The notes under the pieces: generated by a model
Seen by the model: only the letters and a program-made list of their open reading frames with translations
What the model was told of the DNA's origin: nothing
Databases searched by the model: none
Program-made: the position numbers and the translations under genes
In this document: piece after piece, positions 1 through 64,000 of the stretch
How positions within the stretch are numbered: position 1 is the first letter of the stretch
Layout of the letters: each line of letters opens with the position of its first letter
Assembly (NCBI RefSeq): GCF_000003815.2
Contig: NC_049990.1
Span: forward strand, 2,807,655-2,871,654
Direction of reading: 5' to 3'
Source: Branchiostoma floridae
Lineage: Eukaryota > Chordata > Leptocardii > Amphioxiformes > Branchiostomatidae
Length of the DNA stretch: 64,000 nt

Positions 1-57
1 ATGTATAACGCTTTATCACTGATGTGACGTTGTTTTCTCCCTATAACGTTATATGTG

Positions 58-73
58 TTTGTGTGTGTGTGTT

Positions 74-117
<44 letters not shown>

Positions 118-132
118 TGTGTGTGTGTGTTT
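58..132. repeat. (TG)n microsatellite
   Basis: Almost uninterrupted TG dinucleotide run. The short open frame across it is low-complexity Val/Cys repeats and is not a gene. Confidence 0.95.
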
Positions 133-345
133 TCAATGAGGTCATGAGGGAAGAGGCAAGGGTCAGAAAACATATATCACAGAGATACAGTTTACGTCTT
201 CAAGTCCTATAGAGTCTTGTAAGTCTATATACACAATTTTACATACATGGTACAAAGTACATGATAGCCAGAGAAATGATTTGAGTCCGTTGATTTCGGT
301 CATTTCCATTATTCTAAGAGTCTCTTAAGGAAGCCAGAGTTGGGG
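133..345. repeat. Dispersed repeat fragment, second copy at 26473-26690
   Basis: The stretch beginning TTTTCAATGAGGTCATGAGG recurs with moderate divergence at 26473-26690, including the GAAGAGGCAAGGGTCAG and GTCTATATA(C/G)ACAATTTT parts. It is a dispersed element, possibly the 3' end of a retroposon; the family is not recognised. Confidence 0.6.
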
Positions 346-557
346 CTGTGCGTATGTCTGGTGGTAGGCTGTTCCAGATATTGGGTCCACGGTAGGTGTT
401 GGCTCTTGAATGTACGCACTAGTGTGAACAAGGCCTAAGGCTACAGATTAAAAATAAACCATAATTAGAGGTCACCACCGTGTACAGAACAAGGCGAGCC
501 GTCTGGTTGCACGGTTTGTGTCAGGGTTCTCCCTACACGGCCACAGACGGCCTCGTC

Positions 558-3353
558 ATGGCATCTAGCCTCCTAGTAACCCTGTTACTTAGTATCTATC
601 CCGTACTGAGGGGGGCCTCGTTACCAGAGCGTTGCTCCTTCAACGTTTCCGTGCCTGAAAACGCGACACCTGGGACAGTGGTTGTCGACGCGTCGTGTTT
701 GTTGGCCCTGCAAAATGCGGAACTTCCGTGTGTGAAAACGGAGGGAGATCCGTACGGCAGGTTCCTTCTGACTAAGGACTGCACCCTTGTGGTTGCCAAC
801 CCTCTAGACTGGTCAGTACAGTCGGAATACACCGTCAAGGTTCGCGTCGGGGATCGTCGAGAAGTCAGGAGTGTGACGATACAGGTTACCGACGTCTCGG
901 GCTATCCTCCCGTGTATAACGAGACGTGTGAGACTCCGATCAACCCCACCGGTAAGGACACGAGAGAATATCTGTTTAAATGGGTCTTTAGCGCTGAGGC
1001 TGAAACAGAGACCGGAGACGTGCTAGAACTACGACAAGAAGGAGGCAGGAATCCCAAAAAATGGAAAAAGCAGAGTCTTATACAAGTACTGGATGCAGAA
1101 AGCAATACCTGTCAGGTAAAAGCAATATGGCCTGTGCATACCTTGAATGATTTAGTAACAGCGGAACAACTGTGGTCCGGGCAAGCCCGTAACGTGACCT
1201 GTCGAGGAGATTTCAATAATCCAAAACTTTTTATTCAACTGCTTTCTAATGTGGGTCTTTATGGACAAAGTTATCGTCTTATACACAATTTTCCTAGCTA
1301 CATCAGCAGCCCGAGGTTTATCGGCATGTTTACCTTTTCATTCCCTTCAAAGAGCACCATACGTTACAAGTGTAAATTTCCCAAATTAGGAGAACCAGTG
1401 AGGGCAAGTAGACCCCCAAACCCAACACAATTTGTACATGTACAATCGGCAGATGTAGAAGTCATTCCGCAAGGCTGTCCTGTCGGGAAATACGGCTTTC
1501 TCTGCGATCAAGACTGTATCTGTAAGAACGGCGCCCGCTGTCACGGGTTTAATGGGGCGTGTAAATGTCAACACGGCTGGCAAGGTGTAGCCTGTGACAT
1601 TCCTAAACCTGACATCGCCGCAACAACGACACCTAGCGATTCACGAGCCATCTACATTTCCGCCAACGTGACGATTCACTGCCGCGTGTACAACATTGAT
1701 GTCGACACCTTGTCGCTGCGGTTTCCAAATACATCTGGGATCATGAGGGAAGGTGTAAAGCAATTAGACATTGTTTTTAACGCACAGTTACACGACAACG
1801 GTCGCTATACGTGTTGGGTCAGAGACAAACAGGGAAAGGTCTTGTCTGCAACAATTGAGTTAAACGTTAACTGTCCTCCAAATAGTAAAGGCAAACTTTG
1901 TGATGAAGCGTGTGATTGCGTACAAGGCACGGGTTGTGACCGCTGGACGGGTTGTGTCTGTCCGCCTGGATTCACTGCAAGGACCAAGTGCGAGAGAAAA
2001 TGTCATGAGGGCACGTACGATAGAAACTGTGCAAAGACCTGTGACTGCAATGGGGGGAGCTGCAGCCATACCGACGGCAAGTGTGCCTGCGCGGCCGGCT
2101 GGTACGGTTCGGACTGCAGAGGGCCCTGTCCCAAAGGCAGGTACGGTTGGCGGTGCCGGCAGGTTTGCAGCTGTAAGAACAACGCCACCTGTCACCACGT
2201 GGACGGCAACTGCACCTGTGCGCCACCGTGGGGTGGGAGGGACTGTGACGAACTCCAAGTCGCTCAGGCTACGTCTCTACTCGAAAGCCTTGTTCCCCTG
2301 AGCTCAATAATCCTAGTTGTTATCGCAGTGTTAGTCGTGCTCTATAAGACTGGCTGTTTCGTAAAAAAAGACGACCAGGAAGCCGAAGTTCTCCGTGAGC
2401 TCAGGCTTGTGGAGGAGGATCTAGCGCAGAGCCTACAGCCGGGCTGGCTCAGGCGCTGGGAGAAGAAGATCCGTCATCTTACCCCTGGGGATCTGATTGG
2501 GAAAGGAAAGTTTGGGGAGGTTATACAAGCCCAGCTTTGCACACCGAAAGGGAATGTCGTCGTGGCCGCCAAGACAGTCCGCAAAGAAGACCCACAGTCC
2601 TACCGTGACTTTTACCGAGAAGCCGCCATACTAGTTGTAGTACACGAAGAAAAAAGGCACGATGTTCGCAAGTCAAACATCGTCCAACTGCTTGGGATAA
2701 TCACCGCTAAGGAGAAGTATCTTCTTTTAGAGTATTGCCAGAAAGGAGATCTTCTGTGGGTCCTTCATCAGTTTAGATGCGGCGAGGGGGACGGTCAGGC
2801 TCTTGTAGATCTGCTCCGCCGTTTTCTACGATACGCAGTGCACGTGGCACAAGCGCTAGGAGAACTGGAACGACTGCGTATCGTACATCGTGACGTGGCC
2901 GCTCGGAACGTCCTGATCACGGTAGACGATGTGGCCAAGCTGGCCGACTTCGGGCTGGCACGAGACGTGTACACCGCTGATAATTACGTCTCCACGAGTC
3001 ATGACGGATGTCACAGACTCTTTCCGCTGAAGTGGATGGCGCTGGAGTCCATCGAGAAAGGCAAGCACACCTGTCAGAGTGACGTCTGGTCCTTCGGCGT
3101 GCTGCTGTGGGAGATCGCCACGCTGGGGAAAGATCCGTGCTACGGCGACAAGATTTACCCAAATGTTCCCGAGCTAGTAGCAATCCTAGCACAGGGGATC
3201 CGCCTGCCGAGACCACCGGGGTGTCCGAAGGGTCTGTACGGGCTGATGCGCGCATGTTGGCGAAGAAACCCCGCCGAGAGACCCGGTCCGGAGGCGTTAG
3301 AAAAGTCGCTGGTAGCGCCTTATGAGATTGTGGAAATGGAGACCGCGTTGTAG
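558..3353 (+). CDS. Chimeric receptor tyrosine kinase (cadherin-like/EGF/Ig/EGF ectodomain), copy 1
   Basis: Single-exon gene, 931 residues from the ATG at 558. The open frame continues upstream to a GTG at 480, but the ATG is followed by a clear signal peptide (MASSLLVTLLL). In order: cadherin-like region about 25-115 (VPENATPGT, QVTDV); an uncharacterised stretch about 120-305; EGF-like domain about 306-346; Ig-like domain about 350-438 (YTCWV); a Cys-rich EGF-like cluster about 438-564; one transmembrane helix about 579-597; tyrosine kinase about 640-917. Kinase motifs are intact: glycine loop GKGKFG, lysine in VVAAK (about 672), HRDVAARN (777) and DFG (797). As a type I membrane receptor it should phosphorylate tyrosines after ligand binding; ligand unknown. 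The EGF/Ig mix recalls Tie-type receptors, but the cadherin-like head does not fit. Amphioxus is known to carry expanded novel RTK families. Absence of introns suggests origin by retroposition. AATAAA at 3455. Confidence 0.88.
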   Translation: MASSLLVTLLLSIYPVLRGASLPERCSFNVSVPENATPGTVVVDASCLLALQNAELPCVKTEGDPYGRFLLTKDCTLVVANPLDWSVQSEYTVKVRVGDRREVRSVTIQVTDVSGYPPVYNETCETPINPTGKDTREYLFKWVFSAEAETETGDVLELRQEGGRNPKKWKKQSLIQVLDAESNTCQVKAIWPVHTLNDLVTAEQLWSGQARNVTCRGDFNNPKLFIQLLSNVGLYGQSYRLIHNFPSYISSPRFIGMFTFSFPSKSTIRYKCKFPKLGEPVRASRPPNPTQFVHVQSADVEVIPQGCPVGKYGFLCDQDCICKNGARCHGFNGACKCQHGWQGVACDIPKPDIAATTTPSDSRAIYISANVTIHCRVYNIDVDTLSLRFPNTSGIMREGVKQLDIVFNAQLHDNGRYTCWVRDKQGKVLSATIELNVNCPPNSKGKLCDEACDCVQGTGCDRWTGCVCPPGFTARTKCERKCHEGTYDRNCAKTCDCNGGSCSHTDGKCACAAGWYGSDCRGPCPKGRYGWRCRQVCSCKNNATCHHVDGNCTCAPPWGGRDCDELQVAQATSLLESLVPLSSIILVVIAVLVVLYKTGCFVKKDDQEAEVLRELRLVEEDLAQSLQPGWLRRWEKKIRHLTPGDLIGKGKFGEVIQAQLCTPKGNVVVAAKTVRKEDPQSYRDFYREAAILVVVHEEKRHDVRKSNIVQLLGIITAKEKYLLLEYCQKGDLLWVLHQFRCGEGDGQALVDLLRRFLRYAVHVAQALGELERLRIVHRDVAARNVLITVDDVAKLADFGLARDVYTADNYVSTSHDGCHRLFPLKWMALESIEKGKHTCQSDVWSFGVLLWEIATLGKDPCYGDKIYPNVPELVAILAQGIRLPRPPGCPKGLYGLMRACWRRNPAERPGPEALEKSLVAPYEIVEMETAL

Positions 3354-3454
3354 ACTTGGAAAGGACACGAAGCCGATTGAAGTTCTGCTTATATAGATAA
3401 TATGAATGAAAATTTGTGGATATACGAAGCATGTGGTGACTAGGAACGTGTCGA

Positions 3455-3460
3455 AATAAA
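3455..3460 (+). terminator. Polyadenylation signal of RTK copy 1
   Basis: AATAAA about 100 bases after the stop codon, within GTGTCGAAATAAACCTGG, which recurs at the same relative place in copy 2 (7257). Confidence 0.7.
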
Positions 3461-3492
3461 CCTGGTATCAAACATATGCCAAACCTTTTACT

Positions 3493-3575
3493 GTAATTAT
3501 CACACACATACACACACACACAAACACACACAAACGCACGCACAAACACAACACAATACAACACAACACAACACT
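3493..3575. repeat. (CA)n / ACACAA microsatellite
   Basis: CA-rich simple sequence in the spacer between the two RTK copies. The rest of the spacer (3576-4040) shows no gene. Confidence 0.85.
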
Positions 3576-4193
3576 TAGTGAGAACAACGCTTAAATTTAT
3601 TAGGTTTAGGCCGGGTAATATCAAAGTCGGTGTCTCGTTGCTGGTCGTCATGGAGACGTGACGCTAATGGTCACGTGATGCAGCTCATCCAACAATCAAA
3701 TGTGGCCTGTGTGCTTTCTACAGAAAAAAAAAATGTTGACAAAAAACTCAATCTCTGTTCTCAGTTCATTCCTCATCTATGCCCTTTTGCAAGTTTACAC
3801 AGGCGTATAAAAACGGAAGTTAAGTGTGCACGACATGAAAAAGATGCGTTAGTGCGTTTCCTCGTGCCCCCTTCACTTGATATTATATTTTGGCTTATGT
3901 AAAGTTTGAGGCAGAAGAAGCAGTGTTTCTGTCAGATGACCGGGCTGCTTTACAGTGGTGGTTCAAAGTAGAAATATGATAAATGTCTTCCCCAAAAACT
4001 TTACCTAAGCCAAAATTGTCATTACATATCTCATACGGACGTGAATGTACGCACTAGTGTGAACAAGGCCTAAGGCTACAGATTAAAAATAAACCATAAT
4101 TACGAGGTCACCACCGTGTACAGAACAAGGCGAGCTGTCTGGTTGCACGGTTTGTGTCAGGGTTCTCCCTACACAGCCACAAACGGCCTCGTC

Positions 4194-6930
4194 ATGGCAT
4201 CTATCCTACTAGTAACACTGCTGCTTGGTATCTATCCCGTCCTGAGTGGGGCCTCGTTACCAGAGTCTTGCTCCTTCAATGTTTCCGTGCCTGAAAATGC
4301 GGCACCCGGGACAGAGGTTGTGGACGCGTCGTGTTTGTCGTCGCTACAGAAAGCGAAACTTCCTTGTGTGAAAACGGAGGGAGATCCGTACGGCAGGTTC
4401 CTTCTGACTAAGGAGTGCGCCCTTGTTGTTGCCAACCCTTTGGACTGGTCAGTACGGTCGGAATACACTATCAAGATTCGCGTTGGGGATCGTCGTGAAG
4501 TCAGGAGTGTGTCGATACAGGTTACCGACGTCCCGGGCTATCCTCCCGTGTATAACGAGACGTGTGAGACTCCGATCAACCCCACCGGTAAGGACACGAG
4601 AGAATATCTGTTTAAATTGGCCATAAGCGCCGAAGCTGAAACAGGTACCGGAGATGTGGTAGAACTAAGATACGAAAAAGGCAAGTCTAATAATCGGAAA
4701 AAGCAGAGTCTTATACATGTGTTGCCTGTTGGATTCAGAAATCAGTAATTGTCAGTTAAAGACAATGTTGGCTGTGCGTACTGATAGTGATATCGTCTTG
4801 GCGGAGCAGTTGTGGTCCTGGCAAGCCCATAATGGGACCTGTCGAGGAGATTCCAATAATTCCAAACTTTCCATTCAACTGCTTCCTTCTGTGGATCCCA
4901 ATATACAAAGGTATCGTCTGAAACAGGATTTTCCTAGCCATATCAATAGCCCGAAGTTTATCGGTATGTTGACCTTTTCATTCCCTTCAGAGAGCAACAT
5001 ACGTTACAAATGTAAAGTTCCCAAATTAGGAGGACCAGTGAGAGCAGACAGACCCCAAAACCCAACGCAACTTGTACATGTACAGTCGGCAGATGTAGAA
5101 CTCATTCCGCAAGGCTGTCCTGTTGGGAAATACGGCTTTCTCTGCGATCAAGACTGTATCTGTAAGAACGGCGCCCGCTGTCACGGGTTTAATGGGGCGT
5201 GTAAATGTCAACACGGCTGGCAAGGTGTAGCCTGTGACATTCCTAAACCTGACATCGCCGCAACAACGACATCTAGCGATTCGCGAGCCATCTACATTTC
5301 CGCCAACGTGACAATTCAATGCCGCGTGTATAACATAGATGTCGACACCTTGTCGCTGCGGTTTCCAAACGCATCTGTGATCACAAGGGAAGGTGTTAAG
5401 CGATTAGACATCGTTTTTAACGCAGAGTTACACGATAACGGCCCCTACACGTGTCAGGCCATAGACAAAGAAGGAAAGGTCTTGTCCGCAACAATTGTGT
5501 TAAACGTTAACTGCCCTCCAAATAGAAAAGGCAAACTTTGTGATGAAGCGTGTGATTGCGTACAAGGCACGGGTTGTGACCGTTGGACTGGTTGTGTCTG
5601 TCCGCCTGGATTTTCTGCCAGAAAGACCTGTGACTGCAATGGGGGGAGCTGCAGCCATACCGACGGCAAGTGTGCCTGCACGGCTGGCTGGTACGGGTCG
5701 GACTGCAGAGGACCCTGTCCCAAAGGCAGGTACGGTTGGCGGTGCCGACGGGTTTGCAGCTGTAAGAACAACGCCACCTGTCACCACGTGGACGGCAACT
5801 GCACCTGTGCGCCACCGTGGGGAGGGAGGGACTGTGACGAGCTTCGCGTCACTCAGGCTGCGTCGCTACTCGAAATCCTTGTTCCCCTGAGCTCAATAAT
5901 CCTAGTTGTTATCGTAGTGCTAGTCGTGCTCTATAAGACTGGCTGTTCCGGGAAAAAAGACGACCAGGAAGCCGAAGTTCTCCGTGAGCTCAGGCGTGTG
6001 GAGGAGGATCTAGCGCAGAGCCTACAACCGGGCTGGCTCAGGCGCTGGGAAAAGAAGATCCGCCATCTTACTCCTGGGGATCTGATTGGACAAGGAAAGT
6101 TTGGGGATGTCATACAAGCCCAGCTTCGCACACCGAAAGGTAAAATCGTCGTGGCCGCCAAGACAGTCCGTCAAGAAGACGCACAGTCCTACCGAGACTT
6201 TTACCGAGAAGCCGCCATACTAGTTGTAGTACACGAAGAGAAAAACCACGACGTTCACAAGTCAAACATCGTCCAACTGCTTGGGATAATCACCGCTAAT
6301 GAGAAGTATCTTCTTCTAGAATATTGCCAGAAAGGAGATCTTCTGTGGGTCCTTCATCAGTTTAGATGCGGCGAGGAGGACGGTCAGACTGCTCCAGATC
6401 TTCTTCGCCGTCTTCTCCGATACGCAGTGCACGTGGCACGAGCGCTAGGAGAACTGGAACGTCTGCGCATCGTTCACCGCGACGTGGCCGCTCGGAACGT
6501 CTTGATCACGGTGGACGATATGGCCAAGTTGGCCGACTTCGGGCTGGCACGAGACGTGTACACCGCCGATAACTACGTCTCCACGAGCCACAAACTTCTT
6601 CCGCTGAAGTGGATGACCTTGGAGTCCATCGAGACCGGTGAGTACACCTGTCAGAGTGACGTCTGGTCCTTCGGCGTGCTGCTATGGGAGATCGCGACAC
6701 TGGGGAAAGATCCGTGCTACGGCGACAAGATTCACCCGAATGTTCCCGAGCTAGCAGCAATCCTAGCACAGGGGATCCGCCTGCCGAGACCACCGGGGTG
6801 TCCGGAGGGTCTGTACGGGCTGATGCGCGCCTGTTGGCGAAGAAACCCCGCCGAGAGACCCGGTCCCGATGCGTTAGAAAAGTGGCTGGTAGCGCCTTAT
6901 GAGATCGTGGAAATAGAGACGGCGTTGTAG
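4194..6930 (+). pseudogene. Chimeric receptor tyrosine kinase, copy 2 (frameshifted)
   Basis: Tandem paralogue of the gene at 558, offset by about 3.6 kb; homology starts upstream near 4044 (GTACGCACTAGTGTGAACAA in both). The ATG at 4194 opens the same signal peptide and cadherin-like region. Near 4715 the sequence carries a net +7 bases relative to copy 1, so this frame stops at 4748 while the rest (EGF, Ig, EGF, TM, kinase) stays open in another frame to 6930. The kinase motifs GQGKFG, VVAAK, HRDVAARN and DFG are all present. Other differences: about 17 residues are missing from the EGF cluster (FSARKTCDC joins directly) and the activation loop is about 4 residues shorter (SHKLLPLKWM). Either a young pseudogene, a polymorphic allele or an assembly error. 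The well-kept downstream frame means decay, if real, is recent. Confidence 0.75.
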
Positions 6931-7165
6931 GACTTGAAATACCCCTGTCAAATTATTTTCGATCGTCGGGCGAATCGATGGAAGATGGGCCATATTTAAG
7001 ATCGACAGAGGGTTGCACGTATTTGCACTTGAAAACCATCCCTGTCACATATATAAGCCATACTTTATACCTTGTACAATTGTTGTGCAATAAAGTTATC
7101 ATTATAAGCGAAGCTCGGGCGATTGCCGCAGAATCGTCGTCCGATAGATTTTTCGCCAGGGGTAA
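6931..7165. repeat. Insertion in the 3' UTR of RTK copy 2
   Basis: In copy 1 the stop codon is followed within a few bases by AAGGACACGAAGC. In copy 2 that sequence comes only after about 235 extra bases. The extra segment contains TTGTGCAATAAAGTT, like the ends of the LINE tails at 45870 and 59145, so it is probably a retroposon tail inserted after the duplication. Confidence 0.55.
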
Positions 7166-7256
7166 AAGGACACGAAGCAGAAGTTCTGTCGATATAGATA
7201 ATATGGAATGAAAACTGGTGGACATATGAAGCATGTGGTGACTAGGAACGTGTCGA

Positions 7257-7262
7257 AATAAA
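7257..7262 (+). terminator. Polyadenylation signal of RTK copy 2
   Basis: AATAAA in the conserved GTGTCGAAATAAACCTGG context shared with copy 1. An alternative AATAAA lies at 7089 inside the inserted segment. Confidence 0.6.
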
Positions 7263-7529
7263 CCTGGTATCAAAAATATGCCAAAACTTTTACTGTGATC
7301 GTTACGTTGTCATTTCATCATTGGAGACCTTATTTATTTTCAGCGAACAACCAATTAGACGCTTGCCACGTCACGTTAAAAAACCTAGAGGACAGATACC
7401 TTTGACCCACTCTGCAGGTAATGTTAGATGGTACTTATCAATCAGGAATGCTATATAGTGGAATTGGCACACAAAAGTTTAGGGTTAGAGTTAAAACGAT
7501 CGATAGATACTCTAATGATAGATACTCTA

Positions 7530-7722
7530 GATGTGGCGCCGAGCGTGCCGGTGCTGGTAGAGCGTTCAGCTCCGAATCTAGAGGTCCTGAGTTCAATCCT
7601 CACCGTGCTCCCAACGTTGTTCCCTTGGGACCGGCATTTTACATGACCTTTCTTACTCCACCCAGGTGTAAACATGGGTACCTGACTTCGGTCGGGGAGG
7701 TTAAAGACTACATTTACCTTAT
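7530..7722 (+). repeat. tRNA-derived SINE, left part (continues at 9251)
   Basis: A tRNA-like head with box A (GGTGCTGGTAGAGCGTTC) and box B (GAGTTCAATCC) is followed by the body CCCAACGTTGTTCCCTTGGGA and GGTACCTGACTTCGGTCGGG. The same family lies inverted at 41880-42065. It is split here by the hAT-like element 7731-9242. Confidence 0.75.
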
Positions 7723-7730
7723 GTCTGTAC

Positions 7731-9242
7731 TAGGGCTGGGTACCGGTGTGACAGCGATTTCGCCCCCCCCCCCTCGTGATCTCGCCCCCCGGGGGCGAAA
7801 TCACTAGCGATCTCGTCCCCCGGGGGCGAAATCACTAGCGATCTCGTCCCCCGGGGGCGAAATCACTAGCGATCTCGCCCCCCCGGGGCGAAATCACTAG
7901 CGATCTCGCCCTCCCCGGCTAGTGATCTCGCCCCCCTACCTCGCCCCCCTTTAGCGATTTCGCCCCCCCCCCCAAAAAAAAATGGGTTTACATGACATTT
8001 TTTAAGTTGATTGGTATAAATCACAAAATGCAGTTTCAGAATGATATAAGTACACGAGTTTGACATAACTCCATTCATAGTATCAATATTAACGTAATTA
8101 CATGGTAATAAGATAGTTGAACTTGTTTCAGACAAGGAGGGTTGGGTCCCTTGTATTCCCATTATTGCATATACCTAAGTCTTGACATAAGATGTATTTC
8201 ATTGTATTCACCTGTCCTCAAGCAACGTATATATCTCCAATATGAAGTCTTTACCATGAAGTGACCACAAAAGAACTATGTAATGTCTTTATTAATTATG
8301 CAAATATTAGGTATTAATTAGAATAACGCACATTTTGTTATATGCACCTGGCCAAGGGATATCTTAACCTCCAACATGACTGTTTTTTCTAGTATTTAGG
8401 AACTGATGCATTTACCCGTGTTTCTTAAGACTGGTACAACAGCTATATCAACTTGCGCGTAGATAGTGTTTATAATGAGAAACTATTATTCACGTGTGTT
8501 TTTGTTAGTGCTTTGGAAATGTTTCCAGCACAAGAAAGAAAACACTGTGACAAATTGAAAACATATAGCTGACGTATTCCGTACCATAGACGGTGTTGAT
8601 TACGTTCGCAGTAGCACTGTTTTTATGCCACCTCAGCTGCAGAAATTGTCTTTTCCATTTCAATGTCATGTTTGCACCTAACAATATAGTATCGACTTTC
8701 GACGTATGACATCTTACGGTACGGTAATAAGGTGCCATATTGGTACCAGGTAACACACCATATACGTTACTCCCCAGGTGCAGTATAGTACCAGGTAGCG
8801 CACCTGTAATATGTAGTAACCAGCTGCTCTAGGGAGGGGGGGCGAAAACGCTAAAGGGGGGCGAAAACGCTAGTGATCTCGCCCCGTCCGGACCTGAACC
8901 TGGACCTAATGCAGCATGATTCATACCACTGGTCCATTTCGCTACAAAGAAATCTGTTTGGTGGAGTATTAGACTTACACTGGCGTTTTGAAATCCTACA
9001 ACGCTAACTTCACCTGTACAATTGGCTGTAAAACTTGGTAGAAATTACTATAAACTCTACACTACTTCACTCTTATTATTTTCAGCGCCAAAACGTGAGA
9101 ATGCCTGATAAAATAATCTGATAACTTTCTAATCGGTCCAACATCCGGTTCACCTTATTTTTTCAGATCCGGTTTTTCTGGACCGGTCCAATAAGAAAAA
9201 AAACGGTTTTGTACCAGTACGCTGTACCGATACCCAGCCCTA
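7731..9242. mobile_element. Non-autonomous hAT-like DNA transposon
   Basis: Terminal inverted repeats TAGGGCTGGGTACCG (left) and GGTACAGC...CCCAGCCCTA (right) are flanked by a perfect 8-bp duplication GTCTGTAC (7723-7730 and 9243-9250). An 8-bp TSD with TAGGGCTGGG ends is the hAT pattern. No transposase frame is seen in 1512 bases. Near the left end it contains a palindromic minisatellite (7760-7975). Confidence 0.8.
7760..7975. repeat. Palindromic minisatellite inside the hAT-like element
   Basis: Repeats of about 37 bases built on CTAGCGATCTCG, C-run, G-run, CGAAATCA; each unit can fold on itself. Diverged units recur near the right end at 8830-8885 (GGGGCGAAAACGCTAGTGAT). Confidence 0.8.
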
Positions 9243-9299
9243 GTCTGTACTGTGTTGGTGGCACTGTCAATATAAGTTGGCAAGGACACTAATTCGTTG

Positions 9300-9890
9300 G
9301 ATGCTTTATGGAGTCTATTAGCTAACATACATAGATTTGTGAGTAGCTAATCTCCCTGAACATAAAGCATTGACATACAAATAACAAAGCCATAGCAGTC
9401 GGTACTATTTAAACATCTGTATTTGTATATATACAGCCGGTATAAACGCCGTTCGGCGTAACACACCAGCTTCTGACTCTCATGACAATTTTCCAATTGC
9501 TTTATATTTTTATTGAACGAGTTAAGATGTAATATCCAACACAAAAATTGGACTCACCCAAGTTTATATTTTTGGTATGACCGTTTTTTTCGTGTTAAAA
9601 TGTGAACGCCCTCTAGGGCATTGAACTCTGAAGTTACGTGTCCACTTTGCGTTATCTTGTAGCTAGTTTGTTTTGTAAGAACGAGTAAATTTACTCACAG
9701 TATGTTTAAACAAACTATTGCCACCCGCCGGAACTGTCGTTTTTTGGCAAAACTCATTGTTAGTCCATTTTTGACATACCAGAGCACCAATGGAAAACCA
9801 CAATTCATCTATTTATTATTTTTTTACCAAAACATTTTTTTTAATACATTTGTGGAATGATTGACATAAAATATGATCACCGTTTCAAGA
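9300..9890. other. Intergenic, no gene seen
   Basis: AT-rich sequence with no plausible exon. A fragment AAAAATTGGACTCACCCAAG at 9545 matches the repeat found at 16069 and 27382. Confidence 0.5.
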
Positions 9891-9919
9891 TGTCAACCCG
9901 GAGACCAGAAGACTGTGCG

Positions 9920-10310
9920 GTTTGATCCACTCATACCGGGAAGGGCCCCTACTTTTGTCAATAAGTGTGGCGGGTTCTTTCACGTGCTTGAGATGTAGCT
10001 CTTCCAAACACGTGCACGGGACCTCGTATCAGAGGGACAGTACCAATTTGCACCTGAGCGAAGAGAGGAAAGTCGTGTAAAGTTAATCTCCAAGCAGATC
10101 TTGCTGTGGCAAATGGGAAGGAGTTTAGCCGGTAGAGGAGTTATCGTGGCCAATAACTCCTCTGCCGGCTAAACTCATTCCCATTTGCCACAGCAAGACC
10201 TGCTTGGAGATTAGTGTAAAGTGACTTTTACAAGGGCACAACAATTTTGAATCTGGGACCTCTGCGGTTTGGGCCATAAACCTTACTAATTATATTGCAC
10301 CACAGTATAC
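9920..10310 (-). repeat. tRNA-derived SINE (inverted), split by a MITE
   Basis: Body sequence with GTGTGGCGGGTTCTTT and GAGGAAAGTCGTGTAAAG matches the SINE at 49655-49935. It is interrupted at 10084-10213 by a MITE and resumes with the degraded head near 10250-10310. Confidence 0.65.
10084..10213. mobile_element. Foldback MITE with 9-bp TSD (Mutator-like pattern)
   Basis: 130-bp near-perfect palindrome with ends TAATCTCCAAGCAG and CTGCTTGGAGATTA. It is flanked by the perfect 9-bp duplication GTGTAAAGT (10075-10083, 10214-10222). Same family as 20097, 40033 and 51998. A 9-bp TSD points to the Mutator superfamily; this is inference, as no transposase is present. Confidence 0.85.
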
Positions 10311-10319
10311 CACACAATC

Positions 10320-10720
10320 GACCTTCACTATGGTGACCAATCGTCCGCCACTATAGTGACCAGTCACATGGTCTGTGCAGATTAACGAAATAACCGCCCA
10401 GCCCAGTCCGTGGCAAATAGCTTTTGCATACAAAGAAATGTGACATAGAACTGGACTCCTATCACTAACAGGTTGTTGATAAGCTACTTCGTTCATGACG
10501 TTACGGGTCACAAACTACTATTTATCTTTGTTGCATAATATTATTATCTTCTCTTTAATCTAGAATAGGAGTCATAGCTGCCGGTTTTTATTTACCCTTG
10601 TAGCACGACACGTGTGTGTTATCTCTAAGTCTATGTAGTGACGAATATCCAACTAATACCATCGATGACCGAGAGGTTATCATGACATACTGATAACCTC
10701 CCGTGTTTAAGTTAAGTTGC
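10320..10720. other. Intergenic, no gene seen
   Basis: No exon candidates. It holds a small hairpin, GAGGTTATCATG with GATAACCTCC, near 10673-10701. Confidence 0.45.
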
Positions 10721-10734
10721 CCGTACGTACATCT

Positions 10735-10998
10735 GTGCAGATGCGTAAGGGTGGTGCCCATCTCCATTTCTGTAGCCCCTGGGCCACACATTTGTGCAAG
10801 TCACTACAGCAGGGGGCTGGTGTGCTGGTAGTGATGTGTATTTAATTCCCATATTCTTTCCCAAATGCTTAGTGCTATGCAAAGAAAGCAGCATGTACCA
10901 TTTTTAAAGTCTTTGGTAAGACTCGGCCTGGGATCGAAGTCACGACCTACCGAATACAAGTTGAACACCTTACCCACTCGGTCATTGCACCGATACAT
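10735..10998 (-). repeat. tRNA-derived SINE, second family (inverted)
   Basis: On the minus strand a tRNA-like head (TGACCGAGTGGGTAAGG, then GACTTCGATCCCAGG) is followed by a body with ACCAAAGACTTTAAAAATGG. A fragment of the same body is seen at 29790-29870. Confidence 0.65.
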
Positions 10999-11638
10999 AC
11001 TAATATTTGGGTGTTCAATTTATAAGAAGCCAAGAAGTTTTTTTCTACACATTTCAGCATCGACAGCTGAAAATTAAGTAGCAGTGGAAATCTTACTGCT
11101 CTTGTTATTTTCAACTACTTTTTCTACTTTATTTTTTATGACTTACCTAGAATAAACACGCACACGCACACAGACAAAAGGTTATTCACCCCAATGCACA
11201 TTTCCAGTCAAACAGATACATGGTACATAGATTTTAAATTCAACCAAGCCACTGACTAGGTGTAACGGGTCGTTCAGTGTAATAAATAGGATGGCGGATA
11301 GCAAAAATACAGACATTTCTGACGACATTTTGACGTTGTTTCGTCGGCTTTTGACAACAGAACTCTTATACCACTTAAATATTGATAAGAAACCATTATT
11401 GGTAATTTTTTGTGTAAAATATTAAGGTATTATGGAAATTCCGAGTTTTAGCCAAAAAATTCATTTATTGCGTCATAATGATATCAAAACTTTAGGAATT
11501 ATAAAACTTGATAAGCATATCACCCCCTGCAGATTTGGTGATCGTACACTTTTAAATTACGAATAGGGGGCCGAATGAGCCCCCCCCCCCCCGTCCAGGT
11601 TTAGTCGATGTTAAGAATTTAACCTGACGTTCATAAAT

Positions 11639-11663
11639 CTATCGATCAAAGGAAGTCGTTATC
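11639..11663 (+). promoter_or_regulatory. Conserved upstream box of EF-hand gene A
   Basis: CTATCGATCAAAGGAAGTCG followed by TTATC, 94 bases before the TATA box. The same box stands upstream of gene B (20976) and, on the minus strand, gene C (43179-43155) at nearly equal spacing. The GGAAGT core resembles an ETS site; the factor is unknown. Confidence 0.65.
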
Positions 11664-11756
11664 TTTGGCTGTTGGATGATGTAAGTCTATGTTGACCCTC
11701 GGGCCGGATCTGTAATGGCGTATTGTTTGAACCTGGAGATATTCTCATGGCTACTG

Positions 11757-11763
11757 TATAAAA
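11757..11763 (+). promoter_or_regulatory. TATA box of EF-hand gene A
   Basis: TATAAAA about 70 bases before the donor of the 5' non-coding exon, which ends at 11830 (AATCCAG/GTGAGT). It aligns with TATA boxes of genes B and C. Transcription probably starts near 11787. Confidence 0.75.
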
Positions 11764-12577
11764 CGCGGTGCTGTATCTGAGCTGCCGTTGTGGAAGTACC
11801 ATCGAGTCTTTTCTTCCTCTGTGAATCCAGGTGAGTCTATCAGAAGCTTCCAGTACTTGTAACGCTCCTACTGATTAGTGCTGCCATAATTTGTCCCGTT
11901 AGGTCAACGGCATCGTTCATTTAGGCCCTTGTAGCGCCTAATATAGCTGATTTCACACAGGGCAGCATGTTCATTTGCTGTGCTGTTTCAGTAGCAGGGT
12001 ATATCTTTTTTTTAGCCAATTTAACCGGGATCTCTCAATTACCAACTGATCAAAACCATCACCACAGCTATGGCGCTGCTATCAACGAGCTGGTAGACAG
12101 ACATCTCATCGGGTCCTAAGCCCTCTCAGTTGTCTTGTTCGCCACAGTTTTCGAAATATGCTCGAAAACTACACGCACACCTACTATTTGTGTGATTTAC
12201 TTTTTTTGTGATTATCTGATTTTGAATGATACATATACGTAGTGTCATATCTTTCAAAATTTTATACCTGTTGTCTTGTCCAGTAGCTCCAGGTAGAGGT
12301 AAGAAAGGGTCTTGGTGTGGAAGTGGGAGGTCAGGGCGTGCCCTGACTTGCTTTTCCATTTTTGCAACAAATCGATCCCCGTTCATTTTAATTTTCTTGA
12401 ATTTTCAGTTGTACTTTATTTTCTGACTCACCGGTCCTTTTTTTGTGAACATACAAGAGTATAACCTACATATTTTGTTTATTCTTTGTTCCTTGGTTTC
12501 GAGTTATGTTGCTTAACCAACAGTTGTTGTCGACATTTTTGCTCTCAGATTTTACTCTTCTCTAAACCGAATCAACA

Positions 12578-15500
12578 ATGGGTCCCTTCATCCTGTTCTT
12601 CATCGCCATGGTGGCCGCCTCTCCAGTCAAAAGGTGAATACTTCTTCACACAGTAATATGTTTTAAGACGTCGTTTTGGTGCAACGGTTAGTTTGAGTTT
12701 GGCCCAGATCACAGAGGTACTGGGTTCGAATCCACTGACATGCCACCGATAATATACCCTTTGAAAACGTATGCTGTACATGACTTTGCTCACTCAACCC
12801 AGTAGTATAATAATTATTCTTACTACAGCATATTTCAAAAATCAACATTTTGGGTCGCGGTTACAGGGACTTAGCTAATGACGGGAATAACTCGACAACA
12901 AAAAGAGCTATCCGAAAACGGATTCAACTCCCCACCAACAGGCCTTTCCAATAATACAATAGTTTGCCTATTTCGGACACTTTTCAAAAATCTACATTTT
13001 GGGTCGCGGTTACAGGGACTTAGCTAATAACGGGAATAACTCGACAACAAAAAGAGCTATCCGAAAACGGATTCAACTCCCCACCAACGGGCCTTTCCAA
13101 TGATACAATAGTTTGCCTATTTCGGACACTTTTCAAAAATCTACATTTTGGGTCGCGGTTACAGGGACTCTACATTGCACTGCAGCCATAGGTGTGTCCC
13201 AAACGTCAAGTGATTCCACATGAATGCATGGATAGTTAATGTGATGTTTTACAATGCAATGCCTTGCCTTGACGAAGTTGGTGACTATGACTTTGTCGTG
13301 TATAACGAACGATTGGAGAATCGGATGAGATTCACTTTGAAAAACTTGTCCCATGTTACAAACAGGCAGGAAAATGTGTTCGGATTGCTGGACCTTGACG
13401 GAGACGGCCGACTGTCAGGGAACGAGGTTCTGTCCAGCATTATTTTTGACCAAGCCATCCAGGCTCTGGACGCCGACGGTATTCAATCTGAATTTTATCT
13501 ATTAGTAAATACAAAGCTAATCTCTCTCTCTCTCTGTCTTTCTCTTTCTCACTCCCTTATCCTACAATTAGAAAAAATGGAAAAGAATTGATGTATTTTT
13601 GGTATTTGATGTATTTATGTGAATCCAATGGTGTCCTCCTCGCTCTGTTGCACGGCGTGTGTGCATGTGCGTGTGTGTGTGTGTGTGCGTGTGTGTGTGT
13701 GTGTGTGCGTGTGTGTGTGTGTGTGTGTGCGTGTGTGTTTTCCCGTTTAGAACAGTTCGCCTTGTCTTGCCTTGTTTTCCAATGATCAGAGCTCGAATGA
13801 GCACAAGTGCAACGTGATCCTGTTTTATAGGCCAGATGGAGAGTGTTCCATGTGGCTTAACCAACCACAGATCAACTAATATCGGTTTAATGCAAATCTT
13901 CTGTGGTGTCCTATACGACAGTCAATCTTTGGGGTCTAGCCTAGGAGGGAAATGTCATTCAACACTCTGGGTACGCGACTTCCTTTACGCCTGTCTGTGT
14001 TACCATGCTGGGGTTATCTAGGTCACTACACTTACCCATCCTCCTACGCAGGGAAATCCGACGGCGAAACCGCCTGTCTGAATGTACCCAGCTTCTCAAC
14101 CGTCACCCTTAAGTTAGTTCATGTGGGCGTCGCCACTAACCAGCTGCCAGCCAATCTCAGAATAGGCTTTTCAGTTTTCAAAAGGGATCTCGCATATATA
14201 AGATTAAGCTCATTGATATCTATAAGCAGGCCGGTCAGGAACTAAGGGTGACGGTTGAGAAAGCAGGGTACATCCAGACAGGCGGTTTCGCCATTGGATG
14301 TCCCTGCGCAGGAGGATGCACTTACCATGACTTGTGATTTCCAATTTTTGTTTTCGCGTCCATGCAGGCGACGGTTTTATCACCGGGATCCAGATTTTCG
14401 AGCTGACCGGCGACCCCAACGTCTTCCCGCAGCTTGACGTCAACGGTGACGGCAAGGTCAGCTATGACGAGATCCGCCAGGGCACCAACATGCTGCTTAT
14501 CTTCAACAGGTTCGACGCAGACGGTGAGTCCTGAGATATCGCTTACCGGTCCTTGACCGGGGGTGGTCGTGGGGGCACTTAGCAGCTGAGAACACCTCCC
14601 TCCATCTCACCCTGTCGTGGGCCAGAGCTTGGGTTTCGGCAAGGGTCATTCCCGTCCACTCTTTGCTGTTATCATCCCACTTCTTTCTCTGTCTGCCTCG
14701 TCTTCTTTTCCCTTTGACTGTTCCTTGCAGGATGACCTTAGAGAGGCCTTTGCTTCTTGTCACGTTAGTTTCCTTTTTATGACAACACTAAGATGTCCTG
14801 AGATGTCAACGGTCAAATATTTGGCTCACTAAAAAAAAACACCAAAAAAAAATCCGAAAACAGCTTCATCAGGTCGGTAGGACGTAGGATATTGGAGATT
14901 TCTTTCACGCAGCCAGGCTGTTTCATACCTGCCGAAACGTCAGTAGGTTATAAGAAACAGCCTGGTTTTATATAAAGAAAATCTGAAATATACTAAAAAC
15001 AAAGCAGTTACAGTAGAAGACAGTTAACTGCATAACGGATTACCACACACTTCTGTTAATTGCACGGAATACCAAAATCTCAAACCAGGGCGGTCCAGCT
15101 CGATAACTTCGCATTATTGTACCGTGCGGAAAATTGCACGAAATTCTTTGGCAAATGGGGTGTGCAATTAAGCGGCCTATACTGTACTGCATTATTCTTC
15201 CAACAGTGACGTTTTTTGAAGGCATAGATACACACCAAATTTTTTATGCTTTGCAGCACATGTCTTGTTCGCGGGGTGATCTAGTCTCGCGAGAGCACAA
15301 AACTCGCGAGACCACAAAACTAGGTCCTAGACTTGCGTAGATAATCTGCCCCCTCACCCCCGCCTCCTTGCTGAGTGAGTAGGGGTAGGTGGGACTTGGG
15401 CCACAAACCTTTCAGTGACACCTGTCCTGCTGTACAATGTGAATCAGTCAAAATTGCCCTGAAAAAGGCGACAAGCTTTTACCGAAACGTTGGTGAGAAT

Positions 15501-18500
15501 AAAGCAATAGTTGTGTCAAAAAAAGTCTCTTCATTCAGGCTATGGAACAACCTCTACTTGTTTTGCTTAAGTTTTGCTTCCTTCCACCTTCCCCCGTAGG
15601 TAACGGGTTTCTTGAAGGCCCCGAGGCGGACAGGGTGGTGGCCATCTACTCGCAGATCGTGAATGGCGGACTGGCATTTCTGGGCAGGGACGAGATCGAC
15701 ACCAACGGGGACCAGGTTTGTTTTGTTTGTTTGTTTGTTTGTTTGTAGAGCCACCTCTTTGCGTAACACACTAGTTTTGAACTAGAGGGCGAGACCAAAC
15801 AAACGTTGGCCAATAGACTGAACGGCCATCGATCATCCATCAACACGAAGAAGGACACTCCGGTCTCAAAATACACCAGATTATAATCATTATTAATATT
15901 ATTATAAATTCAAATTAACAACCCTAACCACAAAATCATTTTGCCATAGGTTCTGTCCAGGGACGAGATAATGAACGCCCTGGTTCTGACCCAGGTCCTG
16001 GTGGCGGCGGACGACGACAGTAAGAACAAATCATTGAACTATTTTAACTGGAATTTCCAAAACAAGAACTGGACTCACCCAAATTTTTAGTGAACAGCAC
16101 CAGTCTTTGTCAAGGAATGAACAATCCACTGCTGCCATGACGTCACGTTATGCAGATAGAACAAGTGACTCAGTCAGTGAGCAGTGGATCATAAGTGGAT
16201 CACGGCAGCAGTGGACTGTTCATTCCTTGACGGAGACTGGTGCTCTTCAGTTGAAAATCTGAGTGAGTCCAATCTTTGTGTTGGATATTACAGTTAAACT
16301 ACCTCAAGAATTACCTCATCAAACTCAGATGAACTTTAAAGTTAAGTAAGAAAATATGTTGATGTTGAAAAAAATTGTCTTACGCTTCCTATGGAGGCAA
16401 GGTGTCGAACAAATTTCTGACAAATGCATGCCGAGTTACAACATTTACTTCTTAACTGCGCAAACTGAGCTAAATGTCGGTGACAGAAAACTATCTCCTT
16501 GACTACTATGTAGCAATCCATGAATCTGTATCATTTTTTTGTGCAGATGACGGCGCCTTCAGCCAGCAGCAGATCGAGAACGTCTTTGGCGCTCAGACCT
16601 TCCAGATCCTCGATGACAACATGGACGGCGTGGTCAGCTTCGGCGAGTTCCGCAAGGTCTTTGACCTGGGAGACGTGTTTGACTTCTTTGACAATGACGG
16701 TAATATCATCTAGCTACTGATAGAACTGACGATGTAGGCTGATATCAATTAGGACTTAACCACGGTCAATATTGACCGAAGGAGGTCATATACAATAGAT
16801 GAATTTTGTTAAAATGTAAGGTAGATAGAGAAAATAATCATCTAGTTACTAGTGTCTCCATACGGTGTATAGTCCGGCACTCATCGAAATGTAGCGAAAT
16901 GGACCATTGTTTAGAACATCGTCCATACACATGCTTTCACATACTGAATCAGGTCCGGTTCAGGTTCGGACCTGGACCTGACCCTTTGGACCTGAACCGG
17001 ACCTGGACCTGAATTTTCTGTACCGGTACTGACCCCTATGCTACACCCAAGCGTATCGGATGCTAAGCAGGGAAGCATTGCCATTACACTTACCCATTTT
17101 AAACTGTCAGGTACAACTCGGCATTTCCAACGTTCTTTTAAAAGTTTCAAAATCCATTAAAATCCCTCGTTTCTCGCGACCGTCTTCCAGGCGACGGCGT
17201 TTTGACAGGCGCGGAGCAGAACAGCCTCATCGGCATCTACAACTTGGTCTCGAACTTGCAAGACGCCATCCCGGCTGACCCTCTCCTGGACACCGACGGC
17301 GACGGACTACTGTCCAAGCCCGAAGTGACCAACGCCGTGACTCTCGACCAGATCTTGGTAGCGAACGATGCAGATGGTAAATAAATTATTATTCTGTTTT
17401 TTTTTTTTGGCATAGGTTGTGAATGCTAGAACGCTTCCACTATCTTGATAGATTTACACAGGTACATACTACTATTACTAGCACTACTACTACTTCTATT
17501 ATTGCAAATACTACTATCACTACGACTACAACTTCTACTGCTACTATGGCTAATGGAAGTAGAACGCTACTGCTACTGCTACTATTACTTTTACTTCTTT
17601 CACGACTTCTAGCCAGCCACTACTACTATCTACTGCTACCAGTAATATTATTACTGCTACTATTACTGCTTTTAGTACTGATATTCGACATTCGACGTAA
17701 AGTTGGACGTAATCACAATCTTTCATTTGTAGTTTATCTATTTATGATCCACTTTCCGTCCATTATACTCCGCGATTTTAATTGAGTTAAACTTCAGTGT
17801 ACCTTTGCCTCACAAGGTGACGGCCAGTTCACCGAGATTGAGATCCTGTCGTTTTTCAACCGCGACCTCTTCCAGAGGATGGACGTCAACGGAGACGGCA
17901 TCGTCACCTTCGACGAAATCCGCGCCGTCATCGACGTCGGCTCTTACTTCGACCTCCTCGATGCTGACGGTACAGCACTAGTATATTTCATGTTTTGTAC
18001 AGTAGGAAATCTTACAGTTTTTTTGGCGACGCCTCGGGGACGGAGCCGCCAGTATATAACACTGCGACTGCGTTACCGAATGTTCTAAACACTCCACGCA
18101 TGCATTCTCCAGAGAATTTGTTTTTGGCAACACATCGAGGGATTGGCCTTTACATATAGAAGGGAGGAACTCTAGTCTTGGGGCATAGAATATGTGACAG
18201 TTAATGCGTGCACACTATCATATGTTCACTGCAGTATCTTCTCGTATCTTAATCTATCAATAGATCGGTTAGATCTCGGCCTCCTCTTGTAACTGAGAAA
18301 ATCACGCTGTCAGCTTTGCAACCAAGAGAAGCAGGCTGGATTCCGAAGGGTATTATCGTATTTAGGCACGGTCACAAATGTAGTGCGGTCGCCGTACGAT
18401 TTCTAACTTTAGGCTTTATTTTTGGACAGCCATGCATGTTTTCCTTAGAATACAACTGTCTAACAAAACAAAAAGCTGTCTGGGAGCCTTGTAAGTGATT

Positions 18501-19229
18501 GGTTCTGTCACAACCTGCTTGACAATCCTACTGCATCAAAATCGCACGACGATCGCACGACCTATGTGATCATGTCCTAAAAACCCTCTACAGTAGAAGC
18601 CAGTTATTTGCACAGCGGATAAGCGCATACTTCCGTTAATTGCACGAAAACCCTAAATCCTGTGGTGGTGCGGTCCAACATAATGACTTAAAATGCATAA
18701 ACTGGGTTTGAAATTAAGCGACTTCTACTCTGGGTTGTAGCCAGCATCTTTCCTTCAGTCCTTTGAAGGAATTTTGAAGCAGGGGACTGAAAAAAGTTTT
18801 CCCCATTCCGTCCCCATGGACAGACAAAAATTGATACGTAAAGATATAAAAAAACTGAAACACATGTGTTCTTCCTCACCAAAATAGATGACATTGAACA
18901 GCTTAGTCTACAAGCAAAATTTGCACCACAAAATGCAGGAAATAGTGTTTCAGAGGGTCTGGGTTTCAAAATTTTCTGGGACCCAGACCTCATAGAAATG
19001 ACGCGCAACACCACGCCATGCATTCGGTGCTCGATAGGATTCCCATTCAAAATCGAGGGGACTGAAAATTATTTCAGGCTGGCTGCAACCTGCTTTAACT
19101 TTACTACCACTGTCATTCCTCTAAAAAACAGGCGACGGTTTCCTGAATGGTGTGGAACAGTTTTCCGTGGTCGCGCTGTACTACAACGTTTTAGCCTACC
19201 AGCAGGCTAACGGCGTCAACACCAAATAG
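12578..19229 (+). CDS. Secreted twelve-EF-hand protein, gene A
   Basis: 366 residues from nine coding exons: 12578-12633, 13366-13478, 14368-14523, 15600-15715, 15950-16019, 16547-16699, 17191-17376, 17817-17969, 19132-19229. Non-coding exons lie at about 11787-11830 and 19933-20020; every junction is GT-AG and the frame closes at TAG. The signal peptide MGPFILFFIAMVAASPVKR is followed by Gln20. Twelve EF-hand loops start near residues 28, 54, 80, 106, 142, 168, 193, 219, 255, 281, 306 and 332; most read DxDGDG. It ends GVNTK, with no HDEL-type signal, so it should be exported rather than kept in the ER. Role: extracellular or luminal Ca2+ binding, inferred from loops and signal peptide; no known family recognised. 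Most introns split an EF loop after DxDG in phase 1. Gene B is a tandem copy about 9.5 kb downstream; C and D are further paralogues. Confidence 0.9.
12677..12800 (+). repeat. tRNA-derived SINE fragment in gene A intron
   Basis: GGTGCAACGGTTAG and GGTTCGAATCC form the A and B boxes. A degraded copy sits at the same intron position in gene B (22318-22425), so the insertion predates the A/B duplication. Confidence 0.6.
12846..13160. repeat. 149-bp tandem duplication in gene A intron
   Basis: GGGTCGCGGTTACAGGGACT starts at 12852, 13001 and 13150, giving two full units and part of a third. It is absent from the equivalent intron of gene B. Confidence 0.9.
13655..13740. repeat. (GT)n microsatellite in gene A intron
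   Basis: GTGTGT/GCGTGT run. Gene B has a shorter counterpart at 23100-23132. Confidence 0.9.
14039..14325. mobile_element. Foldback MITE, family with 37204-37466
   Basis: Inverted arms run from CCTCCTACGCAGGGA to the matching TCCCTGCGCAGGAGG, and include CGGCGAAACCGCCTGTCTG and its complement. A diverged copy lies in gene C (37204-37466). No coding content. Confidence 0.7.
14540..14763 (-). mobile_element. LINE reverse transcriptase C-terminal fragment
   Basis: Minus-strand frame containing KRRRGRQRKKWDDNSKEWTG and DRVRWREV, which is the conserved C-terminal tail of many non-LTR retrotransposon polymerases. Only this tail is present, as expected of 5'-truncated insertion. It lies in an intron of gene A. 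Clade not assigned. Confidence 0.7.
15010..15186. mobile_element. pogo/Tigger-like MITE
   Basis: Ends TACAGTAGAAGAC and GCGGCCTATACTGTA, with internal TTAATTGCACGGAAT and GGTGTGCAATTAAG. It is one of at least five copies (18591, 31167, 43931, 63824). Family assignment rests on the CAGT-start ends and TA flanks and is tentative. Confidence 0.65.
15459..15491 (+). ncRNA. Degenerate hammerhead-ribozyme-like motif
   Basis: CTGAAAA, a weak hairpin, then GAAACGTT, followed by GGTGAGAATAAAGC. It matches the better-preserved motif at 25178-25210 in gene B but its stem II no longer pairs well, so activity is unlikely. Confidence 0.35.
16069..16290. repeat. Foldback repeat in gene A intron
   Basis: Arms TTGGACTCACCC...TCAAGGAATGAAC and GTTCATTCCTTGA...GAGTGAGTCCAA. 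A damaged copy sits at the same intron site in gene B (27380-27545), so it predates the duplication. Confidence 0.7.
16935..17015. repeat. GGACCTGAACC-type repeat
   Basis: Several inverted and direct copies of GGTTCAGGTTCGGACCTGGA-like sequence. Related to TCCGGACCTGAACCTGGACC inside the hAT-like element at 8887. Confidence 0.5.
17460..17690. repeat. ACT/CTA trinucleotide-rich simple sequence
   Basis: Imperfect CTACTACTATT arrays in an intron of gene A, matched by an array at the same intron position of gene B (30820-30890). Confidence 0.8.
18340..18588. mobile_element. TIR element (TAGG-CACGGTCACA ends)
   Basis: The left end TTTAGGCACGGTCACA and the right end GTGATCATGTCCTAAA are inverted. 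A related element is at 57770-57975 (TTAGGTCATGGTCACATG ... GTGACCGCGCCCTAA). No coding content. Confidence 0.55.
18591..18732. mobile_element. pogo/Tigger-like MITE, diverged copy
   Basis: CAGTAGAAGCCAGTTATTTG at the left and GCGACTTCTACTC at the right; same family as 15010 and 63824. Confidence 0.6.
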
Positions 19230-19663
19230 ATCGGACTGGTGCGGGATGCAGGTGAGCGCGGCAAATTTTGCAAGAATTTCTATTCTCATGATAAATGCTT
19301 ACCGATAAATTTGTTCCCTTTTACTCCCTTTTGTTATCAATCATTTCGTTTTGGCTTCATGATCACTATTCATGGAAGCTCGCCGAAACTTAAAAAAAAA
19401 TACTGCATTCAAAACAATTAGCACAGCACCTTCCAACTCAAAGTATCAATGTGATTGTTGCTTGTTGACATTTTCCAATCGTTACTATTCTTTGATTTAT
19501 CTTATATTTTCTACAGTCGTAAATAGATTAGTTAATGTTCAGTTAAGTGGAGAAGGGCACTGTAGGCAAGCAGGCCTCTACCCTCTTCCGGCAATGTTAT
19601 ATGTTCATATGTGCAAAATGAACAGAAGAAAACAATGGAAAATCTGACAACAGGTTCATCAAA

Positions 19664-19911
19664 TGCTCTGATGACCTTAGCCTCCATAGCAGGCTCCCTA
19701 GGGCTTTTTGTTGGCTCATAATACACTTTTGCTGGCCATTTCTTTTTGAACTGGGTCGCTGATTGCAATCCGTCGCTGAAAAAATGCTCCGGGCCAGAAA
19801 TAAGCGACGGCCGGCAATCAGCGACCTGGTACAAAAAGAAATGGCCAGCAAAAGTGTATTATGAGTCAACAAAAGACCCCAGAGAGCATGCTATGCAGAC
19901 TCTGTTGACCC
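19664..19911. repeat. Long palindrome in the 3'-UTR intron of gene A
   Basis: Two arms of roughly 100 bases (AGCAGGCTCCCTAGGG ... GGTCGCTGATTGC and its inverse) end just before the last non-coding exon. Gene B has the same structure at 32829-33077. Confidence 0.75.
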
Positions 19912-19932
19912 AACGTTTGTCTTCACCTACAG

Positions 19933-20020
19933 TTGGACGATCTTTGCAGCGTGAACAACGAAGAAACCCGGAGACTTTTGCATACTTCAAGGACTCTCAA
20001 TAAACTTTGATGAAATGAAC
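19933..20020 (+). terminator. Last non-coding exon and polyA signal of gene A
   Basis: After CACCTACAG, the exon begins TTGGACGATC and ends with AATAAA at 19999. Homologous exons occur in B (33105) and C (34330-34235). Confidence 0.7.
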
Positions 20021-20096
20021 TGTTTTTGTCTAATTTATCAATCACAAAGGTTGAAAAAAAAAACTAGAAAGGTGACATTTGCATGCAATGTTTACC

Positions 20097-20264
20097 TAAT
20101 TTCCAAGCAGATCCTACGGTAGCATAAGATGTTATCAAAAGCTGGCAGAGGAGTCAAGCTGGCTTAGGAGTGTCTTTTGCTACCGGGGAAATGGACACCT
20201 CTTGACTACACTCCTTGTCAATTTGGTACTACCTTATGCCACTGTAGGATCTGCTTGGAGATTA
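20097..20264. mobile_element. Foldback MITE with 9-bp TSD, second copy
   Basis: Same family as 10084. It is flanked by ATGTTTACC (20088-20096) and ATATTTACC (20265-20273), a 9-bp duplication with one change. Confidence 0.75.
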
Positions 20265-20975
20265 ATATTTACCTTCACTTGTTGTAGTCTAACACTGTTC
20301 TATTAACCTGAGCCCCTTCAGCCATTTGCTACATTATGTAACCGAACACCACAGGGTGTCTGCTACTTTACTGGTAACCATGGTGACAGCCGTCTGGTCC
20401 AGGTCGTTGACCTTATTTGTTTGGAGAAGAAAAATAAACAGAGCAAAAATAATATATTTACCCTCCGTGGAGGTAAACATAAAAATGTACGTATGTATGT
20501 ATGTAGTTATATCGTTTTCTACGGCAAAAGGCAAACGCCACAAGAGTTTTGAGTATCACCGATAAGTATTGATGCTTGGGTGTAAAATTTGTAAGAAGCC
20601 AAGAGGTTTTTTTCTGCATATTTCAGCACTGCTAGAAATTAAGTAGTAGTGAAAAGCTTACTGTGCTGCTCTTGTTCTTTTCAACTCCTTTTTTACTTTA
20701 TTTTTTATGACTTACCCAGAATAAAAAAGACACACACACGCACACAGACAGCAGGTCATTGAACCCAATCCACTTTTCCAATCAGATACATTGTGCATAA
20801 ATTGTAAACTGAATCAAGCCACTGAATCGATGTGACAACCCAAATTGACAACCAGAATTCATAATTGCTGTTGCTGATCTTTCTTAACCGTCTTCTAAAG
20901 AGATATCAAGCATTTAAGACGATGACGCAACCCTTAAGTCGATGTTAAGAATTTAGCATGACGTTCGCCATATAT

Positions 20976-21000
20976 CTATCGATTAGAGGAAGTCGTTATC
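20976..21000 (+). promoter_or_regulatory. Conserved upstream box of EF-hand gene B
   Basis: CTATCGATTAGAGGAAGTCG plus TTATC, exactly 94 bases before the TATA box, as in gene A. Conservation with A continues from here to the donor of exon 1. Confidence 0.65.
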
Positions 21001-21093
21001 TTTGGCTGTTGGATGATGTAAGTCTGTGTTGACCCTCGGGCCGGATCTGTAATGGCGTATTGTTTGAACCTGGAGATATTCTCATGGCTGATG

Positions 21094-21100
21094 TATAAAA
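21094..21100 (+). promoter_or_regulatory. TATA box of EF-hand gene B
   Basis: TATAAAA. The 5' non-coding exon ends at 21168 (AATCCAG/GTGAGT). Aligned with genes A and C. Confidence 0.75.
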
Positions 21101-21224
21101 GAGCGGTGCTGCCACTGACCTGCCTCTGTCGAAGTACCATCGCGTCCTTTCTTCGTCTGTTAATCCAGGTGAGTCTGTCAGAAGCTTACAGTATGGTGTT
21201 ACTCCTTTTAAGCTAGCTGTTAAC

Positions 21225-21400
21225 GTTATTGTTCTAGAAATTAGGATGTCAAGTTTCATTCTATATTCATGATCTGCATATGTACTATGTTGAATACTTG
21301 TTTTAGTAATTATTATGATAATTTTGTTTCTTTTTTTTGCCATACATTAATATTGTACCGCCTACGATCGTTGCGCAATTAAGTTCTTCTTCTTCTTCTC
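21225..21400 (+). mobile_element. LINE 3' tail in gene B intron 1
   Basis: Matches the tail following the RT fragment at 45270 (TTGTTCTAGAAATTAGGATG and TTTGCCATACATT), ending in a CTTCTT-rich tail. Confidence 0.6.
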
Positions 21401-22096
21401 TTCTTTTATGAAGTGCTGACATAATTTTCCAAGTTATTTCAACGTTATGTCTCACTCATTCATTCAGACACTTGTAACGCCTATATATACAGCTAATGGC
21501 ACATTTGGCCACAGACCTGTCGAAAGGAGGAGGAGCGCCCGCCTCACCTTTTTCTAAAAAGTAGATAATAACGATATTAATATAGACACTAACAGCATAC
21601 TTAAACCAGCCCAAGGGCGCACCCGGGGAAGCCACGACCAGAAATACCAGCCCATCTTCGCCCGTACCAAAACATATAAAAAGTCATTTTTGAGTGGAAC
21701 GCCCTGCCTGGCACGGTTGTAAGTGCTCCCAACGTTGAGTGCTTCCGTGCCAGGCAGGCGGCCTGCCCGCCCTAACCAGGGAGCCTCAACCGCCCCCCCT
21801 CCCCCCTTCGATGCTGGGTCATTTGGGAGTAAACGGATGTAGATATGGAAGCACGTTTCCTTCCTGTGCTGGTTCAGCTGTAGCAGGGTATATCTGAACT
21901 AGCCCATTGAACCGGGACTCTCAATTACCAGCACAACTTTGGGGCTGCTACCGACTGAGGTGGTAGACAGAGACATCTCATCGGCTTGCAAGCTCTTTCA
22001 GTTGTCTTGTACAGCACGTCCCTCGGATAGGACGTTAAACCGTATTTTCGTATTTTTTTACACACACCCCTCGTCTCTTTGTTCACACACAAGCAT

Positions 22097-22122
22097 ATAT
22101 ATATATATATATATATATATAA
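22097..22122. repeat. (TA)n microsatellite
   Basis: Short TA run in gene B intron 1. Confidence 0.85.
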
Positions 22123-22239
22123 CCTACAAATTTTGTTTATATATTGTTCTTTGGTTTCATGTTTTGTTACTCTACTAACAGTTACGTACACATTGTTTTC
22201 GACATTGTTCCTCAGTTTCTGTTCTTCTCTAAATCAACA

Positions 22240-25200
22240 ATGGGACCCTTCATCCTGTTCTTCATCGCCATGGTGGCCGCCTCTCCAGTCAAAAGGTGAG
22301 TACTTCTTTAAACAGTAAACATGGTACAATGGTTAGTGTTTTAGTACTGACATGCCACCGAAAATATGCCCTTTGAAAAAATTATGCTGTACATGGCTTT
22401 CCTCTCTCCACCCAGGTGTGTAGTTCCAATTGAATCTCATGGCACTAGTACTGCAGGTAAAGGTACTAATGTTCACAAACGCGGTCCCAAAAATTTAGTG
22501 TTTCCACATAAATGCATCGATAGTTAATGTGGTATGTACAATGTGGTACCCAACATATTACATTTTTTAATTTTAATTTTAATTTTAATTTTAATTTTAA
22601 TTTTAATTTTAATTTTAATTTTAATTTTAATTTTAATTTTAATTTTAATTTTAATTTTAATTTTAATTTTAATTTTAATTTTAATTTTAATTTTAATTTT
22701 AATTTTAATTTTAATTTTAATTTTAATTTTAATCATCCCATGTAGCTGTTGTGTAAAAAGAACGATTCTCATATTGAATAAACTTATGAGATTACTTCGA
22801 AAAACTTGCCATATGTTACAAACAGGCAAGAAGATCTGTTCGGACTGTTGGACCTAGACGGGGACGGCCGACTGTCCAGGAACGAGGTTCTGTCCAGCAT
22901 TATTATCGACCAGGCCCTCCTTGCTCTGGACAGCGACGGTATTCAAGCTATCTGAATTTTGTTTACATACAAAGCTAATCTCTGTCTCTGTCTCTCTCTC
23001 TCATTCCTCAATCCTACAGTTTTTGAAAAATGGAAAAGAATCTATGTATTTTTGGTCTATTATGTGATTTTCTCCGTGCCCTCCTCGCTTTGTAGCACGG
23101 TTTGTGTGTGTTTGTGTTTGTGCGTGTGCGTGCGTTCCCGATTAGAACACCGACTAGTTTTGCCTTGTGTTGTGTGACTTTTCCAAGGATCAGAGCTCGA
23201 ATGAGCATAAGCACAACGTGATCTGACTTTTATAGGCCAGATGGAGAGTGTTCCAGATTGCTTAACCAATCACAGTTACGGAAATATCGAATTAATGCAA
23301 ATCTTACCATGAATTGTGATTTGAATTTTTTTCTCGCGTCCCTGCATGCAGGCGACGGTTTCATCACCGGCATCCAGATTTTCGAGCTGACCGGCAACCC
23401 GAACGACTTCCCGATGTTTGACGCCAACAATGACGGCAAGGTCAGCTACGACGAGATTCGTCAGGGCACCAACATGCTGCGCGTCTTCGACAGATTCGAC
23501 GCAGACGGTGAGTCCTATGATGTCAACGGTAACGTTTGGCTCACAAAAAGACATGGACACTGAAAGCTAGCTATTTTTATTTTGATACAGATAATATCAA
23601 GATTGGACCTGAATTGGGGCGGGGGGGGGGGGGGTCACTATTCAGCTACAGGTTAATACATGGCTCCTAAATGCATTATGGACATGGGTACTTATTACCT
23701 CCATGAAATGTCATGGAATAGAGGTTATATTTTCTGTTATGTGTCTCTGTCTGTGTAGATGATTACTCAAGAACGGCTGGATGGATTGGTTTCATACTTG
23801 TTGTGTTGGTGGGGTGTGATGAAAGCTCGAATCGATGAGATTTTGGGAGCCGTATCTGTCGTTATAATGTATGTAATAATATCAGAAATCACCCCTATAT
23901 TTGAGATATATTGGTACAGGCATCGTGCTTTATGTGTTTGTTAATGGGCTTAGCTCCAAGCAGATGGTGAAGTGACAGCTGTTTGGGGAACCCCGAGTTT
24001 TTTTAATATGATAATTAGTTTTATTTATGTCTGCTTAGGATATCATGGAGATGTGAAGCGTAAGTATGATTGTAAGAAGTTGAGGTACATTTAACGATAA
24101 TGCTTAACAGGTATGGATGTCTCACATACTGTACTGCTGATTTGAGTGACATGGTGATTAAAATGCCATTAGGTCCTCTCATCTGGGTTGGGTGTCAGAA
24201 GTTTTATGGGCGATACAGATGTTCTGATTTTGTTACGATAAGGGACAGTTGTTAGTTGTCTCTTTCGTAGCCAATGGTACTTGTTTTTTAGCAGACGGGG
24301 TTGGCGCCAAGTAATCATCTTACAGTTGGTGTAGGGCTGTCAGAGGAAAGTGTGCATCTCGTTTTTGTACCGTGTGAACAGCTGACGCTATGACATATTG
24401 GTGGAAAATCAAATCACCATCTGACTAAAGTTGGCCACATTCCTTCTTCTTTCTGAGTTTCCCAACTTCCTCCCACCACACAGCTCTGAGGCACATAGTC
24501 GAACCTCAATAATGCTGACAACCTTAGACATTTTAAATGCCAAACATCAAGCTTAAGGAACACCACGCTACCGTCGACCTCTTAAACGCACATTACACAA
24601 TTAAGTGTCACATTTTGATAATTACTAATCAGATGGACATCCTCTGTGTCATTAAATAAATACACCACTACTTTCCCATAACATTTATATTATATAACCA
24701 TTACTCTCAAATACAACCGACTATAAACATACATACCATCCACAAAAAAGCAATAAATATTTCATGGAGGTATGAGGTCCCCGAACTCTAGTTTGTTCTA
24801 TAATCTATCAACTTATTTCATTTGATAATTTTGTTTAGGTTTTGATCATGTACAGTATAAACCAAATTCATATTATCCAGTTTCTTGGGGAGGCCCACGA
24901 GAAGCCACATATGTTCCTGACTTCGGCTGGGGAGGTAAAAGGCGGTGGATAGGGATTGGCTCCACATTCCAATTCTGGGCCATAGACACAGTGGATAACA
25001 GCCCACTGCCCCTAGTATACGGCCAGCCGGAAAAGGCTATGGGACTTCAGTGAATAGTTTCATCAGGCTGGTACGTCACTGAATAAAGAAATTCTTTTTA
25101 CACAATCATTGCTTTATTCTCACCAACGTTTCGGCGACACCTGTCCTGCGGTACGATGTGAACCAGTCAGAATTGTCCTGAAGAAGGCGACGGACGGTCG

Positions 25201-28200
25201 CCGAAACGTTGGTGAGAATAAAGCAACAGTTGTGTAAAAAAATCTCTTTATTCAGGCTATAGGTTTAACTTTACCTATTTACTAAAGTTTTGCTTCCTCC
25301 CTCCTTCCCCCGTAGATAACGGCTTCCTTGAAGGCCCCGAGGCGGCCGTGATAGTGTTCATCTACTCGCAGATCGTGAATGCCGGACTGGCATTTCTGAG
25401 CAGGGACCAGATGGACACCAACGGGGACCAGGTTTGTTTATTTGTTTGTTTGTTTTAGAACCACCTCTATGCGTAACACACCAGTTTTGAACAGCACGTG
25501 TTGGTAGTCCTGTGAAGGCAGCTGTAAGCGTGCTCATCATGTGGCTCCTGAGGCGTCCATGCACACGCCTTACGCTAGGCGCACAACCCGCCGTACGTGC
25601 AACTTGTCCGTACGTTTTTTGGGAGGCCACGTCCGCCACGTATTTCTGAAAACGTGGGGAACGACTGGCAAGAGCAGGTGGGGAGTACGTCAACGCACGT
25701 CACTAGCACAGTTGCGCAAGGTGTAAGTACGTTGTCTGCACGCCACGTCTAGCTGCGAGCGGTTGCGTTCATCGTACGTCGCGCAAGTGGTAGGTGAGTT
25801 GCACTTGATTACAACGTACGGTCTCTGTGCGGTTGCCACGTTTGCATTGCGTCGGCACTCACATGTGAACGCGTACGGCGGGCTGTGCCCCTAACCTTAC
25901 CTGAGCGTTGTCAGGATTTCTGTTGCAGAGTAAATATATAGTAAGTACAAGATTTCTACATTAACCACAATCTGCGTAATACAGGACTGTAAAGCTAAGG
26001 GCACAAACCTACGTACGTGCAATTTGTCTGTACGTCTTTTTTACACCAAGTAATTCTGAAAACATGGGAAACGACTGGCAAGAGCAGGGAGGGAGTACGT
26101 CAACACGGCAACACAAATTTTTGCCTGCACGTAAAGTTGTACGACGTGTCTGCGTGCTCCAAAATCCGTCGGATTCCCTACGAGTTCGTACGGAGGCGGT
26201 ACTTACCACTGACGGATCCCAAAAGAATGACCACGTTTTGGCACGCAAACAGCACGTATTTGCACGTACGGCGAGTTGTGTCCTTAGCTTTAAGCTGGTC
26301 CACTCACACCGGAATGGACTTCTACTCTTTTTGATAAGTGTAGTGGGATCTTGGGGTTTGGATCTCCTGAAACACGGCCACAGGGCGTTCGGCTTTACTT
26401 CCCTTCCAATCGCACAACATTACGGTTTTGTTTGTTTGTTGGAACTTTCTTTATTCATGAAATCTCAAAGCTTTTCATTGAGGTCATGAGGGAAGAAGCA
26501 AGGGTCAGACAACGTACAACAGAGACACATCATTTAAAGTCCTCATGAGTCTAATAAGTCTATATAGACAATTTTGTACATATATGGTACAAAATAAACA
26601 ATAGTGGTATCTGCTACATAATTCCGTGAGTCCGTTCATTTTGGTCGTTCTAGATACTTTAAAGTCTCTTAAAGGAAGTCACACTCTCATAGGAATTCAA
26701 ACCTATGACTATAAGCCATCTGTATATCTAATGACCTCTGACCTCCACAATATCCAATATATGATATTATGTACATGTATGATACAATATGATAATAATG
26801 TTTTTGGTTATGTTAATTGAATGAGGATGATGATGAATTGATTCATTTACGTTATGAGTAATTTGATGTATTGTATAATATGATATGGTTAAGAATGTTA
26901 ATGATTGATTTATGCTAGTTGTCTGATCAACATTATCTGTATAAATTGTTGTTATATATTTTATTCGAGAGGACTCCAGGAAGAATAGTTCAATGTAACT
27001 AATGGAGATTCCTAATAAACAAACAAACAAACAAACCCAGAATCCATAAAATCAACAACCCTAACCACAAAACCATTTTGCCGCAGATTCTGTCCAGAGA
27101 CGAGGTGCTGAACGCCCTGACCCTGACCCAGGTCCTCGTGGCGGCCGACGACGACAGTAAGATTAACATTATTGAATGAAAGACCTTTATTGTACATTCA
27201 TGCCTCGACTGGCTAGGTACAGATCGCCAATAACAGACATAACAGACATATGCAGAGACAGCAAGATACAATTGTACTAATTGAAGGTACTAGGCTAACA
27301 GAATGGTCGACATCTTCTCGCTTCTTTGTACAGGTGTAGATATAGGAACAGATAGTTATTGAACTGGTTTAACTGTAACATCATCCAACAAAAAAATTGG
27401 ACTCACCCACATTCTTGACCGAACAAAACCCGTCTTTGTCAAGGAATGAACAAACCACTGCTGCCATGACGTCGCGTTATGCAGATAGAACACATGACTT
27501 GATTGTTGACCGGTGATGCCCAGTCGAAAATTCGTATGAGTCAAATTTTGGTGCTTGATATAACAGTTAACCCTATTCAGACCGGGGGGGGGGGGGCTTT
27601 TGAGGCCCGCGCTAACTTCGATGTCCTATAACGCCAGAACGGCTTACGCTAGAGCCACCAAATTTAGTGAGTTTTCCTAAAATATTGTTGGCAACAATTC
27701 TACGAAGTTTGACAAATTTTCCATTTTTTCTTGTTGCCATGGCAACCGTTTGTTGACAGGCAGTTTTGCCAAAAATCACTATTTTTGGTTCTAACAATGT
27801 ATTTTTCAAATTTATTTGCTATATTACTGTGATTTTCTTACATAAATAAAATCTTATATTATTCAGCATATCTTTCATAATTATACATGCATAAATTATG
27901 CTAATTTGATGACGTCATCAGCCCAAAATCCAAGATGGCGGATGGAATGGCCAGATCAAGAAAAACAAGCTAATTATCCCTTAAAATTTGCAACTACCTG
28001 GTATTTTTTCATCAAAAACCATCAAACTGAATGAATTTAGTCTATTTCCATTGCCCTTTGTGATTATTTGTTGCAAAAAAAGTATTTTCAAAAATTCAAG
28101 GTGGTGGATATAATATGGCGGAGCCCAACTCGTATCTTAGATGTGCATGACGTCATTTTATGACGTCATATTGACGTCTTTGATGTTGCTATTGGCAACG

Positions 28201-29619
28201 CAAGTCGTAGTAAACATTATTATTCTGTTATCTGCACTTGTTGTTACATTTCTGCAGCATAACGTGAAGTTTTCTGAGAATACCCATTTTTCATGGGTTT
28301 GGCCAATGTAATCAAATTGATGACGTCATAATTACGTCATCTTACGTTGCCGTAACGTCAAANNNNNNNNNNNNNNNNNNNNNNNNNNNNNNNNNNNNNN
28401 NNNNNNNNNNNNNNNNNNNNNNNNNNNNNNNNNNNNNNNNNNNNNNNNNNNNNNNNNNNNNNTCAAAAGCCCCCCCCCCCCCGGTGCCGGGATGACCAAA
28501 AAAGCCCGGTCTGAATAGGGTTAAAGTAGCTCAAGAATGACCTCCACCAACCCAGATGAACTTAAAAGTTAAGTAAGAAAATATGTTGAAAAAAATTCGA
28601 ATTTTCGGTGGCAGATCCGTCGACCTTCGTCAGGAGTAATGATTCAATTACTCTGATCACGTGACCTAATGACACGTAACTCGAGTAATAAAGAATCGTA
28701 GATGCCTGGCAAGCGGTATCGCCCCCGTCGGATTTACTGCCCTCCCAATCGCACTGAACAGAGACGGGGGCCGATACAGCTTGCCAGGCATCTACGATTC
28801 TTTACTCTAGGTCACGTGATTAGCGTAATTGAATCACCACTCCTGGCGAAGGTCGACGGACAGATGTCCGATTCGAGGTGAGCAATTTCTTGTGTTGCAT
28901 GGCAGTTCAAAGCTTCAATACGAATCTTTATGTCATACCTGTGACGCGAAAACGTTCGATACGGGTGTTCCGGACTGGGTCGAACGCTTCCGTATCGCAC
29001 AGGTTCGAAAGGCGTATCACACAGGCTTTCTCCGAGTAAATCGAACCATTTCGAGCGGGCCGAATACGGCTCGGTTGGCAATTCGAATACCTGATTCGGA
29101 CGTTGGAACATTGCTGTTGCAAAGCTTTTGGTTCGAGGGCACCAAATATGTTCAACTTCTGGCACATTTCGCATCAAAACATGGGTTTTCTCAGGTGGGT
29201 ATGACATAAATAAAATACAACACGGTGTATTCCGCATCACCCTCGGTCTCAGCCCTCCCGCGGGTCGGATCACCCTCCGGCCTTAGGCCTTCGGGCAATA
29301 CGACCCCCGGTCGGGCTGATACCTTGGGTGATACGGAATACACCGTGTTGTATTCTATATGTATCATCTTTGTAACGCAGACGACGGCGCCTTCACCCAG
29401 CAGCAGATCGAGAACGTCTTTGGCGCTCAGAACTTCCAGATCCTCGATGACAACATGGACGGTGTGGTCAGCTTCGGCGAGTTCCGCAAGGTCTTTGACC
29501 TAGGAGACGTGTTTGACTTCTTTGACAGTGACGGTAATATCATCTAGCTACTGATAGAGTCGACAATGTAGGCTGATATCAATTAGGACTTTACCATGGT
29601 CAATATTGACCGAAGAAGG

Positions 29620-29688
<69 letters not shown>

Positions 29689-31736
29689 AGATAAAGTTTG
29701 TTAAAATGTAAGGTAGAGAGAGAAAATGATTATCTAGTTATTACTAGTGTCACTTGTTTCTCCATACGGTGTATAGTTTGGCACTCATCTTTGTTCCTAT
29801 AGTCCTTGGGCCACACACATCTGTGAAAGTAGAGGGCTAACCCACTGGTGAATGTTCTACACCCAACCATATCGGTAGCCTGATTATATCTCGCTTATAG
29901 CATCCCGCCCAACATCCACCGGCCTCCTAGAAGGGGCCAGGTACAGCCCCGAACAGCAGAGTTTGTGTTACACAGACTAGCTGATCGGATGCTAAGTAGG
30001 GAAGCAATACGTACCATTTTTTAACTGTCCGGTACAACTCAGCCTTTAAGCCCCCTTTACAAATCAAGAATTTAGCTAGGCCGAGTTGTCAGCGAGCTCT
30101 AAATAACGAGGAGGCATGACCCTGATGCCTACGAACAAATGGCAGAGTTATTTTGTCGGCATCAGGGTCATACCTCCTCGTAATTTAGAGCTCGCTGACA
30201 ACTTGGCCGAGCTAAATTCTTGATTTGTAAAGGGGGCTTTACCACACTTTTCACCGTTCTTAATCCATCGTTTCTCGCGACCGCCCAACAGCCGACGGCG
30301 TCTTGACAGGCGTGGAGCAGAACTCAATCATCGGCGTGTACAACCTGATCTTGAACTTGCGAGACGCCATCCCAGCTGACCCTCTCCTTGACACCAACAG
30401 CGACGGGCAACTGTCCAAGGACGAAGTGGTCAACGCCATGACTTTCGACCAGATCATGGTGGCGAACGATGCAGATGGTAAACAGATTATGATTCTTGAT
30501 AAAAATTTAAACAACGTACACACAACTAAAGTTCAATTAGCTTGGGGAAGCTTTCGAGACGAACCTTGTCAACCCAAAAATCTTATCTAGCAGTTTCTCT
30601 GTCAGGTGATGGTTGATGGACATTGTCACGTGACAAGACACAGTCATACACAGGTCTCAGATAGTGATAGATTATGATTCTAATTTTTTTATACATAGAT
30701 TGTGAATGCCTTAACGCTACCACTATTTCATTAGGCAAACAGGTACATACTTCTAATACTATCACTGTATGAACTTTATTGTACGACATTTGCACATAAT
30801 ACAATGTATGGCAACGACTATTGCACTACTACTACTCCTACTACTACTACTACTACGACTACTACTACTACTACTACTACGACTGCGACAACACCGTACC
30901 CTGTATACTGTGCATAGCGTCTGTCACTCCCCTTGTCATAATAGCTCCACTGTTTACTTGAGTTAAACTTCACTGCACTTTTTCCTCACCAGGCGACGGA
31001 CAGTTCACGGAGCTTGAGGTCCTGTCGTTTTTCGACCGTGTCTACTTCAGGAGAATGGACGTCAATGGAGACGGCTTCGTCACCTTCGACGAAATGCGCG
31101 CCGTCATCGACGTCGGCTCTTACTTCGACTACCTCGATGCTGACGGTACCGTTTCTATGTTTAGTGCAGTAGAAGCCAATTAATTGCACAACGGATTAAC
31201 GCACAATTCTGTTCACTGCACGGAATCCCCAATTCCTAAAACGGTGCGGTCCAGCTAGATAGCTTCGCACTATTGCATCATCCGGGTAATTGCACGAAAT
31301 TGACTGGCAAATAGGCCGTGCAATTAAGCGGCTTTTACTGGAAAGGAAATCCTATTGCTTATGGAGACGCCTCGGGGACGAAGCCGTCAGTATGGCACTG
31401 CGATTACGTTACCAAATATTCTAAAAATTCAATTGATGCATTAAAAAGAGAATTTATTTGGTAAAACTTTGAGGGACTGGTCTTTTACATATAGAAGGGA
31501 GAAACTCTAATCTTGGGGCATGTGACAGTTGTTACAGTAACACTCCATCATATATTCACTGCAGCTTTTCAGTATCTTCACGTATTTTGATTCATCATTA
31601 GCTTACCTGTTTCTTCTCACATTTTATCGTCAAAACAGGCAACGGTTTCCTGGATGGTCTGGAACAGTTTAACGTGGTCGCGCTGTACTACAACGTTTTG
31701 GCCTACCAGCAGGCTAACGGCGTCAACACCAAATAG
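22240..31736 (+). CDS. Secreted twelve-EF-hand protein, gene B
   Basis: 366 residues from nine coding exons with lengths identical to gene A: 22240-22295, 22826-22938, 23352-23507, 25316-25431, 27087-27156, 29381-29533, 30292-30477, 30993-31145, 31639-31736. Non-coding exons lie at about 21124-21168 and 33105-33195. Same signal peptide as A (MGPFILFFIAMVAASPVKR then Gln), twelve EF loops, and the same ending GVNTK. Loops 4 and 8 read DADDNG and DSDADG, so the glycine at the intron-split codon is replaced by Asp or Ala. The gene is longer than A because its introns took in later elements, such as the TTAA element 27571-28520 and the TIR element near 31789-32127. Role as for gene A. Exon-length identity, a shared promoter and shared old intron repeats show a tandem duplication of about 9.5 kb. 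Confidence 0.9.
22562..22734. repeat. (TTTTAA)n hexanucleotide array
   Basis: About 28 almost perfect TTTTAA units in an intron of gene B. Frames through it (Asn-Phe or Leu-Ile-Leu repeats) are artefacts. Confidence 0.95.
23697..24772. mobile_element. TIR element of about 1.1 kb in gene B intron
   Basis: Ends ACCTCCATGAAAT and ATTTCATGGAGGTA are inverted and the interior shows no coding frame. It is absent from the equivalent intron of gene A. Superfamily not assigned. Confidence 0.6.
25178..25210 (+). ncRNA. Hammerhead-ribozyme-like motif
   Basis: CTGAAGA, hairpin GGCGAC-GGAC-GGTCGCC, then GAAACGTT: the hammerhead core with a stem II that pairs fully. An inverted partial copy (CTTTATTCTCACCAACGTTTC) precedes it at 25111. 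Activity is not shown. Confidence 0.5.
25555..26300. mobile_element. ACGTACGG-rich TIR elements (two)
   Basis: A copy at about 25990-26290 has ends AAAGCTAAGGGCACAA and TTGTGTCCTTAGCTTT. A related degraded copy lies at 25570-25890. A further copy is at 31789-32127 in the last intron of this gene. Confidence 0.65.
26473..26690. repeat. Dispersed repeat fragment, second copy of 133-345
   Basis: ATTGAGGTCATGAGGGAAGA and ATAGACAATTTTGTACATAT match the repeat at the left edge of the window. Confidence 0.6.
27175..27360 (-). mobile_element. LINE 3' end (inverted) in gene B intron
   Basis: Reverse complement of the 3' end at 40975-41268: GAAAGACCTTTATTGTACAT, CATGCCTCGACTGGCTAGG, GTCGACATCTTCT. 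No RT domain included. Confidence 0.65.
27571..28520. mobile_element. TTAA-flanked TIR element (piggyBac-like pattern)
   Basis: Ends CCCTATTCAGACCGGGG and CCCGGTCTGAATAGGG lie between TTAA (27567-27570) and TTAA (28521-28524). Gene A has the empty site with a single TTAA at the same intron position (CAGTTAAACTACCTC near 16294). Interior includes an assembly gap. A diverged copy lies at about 39300-39812. No transposase seen. Confidence 0.8.
28363..28462. other. Assembly gap, 100 N
   Basis: Placeholder-length run of N inside the TTAA-flanked element. Confidence 0.99.
28618..28858. repeat. Foldback repeat in gene B intron
   Basis: Arms CGACCTTCGTCAGGAGT ... GCCTGGCAAGC and the inverse GCTTGCCAGGC ... 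ACTCCTGGCGAAGGTCG. Confidence 0.7.
28927..29356. mobile_element. Composite TIR element just upstream of gene B exon 7
   Basis: An outer unit with ends TTTATGTCATACC and GGGTATGACATAAA (28927-29210) abuts a second palindromic unit with ends AATACAACACGGTGTATT (29214-29356). The same arrangement recurs at 59567-59955, and part of it at 37795-37960. It ends 25 bases before the exon 7 boundary. Confidence 0.7.
29622..29684. repeat. (AT)n microsatellite
   Basis: About 30 AT units in an intron of gene B. Confidence 0.95.
30048..30239. mobile_element. Foldback MITE, AAGCCCC ends
   Basis: Arms AAGCCCCCTTTACAAATC ... and its inverse pair over about 85 bases. A sister copy is at 59974-60165. Confidence 0.85.
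31167..31340. mobile_element. pogo/Tigger-like MITE
   Basis: CAGTAGAAGCCAATTAATTG at the left, GCAATTAAGCGGCTTTTACTG at the right; it lies 22 bases after exon 9 of gene B. Confidence 0.7.
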
Positions 31737-31788
31737 ATCGGGCTGGTGCGGGATGCAGGTGAGTTTCTATTCTCGTGATAAATGCTTA

Positions 31789-32127
31789 AAGCTAAGGGCA
31801 CAACTCGCCGTACGTGTAAATACGTGCTGTCTACGTGCCTAAACGGGGGCAATCTTTTGGGATCCTTAATTGGTAAGTACCGCCTCCTACGAACTCGTAG
31901 AGAATCCGATGGATTTTGGAGCACGCATACACACCGTAGAACTTTACGTGTAGGCCAGACTTTGGGTGCCATCGGGCTGCGGATTCGCCCCCCGTACGTG
32001 CCAGTACGGCAACGCGTCTGTCCTGTACAGCCTGAACGTTTTCAGAAATACGTGGCGGACGTGGCCTCCCCCCTCCAAAAAAACGTACGGACAAATTGCA
32101 CGAACGGCGGGTTGTGCCCTTAGCTTA
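31789..32127. mobile_element. ACGTACGG-rich TIR element in last intron of gene B
   Basis: Ends AAGCTAAGGGCACAACTCGC and GGTTGTGCCCTTAGCTT are inverted. Gene A lacks it at the same intron position. Confidence 0.75.
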
Positions 32128-32828
32128 ATGTGCCCTTGCGTCAAGCTTGCGTCACTGCGGGGTCAGAACGATACTCAATGGATTTCAGAGATAAAGAACA
32201 CATTTTCTTACTTTTTCTGTATTTTGTCATCTTTTGAGCCACGTTTTTACGTATTATGCAATATCCAAATTATTAAAAAAATCGGAGAAAATAACAAAAC
32301 AGTGACACAGTGAATGAACCCCACGGTGACGCAAGCGCAGTGTGAGAGGGCATATTTAGCGATACATTTGCTCTCTTGTTTTTGTTATCAATCATCATGT
32401 TTTAGTTTCAAAATCACTACCCATTGCTTATAATAATTTTACAGTTTCTTTATTTGCAAATCCATGCCCGTAGTCTAATTGCAGTGGTAAAGACAGCACT
32501 ATTCTGTCTATTCTATAATAACTTGATATGATAGATATTGCATTCAAAACAATCAGCACAGCTCCGTCCAACTCATTAGTACCAATGTGATTGTTGATTG
32601 TTGACATTTTCCAATTGTTACTATTTTCTAATTCATCTTATATTTTCTACATCTTGTATATAGCTTAGTTTGACTTTGACTTTATTTAGGTAATGTTTAG
32701 TTAAGTTGAGGCTTCTCCCCTCCTCCAGCACTTTTATTTACTTTTCCATATTTTATTGGTATTGTTTTTTATATGTGCGAAATAAACAAAACAGTTGAAA
32801 AAGGATGTGACAACAGATTCATCAAATG

Positions 32829-33077
32829 CTCTGTTGACCCAATCCTCCATAGCAGGCTCTCTAGGGCCTTTTGTTGGCTCATGATACACCTTTGCTGTCC
32901 ATTTCTTTTTTTTTTACTGGGTCGCTGATCGCCGGCCGTCGCTGATTAAAGGCTACGGGGCCAGAAATCAGCGACGGCCGACAATCAGCGACCTGGTACA
33001 AAAAGAAATGGCCAGCAAAAGTATATAATGGGCCAACAAAGGCCCCAGAGAGCCTGCTATGCAGCCTATGTTGACCT
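32829..33077. repeat. Long palindrome in the 3'-UTR intron of gene B
   Basis: Counterpart of 19664-19911 in gene A: arms with AGCAGGCTCTCTAGGGCC and GGTCGCTGATCGCC. Confidence 0.75.
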
Positions 33078-33104
33078 AACGCTTGCATTTTTCTTCACCT
33101 ACAG

Positions 33105-33195
33105 TTGGACGGGCTTTGTACAGTGAACAACGAAGAAACCCGGAGACTCCTGCATAATTCAAGGACTCTCAATAAACTCTGATGAAAATCACAGT
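33105..33195 (+). terminator. Last non-coding exon and polyA signal of gene B
   Basis: Begins TTGGACGGGC after CACCTACAG; AATAAA at 33171. Aligned to gene A. Confidence 0.7.
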
Positions 33196-33199
33196 TTTT

Positions 33200-34230
33200 G
33201 TCTATTTGCTCAATCTTCTAGTTATACCGTATAAGGAGTGTTGACTTTACTTCTAGGGCAAACGCCAAAAGTCACGCACACATACACACATTATACATAT
33301 GTCACAGAGGAGATTTGAATCCGGGGGAATTCGGAATCCTCCTAGACTAGTCCTAGGGGAGATTGGAATTTTACAACAACAAAAAATTGGATTCTACAAG
33401 GAGATATTCAGATAAGGTAAAATTGTTTGGAAAAATAGTTAGTGACACAATATTCTCAACCATTTTTCCAGGTAGATACAAAATGTATGTTACATTGTTT
33501 GGCACTGTTTTTTTTGCGAAACGGGCAAAAATGTTCATTGTATTTATAATATCTATCTATTATCTATCTATATGTATATATAGAGATAGATAGATAGATA
33601 TAGATAGAAAGATAAATAGATACATACAGAGATACATACATACATACAAACATACATACAGGTAATTACGGTAAAAAACAATGAAACTTGATAAATATAC
33701 TGCACTCAGGGCTGCATAACACTACATTTATCCATAACTTTCCGATCCATGATGTATTATAATGGTCACACTGGGTGTAAACTCTCATGTGAGTGTAAAC
33801 TGTGCTGTATGATATTGGAACAAGTCGGCTCAAAAAGGTAAGGATTTAGATCATGACAACTTTTTCTTTAATTTGAAGAGGTCCAAGCTTCTCACTTTGG
33901 GGTCCTTCACTATCTGAAAAAAATAGCTGTGTTCTGTTACCATGAAAAGTTGGAAACTTTAACCACAAAATCACCCAGAATGTTAGAGGGTTTACTGATG
34001 ATCAAAAACTAAAACTAGAACCAGAATATGATTTTAGAACATGAGACCACTAGATTGCTCCTGTCATAATCCTCGTTCTTCCCACGTCCATTATTTTTCG
34101 AAGATTCTACTAGTTTTATTTAAGTATTATGTGTGACTTTCAAATATGATACGTGTGATTTTTTCTACCATAAAAGTGAAATTCCACACATGCAAAGACC
34201 AAGTAACTATGATTGAGATAAGAGACAAAA
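33200..34230. other. Spacer between convergent genes B and C
   Basis: No exon candidates. Contains an ATCT/ATAG tetranucleotide array at about 33550-33660. Confidence 0.55.
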
Positions 34231-34234
34231 GCTA

Positions 34235-34330
34235 CATCTCATTTCATCATGATTTATTGAGAGTCATTGAATGATGCAAGAATCTCCTATGTTCCTCGTT
34301 TTGCTTGCACTGCAAATGGAGACCGCCCAA
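34235..34330 (-). terminator. Last non-coding exon and polyA signal of gene C
   Basis: On the minus strand, CAACTACAG is followed by TTGGGCGGTC and the exon ends with AATAAA (34258-34253). Homologous to the last exons of A and B. Confidence 0.65.
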
Positions 34331-34714
34331 CTGTAGTTGAAAAAGAAATGAGAAAAAAAGCACTCGGTTAGAAAAAAAAAATGTCCTGAACTTGTTTGTC
34401 ACATCGTTTTCCATTGGAAATAGAGTTTTTGAAGGATGGAGCACTAATAATTGCGAATACTTTAAATTATTACTCTAAAGCTATTGACTTTCGACCCAAC
34501 AGCCGAATATCTGACAGATCATAGACCTTCCTGTAGCCTTCGTCAGCATGACTGATCTTCACCCACGTGACCCGGCGGACACGTGACAACGTACAGTAAT
34601 GGGTCGAATATGACCATAGGTTTACGTAGGTCTATGGTGACTAGACTTCTATCGTTACCCTCTAAACTATCTTCGTAAAGTATATCGTGTTTTTAGAATC
34701 GTCCGTTTGTACAT

Positions 34715-34778
34715 TTGAATGAATGGATGAATGGATGAATGAATGAATGAATGAATGAATGAATGAATGAATGAATGG
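34715..34778. repeat. (GAAT)n array
   Basis: GAATGGAT/GAAT tetranucleotide repeats in the 3'-UTR intron of gene C. Confidence 0.9.
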
Positions 34779-35071
34779 CTTATTGACTAGTAAAATTTTG
34801 CTACCCTTCCAACATTCAAAATTGAACAGTGCAATTAAACTTTGCTCAAACGTTACATATTTACAGTTGACTTATTCATTTATTCATATAAAAACTTCAA
34901 GATGGCAATATTAAAATAAGACTACTTTTAAGGACAGCATAACTTGAAAAGTTGTGGACAAATCTTATCGGTAACTGTATTTGAAACGTATGTAAGGTCA
35001 TGCTTGACTACGGGCCTACTAGTAGTTTTCTATGGAACTAGCAAAAAAATTGTATATTTTGCTTACCCGTA

Positions 35072-38000
35072 TTACGTTCCCATATTGAAAGCCAAGATAG
35101 TGTAGTACAGTCCAACCACCTTATACTGCTCCAGGCTCTCCAGGAAGCCGCTGCCTATTTTGGAAGTGGATGATATTGATATGATATTAGAGGTTATTAG
35201 GGCTATGATAAGAACACCTGCTCCGTAATTATGATGTAGTGTCTCTGCTAAATCTGAAATTTCACGCCAATTGGAATCCAGCTTAGTTTACCTAAGCTGG
35301 TTTTAAAACCGGCAACTTGATTCCACCAAGTTACAAGGGGAGTTTGAACTTCAATCAATGAAATTGAATATTTCGAATATTTTGCAACTCAATCGCAGTA
35401 CTATACTGATGGATCCATCCCTCAGGCGCCGCCAAAAACAATAGATTTCCTACTGTACAAAACATATAAACGGCGCCGTCAACGTCGCAGTATTCGAAGT
35501 ATAAGAGGCGTTTGAACTTCAATTAATGATTTATTGCTTTATTGCGATACCTTTTAGCTCAGATTGAACAATGAACTTTTAAATATTTTGCTACTCAATC
35601 GCAGTACTATATCGATGGCTCCGACCCTGAGGCGTCGCCAAAAAAATTACAAGATTACGTATACCGTTAGCATCGCAGTAGTCGAAGTAAGACCCGACGT
35701 CGATGACGGCGCGCATTTCGTCGAAGGTGACGAAGCCGTCTCCGTCGGCGTCCATCCTCACGAAGTAGTCACGGTCGAAAAACGACAGGATCTCAATCTC
35801 GGTGAACTGGCCGTCACCTGTTGTGGCAAAGATACAGGAAAATCATTTATTGATTTATTCTGCTGTATAATCACGAGAAATACAGCCAGGGCTACCCAAC
35901 TAGCCGGAGGCTATTATCAAGGGCTAGCCCTGGTAACAATACAATAAACAAAATATTTATGGCCTCCTTCGGTCAATATTGACCATGGTAAAATCCTAAT
36001 TGATATCAGCCCTACAGCGTCGACTGTGGCTAAACAGTCCTATACGGGAATGAACAAAATAAATAAATAAAATGAATAAACAAAATACAATAACAGTATT
36101 AACGATGCAGGTAACTTTGGCTACAAAGGCGATCCGTGTTTACAGCTTGACTAGCAGTCGTACGGTCCAGAATGTCAGTCTTTGATACAAATAATATTAC
36201 TAGGTTATCTGTACAAGGATAGTTAGCGCGATTAACACGCTTGAACGCTATAATGTATACGTACTACAGTGCAGCTCGTTCAGTAAGAACAGTTGCATTG
36301 TTGTCTTGGGAATTTTCGCGGCACACCAAGCCTATACTATGCAGAGCTCCCGTCTTCGAATTAGCTGTCAAGGCCAGTGCAATCGTTACGTAGGGCACAA
36401 TGTACGCAACGAAACTGGTTTGGCTGACAGGCTGAATAAAAGTTCTAAACTGGAACTATGCGGCTCCAGATGTCTTACCGGTATATATACCGAGGGACGA
36501 ATGCAGTGTGAAAGATGTCGGTAGCATGTGGAATGAATCCACTCCACTTTACATAGTTCAATTTGGCTTAACTGCCTCAAGGCTACTTAAACTTTCTTTC
36601 GAGAAACATCCGGGAAGAAAGTTTAAGTGGCCTTGAAGTAGTTAAGCTCAATTGGACAGTGGAGCTACTATTACGCTGGGCGTGATAGACCAGGCACAGT
36701 ACACAGGGCACGGTGTACAGGGAAAATCAACGTATTGCTGGCTGTTCTTTGAAAGGAAGTTAAAGTGTCATTGAAGTAGTTTTTTATATAGCTCAAGTGG
36801 ACAGTGCAATGCTGGGCGTGACAGACCAGCCACAGTATGAACAGGCACGGTGTATCGAAGAAATACTCATGGATCATTGCTGCCTTGGGAATTTATGCGA
36901 CACTCCGAGCCTATACTGTGTATAGCGCCAGTCTTCGTTGTCACAACCAGTACAGTAGTTAGTTACACTGTTGCTTCAGGGCTTCTTAAACTTTCTTTCG
37001 AGGAACATCCGGGATTAGAAAGTGGCCATGAAGTTGCTTAGCTCAAGTGAATGGTGGATCTACTAATGCACGGGTCGTGACAGCGAAGGCAGGCCCGATG
37101 CAAAGTATAGTATCTGTGAACTGCGAAAATTCCCATATCTATCTGTTTTCGACAGGTACAAAGAACGCACAGTAAACATAAGCAAGGTAGTATACTTCAC
37201 GTCAACCTCCTACTTAGAGACGTCCAACGGCGAAACCGACTGTCTGGATGTACCCTGCTTTCGTTGATTCTCAACCGTCACACTTAGTTCCTGACCGCCT
37301 TGCTTATGAATATTAATGAGCTTCCCTTATATATGCGAGATCCTTTATGAAAACTGAACGGTCTTTTCTCTGATTGGATGGTTGGGGGGTGGGGTTTGGG
37401 GTTGGGGGGTGCGCCCATAGGAACTAAAACTCAAGACAGGCTGTTTCGTTGTTGGATGCTCCTGCGTAGTCCAGAGGATGACGTCACGTCAGAAAACCAT
37501 AATATTTCATACCGTCTAACGCGTCGTTCGACACCAAGATCTGCTCCAGAGTCATGGCGTTGGTCACTTCGTCCTTGGACAGTTTCCCGTCGCCGTCGGT
37601 GTCCAGGAGAGGGTCAGTCATGTAGGCTGATCCCACGTTAATGATCAGGTTGTACACGCCAATCATCTGGTTCTGCTCTTGGCCTTGCAGGAGGCCGTCG
37701 GCTGTAGGATAGTCATGAGAAACGACGGATTGAGAACGGTAAAAGAACGGTAAAAGTAAAATTAAAGGCTGCGTTGTACCAGAGCCTTTGTCCCAGCCCT
37801 CCCTCGGGTTGGATCATCCTCTCGGCTTCGGCCGTCGGGCGATCCTTCCCGCGGTCGGGCTTGTACCTCGGGTGATACGGAATACACCGTGTTGTATTCT
37901 ATATTTGACACCCAGTCCGGAATACCTGTATCGAACGTTATCGCAGCCCAGGCATGGCACACTAAAAATCACGTCACTTGGCTTCAGAGAACATAAGTCA

Positions 38001-41000
38001 CACTGGTAGAAAAATGCGTTACCGTCGCTGTCAAAGAAGTCAAACACATCTCCGAGGTCCATGGCCTTGCGAAGCTCGCCGAAGCTGACCTTGCCGTCCA
38101 TGTTGTCATCCAGCATCTGGAAGGTCGGGGCGTCAAAGGTCACCTCGATCTGCAGCTGGCTCAAGTGGCCGTCACCTGCACGACAAAGGCGATAAAGGTG
38201 CACGCATTTATCAATTAATCATTGGTTTATTCAGAAACGCATATACTATGAACAAAGCCTTGCAGGCAGCCTCAGTTACCTGAGTTATGCTTGTGCAATC
38301 AACATTACGAGAGCTCAAGGTAGTGTCCTTCCCGGTCCTGAAACCCCTGTCTTCTGGTCATGACGTTGCTCCCGACTACTCCTTAGCCGGACGGCGCTGG
38401 GTTTGGAGTAGCCATCCTATTCAATGTGCAATTCACTTGGCCATGTTAGAGCAAAACCCCAAGTTAAATTTTTCCTTCAAACCTTTTCAGTACTATGTAT
38501 TTGCTATGGATGGTCAGACTCCACAGCCTCTAGCAGACCAAAAAAATATATTCTTACCGTCATCGTCCGCAGCTGCAAAGATCTGGTCCAGAGTCATGGC
38601 TCTCATCACCTCGTCCTTGGACAGAGCCTGTGGCAAGTTGATCTCGTGGTTAGGATGGTTGACTAGAGGTGCGGGGTTCTAATCCCTATCAGGTCCCAAT
38701 GTTGTGCCATTGTACGGTACTTTACACACTGCCAAAAATGTTTTTTTCTTGTTTTGCTTCCTTACAGAAAATTTATCTTCCAGGAAGTAAATTATTCTGT
38801 CCCCAAGAAATGTTAGAAAAATGTGCTTATCCTTGGGGCAAGGAAAAATTTTGCTTGTTAAGTTTTTGAGACAATTTGAGATTTGTTTTCTTGTTTTCCC
38901 AAAATACTTTTTCTTGTTTATCTTGTTTTGCTTCCTCACAGAAAATTTATCTTCGAGGAAGAAAATTATTCTTGTATTTTTAAGAGTCTGGTTTTTGAAA
39001 AACAAGAATTTGTAGAATTTTTTGCATAAGGAGAAAAAAAGGAGAAGATTTTGCTTAAATGTCTAGAAATTGTTTTATAGTTTCTCGTTTTGGGAGAGAG
39101 ATTAAATTAGGAACCAGGAGTAAGAAAACAAAGAATAAGAAAACAGACGAACCTGGTCCCCGTTGGTGTCCATCTGGTCTCTGCTCACAAACGCCAGTCC
39201 GTGAATCAGGATCTCAGCGTAGATGTACACCATCTTATCAGCCTCAGGGCCTTCAAGATACCCGCTGCCTGGAGGGAGAAGGAAATTAGCATGATAGCTC
39301 ATCTACGATTCTTTGAGATGGCGGGCCCAATGACTAGATCAAGACAAACTACTAGTAGCTTATTATCCCACAAAATTCGTAGATACGATTTTAGTCTTTT
39401 TCCATTGTCTTTGCGATTATTTGCTGAAATGAATGTATTTATGAAAATTCAATGTGGTGGATATATAATGGCTGAGCCCAACTAGTATCTTACATATGAC
39501 GTCAATTATGTTGCTATCGGCAACACAAGTCGTAACAAACATTACAAGTCTATTATCTGCACTTGCTGTTACATTTTTGTACCATAACTTTAAGTTTTCT
39601 GGGAATACCCCCTTTCATATGGTTCCATACAATATAAATGGTAAACAGATAACGTCATACTTACATCATTCTACGTTATATCCTACGTATTACGTCTACA
39701 TTATTCAATACGATTTAGTGGTCATATAATAAGTCCTTTAAGAGTTACAGGTGTCTCTAAAGACCCCCCCCCCCCGTTCCAAATTGACCAAAAAAGCCCG
39801 GTGTCAATAGTGTTAAAAGTTGATGCATTATGTTTTTCCCATTTGTATTGTTTCAATGTTCTTTTGTACTCTCAGTTTGTTTCTGACGACGACACGAAAA
39901 TATGCGAGTTGAGCTTGAGTGCGTCGCCATCATGTTACTTATACTCGTATGTTGCAATAAAAAACCCTGAGCACCAACCATCAGCGTCCTCGCTATCGAA
40001 GATGCGCACCATGTGTGTGCACTGACGAAGAATAATCTCCAAGCAGATCCTATGTTAGCATAAGCTAGTATCAAAAGCTGGCAGAGGAGTGAAGCCAGCC
40101 TAGGAGTGTGTATGCGACCGGAGACCGTCTGCCTCTCTTTGACCGGCTATCCTCCTTGGCCAGCTTTGATACTATCTTATGGTACCGTAGAGTCTGCTTG
40201 GAGACTAGATTAAGAACCTCATCACCCACCATCAGCGTCCTCCCGGTCGAAGATGCGCACCATGTTGGTGCCCTGACGGATCTCCTCATAGCTGACCATG
40301 CCGTCATTGTTGACGTCAAACATCGGGAAGGTGTTGGGGTCGTTCGTCAGCTGGAACACCTGCAGAGAGGTGTAGAATCCGTCACCTGCAGGGAAGAGAT
40401 AATAAAGATAAAACACACCAGCTAGGAGAACTGGCAGAGGACCGCCAGGAGTGGAAGACTTTCTGTAAATATTCATGCAGAAATTTTCGCGGTTTTTACG
40501 GTGACCGCGAACTTAAAACCACCGCGAACATTTTTCCATGGAGGTAAGAGACTACAGGTCTTGGTGCTACCGCCAAATTAAAACCACCGCAAAAGTCCCT
40601 TTCCCGCTACCGCGAAATGAAATCCCGCTTCGAATTCAAATGCATCTACAGTATTCAAGTCCGTTTGAGGTCCGTATGGAATTCTTAGCCTCTATCTACC
40701 AGTCGCTCCACTGGTCCCTGGAAAAATAGTGGAAATTGGCAGGGAAAGATAAAGACACATAAAATGCCAGAGGAGTTAGCTGTCCGACAAGTATGGGCTT
40801 CGACCAGCTAACTCCCCTGGCATGTATACTTGTCAAATTTCCATTTTTTTCCACCGACCTGTGGAGCCTTGTAGAGACCTCCATACGGACCTCATACGGA
40901 CTATAGACGCACGTATGGAACTGGTGAGATAAGGAGACTTTTTTTTAAATATCTTCCTGCCGTGGTTTTGACCAATTTATAAAATTATGATAGAACATGT

Positions 41001-42418
41001 AATTATAGATAGACCCTGTATATCAAACGTAACATTATCTGTTCCTATATCTACACTTGTACAAAGAAGCCAGAAGATGTCGACCATAATGTTAGCCTAG
41101 TACCTTCAATTAGTTAAATGTATCTTGTCTCTGCATATGTCTGTTATGTCTGTTATCAGTGACCTGTACCTAGCCCGTCGAGGCATGAATGTACAATAAA
41201 GGTCTTTCATTCATTCATTCATTCATTCATTCATTCATTCATTCATTCATTCATTCATTCATTCATTATTAAAGTTCAGATAGTTAGAAATGTTGGAATA
41301 CCGTCGTGATCCAGCGCAAGGATGGCCTGCTCGAGAGTTATGATGGACAGAATCTCCTGCTTGGACAGCCGGCCGTCTCGGTCAAGGTCAAGCTGTCCGA
41401 ACAGATCCTCCTGCCTGTATGGAACATGGGAAAAGTTTTTTTCTCCGTAAAAAACTTCAACGGGTTGTCAATTATTTATATAGTAAGGTTCTTTAGGCAC
41501 AACCAGGGAGTACTTAACACGATGGATAAAAGAGGCAATCTGGATCAGGAATCAGCTCCAGTCATGAACAGAGATGAGGGGGATACAAACTGAGCCACGT
41601 TTTGGGACGGCATTCTCGCTGCTTCAGCGCCACCTACATCGGTTATAAGTAGCATCGAGAATCGTATCCAGCCATTATAACCCTGATGATGGTGTCTGAC
41701 AGACACCGAAACGTTGGAAGTAAGTACTAGTACTCCTTGGTTGTGCCTAAAGGACCTTATTTTATTTTATTTTGCTTTTGGACAGACGAGAACAATGTGG
41801 CACCCGACAGCACTCACGTTAGCATCTTATACTAACAGTCTTGACAGAGGTTAACTTATACAACAATACTGACAGAGGTTAAGGTAGTATTTTCTTTTAC
41901 CTCCATGGCCGAAGTCAGGTACCCATTTTTACACCTGGGTAAAGTGAGAACGGCTGTGTAAAGTGCCTCTCCCAAGAGCACAACGTTGGGGGCACGGTTG
42001 GTTTCGAACTTGGGACCCATAGATAACGACCCGACCGCCCTACCAGTTTCGCCACACACGACGCCAATTAAAGTTAAGATTTTCTTTATAGGTTCATAGA
42101 GTTGGAGATTAAAAGGAGGAGCTAAGTTCTAATGTTTTGGTTAAACAATAAATGTTATTTATACACAGCACAGACAACGTTTGGGAACTGTATAAGTTTG
42201 GAATTACGTTTGGAATTACGTGTGGGATAGCACTGTAAACACCAAAATGACTGTCCACGTATATACATGTACATAAATGATTACGCAAGCAGTGACACTT
42301 ATAGATGTAACCAAGGACTCAGGGGGCAAGAGCAAAACAAAACAATACTGTTCAGTATTCACCTTTTGACTGGAGAGGCGGCCACCATGGCGACGAAGAA
42401 CAGAATGAAGGGTCCCAT
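35072..42418 (-). CDS. Secreted twelve-EF-hand protein, gene C
   Basis: Inverted third paralogue, 362 residues. Coding exons in transcript order: 42418-42363, 41414-41302, 40385-40230, 39268-39153, 38627-38558, 38175-38023, 37701-37513, 35817-35665, 35154-35072. Exon 2 begins at 42442; the first non-coding exon is about 43030-42997, and the last is at 34330. Signal peptide MGPFILFFVAMVAASPVKR, then Gln. Exon sizes equal those of A and B except exon 8, which is three bases longer (NDALDG instead of NDADG), and a shorter tail ending AFNMGT. The extra residue moves the first Ca2+ ligand of loop 10, so that loop should bind poorly or not at all. Role as gene A: secreted Ca2+ binding, inferred. 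Convergent with gene B and more diverged than A is from B. Confidence 0.88.
36530..37060. repeat. Foldback and tandem repeat block in gene C intron
   Basis: Repeated segments with GCTACTTAAACTTTCTTTCG and its inverse, plus two copies of CTGGGCGTGA(T/C)AGACCAG (36676, 36812). No coding content. Confidence 0.55.
37204..37466. mobile_element. Foldback MITE, sister of 14039-14325
   Basis: CGGCGAAACCGACTGTCTGG at the left and GACAGGCTGTTTCGTTG at the right, 47 bases beyond the end of exon 8 of gene C. Confidence 0.6.
37795..37960. repeat. Fragment of the composite TIR element
   Basis: GGTGATACGGAATACACCGT and TTGTATTCTATATTTGAC match the right part of 28927-29356. Confidence 0.6.
38640..38725 (+). 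repeat. tRNA-derived SINE head
   Basis: CGTGGTTAGGATGGTTGACT and GGGGTTCTAATCCCTATCAG give an A box and B box 3'-linked to CCCAATGTTGTGCC, the SINE body. It begins 13 bases from exon 6 of gene C and is not a functional tRNA. Confidence 0.6.
39300..39812. mobile_element. Diverged copy of the TTAA-flanked element
   Basis: Shares GGTGGATATA, CCAACT, GTTGCTAT(C/T)GGCAAC and AAAAAAGCCCGG, and the right end next to TTAA, with 27571-28520. The left end is not recognisable. Confidence 0.6.
39978..40029 (-). pseudogene. Duplicated fragment of gene C exon 4
   Basis: About 50 bases repeat the 3' end of exon 4 (ACCATCAGCGTCCTC, GAAGATGCGCACCATGT) just beyond the MITE at 40033. The fragment lacks an acceptor and most of the exon. 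Confidence 0.65.
40033..40207. mobile_element. Foldback MITE with 9-bp TSD, third copy
   Basis: TAATCTCCAAGCAGATCC at the left and GTCTGCTTGGAGACTA at the right; flanks GACGAAGAA and GATTAAGAA are similar 9-mers. It lies 22 bases from exon 4 of gene C. Confidence 0.75.
40460..40660. repeat. TIR repeat with CGCGAA motifs
   Basis: Ends in TGTAAATATTCATGCAGAAAT and AAATGCATCTACAGTA, with repeated CCGCGAA. Family members: 46691-46795, 47880-48095 and 52740-52945. Confidence 0.6.
40975..41268 (+). mobile_element. LINE 3' end with (ATTC)n tail
   Basis: Ends GTACAATAAAGGTC then TTTCATTCATTC repeats to 41268. The inverted partner in gene B is at 27175-27360. Tetranucleotide tails are common in CR1-type LINEs; clade not proven. 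Confidence 0.6.
41484..41760 (+). mobile_element. Penelope-like element remnant with hammerhead motif
   Basis: Inverted ends GGTTCTTTAGGCACAACC and GGTTGTGCCTAAAGGACC enclose a trace resembling the C-terminal end of Penelope-type polymerase/endonuclease (NRDEG) and a hammerhead-like motif at 41683-41715. Short, broken fragment; old. Confidence 0.5.
41683..41715 (+). ncRNA. Hammerhead-ribozyme-like motif
   Basis: CTGATGA, hairpin GGTGTCTG/CAGACACC, then GAAACGTT. Core matches the hammerhead consensus CUGANGA-stem II-GAAA, with a minimal stem III (AC/GU) as described for Penelope-like elements. Cleavage not shown. Confidence 0.6.
41880..42065 (-). repeat. tRNA-derived SINE (inverted)
   Basis: On the minus strand GTGGCGAAACTGGTAGGGCG and AAGTTCGAAACC form the tRNA-like head, followed by CCCCCAACGTTGTGCTCTTG. 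Same family as 7530. Confidence 0.75.
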
Positions 42419-43052
42419 TGTTGATTCGGTTTAGAGCAGAACCTGAGAGGACCAATGTTGACAATAATGACGTGTTAGGCCATGTTGATTTGATTATATG
42501 GAGGATATCCCGTTGATAAAAGGTGAGATCCTTTGTCTTCCACTGTCTCAGTAAAAGAAGTCGAACCCATCAAGTCATAGCTTAGAGATAGCTTTTAGAC
42601 CAGAGTAGACATATTCCACATTGTTCTACACTATTTGTGTCTCATTTTATCTTACCTGTTGCCTTCGGACAAGAATTTGCAATTAACTACCATTAAGTTA
42701 ACGACAAGTTATGTCAACAGTAATTATAAACAGTACGAGTGGTTCAGGTACCGATACTGAACGACGTGTCACACACAGCACACATGCTCTAAAACTTTAA
42801 AACTATCCAACGTAGATGCCCCTACTGTGCTTGGTGATAACATATTCCACTTTATGGTAGTTCTAGGAAAATACGAATTTTTGAACACATCAATCTAAGG
42901 TTGGTAACTCTGGTACTCGTACTTGAAGGCCTGACTGTTCCTTGTTCTTTTTTGAAAACAAGTGCAGAATCACATAGCAGACAGAGAGAGACTTACCTGG
43001 ATCCGCAGACGAAGAAAAGGTACCAAGACGGGGGCAGCTGACAGGATCGCGG

Positions 43053-43059
43053 TTTTATA
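43053..43059 (-). promoter_or_regulatory. TATA box of EF-hand gene C
   Basis: TATAAAA on the minus strand. The 5' non-coding exon ends at 42997 (ATCCAG/GTAAGT), as in A and B. Confidence 0.7.
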
Positions 43060-43154
43060 GGTCAATCGTGAGAAGGTCCCCAGCTTCAGACAACACGCAT
43101 ACAGGCAGAAGCGCCGAGAGGATCAACAAAAGCTGACATCGTCCAACAGACAGT

Positions 43155-43179
43155 GATAACGACTTCCTCTGATCGATAG
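43155..43179 (-). promoter_or_regulatory. Conserved upstream box of EF-hand gene C
   Basis: CTATCGATCAGAGGAAGTCG plus TTATC on the minus strand, 95 bases from the TATA box. The surrounding promoter has diverged much more than the box. Confidence 0.65.
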
Positions 43180-43930
43180 GGGAAATGAAGATATCAGCTG
43201 GAATACTAAAAATCATCTTAAAGATGATGTACTTTATGGTCTTTAAGACACAAGATCTTTTCATCAGAAGGTGAAGACATATCAGCAAAAGCACTGAGGT
43301 ACGCTGGTATCTATTTGGTCTTGAAATATTGATTCAGGTCACAGTCTTCCAACTCATTGGTGTTATTGCCAACTCATGAGTTCTGTTGGTAATTTACATT
43401 CAGATGAATTGACGTCATTTGCTCTTAAGTTTTGGTCTAGGTAAGTCGGTAATTAAAGTTAAATCTAGATGAAAATAAGAGATTTTGTCTCTTCAGTGTT
43501 GCCATATCGATTCAGTTCACAGTCTTTCGACTCATTATTATTTTGGTAATATGTGTGTGTTCAGGCCAATGGCCTGCTGTTGTGTTGTAAAGCTTGCTGT
43601 AGGTAAAGTCGGGAATCAAAGTTAAAGCAAGTAATACAAGGAACAGTATAGTAAGCTTATAACTAGTACTGTTGCTACAAGAACCGATTCTTAGCTATCG
43701 ATGCTGAAATGGGTAGAAGCAAACAGCATTATAATGGTTTCATGTGAATTTTACACTCAGCCCCTGGTATCCCATGACACCCATTCCGGTCTTCGATACT
43801 ATCAGTTTAATGCTCGTCACTATATAGATAACATAGACGTGTTATGGCAAAAAGGTAAATAGAAACCGGTAGAGTATTGCTCCTTATCTTACTGACAAGA
43901 CAAACTAGTTATAAAACAAAGATAAATACA

Positions 43931-44102
43931 ATGGATACCGTTTAATCCCATCCCATTTGCCAGAGTTTTTGGAGAATTATCCGGGTGGTGCAATAATGCA
44001 AAGTTATCCAGCTGGACCGCACCAGTTTGGGAGTTTGGTATTCCGTGCTGTAAACAGAAGTGTGCGTTAATCCGATGTGCAATTAGCTGGCCTTCTACTA
44101 GT
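43931..44102. mobile_element. pogo/Tigger-like MITE
   Basis: CCCATTTGCCAG, GGTGCAATAATGC and GCTGGCCTTCTACTAGTA match the family seen at 63824. The left end is degraded. Confidence 0.6.
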
Positions 44103-44109
44103 ATGTGGC

Positions 44110-45250
44110 AATTACAAGCATTACAAACAAAATCGCCTTGAAAATTTCAAGGGGCCAAAAAATTTACCATATCATTTTCTAGTAATGTCATCCATAGAAA
44201 TCAGTTGTATAACTGAGAAACAAACCTTAAGACTCATACCTAAATACACGTTCCTAGCAAATTTTACAATACAACTGCACAAATTCTAATTACTGATCTG
44301 AAGTATTTTACGGTACGTTTGTGGGAGCGTTTACCCTACCCTATTGTATCGCTGTTTCATAACTGTTATGTAGCATTAACCACAAAGTGGGGCAAAGGTG
44401 TTTGCCCTTTAGGTCATTTTGACGTAACGTCACCAAGGAGACGATCTACTGGTTGGTGTAATGATACTGACAAAATATCAACAGTCGTATGAGATACATA
44501 TGGTCAATCAAAATCTTGAAAACACGCAAAACTCGCAGTCTCTTGATCATGAAAACATGTAAAACACGTACCTCCACATTTCAGATGCCTGTTCAGTACA
44601 TTTTGATCACGGAATGACCACGATCACGAGGCTACCTGTCCAATACTTGCGTGGATCTCTCTGATACCAGTTTTATTATAACACATTCGTAATTCGTAAT
44701 CACTAAATCATATTGCGTATGCATCATGGACTACAACTATGCACCATTCACAGCACGTGTACTGGTGTATATCTGCTTTATGGAAAGAATGGGCGTAGGA
44801 ATAACATGACCCATATGAAAAGCATCGCAGTGGTCTTATTTTCTGGATAAATTTACTAATTCTGGTTTGATTTCGACATCCACTGCCCTCTACCTAAATT
44901 TCTTTGAAGTACAGCAATTGTAGATCAAAATGCACCGGGGCTGCAATAACATGAAACTCGCTAGATGGCGCAGTTTTGCTTAGTCAATTGCAACGTATGT
45001 ATAAGTATATTCTTACAAACAAAAATATCGAGCAAGGCGTCTGTTTATTACGCTATGCATGAGGCAAGATCAGATTGAAATCCTGATCTTGTGGCTTACT
45101 TAGGTTTTTGCCTACAAAAATCATTGTTTAGAAGTGACAGTTCAAAACAACAAGAAATGGGTTTCATTTATTATCCTTGACTTTAATTATTGTCCTATAA
45201 AACCACACTTTACCTTATTCAAGCCATCGCATCAGCATATATGAAGCATA
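44110..45250. other. Intergenic, no gene seen
   Basis: AT-rich sequence between gene C and the LINE fragment. No exon candidates recognised on either strand. Confidence 0.5.
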
Positions 45251-45269
45251 AAAAGCAATCCAAAACTGT

Positions 45270-45897
45270 CTTTTCTTAACAAATCGAAAAAGTGTTATAA
45301 ACAAGAGACATACCTTTATGATATATATAACTTTGAAATTCGTAAAGCGATAACCCAGTTAAGAATCTGCAGTCATAAATTGAATATAGAAACAGGTAGA
45401 TATCATAATGTAGCGCCTGACCAAAGGTTTTGCCCATTTTGTCCAAAGCAAATTGAAGATGAATTTCACTTTGTCATGATGTGCAGTAGGTACAATGTTT
45501 CACGTCATGAGTTATTCACATTCCTCGAATCAAATACAACAGATTTTAAGAGACTCAATGCTACAGACAGGTTTGATTATATATTCAGATGTAACAACTT
45601 CCACAATGCTAAAATACATGTAGATAAATATATAAAAGACTGCTTTGTCATAAGAAAATATGCCAAAACTCATAATTAGCCCCACTCGATTGTAGTACAA
45701 TATCAATGATTTAGGCTAGCTCTTATTGTTCTAGAAATTAGGATGTCAAATTTCATTCTATATTCATAATCTGCACATGTACTATATTTAATATTTCTTT
45801 TAGTAATTAGGATGATAAGTTTGTTTCTTCTTCTTTTTTTGCCATACATTGAACCGTGTACGATCGTTGTGCAATAAAATTCTTCTTCTATGAAGAA
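45270..45897 (+). mobile_element. LINE fragment: RT C-terminal zinc finger and 3' tail
   Basis: Open frame from about 45288 to 45679 with LRICSHKLNIETGRYH and the finger CPFC...IEDEFHFVMMC, typical of the C-terminus of non-LTR polymerases. It is followed by a 3' UTR ending TGTGCAATAAAATTCTTCTT. The upstream polymerase and endonuclease are absent (5' truncation). Confidence 0.75.
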
Positions 45898-45906
45898 CAA
45901 AACACC

Positions 45907-46006
45907 NNNNNNNNNNNNNNNNNNNNNNNNNNNNNNNNNNNNNNNNNNNNNNNNNNNNNNNNNNNNNNNNNNNNNNNNNNNNNNNNNNNNNNNNNNNNNN
46001 NNNNNN
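45907..46006. other. Assembly gap, 100 N
   Basis: It may hide the final coding exon of the aldo-keto reductase gene, for which no terminal exon is visible below 46469. Confidence 0.99.
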
Positions 46007-46468
46007 CGGAGAGCTTACGATTAAGGCTTCTTAATTGTTTGACGGCTGTGAATAGCTGTACTGAGAAGTCAAAAGGCATTTTTACACAACTTACTAGTAT
46101 CACAATCCAGCAAACTCATTAAATGGATTTTCTTTTTCTCGTGTAGTGCCATTGAAAATACAACAAAGAGTACCGATGTTACAAATCTGGCAAGATCCTG
46201 TCTTCTGATTAGAAATTTGCTTTTACATTCAACAGTTTGTCTTTCATTGCACCCATTAAAGGTATTAATTGTCTATTTAATGAGTTTGAAGATCAACAAG
46301 CAAACTTCACACTGCTATTTAGGGCTGCACATCTTTGGCAGGCCTTTTTAACGTTGCCATTTTATTGTAACTTGTAGAATTATGTGACCTGATGTTAGCA
46401 AATGCATGACAGTACTGTAACATAACCTAACCAGCTCAACCTTACACAGCGTAACTCACAGCTATTAC

Positions 46469-49400
46469 CTGTACTCATCCCCACAATCCCCTATAACAGT
46501 CATAAGGTCTCTGCCCCTGCTGACCACTGTGTGAATCCTGTCCATGTCCTGCTGCGTGAGGTCAAGGGTGAAAGTTTGAAGGTTGTCCTGGATGTGTTCT
46601 GCCCCCGGCACTCCCAGTCTGCATCCTACAATCACACCTACATGGAAGGATATAAATGATGATGAGTTTACCTTTTAGTTTTACTCGAGGTACTGTAAAT
46701 GCATTTAAGTTCGTGGGGATTTAGTTTCGGGGTAGTGGGAAAATGGAGTGGTTGCGCCATCCTCTGAACTTTGAATAATAATGCATTTACAGTACTGCAC
46801 TGTACTGTAGTGACATACATGTACTGTAGTGGAAAAGCCAGTGCCTATATGTATACAAACCACCAGTCAGAAACCACTTCCTGGTTACTCGACAAGAGTG
46901 CTACGAACCGACTTTGTAAGGACTCAGTGCTGACGTGATCAATTGTCACTGCTCTAAATGTATCTACCCCAAAAATACGTGGCATAATACTTTTCTTCCA
47001 TGGTGTTATACTTGCCGTATGGAGAAGGTATTAGGAATGAATGCTAAAGACTAAAAAAACTGTGTCTCGTATTCTTGTGTCATTATTTTATACTGTGTCA
47101 ATATTTAGTATGTACACCTAGAAACATCATTGTGAAATAAACTTTGCCTGTTTGACTGACTGTATGTGTGTGTAATGGTGCCCTTACCTCCAACTGCTGG
47201 TTGGTCCAAGATGTACTTCGTGGCCACATTGGCAACACTGACTCCGTGTTCATCTGCTATGGTCTTTAGCACCTGAAATAGGTGGAAATAATGGAAACAA
47301 CTCAGTCACGTTTGGGATTGTGATTTGGCCACAGCAGCTGCATACATGGGCTACATATAGCAGTGTCAGAAGCATAACTCCAGTTAGAAGCTCTGAGGAA
47401 ACTGTCTGACAAATATCAAAACATCAGCAGGTAAGAGGCATTCTAGTTGTGCAAAAGAAATCTTCAACATCCTACATGTATGTTCTACCAACCTGATGAA
47501 ATTATCTTCGGAATGGAAACAATTGATTTGGTTACATGGATAAAAGTTAGACATCCCAGGTAATAAGATGCATCAAATAGTAATTACTCAAGCGTCTAGA
47601 TATGATTTTGGAAACGGTCAGACGTTTCAGATAACATTTGTTATCTTTCGTCAGTAACACCGTGCCAAGATGTTACCTGATTAACCTGAAACATCTGACC
47701 GTTTCCAAAATCATATCCAGTTTCTTGAGAAATTGCTATTTGGTGAAATTGATGTGGTTTTATCTAGATATCCATTTGTAATGCAATAGTCTTTTTTTTT
47801 TCTCTTTGGTGCTACAGTACATTATACATTAAGCTGCTTACCTTATGGCAGCGTGCATAGTTAAGCAGACATACAAAAATGTAAATTCTAAACATGCATT
47901 TAATTTGCGGGGATTTAACTTGTTAGGTAGTGTGAAAATTATCAGTGCTTGCAGTGATTTAGAGTTTGGGTTAGCGCCATGGAAAAATGTATGTACATAT
48001 AGTTGATTTGAGTTTGCGAATAAGTGGCCACCACAAAAACCGCAAAGTTCAACATGAATTGATGAAACAAGTGTCAACATTTCTGCATTTACATTACTCA
48101 CAAACACACACACACACCCTGGCCTACAGACATGCACATGAACATGCATGCACACACAAACCATGTACAATATTGAGATAAGACCTCACCTTGAGCAACT
48201 CTTGAAGGAGGTTCCACCCCCCCCAGGCATCCACCATGTTCTTGTACTTCCCCAAGGACGCGGTGGGAAGGTCGCGCCTAGACGTTGGTTCCTTTGCTCC
48301 AAGAAATTTCTCAGTAAGCAGACCACCACCTGTAAAACAAATAGGGTAGGGGGCACTCAGTTTTCTTAGTCTTCACACTTTTTGGTTTGGAATCACACTA
48401 GGAATTTCAAAACTTTGAGTCAATTTAAATTGCTACTAGATGTGCAGTCTGCAAAAACAATTATGTCACGGCAGAGGTTGTGAGACTGTCAGAATTTTTT
48501 TGTACCAATTCTCCCTGTCTAGATCACAACCAGAGTCTATGTCAACAGAGATCAGGCTGCTAGCAATGTGTTTGGGTGGTCTATCATTTTGCAATCCTGA
48601 GTTTCAAGATCTTGACATGAATTGAAGTTCAATTGTTTTGTCTTTTAAGAAAAAATCCACACACAAAGAAAATTTCACAGACTCGTGCATCATGTGCTCT
48701 ACAATATTTCTTTGGATTCTCTATTTTCTATTCTGAGGAAAGGATTAAGAAAAATGAATGAAAGGTAGAAGGTACCCAAAGTTCCATATGTGAGCAGCTT
48801 TATTCCATGTGCTGTGCAGAACTCTGCCATCTTCTGTCCTGGTCGCCTGTCGATGAGGGAATACTGTACCTAGGGGAGTAAAACAAAAAGAACAAGAGTA
48901 ACTGTTATCTAATAGGCTAGATAACTTTATATGCTTTGTTGTACTGACATATTCTTACCAACATTCAGCAAATGAGCAAGATTGGAGAAAATGGAGGCAA
49001 ACCTAACTCTAACCACATTCCCTCCTGGTGGTTTCATGTTGTTCTTACAGTTTGGCAATTTTTTAAAAATCTGACATCAAATTAGCTTGGCCCTACTGAC
49101 AATTATTGCCCACTACTGTGGATGCAGTTTGCCACAAAGGTCACTAGTCTAAAATAAGGCTTGGATGATTGAGCCAAAATTTAGTAAGAATAATGAGTTA
49201 CAATAACAGTCCTAGTGCAAGAACTAAATGTGGAGTCATTGATACTAACATTCAGGATTGAAATTAGATATGCAAGTTACAAAACAGTTATTCAAGCATG
49301 AATGGGTAGATTTTGGAAACAGACGTTTCATCCACTACCTTTCATGGGTGGCTCAGAAAGTACATTATACAAATTATGCCAGCAACAGACTCTTCTCTGG

Positions 49401-52400
49401 AGTCTGTTGCAATACTCTACCTGATTAGAAGAGATAGGTATGCCTTTGTTCACGATTTCCTCCAGTCGAACTGTGTCAAAATTGGTCAAGGCTAGCTCAC
49501 CTATCAACAGAAGGAAAAAATATTATGCTTGTATGAAAATTAAGATTATTAACAACAAAACAAATCTGACACAATAAGAGTAAGGACTAATGCCTGACAT
49601 GATAACAGAAGTAGGGGTTATGAAGGCTGTTCAGAGACAGTCCAGAATGGTTCTTATCCACTCACGCTGGTAAGGACCTCTTTCCCTTTTGACAAGTGTG
49701 GTGGGCTCTTTAACAAGCTTGAGGTGTGGCTCGCCCCAAACACAGAACACCCATTTAAAAACTATCTGAGGGGCAGCCCTAACCAAAGCTAGGTACTCAT
49801 CTTCATCTGAGTGAAGTGAGGAAAGTCGTGTTAAGTGCCTTTCCCAAGGGCACAATATCGATGGCACATCAACGGATTCGAACCCAGAACCTCAGGGTTA
49901 TGAATCGAACATCCTGCCAATTGCGCCACACAAATCAAGAGGTCAATTTTGTTTAGGAGGAGGGCATAGCGGTACTGTTAAAAGTTTTCCCCTTCTACTG
50001 CACCTGTTTTTATACATTAATTTCTGTATTTCATATGTATTTTGTTGTTGTGTAGATTAACAAACAAGCAAACAAATCAAATGATGTAAAACTGACCAAT
50101 CTTGCCCTCCGCCTGTAGGTCAGCCATGTGGCCAAGGGCATCCAGGTACCGCTTGTCACTATAGTCCCACCAGTGGAACTGTAAACTGTCCAACCTGTCC
50201 ACCCCCATTCTCCTAATGGACCGGTCAATGTTTTCTTCAACCACCTGCAAAAAGTAATTCATTGCTCTCATTAATGACAATGACAATGAAGTTTATTGCA
50301 TATTCATGCCCCATTGGGGCTAAAAGCAGTCAATTAATACCATTTATGTCACAGTAAAGGGCTTCAAATTTGTTTGAAGTCTAGTTGCACAGAAAATATG
50401 CTGGATATACATTGTACTGTACTACAACATACCAAGATAAGATAGAATGTCTCTGCTCAGACTGTCAGAACTTGAATCTGAAATTCTCCAGTTAAATTTT
50501 TTATGTATAGACAGGCAATACGACAAGGGTTTTATTATCTTTTCTCTAAGACTAATATTAAAGTATAGCAGTGTATAATTAGATATGCACATAACTCGAC
50601 ACAAATACACTGGTACTGGTGCACCCCAACAAGAAAAAAAATTATATGCATAGCTTGAATTTTGGGCACACAGAAGTGCATATGCACCTTGAACACTACA
50701 CTTTGAAATTTAACTTGTTGCAGAATGAAGTTCAAATTCATGTCTATTGACACAATACAGCCACTTACCTTCCTGGTCATGGGCCCAGGCCGAGGCACCC
50801 ACTTGGTCAGACCCTGCACTTTGCCGAGAGCTTCCGCACCCCTCTCAGCTTTCAGCTAGAACAGTTAAAAACATAATAAAATGGTCACTACATGTATATT
50901 TATGATTTAGCTTTCTTAGCACTGGCTATAGCTAAATATTAACATTTACTTTGGGACTCCACTGGATCCCATAACCTTCTTAGATGTCCATTGCATTGCG
51001 ATGATGACTTCAATTGTACTGCAAGTGTGATCGCATGCCAATTACACATGTGAAAACAGATGTGCCAATGCAGCATAAGTAGGAATCTTGTGGTATATAC
51101 CTTCAGAATCAAATATTTAGGAGTTTGAGACAAAACAAATTGAGAAGGCCTCTATAACAATGTTTTTTTTTTTACTGAGTTGATGTTACATATTAGACTT
51201 TTTATTGGCTTATAATGACATTTTCTTTATTTCAATGAAGTTCTACTGTGATGAGTATCTCGCCAGACAATGAATGAAGGAACCGTAGCCGAAAGAACTG
51301 CAATAGAACAAGGTAAGCCATCTGAAACAGCATATCACAATCCAGTGAAAAGCCTTTTTAATTCTAAGAGTCAGCAACTTGTTTTGGTGTGGCGATCAAT
51401 TTCTTGCCAGACAATGACTCAAGCAACCGTAGCAAGAAGAACTGCAACAGAACATGATATGAAAGCCATCAGAAATAGCATGATATCATAATCCAGTAAA
51501 AAGCCTTTTTTTCAATAAAAAAATCAGCAACTTGTTTTGGTGTGGCGGTCTAATAGCAGTGACGACCCACTGGACAGAGCCGCATGGAAGCACAGTGTGA
51601 AGACTAGCTGACTGCTGCCTACCCTTGTGTCAGGGATCCCAGCAGCAGCATAATCTAACCATGGATTGTAAGTGAGTGAGTGTGGCCGTACCTTTTTGAG
51701 AAAAGTACCGTAGAAATCTTCGGCAGGTCCATAGTGGTCTGCCATGTCAAATGTTGTTAAACCGGCATCTACGTAACTCAGCATCTCAGTTACTACAGAG
51801 GATAGTAAGAAATAAATAGAAAAAGGACAACATTTAATCTCAGAACAGAAAACTGACCATGATTCTTGGTGGCACAAGCTACAAGCAATTTGCTTCTGTG
51901 ATGAAACTGAATTTCAGCGTGGCATTGAAAATGGCCAAACTCAAAAGAGATGGCCAAATATAAAAGGTTTGTCAGAACTGAAATAGAGGCAACGTTGTAA
52001 TCTCCAAGGAGGTCTACCGGTGGCATAAGGAGTTTAGCTGGCCAAGAAGTGTTCTGAGCCCCAGTGGTACCAGCCGGTAGATCTGCCTGGAGATTGTAGT
52101 AACGTTGCCCATTGTTTATCGTTGGTTGAAGAAGTTTTCAAAACAGATGCTTGATTTGTATGTCTGGTATCATTTTTTCCCCACCCGCTTCTTGGCAGCG
52201 TCCCTTTCAAATAAAAAAAGGAAAATCAGTTTGCCAAACATACTTGAGTACATTTGTTTGAAAATCAGGTGGACATCATTCGTCTAATTGTAGTTACAAA
52301 AGTGTTTGGCCATCAAGAAATTGTTCAGTTTCTGCCCCGTTTGTTTTGTTTTGTACCTTTTTGACGAAAGCTCCGTATATGTCCTCAGAAGGGCCATAAA

Positions 52401-53319
52401 TGTCGGCCAGGTCAAAACTTGTCAGGCCGGAGTCGTAGTATTGTACCATGGCATCAGCTGGGGAGGGGGGCATCAGTTCAGTTCAGTTCATCCTCATATG
52501 AGGTGCCATTAATGATGTCCGACCATGCATCTCTATCTAGCATGGCAGCTAGCAAGTTGTAGTCCTTTAAACCGACCTCCTCCTCCAAGACTTTCTTAAG
52601 GGGGGTATATCATAATGTAATGTGTCACACATTCAGGATCTCCCCACAAGTTTGTTTCCCTCCATTCCCAAAAATGTGCAGTCTAACTAAGATGAGCCCA
52701 CTGGATAGTGCCGCATGGAAGTGCGTGGTGTGAAGAAGTAAAAGCATTTAAATTCGCGGGGATCTAATTTTACGGTAGCGGGAAAAGAGACTTTTCGTGG
52801 TGGATTTAAGTTCGCGGTAACACCATAGACTGGAGTCTAATACCATAATAGAAAAATGTTCACAGTGGTTTTAAGTTTGCGGTGAAGTGGTCACAACGAA
52901 AACCGCGAACATAAATCCAACACGAACATTTCTGCATTTACAGTATCTGACTGCTGTCTACCCCTGTGTCTGGGATTTCAGCAGCAGTATTAAAATTCAA
53001 GTAGCTTTAAGTAACAGGTGCAATGCAGCTTTGATACTGCTTGCTATTTTCTATTAGTGTTGGATTCTTTTACATACAGAGGCTCATATATATCTTAAGT
53101 GTTGGTTAGGTTAGGTTAAGTTTAATTGCTTATGGTGTTATTTACCAACATAGACACATTTTCATGCTTTGCTTATTTGTATGTTTGTTTGTTTGTTTAT
53201 ATCTTACCTGCCCTGTGTGGGTCGATTGGTCCATGTGCCCCTGACACCTGCCACATGCCGTTCAGGACCCGAGTGATCTCCAGTCCCCCCCTCAGACGCA
53301 CCTTGGGCACTCCCGCCAT
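46469..53319 (-). CDS. Aldo-keto reductase with mutually exclusive exon 2, 3' end incomplete
   Basis: Nine constitutive or alternative coding exons in transcript order: 53319-53208, 52457-52357 (2a) or 51792-51692 (2b), 50855-50769, 50244-50097, 49500-49421, 48869-48776, 48329-48190, 47272-47188, 46637-46469. All junctions are GT-AG and phases match. About 338 residues, beginning [12 protein letters not shown]; the last visible codons read GDCGDEYR, with one short exon still missing (possibly in the gap at 45907). Aldo/keto reductase TIM barrel: catalytic tetrad Asp53 and Tyr58 (FDLADIYG), Lys89 (LTKW) and His124 (QFHWWD) are all present at family spacing. It should reduce carbonyls with NAD(P)H in the cytosol; no signal peptide is seen and the substrate is unknown. 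Both exon 2 versions keep Asp53 and Tyr58. Confidence 0.88.
46691..46795. repeat. TIR repeat, TACTGTAAATGCA ends
   Basis: Short copy with both ends (TACTGTAAATGCATTTAAGT and AATGCATTTACAGTA); family of 40460 and 52740. Confidence 0.7.
47621..47654 (-). ncRNA. Hammerhead-ribozyme-like motif with GUC
   Basis: On the minus strand CTGACGA (47654-47648), hairpin AGATAACA/TGTTATCT, then GAAACGTC. GUC is the classical cleavage triplet, and the four bases on either side can pair as stem I (GTTA with TGAC, one G-U). It lies in an intron of the aldo-keto reductase inside a foldback repeat, 47597-47720. Confidence 0.55.
47880..48095. repeat. TIR repeat with CGCAAA motifs, degraded
   Basis: ATGCATTTAATTTGCGGGGA at the left and CAACATTTCTGCATTTACA at the right; family of 52740. 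Confidence 0.6.
49655..49935 (-). repeat. tRNA-derived SINE, nearly complete
   Basis: Minus strand: TGTGTGGCGCAATTGGCAGG (A box) and GGGTTCGAATCC (B box), body with GTGCCCTTGGGAAAGGCACT, and tail TGTCAAAAGGGAAAGAGG. Best-preserved copy in the window; in an intron of the aldo-keto reductase. Confidence 0.85.
51255..51545. repeat. Tandem duplication of about 140 bp
   Basis: TCGCCAGACAATGAATGAAG and TTGCCAGACAATGACTCAAG begin the two units; both end with CAGCAACTTGTTTTGGTGTG. Intron of the aldo-keto reductase. Confidence 0.8.
51692..51792 (-). CDS. Alternative exon 2b of the aldo-keto reductase
   Basis: 101 bases, flanked by CTCTGTAG and GTACGG, phase 1 in and phase 0 out, as exon 2a. Encodes a segment with [15 protein letters not shown]; 20 of 34 residues equal those of exon 2a by eye, including catalytic Asp and Tyr. 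Confidence 0.85.
51998..52098. mobile_element. Foldback MITE with 9-bp TSD, fourth copy
   Basis: TAATCTCCAAGGAGGTC at the left, GATCTGCCTGGAGATTGTA at the right, flanked by GCAACGTTG and GTAACGTTG. It lies between exons 2a and 2b. Confidence 0.7.
52357..52457 (-). CDS. Alternative exon 2a of the aldo-keto reductase
   Basis: 101 bases with flanks CTCCCCAG and GTACAA. Encodes [15 protein letters not shown] with catalytic Asp53 and Tyr58. It lies 565 bases upstream of exon 2b in transcript sense. Confidence 0.85.
52740..52945. repeat. TIR repeat with CGCGAA motifs
   Basis: Ends AAAAGCATTTAAATTCGCGG and TTTCTGCATTTACAGTA. It is inserted within a sequence (52691-52990) that also occurs uninterrupted at 51560-51655, so the site before insertion is visible. 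Confidence 0.7.
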
Positions 53320-53339
53320 CCTTCAGCTCAACTTCTAAA

Positions 53340-54047
<708 letters not shown>

Positions 54048-54049
54048 AA

Positions 54050-55020
54050 TGATTGGACACTTTGTTCTGCTGAAAAGTATGCATGTTGTATGCAAGTTAT
54101 ATTCTGTACATTATAGATGTCCACGCCCCCCTCCCATCGCATTTGTCACATTTATATACATTCTGAATACTAGTATCACATGTAACGTTAACGTTAATCT
54201 TTCAACTAAATTAACGTCAACCTTATGAATATAAACAGTATAAATGTTCATGCTTGGATGCCTTGGCTGGCGCCTTATCTTAGCGAATGGAAAGGAATAC
54301 AAGAAAGAAAGCCGGTACCTACTTGCCGGTGTACTGTGTGGACCAAAAAGGTTGTGTAACCTAACCTTTGACCTAATATTACGCAATCCTCCAACACCGA
54401 GCATCAGACATATATATCATGTATACTCGTATGATAGACCTTTGTCAAATTTGACATTTTGGTAGAGTTGGGAAGTTTTGCATCAGATGTTTAAGTAATG
54501 TTCATATTCTTTTGTAGCGTGATCGGAAATTATGTAAGAGTTTGACCATTGACCTTTTTTTTTTGGTTAGAATGCGACATTTGACGAAGTATCAGGCAGA
54601 GTAAGGTGGCCCAGGGTCATATCCGAGTGTCAAAGATGATCGAGGGGTCAAAGTGTCAATCCGAATTCTTCTCTTGGAAAATTTGGTCGAAAAATGTTAG
54701 TTTAGACACTTTCCTTCTCAATGAAAGTATCACCCGGGCTACGCAGATTGTGGAAAGGTAAGTACGTAGATTTATGACTAAAAAGAATTGATTTGTATTT
54801 CGCTTTTCAAATTTTGAGTACTAATAACCCGGTGCTAACTATTAAACTTACGGTCTACCGTGGATTGTATGGATATGCCCACGGGGCAGATGAAGCTCTC
54901 TGCCGCCGGGGCAATTTTTTCTCACCCGGTAGGAGCTTTGACGGGGGATTTAATTTTCCAGTAGGTAATACCCAGAGAGCCCCGTCTGATCCATGAAACC
55001 TTGACTAAAGATATCCCGGT
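54050..55020. other. Intergenic, no gene seen
   Basis: Mixed AT-rich sequence with no convincing exon or repeat family. Confidence 0.45.
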
Positions 55021-55055
55021 CGAACGACGATGATGTAGCCAGATTAAATCACATT

Positions 55056-55141
55056 AACGTTTCGATGACCGCAATCTTCGTCAGGGCTACCCTATTCTTC
55101 GTATAACCCTGACGAAGATGACAGACGGTCATCGAAACGTT
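55056..55141. ncRNA. Inverted pair of hammerhead-like motifs
   Basis: Minus strand: CTGACGA (55084-55078), weak hairpin, GAAACGTT (55063-55056). Plus strand: CTGACGA (55109-55115), hairpin GATGAC-AGACG-GTCATC, GAAACGTT (55134-55141), then TAATAAAATTTATGG. The head-to-head arrangement is typical of inverted repeat ends of old elements. Confidence 0.5.
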
Positions 55142-55599
55142 CGCTCGTACGCGTAATAAAATTTATGGTTGAACTTTGGAATTAACATTCTCGACTGTTA
55201 CACGACTTTGCACAATTTGCAGAATCAGTAGGGCCAAGCAAAAAGAATGCTGTGTTTCCTGCTACGGTCCTAAATAATTAGATTAGTTAGGGATTATATT
55301 CTTTTTTCAGCCGAAGTCATCGAACAAATGCATTGCAAAACTGAAATGCATCAGGCACTGGGATTTTCAACATCATACCGTGATTATACAGACATACATT
55401 GTAGAAGTAAAGCTTATTAATGCTCACTACACACATTGAATGATTCTTACATCGAGTTCCCAAAACTGTTTACAGAGAGTGTGAAATACGGGAAGACTGA
55501 TCTAGACGTCTGGTCGAAAACCTTATACCTTTGTCAGAATCCGGCTTTACAAAATGTTAAGGTCGACAGGGTCTAGATCTAGGAGTCTGTTAGGGCCAT

Positions 55600-55765
55600 T
55601 CGTGTAACTGGAAATACAACATCAATTTTCCTATCTCCTCAACGTGCAACGTAATCGTCCTCGACACGTGTGGTGGATTCTTTGACCTGCTCAAGATGTG
55701 GATCTACTCAAAAATAGGACCGCCGGCCTTAAGCTTGATGTCTCATTGGAAGGCATGCGAACCCT
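55600..55765. repeat. Degraded SINE body
   Basis: GTGTGGTGGATTCTTTGACC and GCTCAAGATGTGG match the SINE body at 9960 and 49690. Confidence 0.5.
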
Positions 55766-55799
55766 ACTGGTAGTGCCAAAATATATTGTGAGCTAATAT

Positions 55800-56010
55800 A
55801 CACACACATGCACGCGCTAGCACAAACACACACGCACACTCGGGTGCGCACTCACGCATACACACACACTCTGACACACACACAGACATACACACGCAAG
55901 CACTCACACAAAGATACAGGAACAGACACACATACACGCACGCGTGCACGTACAGACATACAGTTACACACTGACAAGCATACTCGCACAGAAACAGACG
56001 CAAATACATG
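55800..56010. repeat. CA-rich simple sequence
   Basis: ACACACGCACAC-type array with interruptions. Confidence 0.9.
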
Positions 56011-56137
56011 CTTACCTGCTGAACACGTAACATTGTTGGTCATGGAGGTAATAAAAATAAAAGACAAACGCAAAGCTTGAATGCTTGGAAGATTTTTTCC
56101 TTTAATCAATACAATCAAACACCAACAAAGGGTATTC

Positions 56138-56330
56138 ATTTATTTATTTATTTATTGGTTTGCCTTTAAGCAGGCACAGCCAGGACTGACCAACACGCCA
56201 ATGGCTATTCCAAAGGGCTAGCGGGGATACACCTTGTTCCCATCAACGAAGGACAATGTATTCATGAATGTAGGTTTGCAAGTTATCATTCAGTACTGAT
56301 CTGTTTCTGATGATACATCAGTCGACTTAG
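56138..56330 (-). mobile_element. LINE 3' end merging with gene D 3' UTR
   Basis: (ATTT)n then GGTTTGCC and GCCAATGGCTATTCCAAAGG, similar to 35850-35940. Its minus-strand AATAAAT repeats may serve as the polyadenylation signal of gene D. Confidence 0.45.
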
Positions 56331-59300
56331 TTCCCGGCCGCGGCATTCTGAACCTCGTTGTACATAAAGTAGACCCTGTCCGCCTCAGCTCCGTACAGAA
56401 AACCGTCATCTGATAATGGAAGAAAACAAGAATGCTTTTAAAAAGATGCCATGGCGATGGGGATTACCCAGTATCCCTCCAGACATAGGAGGCGCGGTAG
56501 AAACAAACGTCTTAAGGATATGAAAAATTGTTGATGAATTCTGCATTGTTGAAATAAGTTTGTATTTCGTTGGAACACACTGTATAATGTTACACATGGG
56601 CCATAGACTCATGAAAGCGTGACGTCACCAGTTTACCTGCAGTTTTGGACTTATTCCCCAAAGTATGCCGGGCAAAATGGTTGGANNNNNNNNNNNNNNN
56701 NNNNNNNNNNNNNNNNNNNNNNNNNNNNNNNNNNNNNNNNNNNNNNNNNNNNNNNNNNNNNNNNNNNNNNNNNNNNNNNNNNNNNATCTGGTCACCTACA
56801 GAAAAAAACAACAGCTGTGTATCACTCAACGATCATGACCATAGCATGTCCAGAACACGAAATATCTAAAGAGGAATATCTGCTGTGCGCTGTGGTACCA
56901 GAAAGACCTGACAGGGGCCCAAATTCCAATCATGTCGTGGGGAACACCAGCACCTACCAAAAATCAACAATCCATCCAGACATTTTCGAGTTTTCGTGTT
57001 CACACACGGACACACAGGCACGTTATCCTGGAAACATAACCTTCTTGGCGAAGGTAGATAGAGTTTTGAAAAGGGAATTCGAATGTTTCCACTCATGAAT
57101 GTGACTGTGAAGAACCCATGGAATTGGATCCAGATAGCCAAGCAGCGGGGTTGCCTAACCGCTCGGCCACAGAAACCTATCAGTTATCACTCGGTACGTA
57201 CCGTCGGTGTCCAAAGCGTAGGCGACTACCGCCAGGTTGAGTCCGGCCTCACACTCGCTGAGTGTGAGATGCGCGTCATTATTAGTGTCCAGCCCGTCGG
57301 CCTGCCTCCTCTGGCGCCGCGCGGCGGGGACTGCAGCTGTCCCGTACGCTGCATCGTACATGGCGATGATGCGGTCAGCCTCTGCACCGTACAGGAATCC
57401 GTCATCTGAGGATGGAAAAACAAAAAAGTGAAAACAAGAATGTTTTGAAAAATTATCTCGGCGACGTGTATGTGCCCCAATACAATCAGACGTGCAAAGA
57501 AGCTCTCAAAATGATTTCTATAACTTGACTTTGCAGATAGGACGTCCCTAAACCCACACGAAGTACTAGCAATAGTAAGACAAGAGGAAGACAAGCATGG
57601 AAGTAGCTCTTTATCTTCATGTCTACCTTGCCCCACCCCCACCTCTAATGACCTGGTCAAGGGACTAAGGAGGCCTGGGGTATTATCAGCCTTACTCTAT
57701 AACTTACATGTAGGACTGAACCGAATACTCGGACAAAATATTTCGACAAAGTCGGATCGCGTAGGCACAGTTTAGGTCATGGTCACATGTGTCGTGCGAT
57801 CGTCGTGCGATTTTGATGCCATAGGATTTTCAAGCAGGCTGTGACAGAACCAACCAACCGACAAGGATCCAAAACAGCCTACCAAGACAGTTTGCAGGAC
57901 AAACGCATGGCTGTCCTCCAAAATGCACGATGTTAGCGATCGTACGACGATCATACGACCTATAGATGTGACCGCGCCCTAACACCAAAACGTACCGTTG
58001 CGATCATAGAAGGCAAACAGGTCAGCCAGGGTCAGGCCGTCCTGGATTTCTTGGAAGCTTATCACGTGGTCATGGTTGGTGTCGAGGACGTTGAAGTAGT
58101 GATGGTCAATGAACTGCAGGGCCTGGTCAACGGTGAACTGCTGATCACCTACAGGGAGAAAAAGAGTTTTTGAAAAGAACGTTCACACTGACGTAATCAT
58201 TGCGCAAGTATTGCCAACCAAGCTGGCTGGTTAAAGCTCGAGACTGGCTTTTACTTCTGCATGTTTTTGGGTGGATTTTTCCTTCAAATGATAACAAAAC
58301 ATCAAAGTAAAACCACAAAAGTCCACACGCGATTTTGTGGCTTAGAGCTTACACATTCACAGACCAAAACACACAAGGGGCATGTGACGTCACACGGCAT
58401 GAAGATGCCACGTCACATGGCAGACAAATGCGACGTCACATAGCGGGCGGATGTTACGTCCCAAGGCGGACAGATTTTACATCACGGCGGACGGATGTGA
58501 CGCCGCCTGGCAGGCGGATGTGACGTGACATGGTTGAAGAATGTGACGCCATATATGGCAGGCGGATGTGACGTGACATGGTTGAAGAATGTGACGCCAC
58601 ATATGGCGGGCGGATGTGACGTCACATGGTTGAAGAATGTGACGTTCGTAATAAAGCTTTTGCTGTTAACAGAACCAAATTAAGAATCAGTTCACACTGC
58701 TTGGAAATTGAAAAAGGTCGGTACCGTAATGTACCAGCCAACCAGAGGCAATGTCCTTCATGTGAAGATGGTATTGAAGATGAGAATCATTTTCTAATGA
58801 CATGCCCTGCATATAGCGTAGATAGACAAAAATTAATGGATATGATCACAAGTAAATCTAGCACACCTTTACCAAAGACGAACACATGTACTTTCAATCT
58901 ACTTATGTCATGTCCAGACTACATATTTTCGTATTTAGGCCAATACATTTGCAATGCTCTAAAAAGCGAGAATCTATTGTACAGTAACAGACCGACTTGT
59001 TTAACTTGTATATTACACTATGTCAATGTGCCATTTATGTTCACATTCCTGTACTATACATGTATGTAGTTATAGATCTTAGACGAGTCATTGTATTGAT
59101 TGACTTATCACCATTGCCTTACAATTGTATCATGTACAAATGTCGTGCAATAAAGTTCATTCATTCATATGGCGGGCGTATGTGACGTCACATGGCAGAC
59201 GGATGTAACGTCACAGTCTACACGCATGAAAATGTCAACTTGAAATGTAGGATTGGTACGTACCGTCGGTATCCAAAGCCACCAGGACCTCTCCCAGGTC

Positions 59301-60334
59301 CATGGCGTTGTCCACCTCAATGATGGTGATGTGTCCGTCCCCGTCAGCATCCAGTGCAGTGGTCTGTCTGCAGTCAAAACATTCAGAAAGTTTCAAACTT
59401 CCTGTACAATTTTGCTATCGAGAAAAAAATACCTAAGGGTTCGTGAAATATTCTAACCTGAATTTCAATATGCAGTCGAGACAAAGATTGGATAGCTTAA
59501 CTGAGACCTCATTAACCTCATGTATAAAAAAATGTCACCCGCTAAGTTCATCCGCCAATATGTACATTTATGTCATACCCGTGACGCGAAAACGTTCGAT
59601 ACGGGTGTTCCGGACCGTGTGATAACTTTCCGTATCATACAGGCTCGAAGTTTGTATCACACAGGCTTCCTTGGAGTAAATCGAACCATTTCGAGCGGGC
59701 CAAGTGCGGCACGGTTGGCAATTCGAATACCTGATTTGGACGTTGGGACATTGCTGTTGTAACACGTTTTGTTCGAGGGCACCAAATTGTTCAACTTCTG
59801 GTGCATTTCGCATCAAAACATGGGTTTTCTCAGGTGGGTATGACATAAATAAAATACAACACGGTGTATTACGCATCACCCTCGGTCCAAGCCCTCCCGC
59901 GGGTCGGATCGCCCTCCGGCCTTCGGTCCCAGCCTTTCCGCGGGTTGGATCGCCCTCCGGTACCATATCCATAAAGCCCCGTTTACAAATCAAGAATTTA
60001 GCTTGGCCGAGTTGTCAGCGAGCTCTAAATTACGAGGAGGCATGAACCTGATGCCTACGAACAAATGGCCGAGTTTCTTCGTCGGCATCAGGGTCATACC
60101 TCCTCGTAAATTAAAGCTCGCTGACAACTCGGCCGAGCTAATTTCTTGATTTGTGAACGGGGCTTAATGACACCAGTGTGCACAGAACGGGTCATAATAC
60201 TTACAAGAGATCATAAAGTACAGCAGTATAACCTTCGATAACAATATCAACCACGATGTAGAATACGTATGTACATACCTCTTCACTGGAGAAGCCGTTG
60301 CCAGGGCAACAAAGAGAAGAAGGAAGGGAGTCAT
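56327..60334 (-). CDS. Secreted EF-hand protein, gene D (short paralogue, one exon lost in gap)
   Basis: Visible coding exons in transcript order: 60334-60279, 59367-59264, 58148-57996, 57405-57202, 56409-56327, which encode 199 residues in one frame. A further exon starts at 56795 and runs into the gap, so the real protein is probably near 250 residues. Signal peptide MTPFLLLFVALATASPVKR then Gln, as in A-C. Visible EF loops: DADGDGHITIIE, DTDGDQQFTVDQ, DTNHDHVISFQE, DRNDDGFLYGAE, DTNNDAHLTLSE, DTDDDGFLYGAE. Introns again cut loops after DxDG in phase 1. It is one repeat shorter than A-C. A basic insert ARRQRRQ in exon 4 may be a convertase site. Ends AAAGN. No TATA or A/B/C upstream box was found; an acceptor-like GTTTCAG before 60361 suggests a separate 5' exon. 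Confidence 0.82.
56686..56785. other. Assembly gap, 100 N, inside gene D
   Basis: It lies between the last two visible exons of gene D and removes most of a predicted exon starting at 56795. Confidence 0.99.
56786..56795 (-). CDS. First ten bases of a hidden gene D exon
   Basis: On the minus strand TTTCTGTAG is followed by GTGACCAGAT and then N. The exon at 58148 starts in the same way (CCTGTAG, GTGATCAGCA). It is expected to be an even-type module with two EF half-loops and one full loop. Confidence 0.6.
57770..57975. mobile_element. TIR element, sister of 18340
   Basis: TTAGGTCATGGTCACATG at the left and ATGTGACCGCGCCCTAA at the right. It lies 21 bases from exon 3 of gene D. Confidence 0.65.
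58375..58645. repeat. TGACGTCAC-rich minisatellite in gene D intron
   Basis: Units of about 30-40 bases around GGCGGATGTGACGTCACATGG; it continues after the LINE at 59168-59215. Confidence 0.85.
58640..59167 (+). mobile_element. LINE fragment inserted in the minisatellite
   Basis: Open frame with LRISSHCLEIEKGRYRN and the finger CPSC...IEDENHFLMTC, then a tail ending GCAATAAAGTTCATTCATTC. It is related to 45270 but clearly another copy. 5'-truncated. Confidence 0.75.
59567..59955. mobile_element. Composite TIR element, sister of 28927-29356
   Basis: Outer ends TTTATGTCATACCCG and GGGTATGACATAAA (59849), then AATACAACACGGTGTATT. The second unit is incomplete here. Confidence 0.7.
59974..60165. 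mobile_element. Foldback MITE, sister of 30048-30239
   Basis: AAGCCCCGTTTACAAATC with matching inverse end; same length and centre (GAACAAATGG) as the copy in gene B. Confidence 0.85.
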
Positions 60335-60399
60335 GGTTGGTCGATGAAGTCAGGAACTCGACTGAAACTGGACGTAATTGGATAGATGAGACATCTTGC

Positions 60400-61520
60400 A
60401 ACGTGACACTCATTATTCTAGGTTTGGAAGTCTTTCATTTTGTAAAGCCCCCGTCGACGAAGCTCGCCGAATGTCACAATCGTCAGAACGTCGACTGTCT
60501 CCTTTTCGCTGGAAATCTGGACGGGGCTCGGGTGTAGTAGGTTGGGCGCTAATACGCTTGAAGAACATCTTACCAAAAAATACAAACTCAAAAAAAGGTT
60601 TCTATTCAATTGGTTAAATAGAAGCCTTTTTTTTAGTTTGTATCAAATTGGTGTCAAATTGGTTTTCGGACAGGAATAGGTCGGCCGGGGCCCGTCCAAG
60701 CTCCCCCTGACACACACACGACGCTCGCCCGAGGCACGCCCCGCTTTTCAAAAGTCTTACACACTTAAAACGAATTATCCACTTAACAATAAGTCAGGAT
60801 CAGTATCCGTCACATGGAGTTATCATCTTCATGGTTTAAACATCAATCAAGTGAAGAACAAAAACCTCCACTGTGCTCCTTTCCTGCACATTGTCCTTGA
60901 AGTTCGGCAATGTCGTTGCTGAATTCATATGTCTAAAACTTGACGAACAAAATACTGACAAGGGCATTTTTTTCTATTTAAGTTATTTGTCTTTTGAGCA
61001 AAGCAGAAAGGAAAAATGACTTCTTTAAGGTGGCGAAGACAGAAAGTTCAATCGTTAAGGATGTGTCAAATTCATTCTACGAGAGGTGTGTGAAAAAGTC
61101 ATTTTGAGCACAGTCGCCAGCCTGGGAGTCCTACAACCAAATGGCCAACATCTGTGGAACTGTATGCAAATCTTATGGTGATCACGCCAGTTAAGTAGAA
61201 AATTAAGGATTACGGATCTAAAGCGCCCGTTCGAAAGGGCGTTGCAACGCTTGTTCGATTACATAGATCATTTAACCATTTCAAGTTTCTTGGGTAGCAG
61301 AAGTGAACAAAGGAGCGAACTACTGCCCGGATGGAGCCAATCAGCGCCCTCGTCCAAAATCAGGACTAGGATTGGATATTACATGCATCAGAGATTCCAA
61401 GTTCCCAGACGGAAAAGCAGAGAAGCGACTGTATATACTCGTAGTATATGACAAATGTCGGAGCGAACTGCTATCCAGATGGTACTTACTAATAGGCTAA
61501 CAACAAAACATGTTCAATGT
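60400..61520. other. Upstream of gene D, no gene seen
   Basis: Holds a hairpin of about 60 bases at 60585-60647 (TACAAACTCAAAAAAAGG with its inverse). No exon candidates otherwise. Confidence 0.5.
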
Positions 61521-61525
61521 AACTA

Positions 61526-62103
61526 CGAGGGGCGTGCAATTAGTAATGGTCCTGACCCATTTCCCATAGCAGGAGATTAATGAAACTTGGCACAGTTATT
61601 AGTCTTTCTCTTCATAGGAATCACCCAGAGTTATGCATTTCTCCCATCGTTTGATGCAGCTCTGGACACCGATTTTGTAGGACACCCCAGGTTGGTCCTC
61701 CAACTGATGCCTCATCAATGGCACAAGAGGGACGACCAGGTCTGGGAGCTGTTTCCACAGACTTCCAGCCACGTTTGAATTCAGGATGCCAGCGTTTTAC
61801 AAGGTCATATGATGGGGCATCATCACCATAAGTTTCATTTATTTCATCAAAAGTCTTCTTTGGTGTGCGTCCTTTCAAATACAAAAACCGGATCACTGCG
61901 CGACACTCAACTGGTTCCATTTCACACCTGGTCCATTTCGCACCTGACTAAGTTCAAACACCAGTAAATCAGAAACCACAATTAGTTCAGAGCTGTCTTT
62001 TGCAACATAACCCATAGAGATATGAATTATTACACATACAAAATTTCATTTAGATCAGACAACTGAAAGTGGGTCAGGACCATTACTTATTGCACGCCCC
62101 TCG
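61526..62103 (-). mobile_element. Internally deleted mariner transposon
   Basis: 578 bp between TA dinucleotides. Inverted ends CGAGGGGCGTGCAAT and ATTGCACGCCCCTCG extend inward through AGTAATGGTCCTGACCC. On the minus strand the transposase starts at 61920 with its HTH domain (AVIRFLYLKGRTPKKT, GDDAPSYDLVKRWHPEFKRG, then RPGRPS) and then jumps to the extreme C-terminus, seen in another frame as IKRWEKCI. The catalytic core is missing. Non-autonomous relic. Confidence 0.85.
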
Positions 62104-62109
62104 TACACA

Positions 62110-62880
62110 GCTGAAGAAAGGAGACTTACCAGTATCGGCGTCTTGAAGATGTATGGTAGGAGTGAGGCAGAAGCAGAAGCTGGGTCCTAATATACCTGAT
62201 GCGTGGGAAGTTCAACAGCTTCAAACGCACAAATAGATATTTGTGTCAATACGAATGGCTAAAAATAATCACATTAACGTTGAGTAAGTAATGACATCAC
62301 CGGCCTAGATACGGACCAACAATCACAATGTCAAGGATGCCATCCACAGGAGATCCATTACGTGGTGCGTGGGTTGAAAGTTATGATGGGGGAGAAGTTT
62401 AATAGCCATTTCTTAAGCAAGGATTGAAATTTACTGAAATGTTATGTTTCAGAGATCTTCAAGTTGGTGAGATTTTGCGATGGGAACTTTTGAGGGTTTG
62501 AAATTATTCAAATGTTTTTAGCTAGTTATATTAGCTTGGTTTTGAGGCATCTTTTGAGGCACAGTTGTGACGATATGATGTACCTAGTAGGATTATGAGT
62601 TAAAGGATCCACTATTGCCTCGCAATGTCTTGATGCACTTTTCATCTGCGCATTCGCATTCAGTCCTTTTTTGAATGTGTTGATACACTATCAGCATTTG
62701 CAGTGTCTGATTTGGTAAGGTCATTTATGCATACATTTAAATAAATGCCTATTTTGGCTTTATCTATCTATTGGCATGTGTTATGAGTGACCTTATTATC
62801 ATAGTCTATAAATTGGGTATGTACTTGTCTGCTTTGTGTCATATCTGATAGAAAAATGGTAGAAGTCCCGCTTTTGAGTC
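62110..62880. other. Intergenic, no gene seen
   Basis: AT-rich sequence without exon or repeat signals I can support. Confidence 0.5.
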
Positions 62881-62889
62881 ACATTGTTC

Positions 62890-63205
62890 CAAGTTACACG
62901 TTTCGCCTGTCATGGTTCATGTTACATGTTCCACGTGTCGTCATTTATGTTCCATATGTCATGTCGCACGTTCTATGTTCCATGCATGTTTTATGTTCCA
63001 TGTTCCACGTCCCGCGTGTCATGTTCCATGTTGTATGGTCCATGTTTCATGTGTCACGTTCCATGTTCCATGTTTGTTTCATGTTCCATGTTTCTTGTTC
63101 CATATGCAGATCCATGTCCCGCGTATCATGAAGCTGCATATTCCTTGCTCCATGTACTATGTTCAATGCCATGTTCCACGATTCTTGTTCCATATGCAGA
63201 TTATA
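62890..63205. repeat. TTCCATGT minisatellite
   Basis: Irregular array of GTTCCATGTT/TCATGTTCC units. Frames through it are artefacts. Confidence 0.9.
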
Positions 63206-63239
63206 CCGTTCGCTACTGGTACTGGTATCAGCCTGGTGC

Positions 63240-63476
63240 TAAGGCCCCATTTCCACTAGACGGCGATCGCGCTGCGCTCTCACTGCGACCTGAATAGGAT
63301 ATGTGTATCCTTTGAATTCATAATGGGTATATCATACAGCATGTAAAAGTGTGACTGAGAGAACAACAAAATACACAAAGTGTAAAAAAACATCGTTTCT
63401 TTTGTATACAATTCGTAAAGCGATCTGTCGCAGAGAGAGCGCGGCGAGAGCGCCGTCCTAGTGGAAAGGAGGTATA
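63240..63476. mobile_element. TIR element, CTAAGGCCCC / GGAGG ends
   Basis: AGGCCCCATTTCCACTAGAC with GGCG at the left and CGCCGTCCTAGTGGAAAGG at the right are inverted; also GCGATCGC...GCGATCTG. No coding content. Confidence 0.6.
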
Positions 63477-63823
63477 AAGGAGAACCATACCTCGGGCAAT
63501 AACACTTCATCGACAGCACTTATATTACAACTTGAGGAGGTTTCTTGTTTCTTCCAAATGTGCAGAAGCGAACCCAGGAAAACTGTACAGGTGACGTGTA
63601 GAAGCCGGAATCCTGTCGAACAGCATTCGTCATAGCTAGTCCTCACTGTCAGTGAGTCGACCTTGTTTCAATCATGATGTTTCTGACTTAGGCCATGTTG
63701 TTTTGATTATATGGATGACATCCTCTAGGAATCACAGAGCTGATGCGAGCGTGTGAATGATATGAGGTTTGGGCAAATAAAAATTTGCCTACATGATGAA
63801 AAATGTAAGCGGCCCGATTATGG

Positions 63824-64000
63824 TACAGTAGAAGCCGTTTAATTGCACATCCCATTTGCCAGCGTATTTCGTGCAATTATCCGAGTGGTGCAATAATGCG
63901 AAGTTATCCAACTGTACCTCACCGGCTTGGGATTTGGTGATCTCGTGCAATTAACTGAAGTGTGCGTTTATCCGTTATGCAATTAACTGGCTTCTACTGT
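63824..64000. mobile_element. pogo/Tigger-like MITE at window edge
   Basis: Best copy of the family: TACAGTAGAAGCCGTTTAAT at the left, TTAACTGGCTTCTACTGT at the right, which is the last base of the window. Confidence 0.8.

Follow-up and report, generated by a model that had tools for sequence, protein, structure and literature searches.

An aldo-keto reductase gene of Branchiostoma floridae contains two tandem copies of exon 2, designated 2a and 2b, which quite probably serve as alternatives within one gene, 2a having diverged with a likely change of the substrate pocket. The gene is located on the minus strand of the window, the whole stretch of 64,000 nucleotides that was analyzed (C12:2807655-2871654 in the 513 Mb genome). 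Nine exon positions assemble into a complete coding sequence of 1020 nt, encoding a protein of 339 residues with either 2a or 2b (Table 1). Every intron has GT-AG ends, and an in-frame TGA precedes the ATG of exon 1 by two codons. The isoforms matched Pfam PF00248 with 222.6 bits (2a) and 220 bits (2b) against a cut-off of 24, in agreement with an earlier sequence-only reading of this DNA that had named an aldo-keto reductase; the gene product belongs to that superfamily and is a predicted reductase. Asp53 and Tyr58 in exon 2, Lys89 in exon 3, and His124 in exon 4, which we take by motif to be the catalytic tetrad, are all present, and all 31 aligned relatives have the same residues in the corresponding columns. 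The roles of the Asp/Tyr/Lys/His tetrad are stated for AKR1C in the available part of PMC4310174. The IGDCGDEY stretch in exon 9 is likewise invariant across 31 aligned prokaryotic relatives, and the C-terminus of a cyanobacterial relative (L009) is nearly the same as that of the gene product, so the gene model is supported from end to end. When both isoforms and L009 were used as tblastn queries against the window, exon 2 was matched twice and each other exon once, apart from weak chance matches, and exon 2 is the only duplicated exon within the window.

Table 1 Features of the aldo-keto reductase gene, as positions in the window.
Feature	Position	Strand	Remark
Exon 1, coding part	53208-53319	-	ATG at 53319; ends in phase 1; donor GTAAGA
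Exon 2a	52357-52457	-	101 nt; apparently derived version, ADIYGPSED
Intron 2a-2b	51793-52356	-	564 nt, GT-AG
Predicted hairpin in intron 2a-2b	51987-52110	-	Strong
Exon 2b	51692-51792	-	101 nt; ancestral-like version, ADHYGPAED
Exon 3	50769-50855	-	Holds catalytic Lys89
Exon 4	50097-50244	-	Holds catalytic His124
Exon 5	49421-49500	-	
Exon 6	48776-48869	-	Donor GTACCT
Exon 7	48190-48329	-	
Exon 8	47188-47272	-	
Exon 9	46465-46637	-	Protein C-terminus IGDCGDEYR

Exons 2a and 2b are each 101 nt long, begin in phase 1 and end in phase 0, and are bordered by an AG acceptor and a GT donor. The length, phases, and quoted motifs (ADIYGPSED for 2a and ADHYGPAED for 2b) given in the sequence-only reading were correct, the exon limits to the base, as was its description of two versions of the same 34 residues with the catalytic Asp and Tyr kept. 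The two copies are identical at 64 of 101 bases (37 differ; 21/33, 27/34, and 16/34 identical at codon positions 1, 2, and 3, respectively) and at 20 of 34 residues, including Asp53 and Tyr58. Residue 57 is Ile in 2a and His in 2b, and residue 61 is Ser in 2a and Ala in 2b; both are beside the catalytic Tyr58, which bears out the suggestion that the differing residues sit near the active site. When 2a is spliced to 2b, the first three bases of 2b form a TAA directly after Lys71, and when exon 1 is spliced to exon 3 the reading is GCT GAA AGC TGA, i.e., a TGA after three codons. The claim that including both or neither breaks the frame is thus upheld, and the enzyme is encoded only by transcripts with a single exon 2. 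By this frame logic, the further claim that only one copy can be used is valid at the protein level but not necessarily for the RNA, where a joined 2a-2b product would simply be non-coding. Frame logic acts on the product, and the splicing machinery could still join 2a to 2b.

The nonsynonymous divergence between 2a and 2b is approximately 0.32 (dN), and dS is saturated at 3.3 (NG86) or 1.5 (LWL85). In a neutral simulation of 20000 runs, each introducing random mutations into 2b until 37 bases differed, an amino-acid identity of at least 20/34 was kept in a single run, and 7689 runs were without a stop. The rarity of such identity under neutrality and the saturated synonymous sites together point to an old divergence under amino-acid constraint. 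Selection appears to act on both copies, and for 2a this constraint would be read solely from its comparison with 2b and with prokaryotic sequences.

Prokaryotic genomes were scanned with the 2b isoform as query; 279 relatives were found, and the best 80 of them were retained for comparison. The best segments of these 80 were 57-65% identical and spanned nearly the whole protein. The exon 2 segment was nearer to 2b in all 80, a set that leans to 2b through ranking by the 2b query and for which the search words fell outside exon 2; on average, the 80 share 20.6 of 34 residues with 2b and 16.4 of 34 with 2a. Among the same best 80 of 279, His57 is found in 79 and Ala61 in 80. The exception at residue 57 is L081 (Candidatus Nitrosotalea), which carries Ile, so Ile57 is not unique to 2a. 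When positions alike in 76 or more of the 80 were taken as near-invariant, 20 lie within exon 2, of which 2a has a different residue at 6 and 2b at 2; of the 137 over the whole protein, 14 are changed in the 2a isoform and 10 in the 2b isoform. Since all kept relatives are nearer to 2b and share its His57 (with the one exception) and Ala61, 2b appears to be the ancestral version and 2a a derived one, changed next to the catalytic Tyr; this polarity is new relative to the earlier reading and, like the constraint on both exons, is supported by comparison. Five distant solved enzymes have Val (DepB, MtmW, 3n2t, and 7utf) or Ala (general stress protein 69) before the Tyr; a sixth, radial spoke protein 5, is unaligned at the residue-57 position. 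His57 seems to mark the prokaryotic-like subfamily, while 2a is aliphatic there, like the wider superfamily. Open reading frames around 16 of the 80 prokaryotic loci were inspected by eye for hints of the substrate, and no neighbor gene recurs in most of them; a few pairs of loci share one (L012/L037 and L035/L058), and the neighbor common to L035 and L058 is short-chain-dehydrogenase-like by eye.

A search of the whole genome with the 2a isoform, which further 2b-like copies may have escaped, gave 14 matches. Ten are exons of this gene, including 2a and 2b, three are distant aldo-keto reductases, and the remaining match, at C12:2778988-2779191, is a truncated relative on the opposite strand, about 82 kb off (ATG to ATG). 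In this duplicate, 91 bases from the start of exon 1 are followed by a few bases from the 3' end of an intron and then by 2b, in frame; it also shares sequence 5' of exon 1 and intron sequence 3' of 2b. Exons 3-9 were not found in the 37.7 kb examined near it, of which 1070 bases are N. A processed copy of a spliced exon 1-2b transcript was considered and rejected, as the junction retains 3' intron bases and is without the end of exon 1; these two features and the intron-like sequence that follows 2b are better explained by a genomic deletion. The duplicate differs from the gene at six synonymous and one nonsynonymous sites in exon 1 and at five synonymous and two nonsynonymous sites in 2b (dN 0.025, dS 0.28), i.e., at 11 synonymous and 3 nonsynonymous sites in both exons (dN 0.021, dS 0.29). 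The noncoding sequence shows 218 mismatches at 1441 sites in alignable pieces, a figure in which a 133-site repeat is counted twice and from which the 2a-to-2b piece and unalignably diverged pieces are left out. The difference count in 2b has a Poisson probability of 0.00013 if both copies were neutral and 0.034 if one was. These values suggest constraint on 2b in one copy at least, and perhaps in both over much of the period; alternatively, the low divergence could be due to gene conversion. Divergence between 2a and 2b greatly exceeds that between the two gene copies, which suggests that the duplication of exon 2 predates the gene duplicate, and other Branchiostoma species would be expected to share the pair. 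The duplicate itself is silent on whether 2a existed at its origin.

The sequence-only reading had also suggested a look for paired intron sequences controlling exon choice. In a simple test of ungapped pairings of at least 11 bases among the three introns that flank 2a and 2b, none exceeded chance: with one member of each intron pair shuffled in two-base blocks, the best observed pairing was attained in 24, 23, and 27 of 30 shuffles. A distant branch point before 2b gained no clear support, the AG-free stretch 5' of 2b (44 nt, compared with 18-33 nt in the other eight introns) being the longest of the nine but not extreme. Among the splice sites, which are ordinary GT-AG, the 564-nt intron, and the ungapped pairings, no mechanism of exclusivity other than the frame was found. 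The hairpin in the 2a-2b intron has a predicted energy of -56.5 kcal/mol for 151 nt folded (z -6.84). Positions 51985-52052 match C12:2802107-2802177 at 77.8%, so that about half of the hairpin is repeated elsewhere, and it may be a transposon remnant.

We propose that exon 2 was duplicated in tandem within one aldo-keto reductase gene and that the copies serve as alternatives. Exon 2b would have retained the ancestral segment and would give an enzyme resembling the prokaryotic relatives, and 2a would have diverged under selection, with Asp53 and Tyr58 retained and the subfamily residues His57 and Ala61 replaced by Ile and Ser, respectively. As for the transcripts, we infer that 2a and 2b are each spliced into RNA and that products with both or neither, which meet an immediate stop, would be lost through nonsense-mediated decay; functional protein would then hold exactly one version of exon 2, with an altered substrate pocket as the likely consequence.

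Three other explanations were weighed against this one. The donors of the two exon 2 copies, GTACAA and GTACGG, fit the consensus poorly, as might be expected if one copy (2a or 2b) were a rarely used or dying relic and the other the main exon, both intact but one spliced; exon 6, though, has the similar donor GTACCT. Such a relic is unlikely in view of the open frames and intact GT-AG sites of both copies, the apparent constraint on 2b in the duplicate comparison together with its better match to prokaryotes, and the 14 of 20 near-invariant exon 2 positions, catalytic residues included, that 2a keeps despite saturated synonymous sites. A mainly regulatory switch, in which decay-prone RNA with double inclusion or skipping adjusts the enzyme level and the difference in protein is of lesser importance, would suit the TAA exactly at the 2a-2b junction and the early TGA on skipping. 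We regard it as very improbable, as it offers no reason for 2a to have changed at positions that hardly vary in the family, with amino-acid identity still maintained.

Lancelets are a group with high heterozygosity, and the tandem copies could in principle be an assembly artefact, two alleles placed end to end. However, 37 differences in 101 bases are too many for alleles of a coding exon, among the 20 of 29 repeat families listed the in-register repeat (665 apart) reaches only a few bases past the exons and other short repeats in the two neighboring introns are out of that register, and within the window exons 1 and 3-9 are each present in a single copy. On the extent of the repeat and these single copies the artefact was rejected, and we give it hardly any probability.

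For the alternative use of 2a and 2b, a substrate shift between the isoforms is plausible and a reasonable guess, because AKR1C1 and AKR1C2 are reported to differ at residue 54, beside the catalytic Tyr55. In the available part of PMC5349110, this is the one active-site residue that differs between the two enzymes. For pig AKR1C1, as modeled by homology, the accessible text of PMC4310174 gives Tyr55 as the general acid/base and Leu54 as a contact of the docked steroid. Residue 57 here was equated with residue 54 of AKR1C by the D-x-A-x-x-Y spacing (Asp50 and Tyr55 in PMC4310174), without alignment. The fuller reading, that splicing exchanges an active-site segment and so gives one pocket as in prokaryotes and one made new by the residue beside the Tyr, is tentative and falls somewhat short of probable. 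If true, enzyme neofunctionalisation would be encoded by splicing, parallel to that of AKR1C1/AKR1C2 by gene duplication.

The usual effect of alternative exons that exchange homologous segments is fine tuning of the protein. The piece exchanged here holds two of the four aldo-keto reductase catalytic residues, a point of difference from the tandem-exon systems named below. The available part of PMC9741552 speaks of fine tuning, and nothing on lancelets or active sites was found in it. The case is one of tandem-duplicated alternative exons, an already known type, in an unusual place. As with the tandem mutually exclusive exons 4a/4b of OGDH described in the accessible portion of PMC7969005, the pair is adjacent, homologous, and equal in length and phase. 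The human catalogue of PMC5740500, in the part available, names frame breakage on joint inclusion as one route to exclusivity; this pair, predicted to be used in RNA, shares that route with such tandem exons, but neither a long AG-free stretch such as a distant branch point would call for nor ungapped paired intron elements were found here. Among the matches listed, by their titles and the starts of their abstracts, no report of this gene's exon pair was found, either under exclusive aldo-keto reductase exons or under exclusive or tandem exons in amphioxus/Branchiostoma.

The prokaryotic ADHYGPAED subfamily (cyanobacteria, Chloroflexi, and others; L009-L088) has the same catalytic residues and C-terminus as the gene product, but it has one version of the segment, read without introns, where the lancelet gene has two. 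Radial spoke protein 5 of Chlamydomonas (7jtk) has WWD, GGLL, and GGW stretches in common with the subfamily over 162 profile positions; the exon 2 segment is outside this match, and its score is far below the similarity of the prokaryotic enzymes. As the prokaryotic relatives point to the older version, one can ask what selection changed in the new exon, and the gene would be a clean test case for a second enzyme specificity gained via splicing without a second gene. A parallel in the active site is AKR1C1/AKR1C2 (PMC5349110, available part), in which the change adjoins the catalytic Tyr55 as residue 57 adjoins Tyr58 here; those enzymes are separate genes of another AKR family, whereas in the lancelet the change would arise by splicing.

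The two introns that flank the alternative versions of exon 2 in the aldo-keto reductase gene, intron 1 and the intron after exon 2b, share short repeats of the families D5 and D12. These repeats are 85–92% alike, and they follow the same order in both introns and are out of register with the exon 2 duplication. The intron between exons 2a and 2b contains a strong predicted hairpin, approximately half of which is matched at C12:2802107-2802177 of the same contig (C12, NC_049990.1). The hairpin may be a small transposon remnant.

Outside the window, a truncated, inverted duplicate of the 5' end of the gene (L092) was observed. It is an in-frame fusion of exon 1 and exon 2b with few nonsynonymous changes, and further exons of the reductase gene were not found in the 37.7 kb examined.

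Elsewhere in the window, repeated DLDGDG-like stretches resemble EF-hand loops and perhaps represent a local gene family. A near-identical pair resembling a protein kinase domain, reading NIVQLLGIITA.EKYLLLEYCQKGDLL, is possibly a tandem gene duplicate. The tblastn matches of both sets were at chance level. Two runs of N are apparently assembly gaps.

Coordinates of the features in the window and of the truncated copy.
Feature	Position	Remark
Shared repeats, intron 1	52697-52990	
Shared repeats, intron after 2b	51566-51651	
Hairpin	51987-52110	2a-2b intron
L092	G000:C12:2778988-2779191	source genome G000
DLDGDG-like	13337-13405, 22800-22865, 41309-41464	approximate
Kinase-like pair	2673-2783, 6262-6372	approximate
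N run, 100 nt	45907-46006	directly past 3' end of reductase gene
N run, 100 nt	56686-56785	

The aldo-keto reductase subfamily of this gene matches Chlamydomonas radial spoke protein 5 over 162 profile positions. The match includes the WWD, GGLL, and GGW stretches and corresponds to exons 4–8 of the reductase gene, a sequence similarity hinting at a common origin of radial spoke protein 5 and the subfamily.
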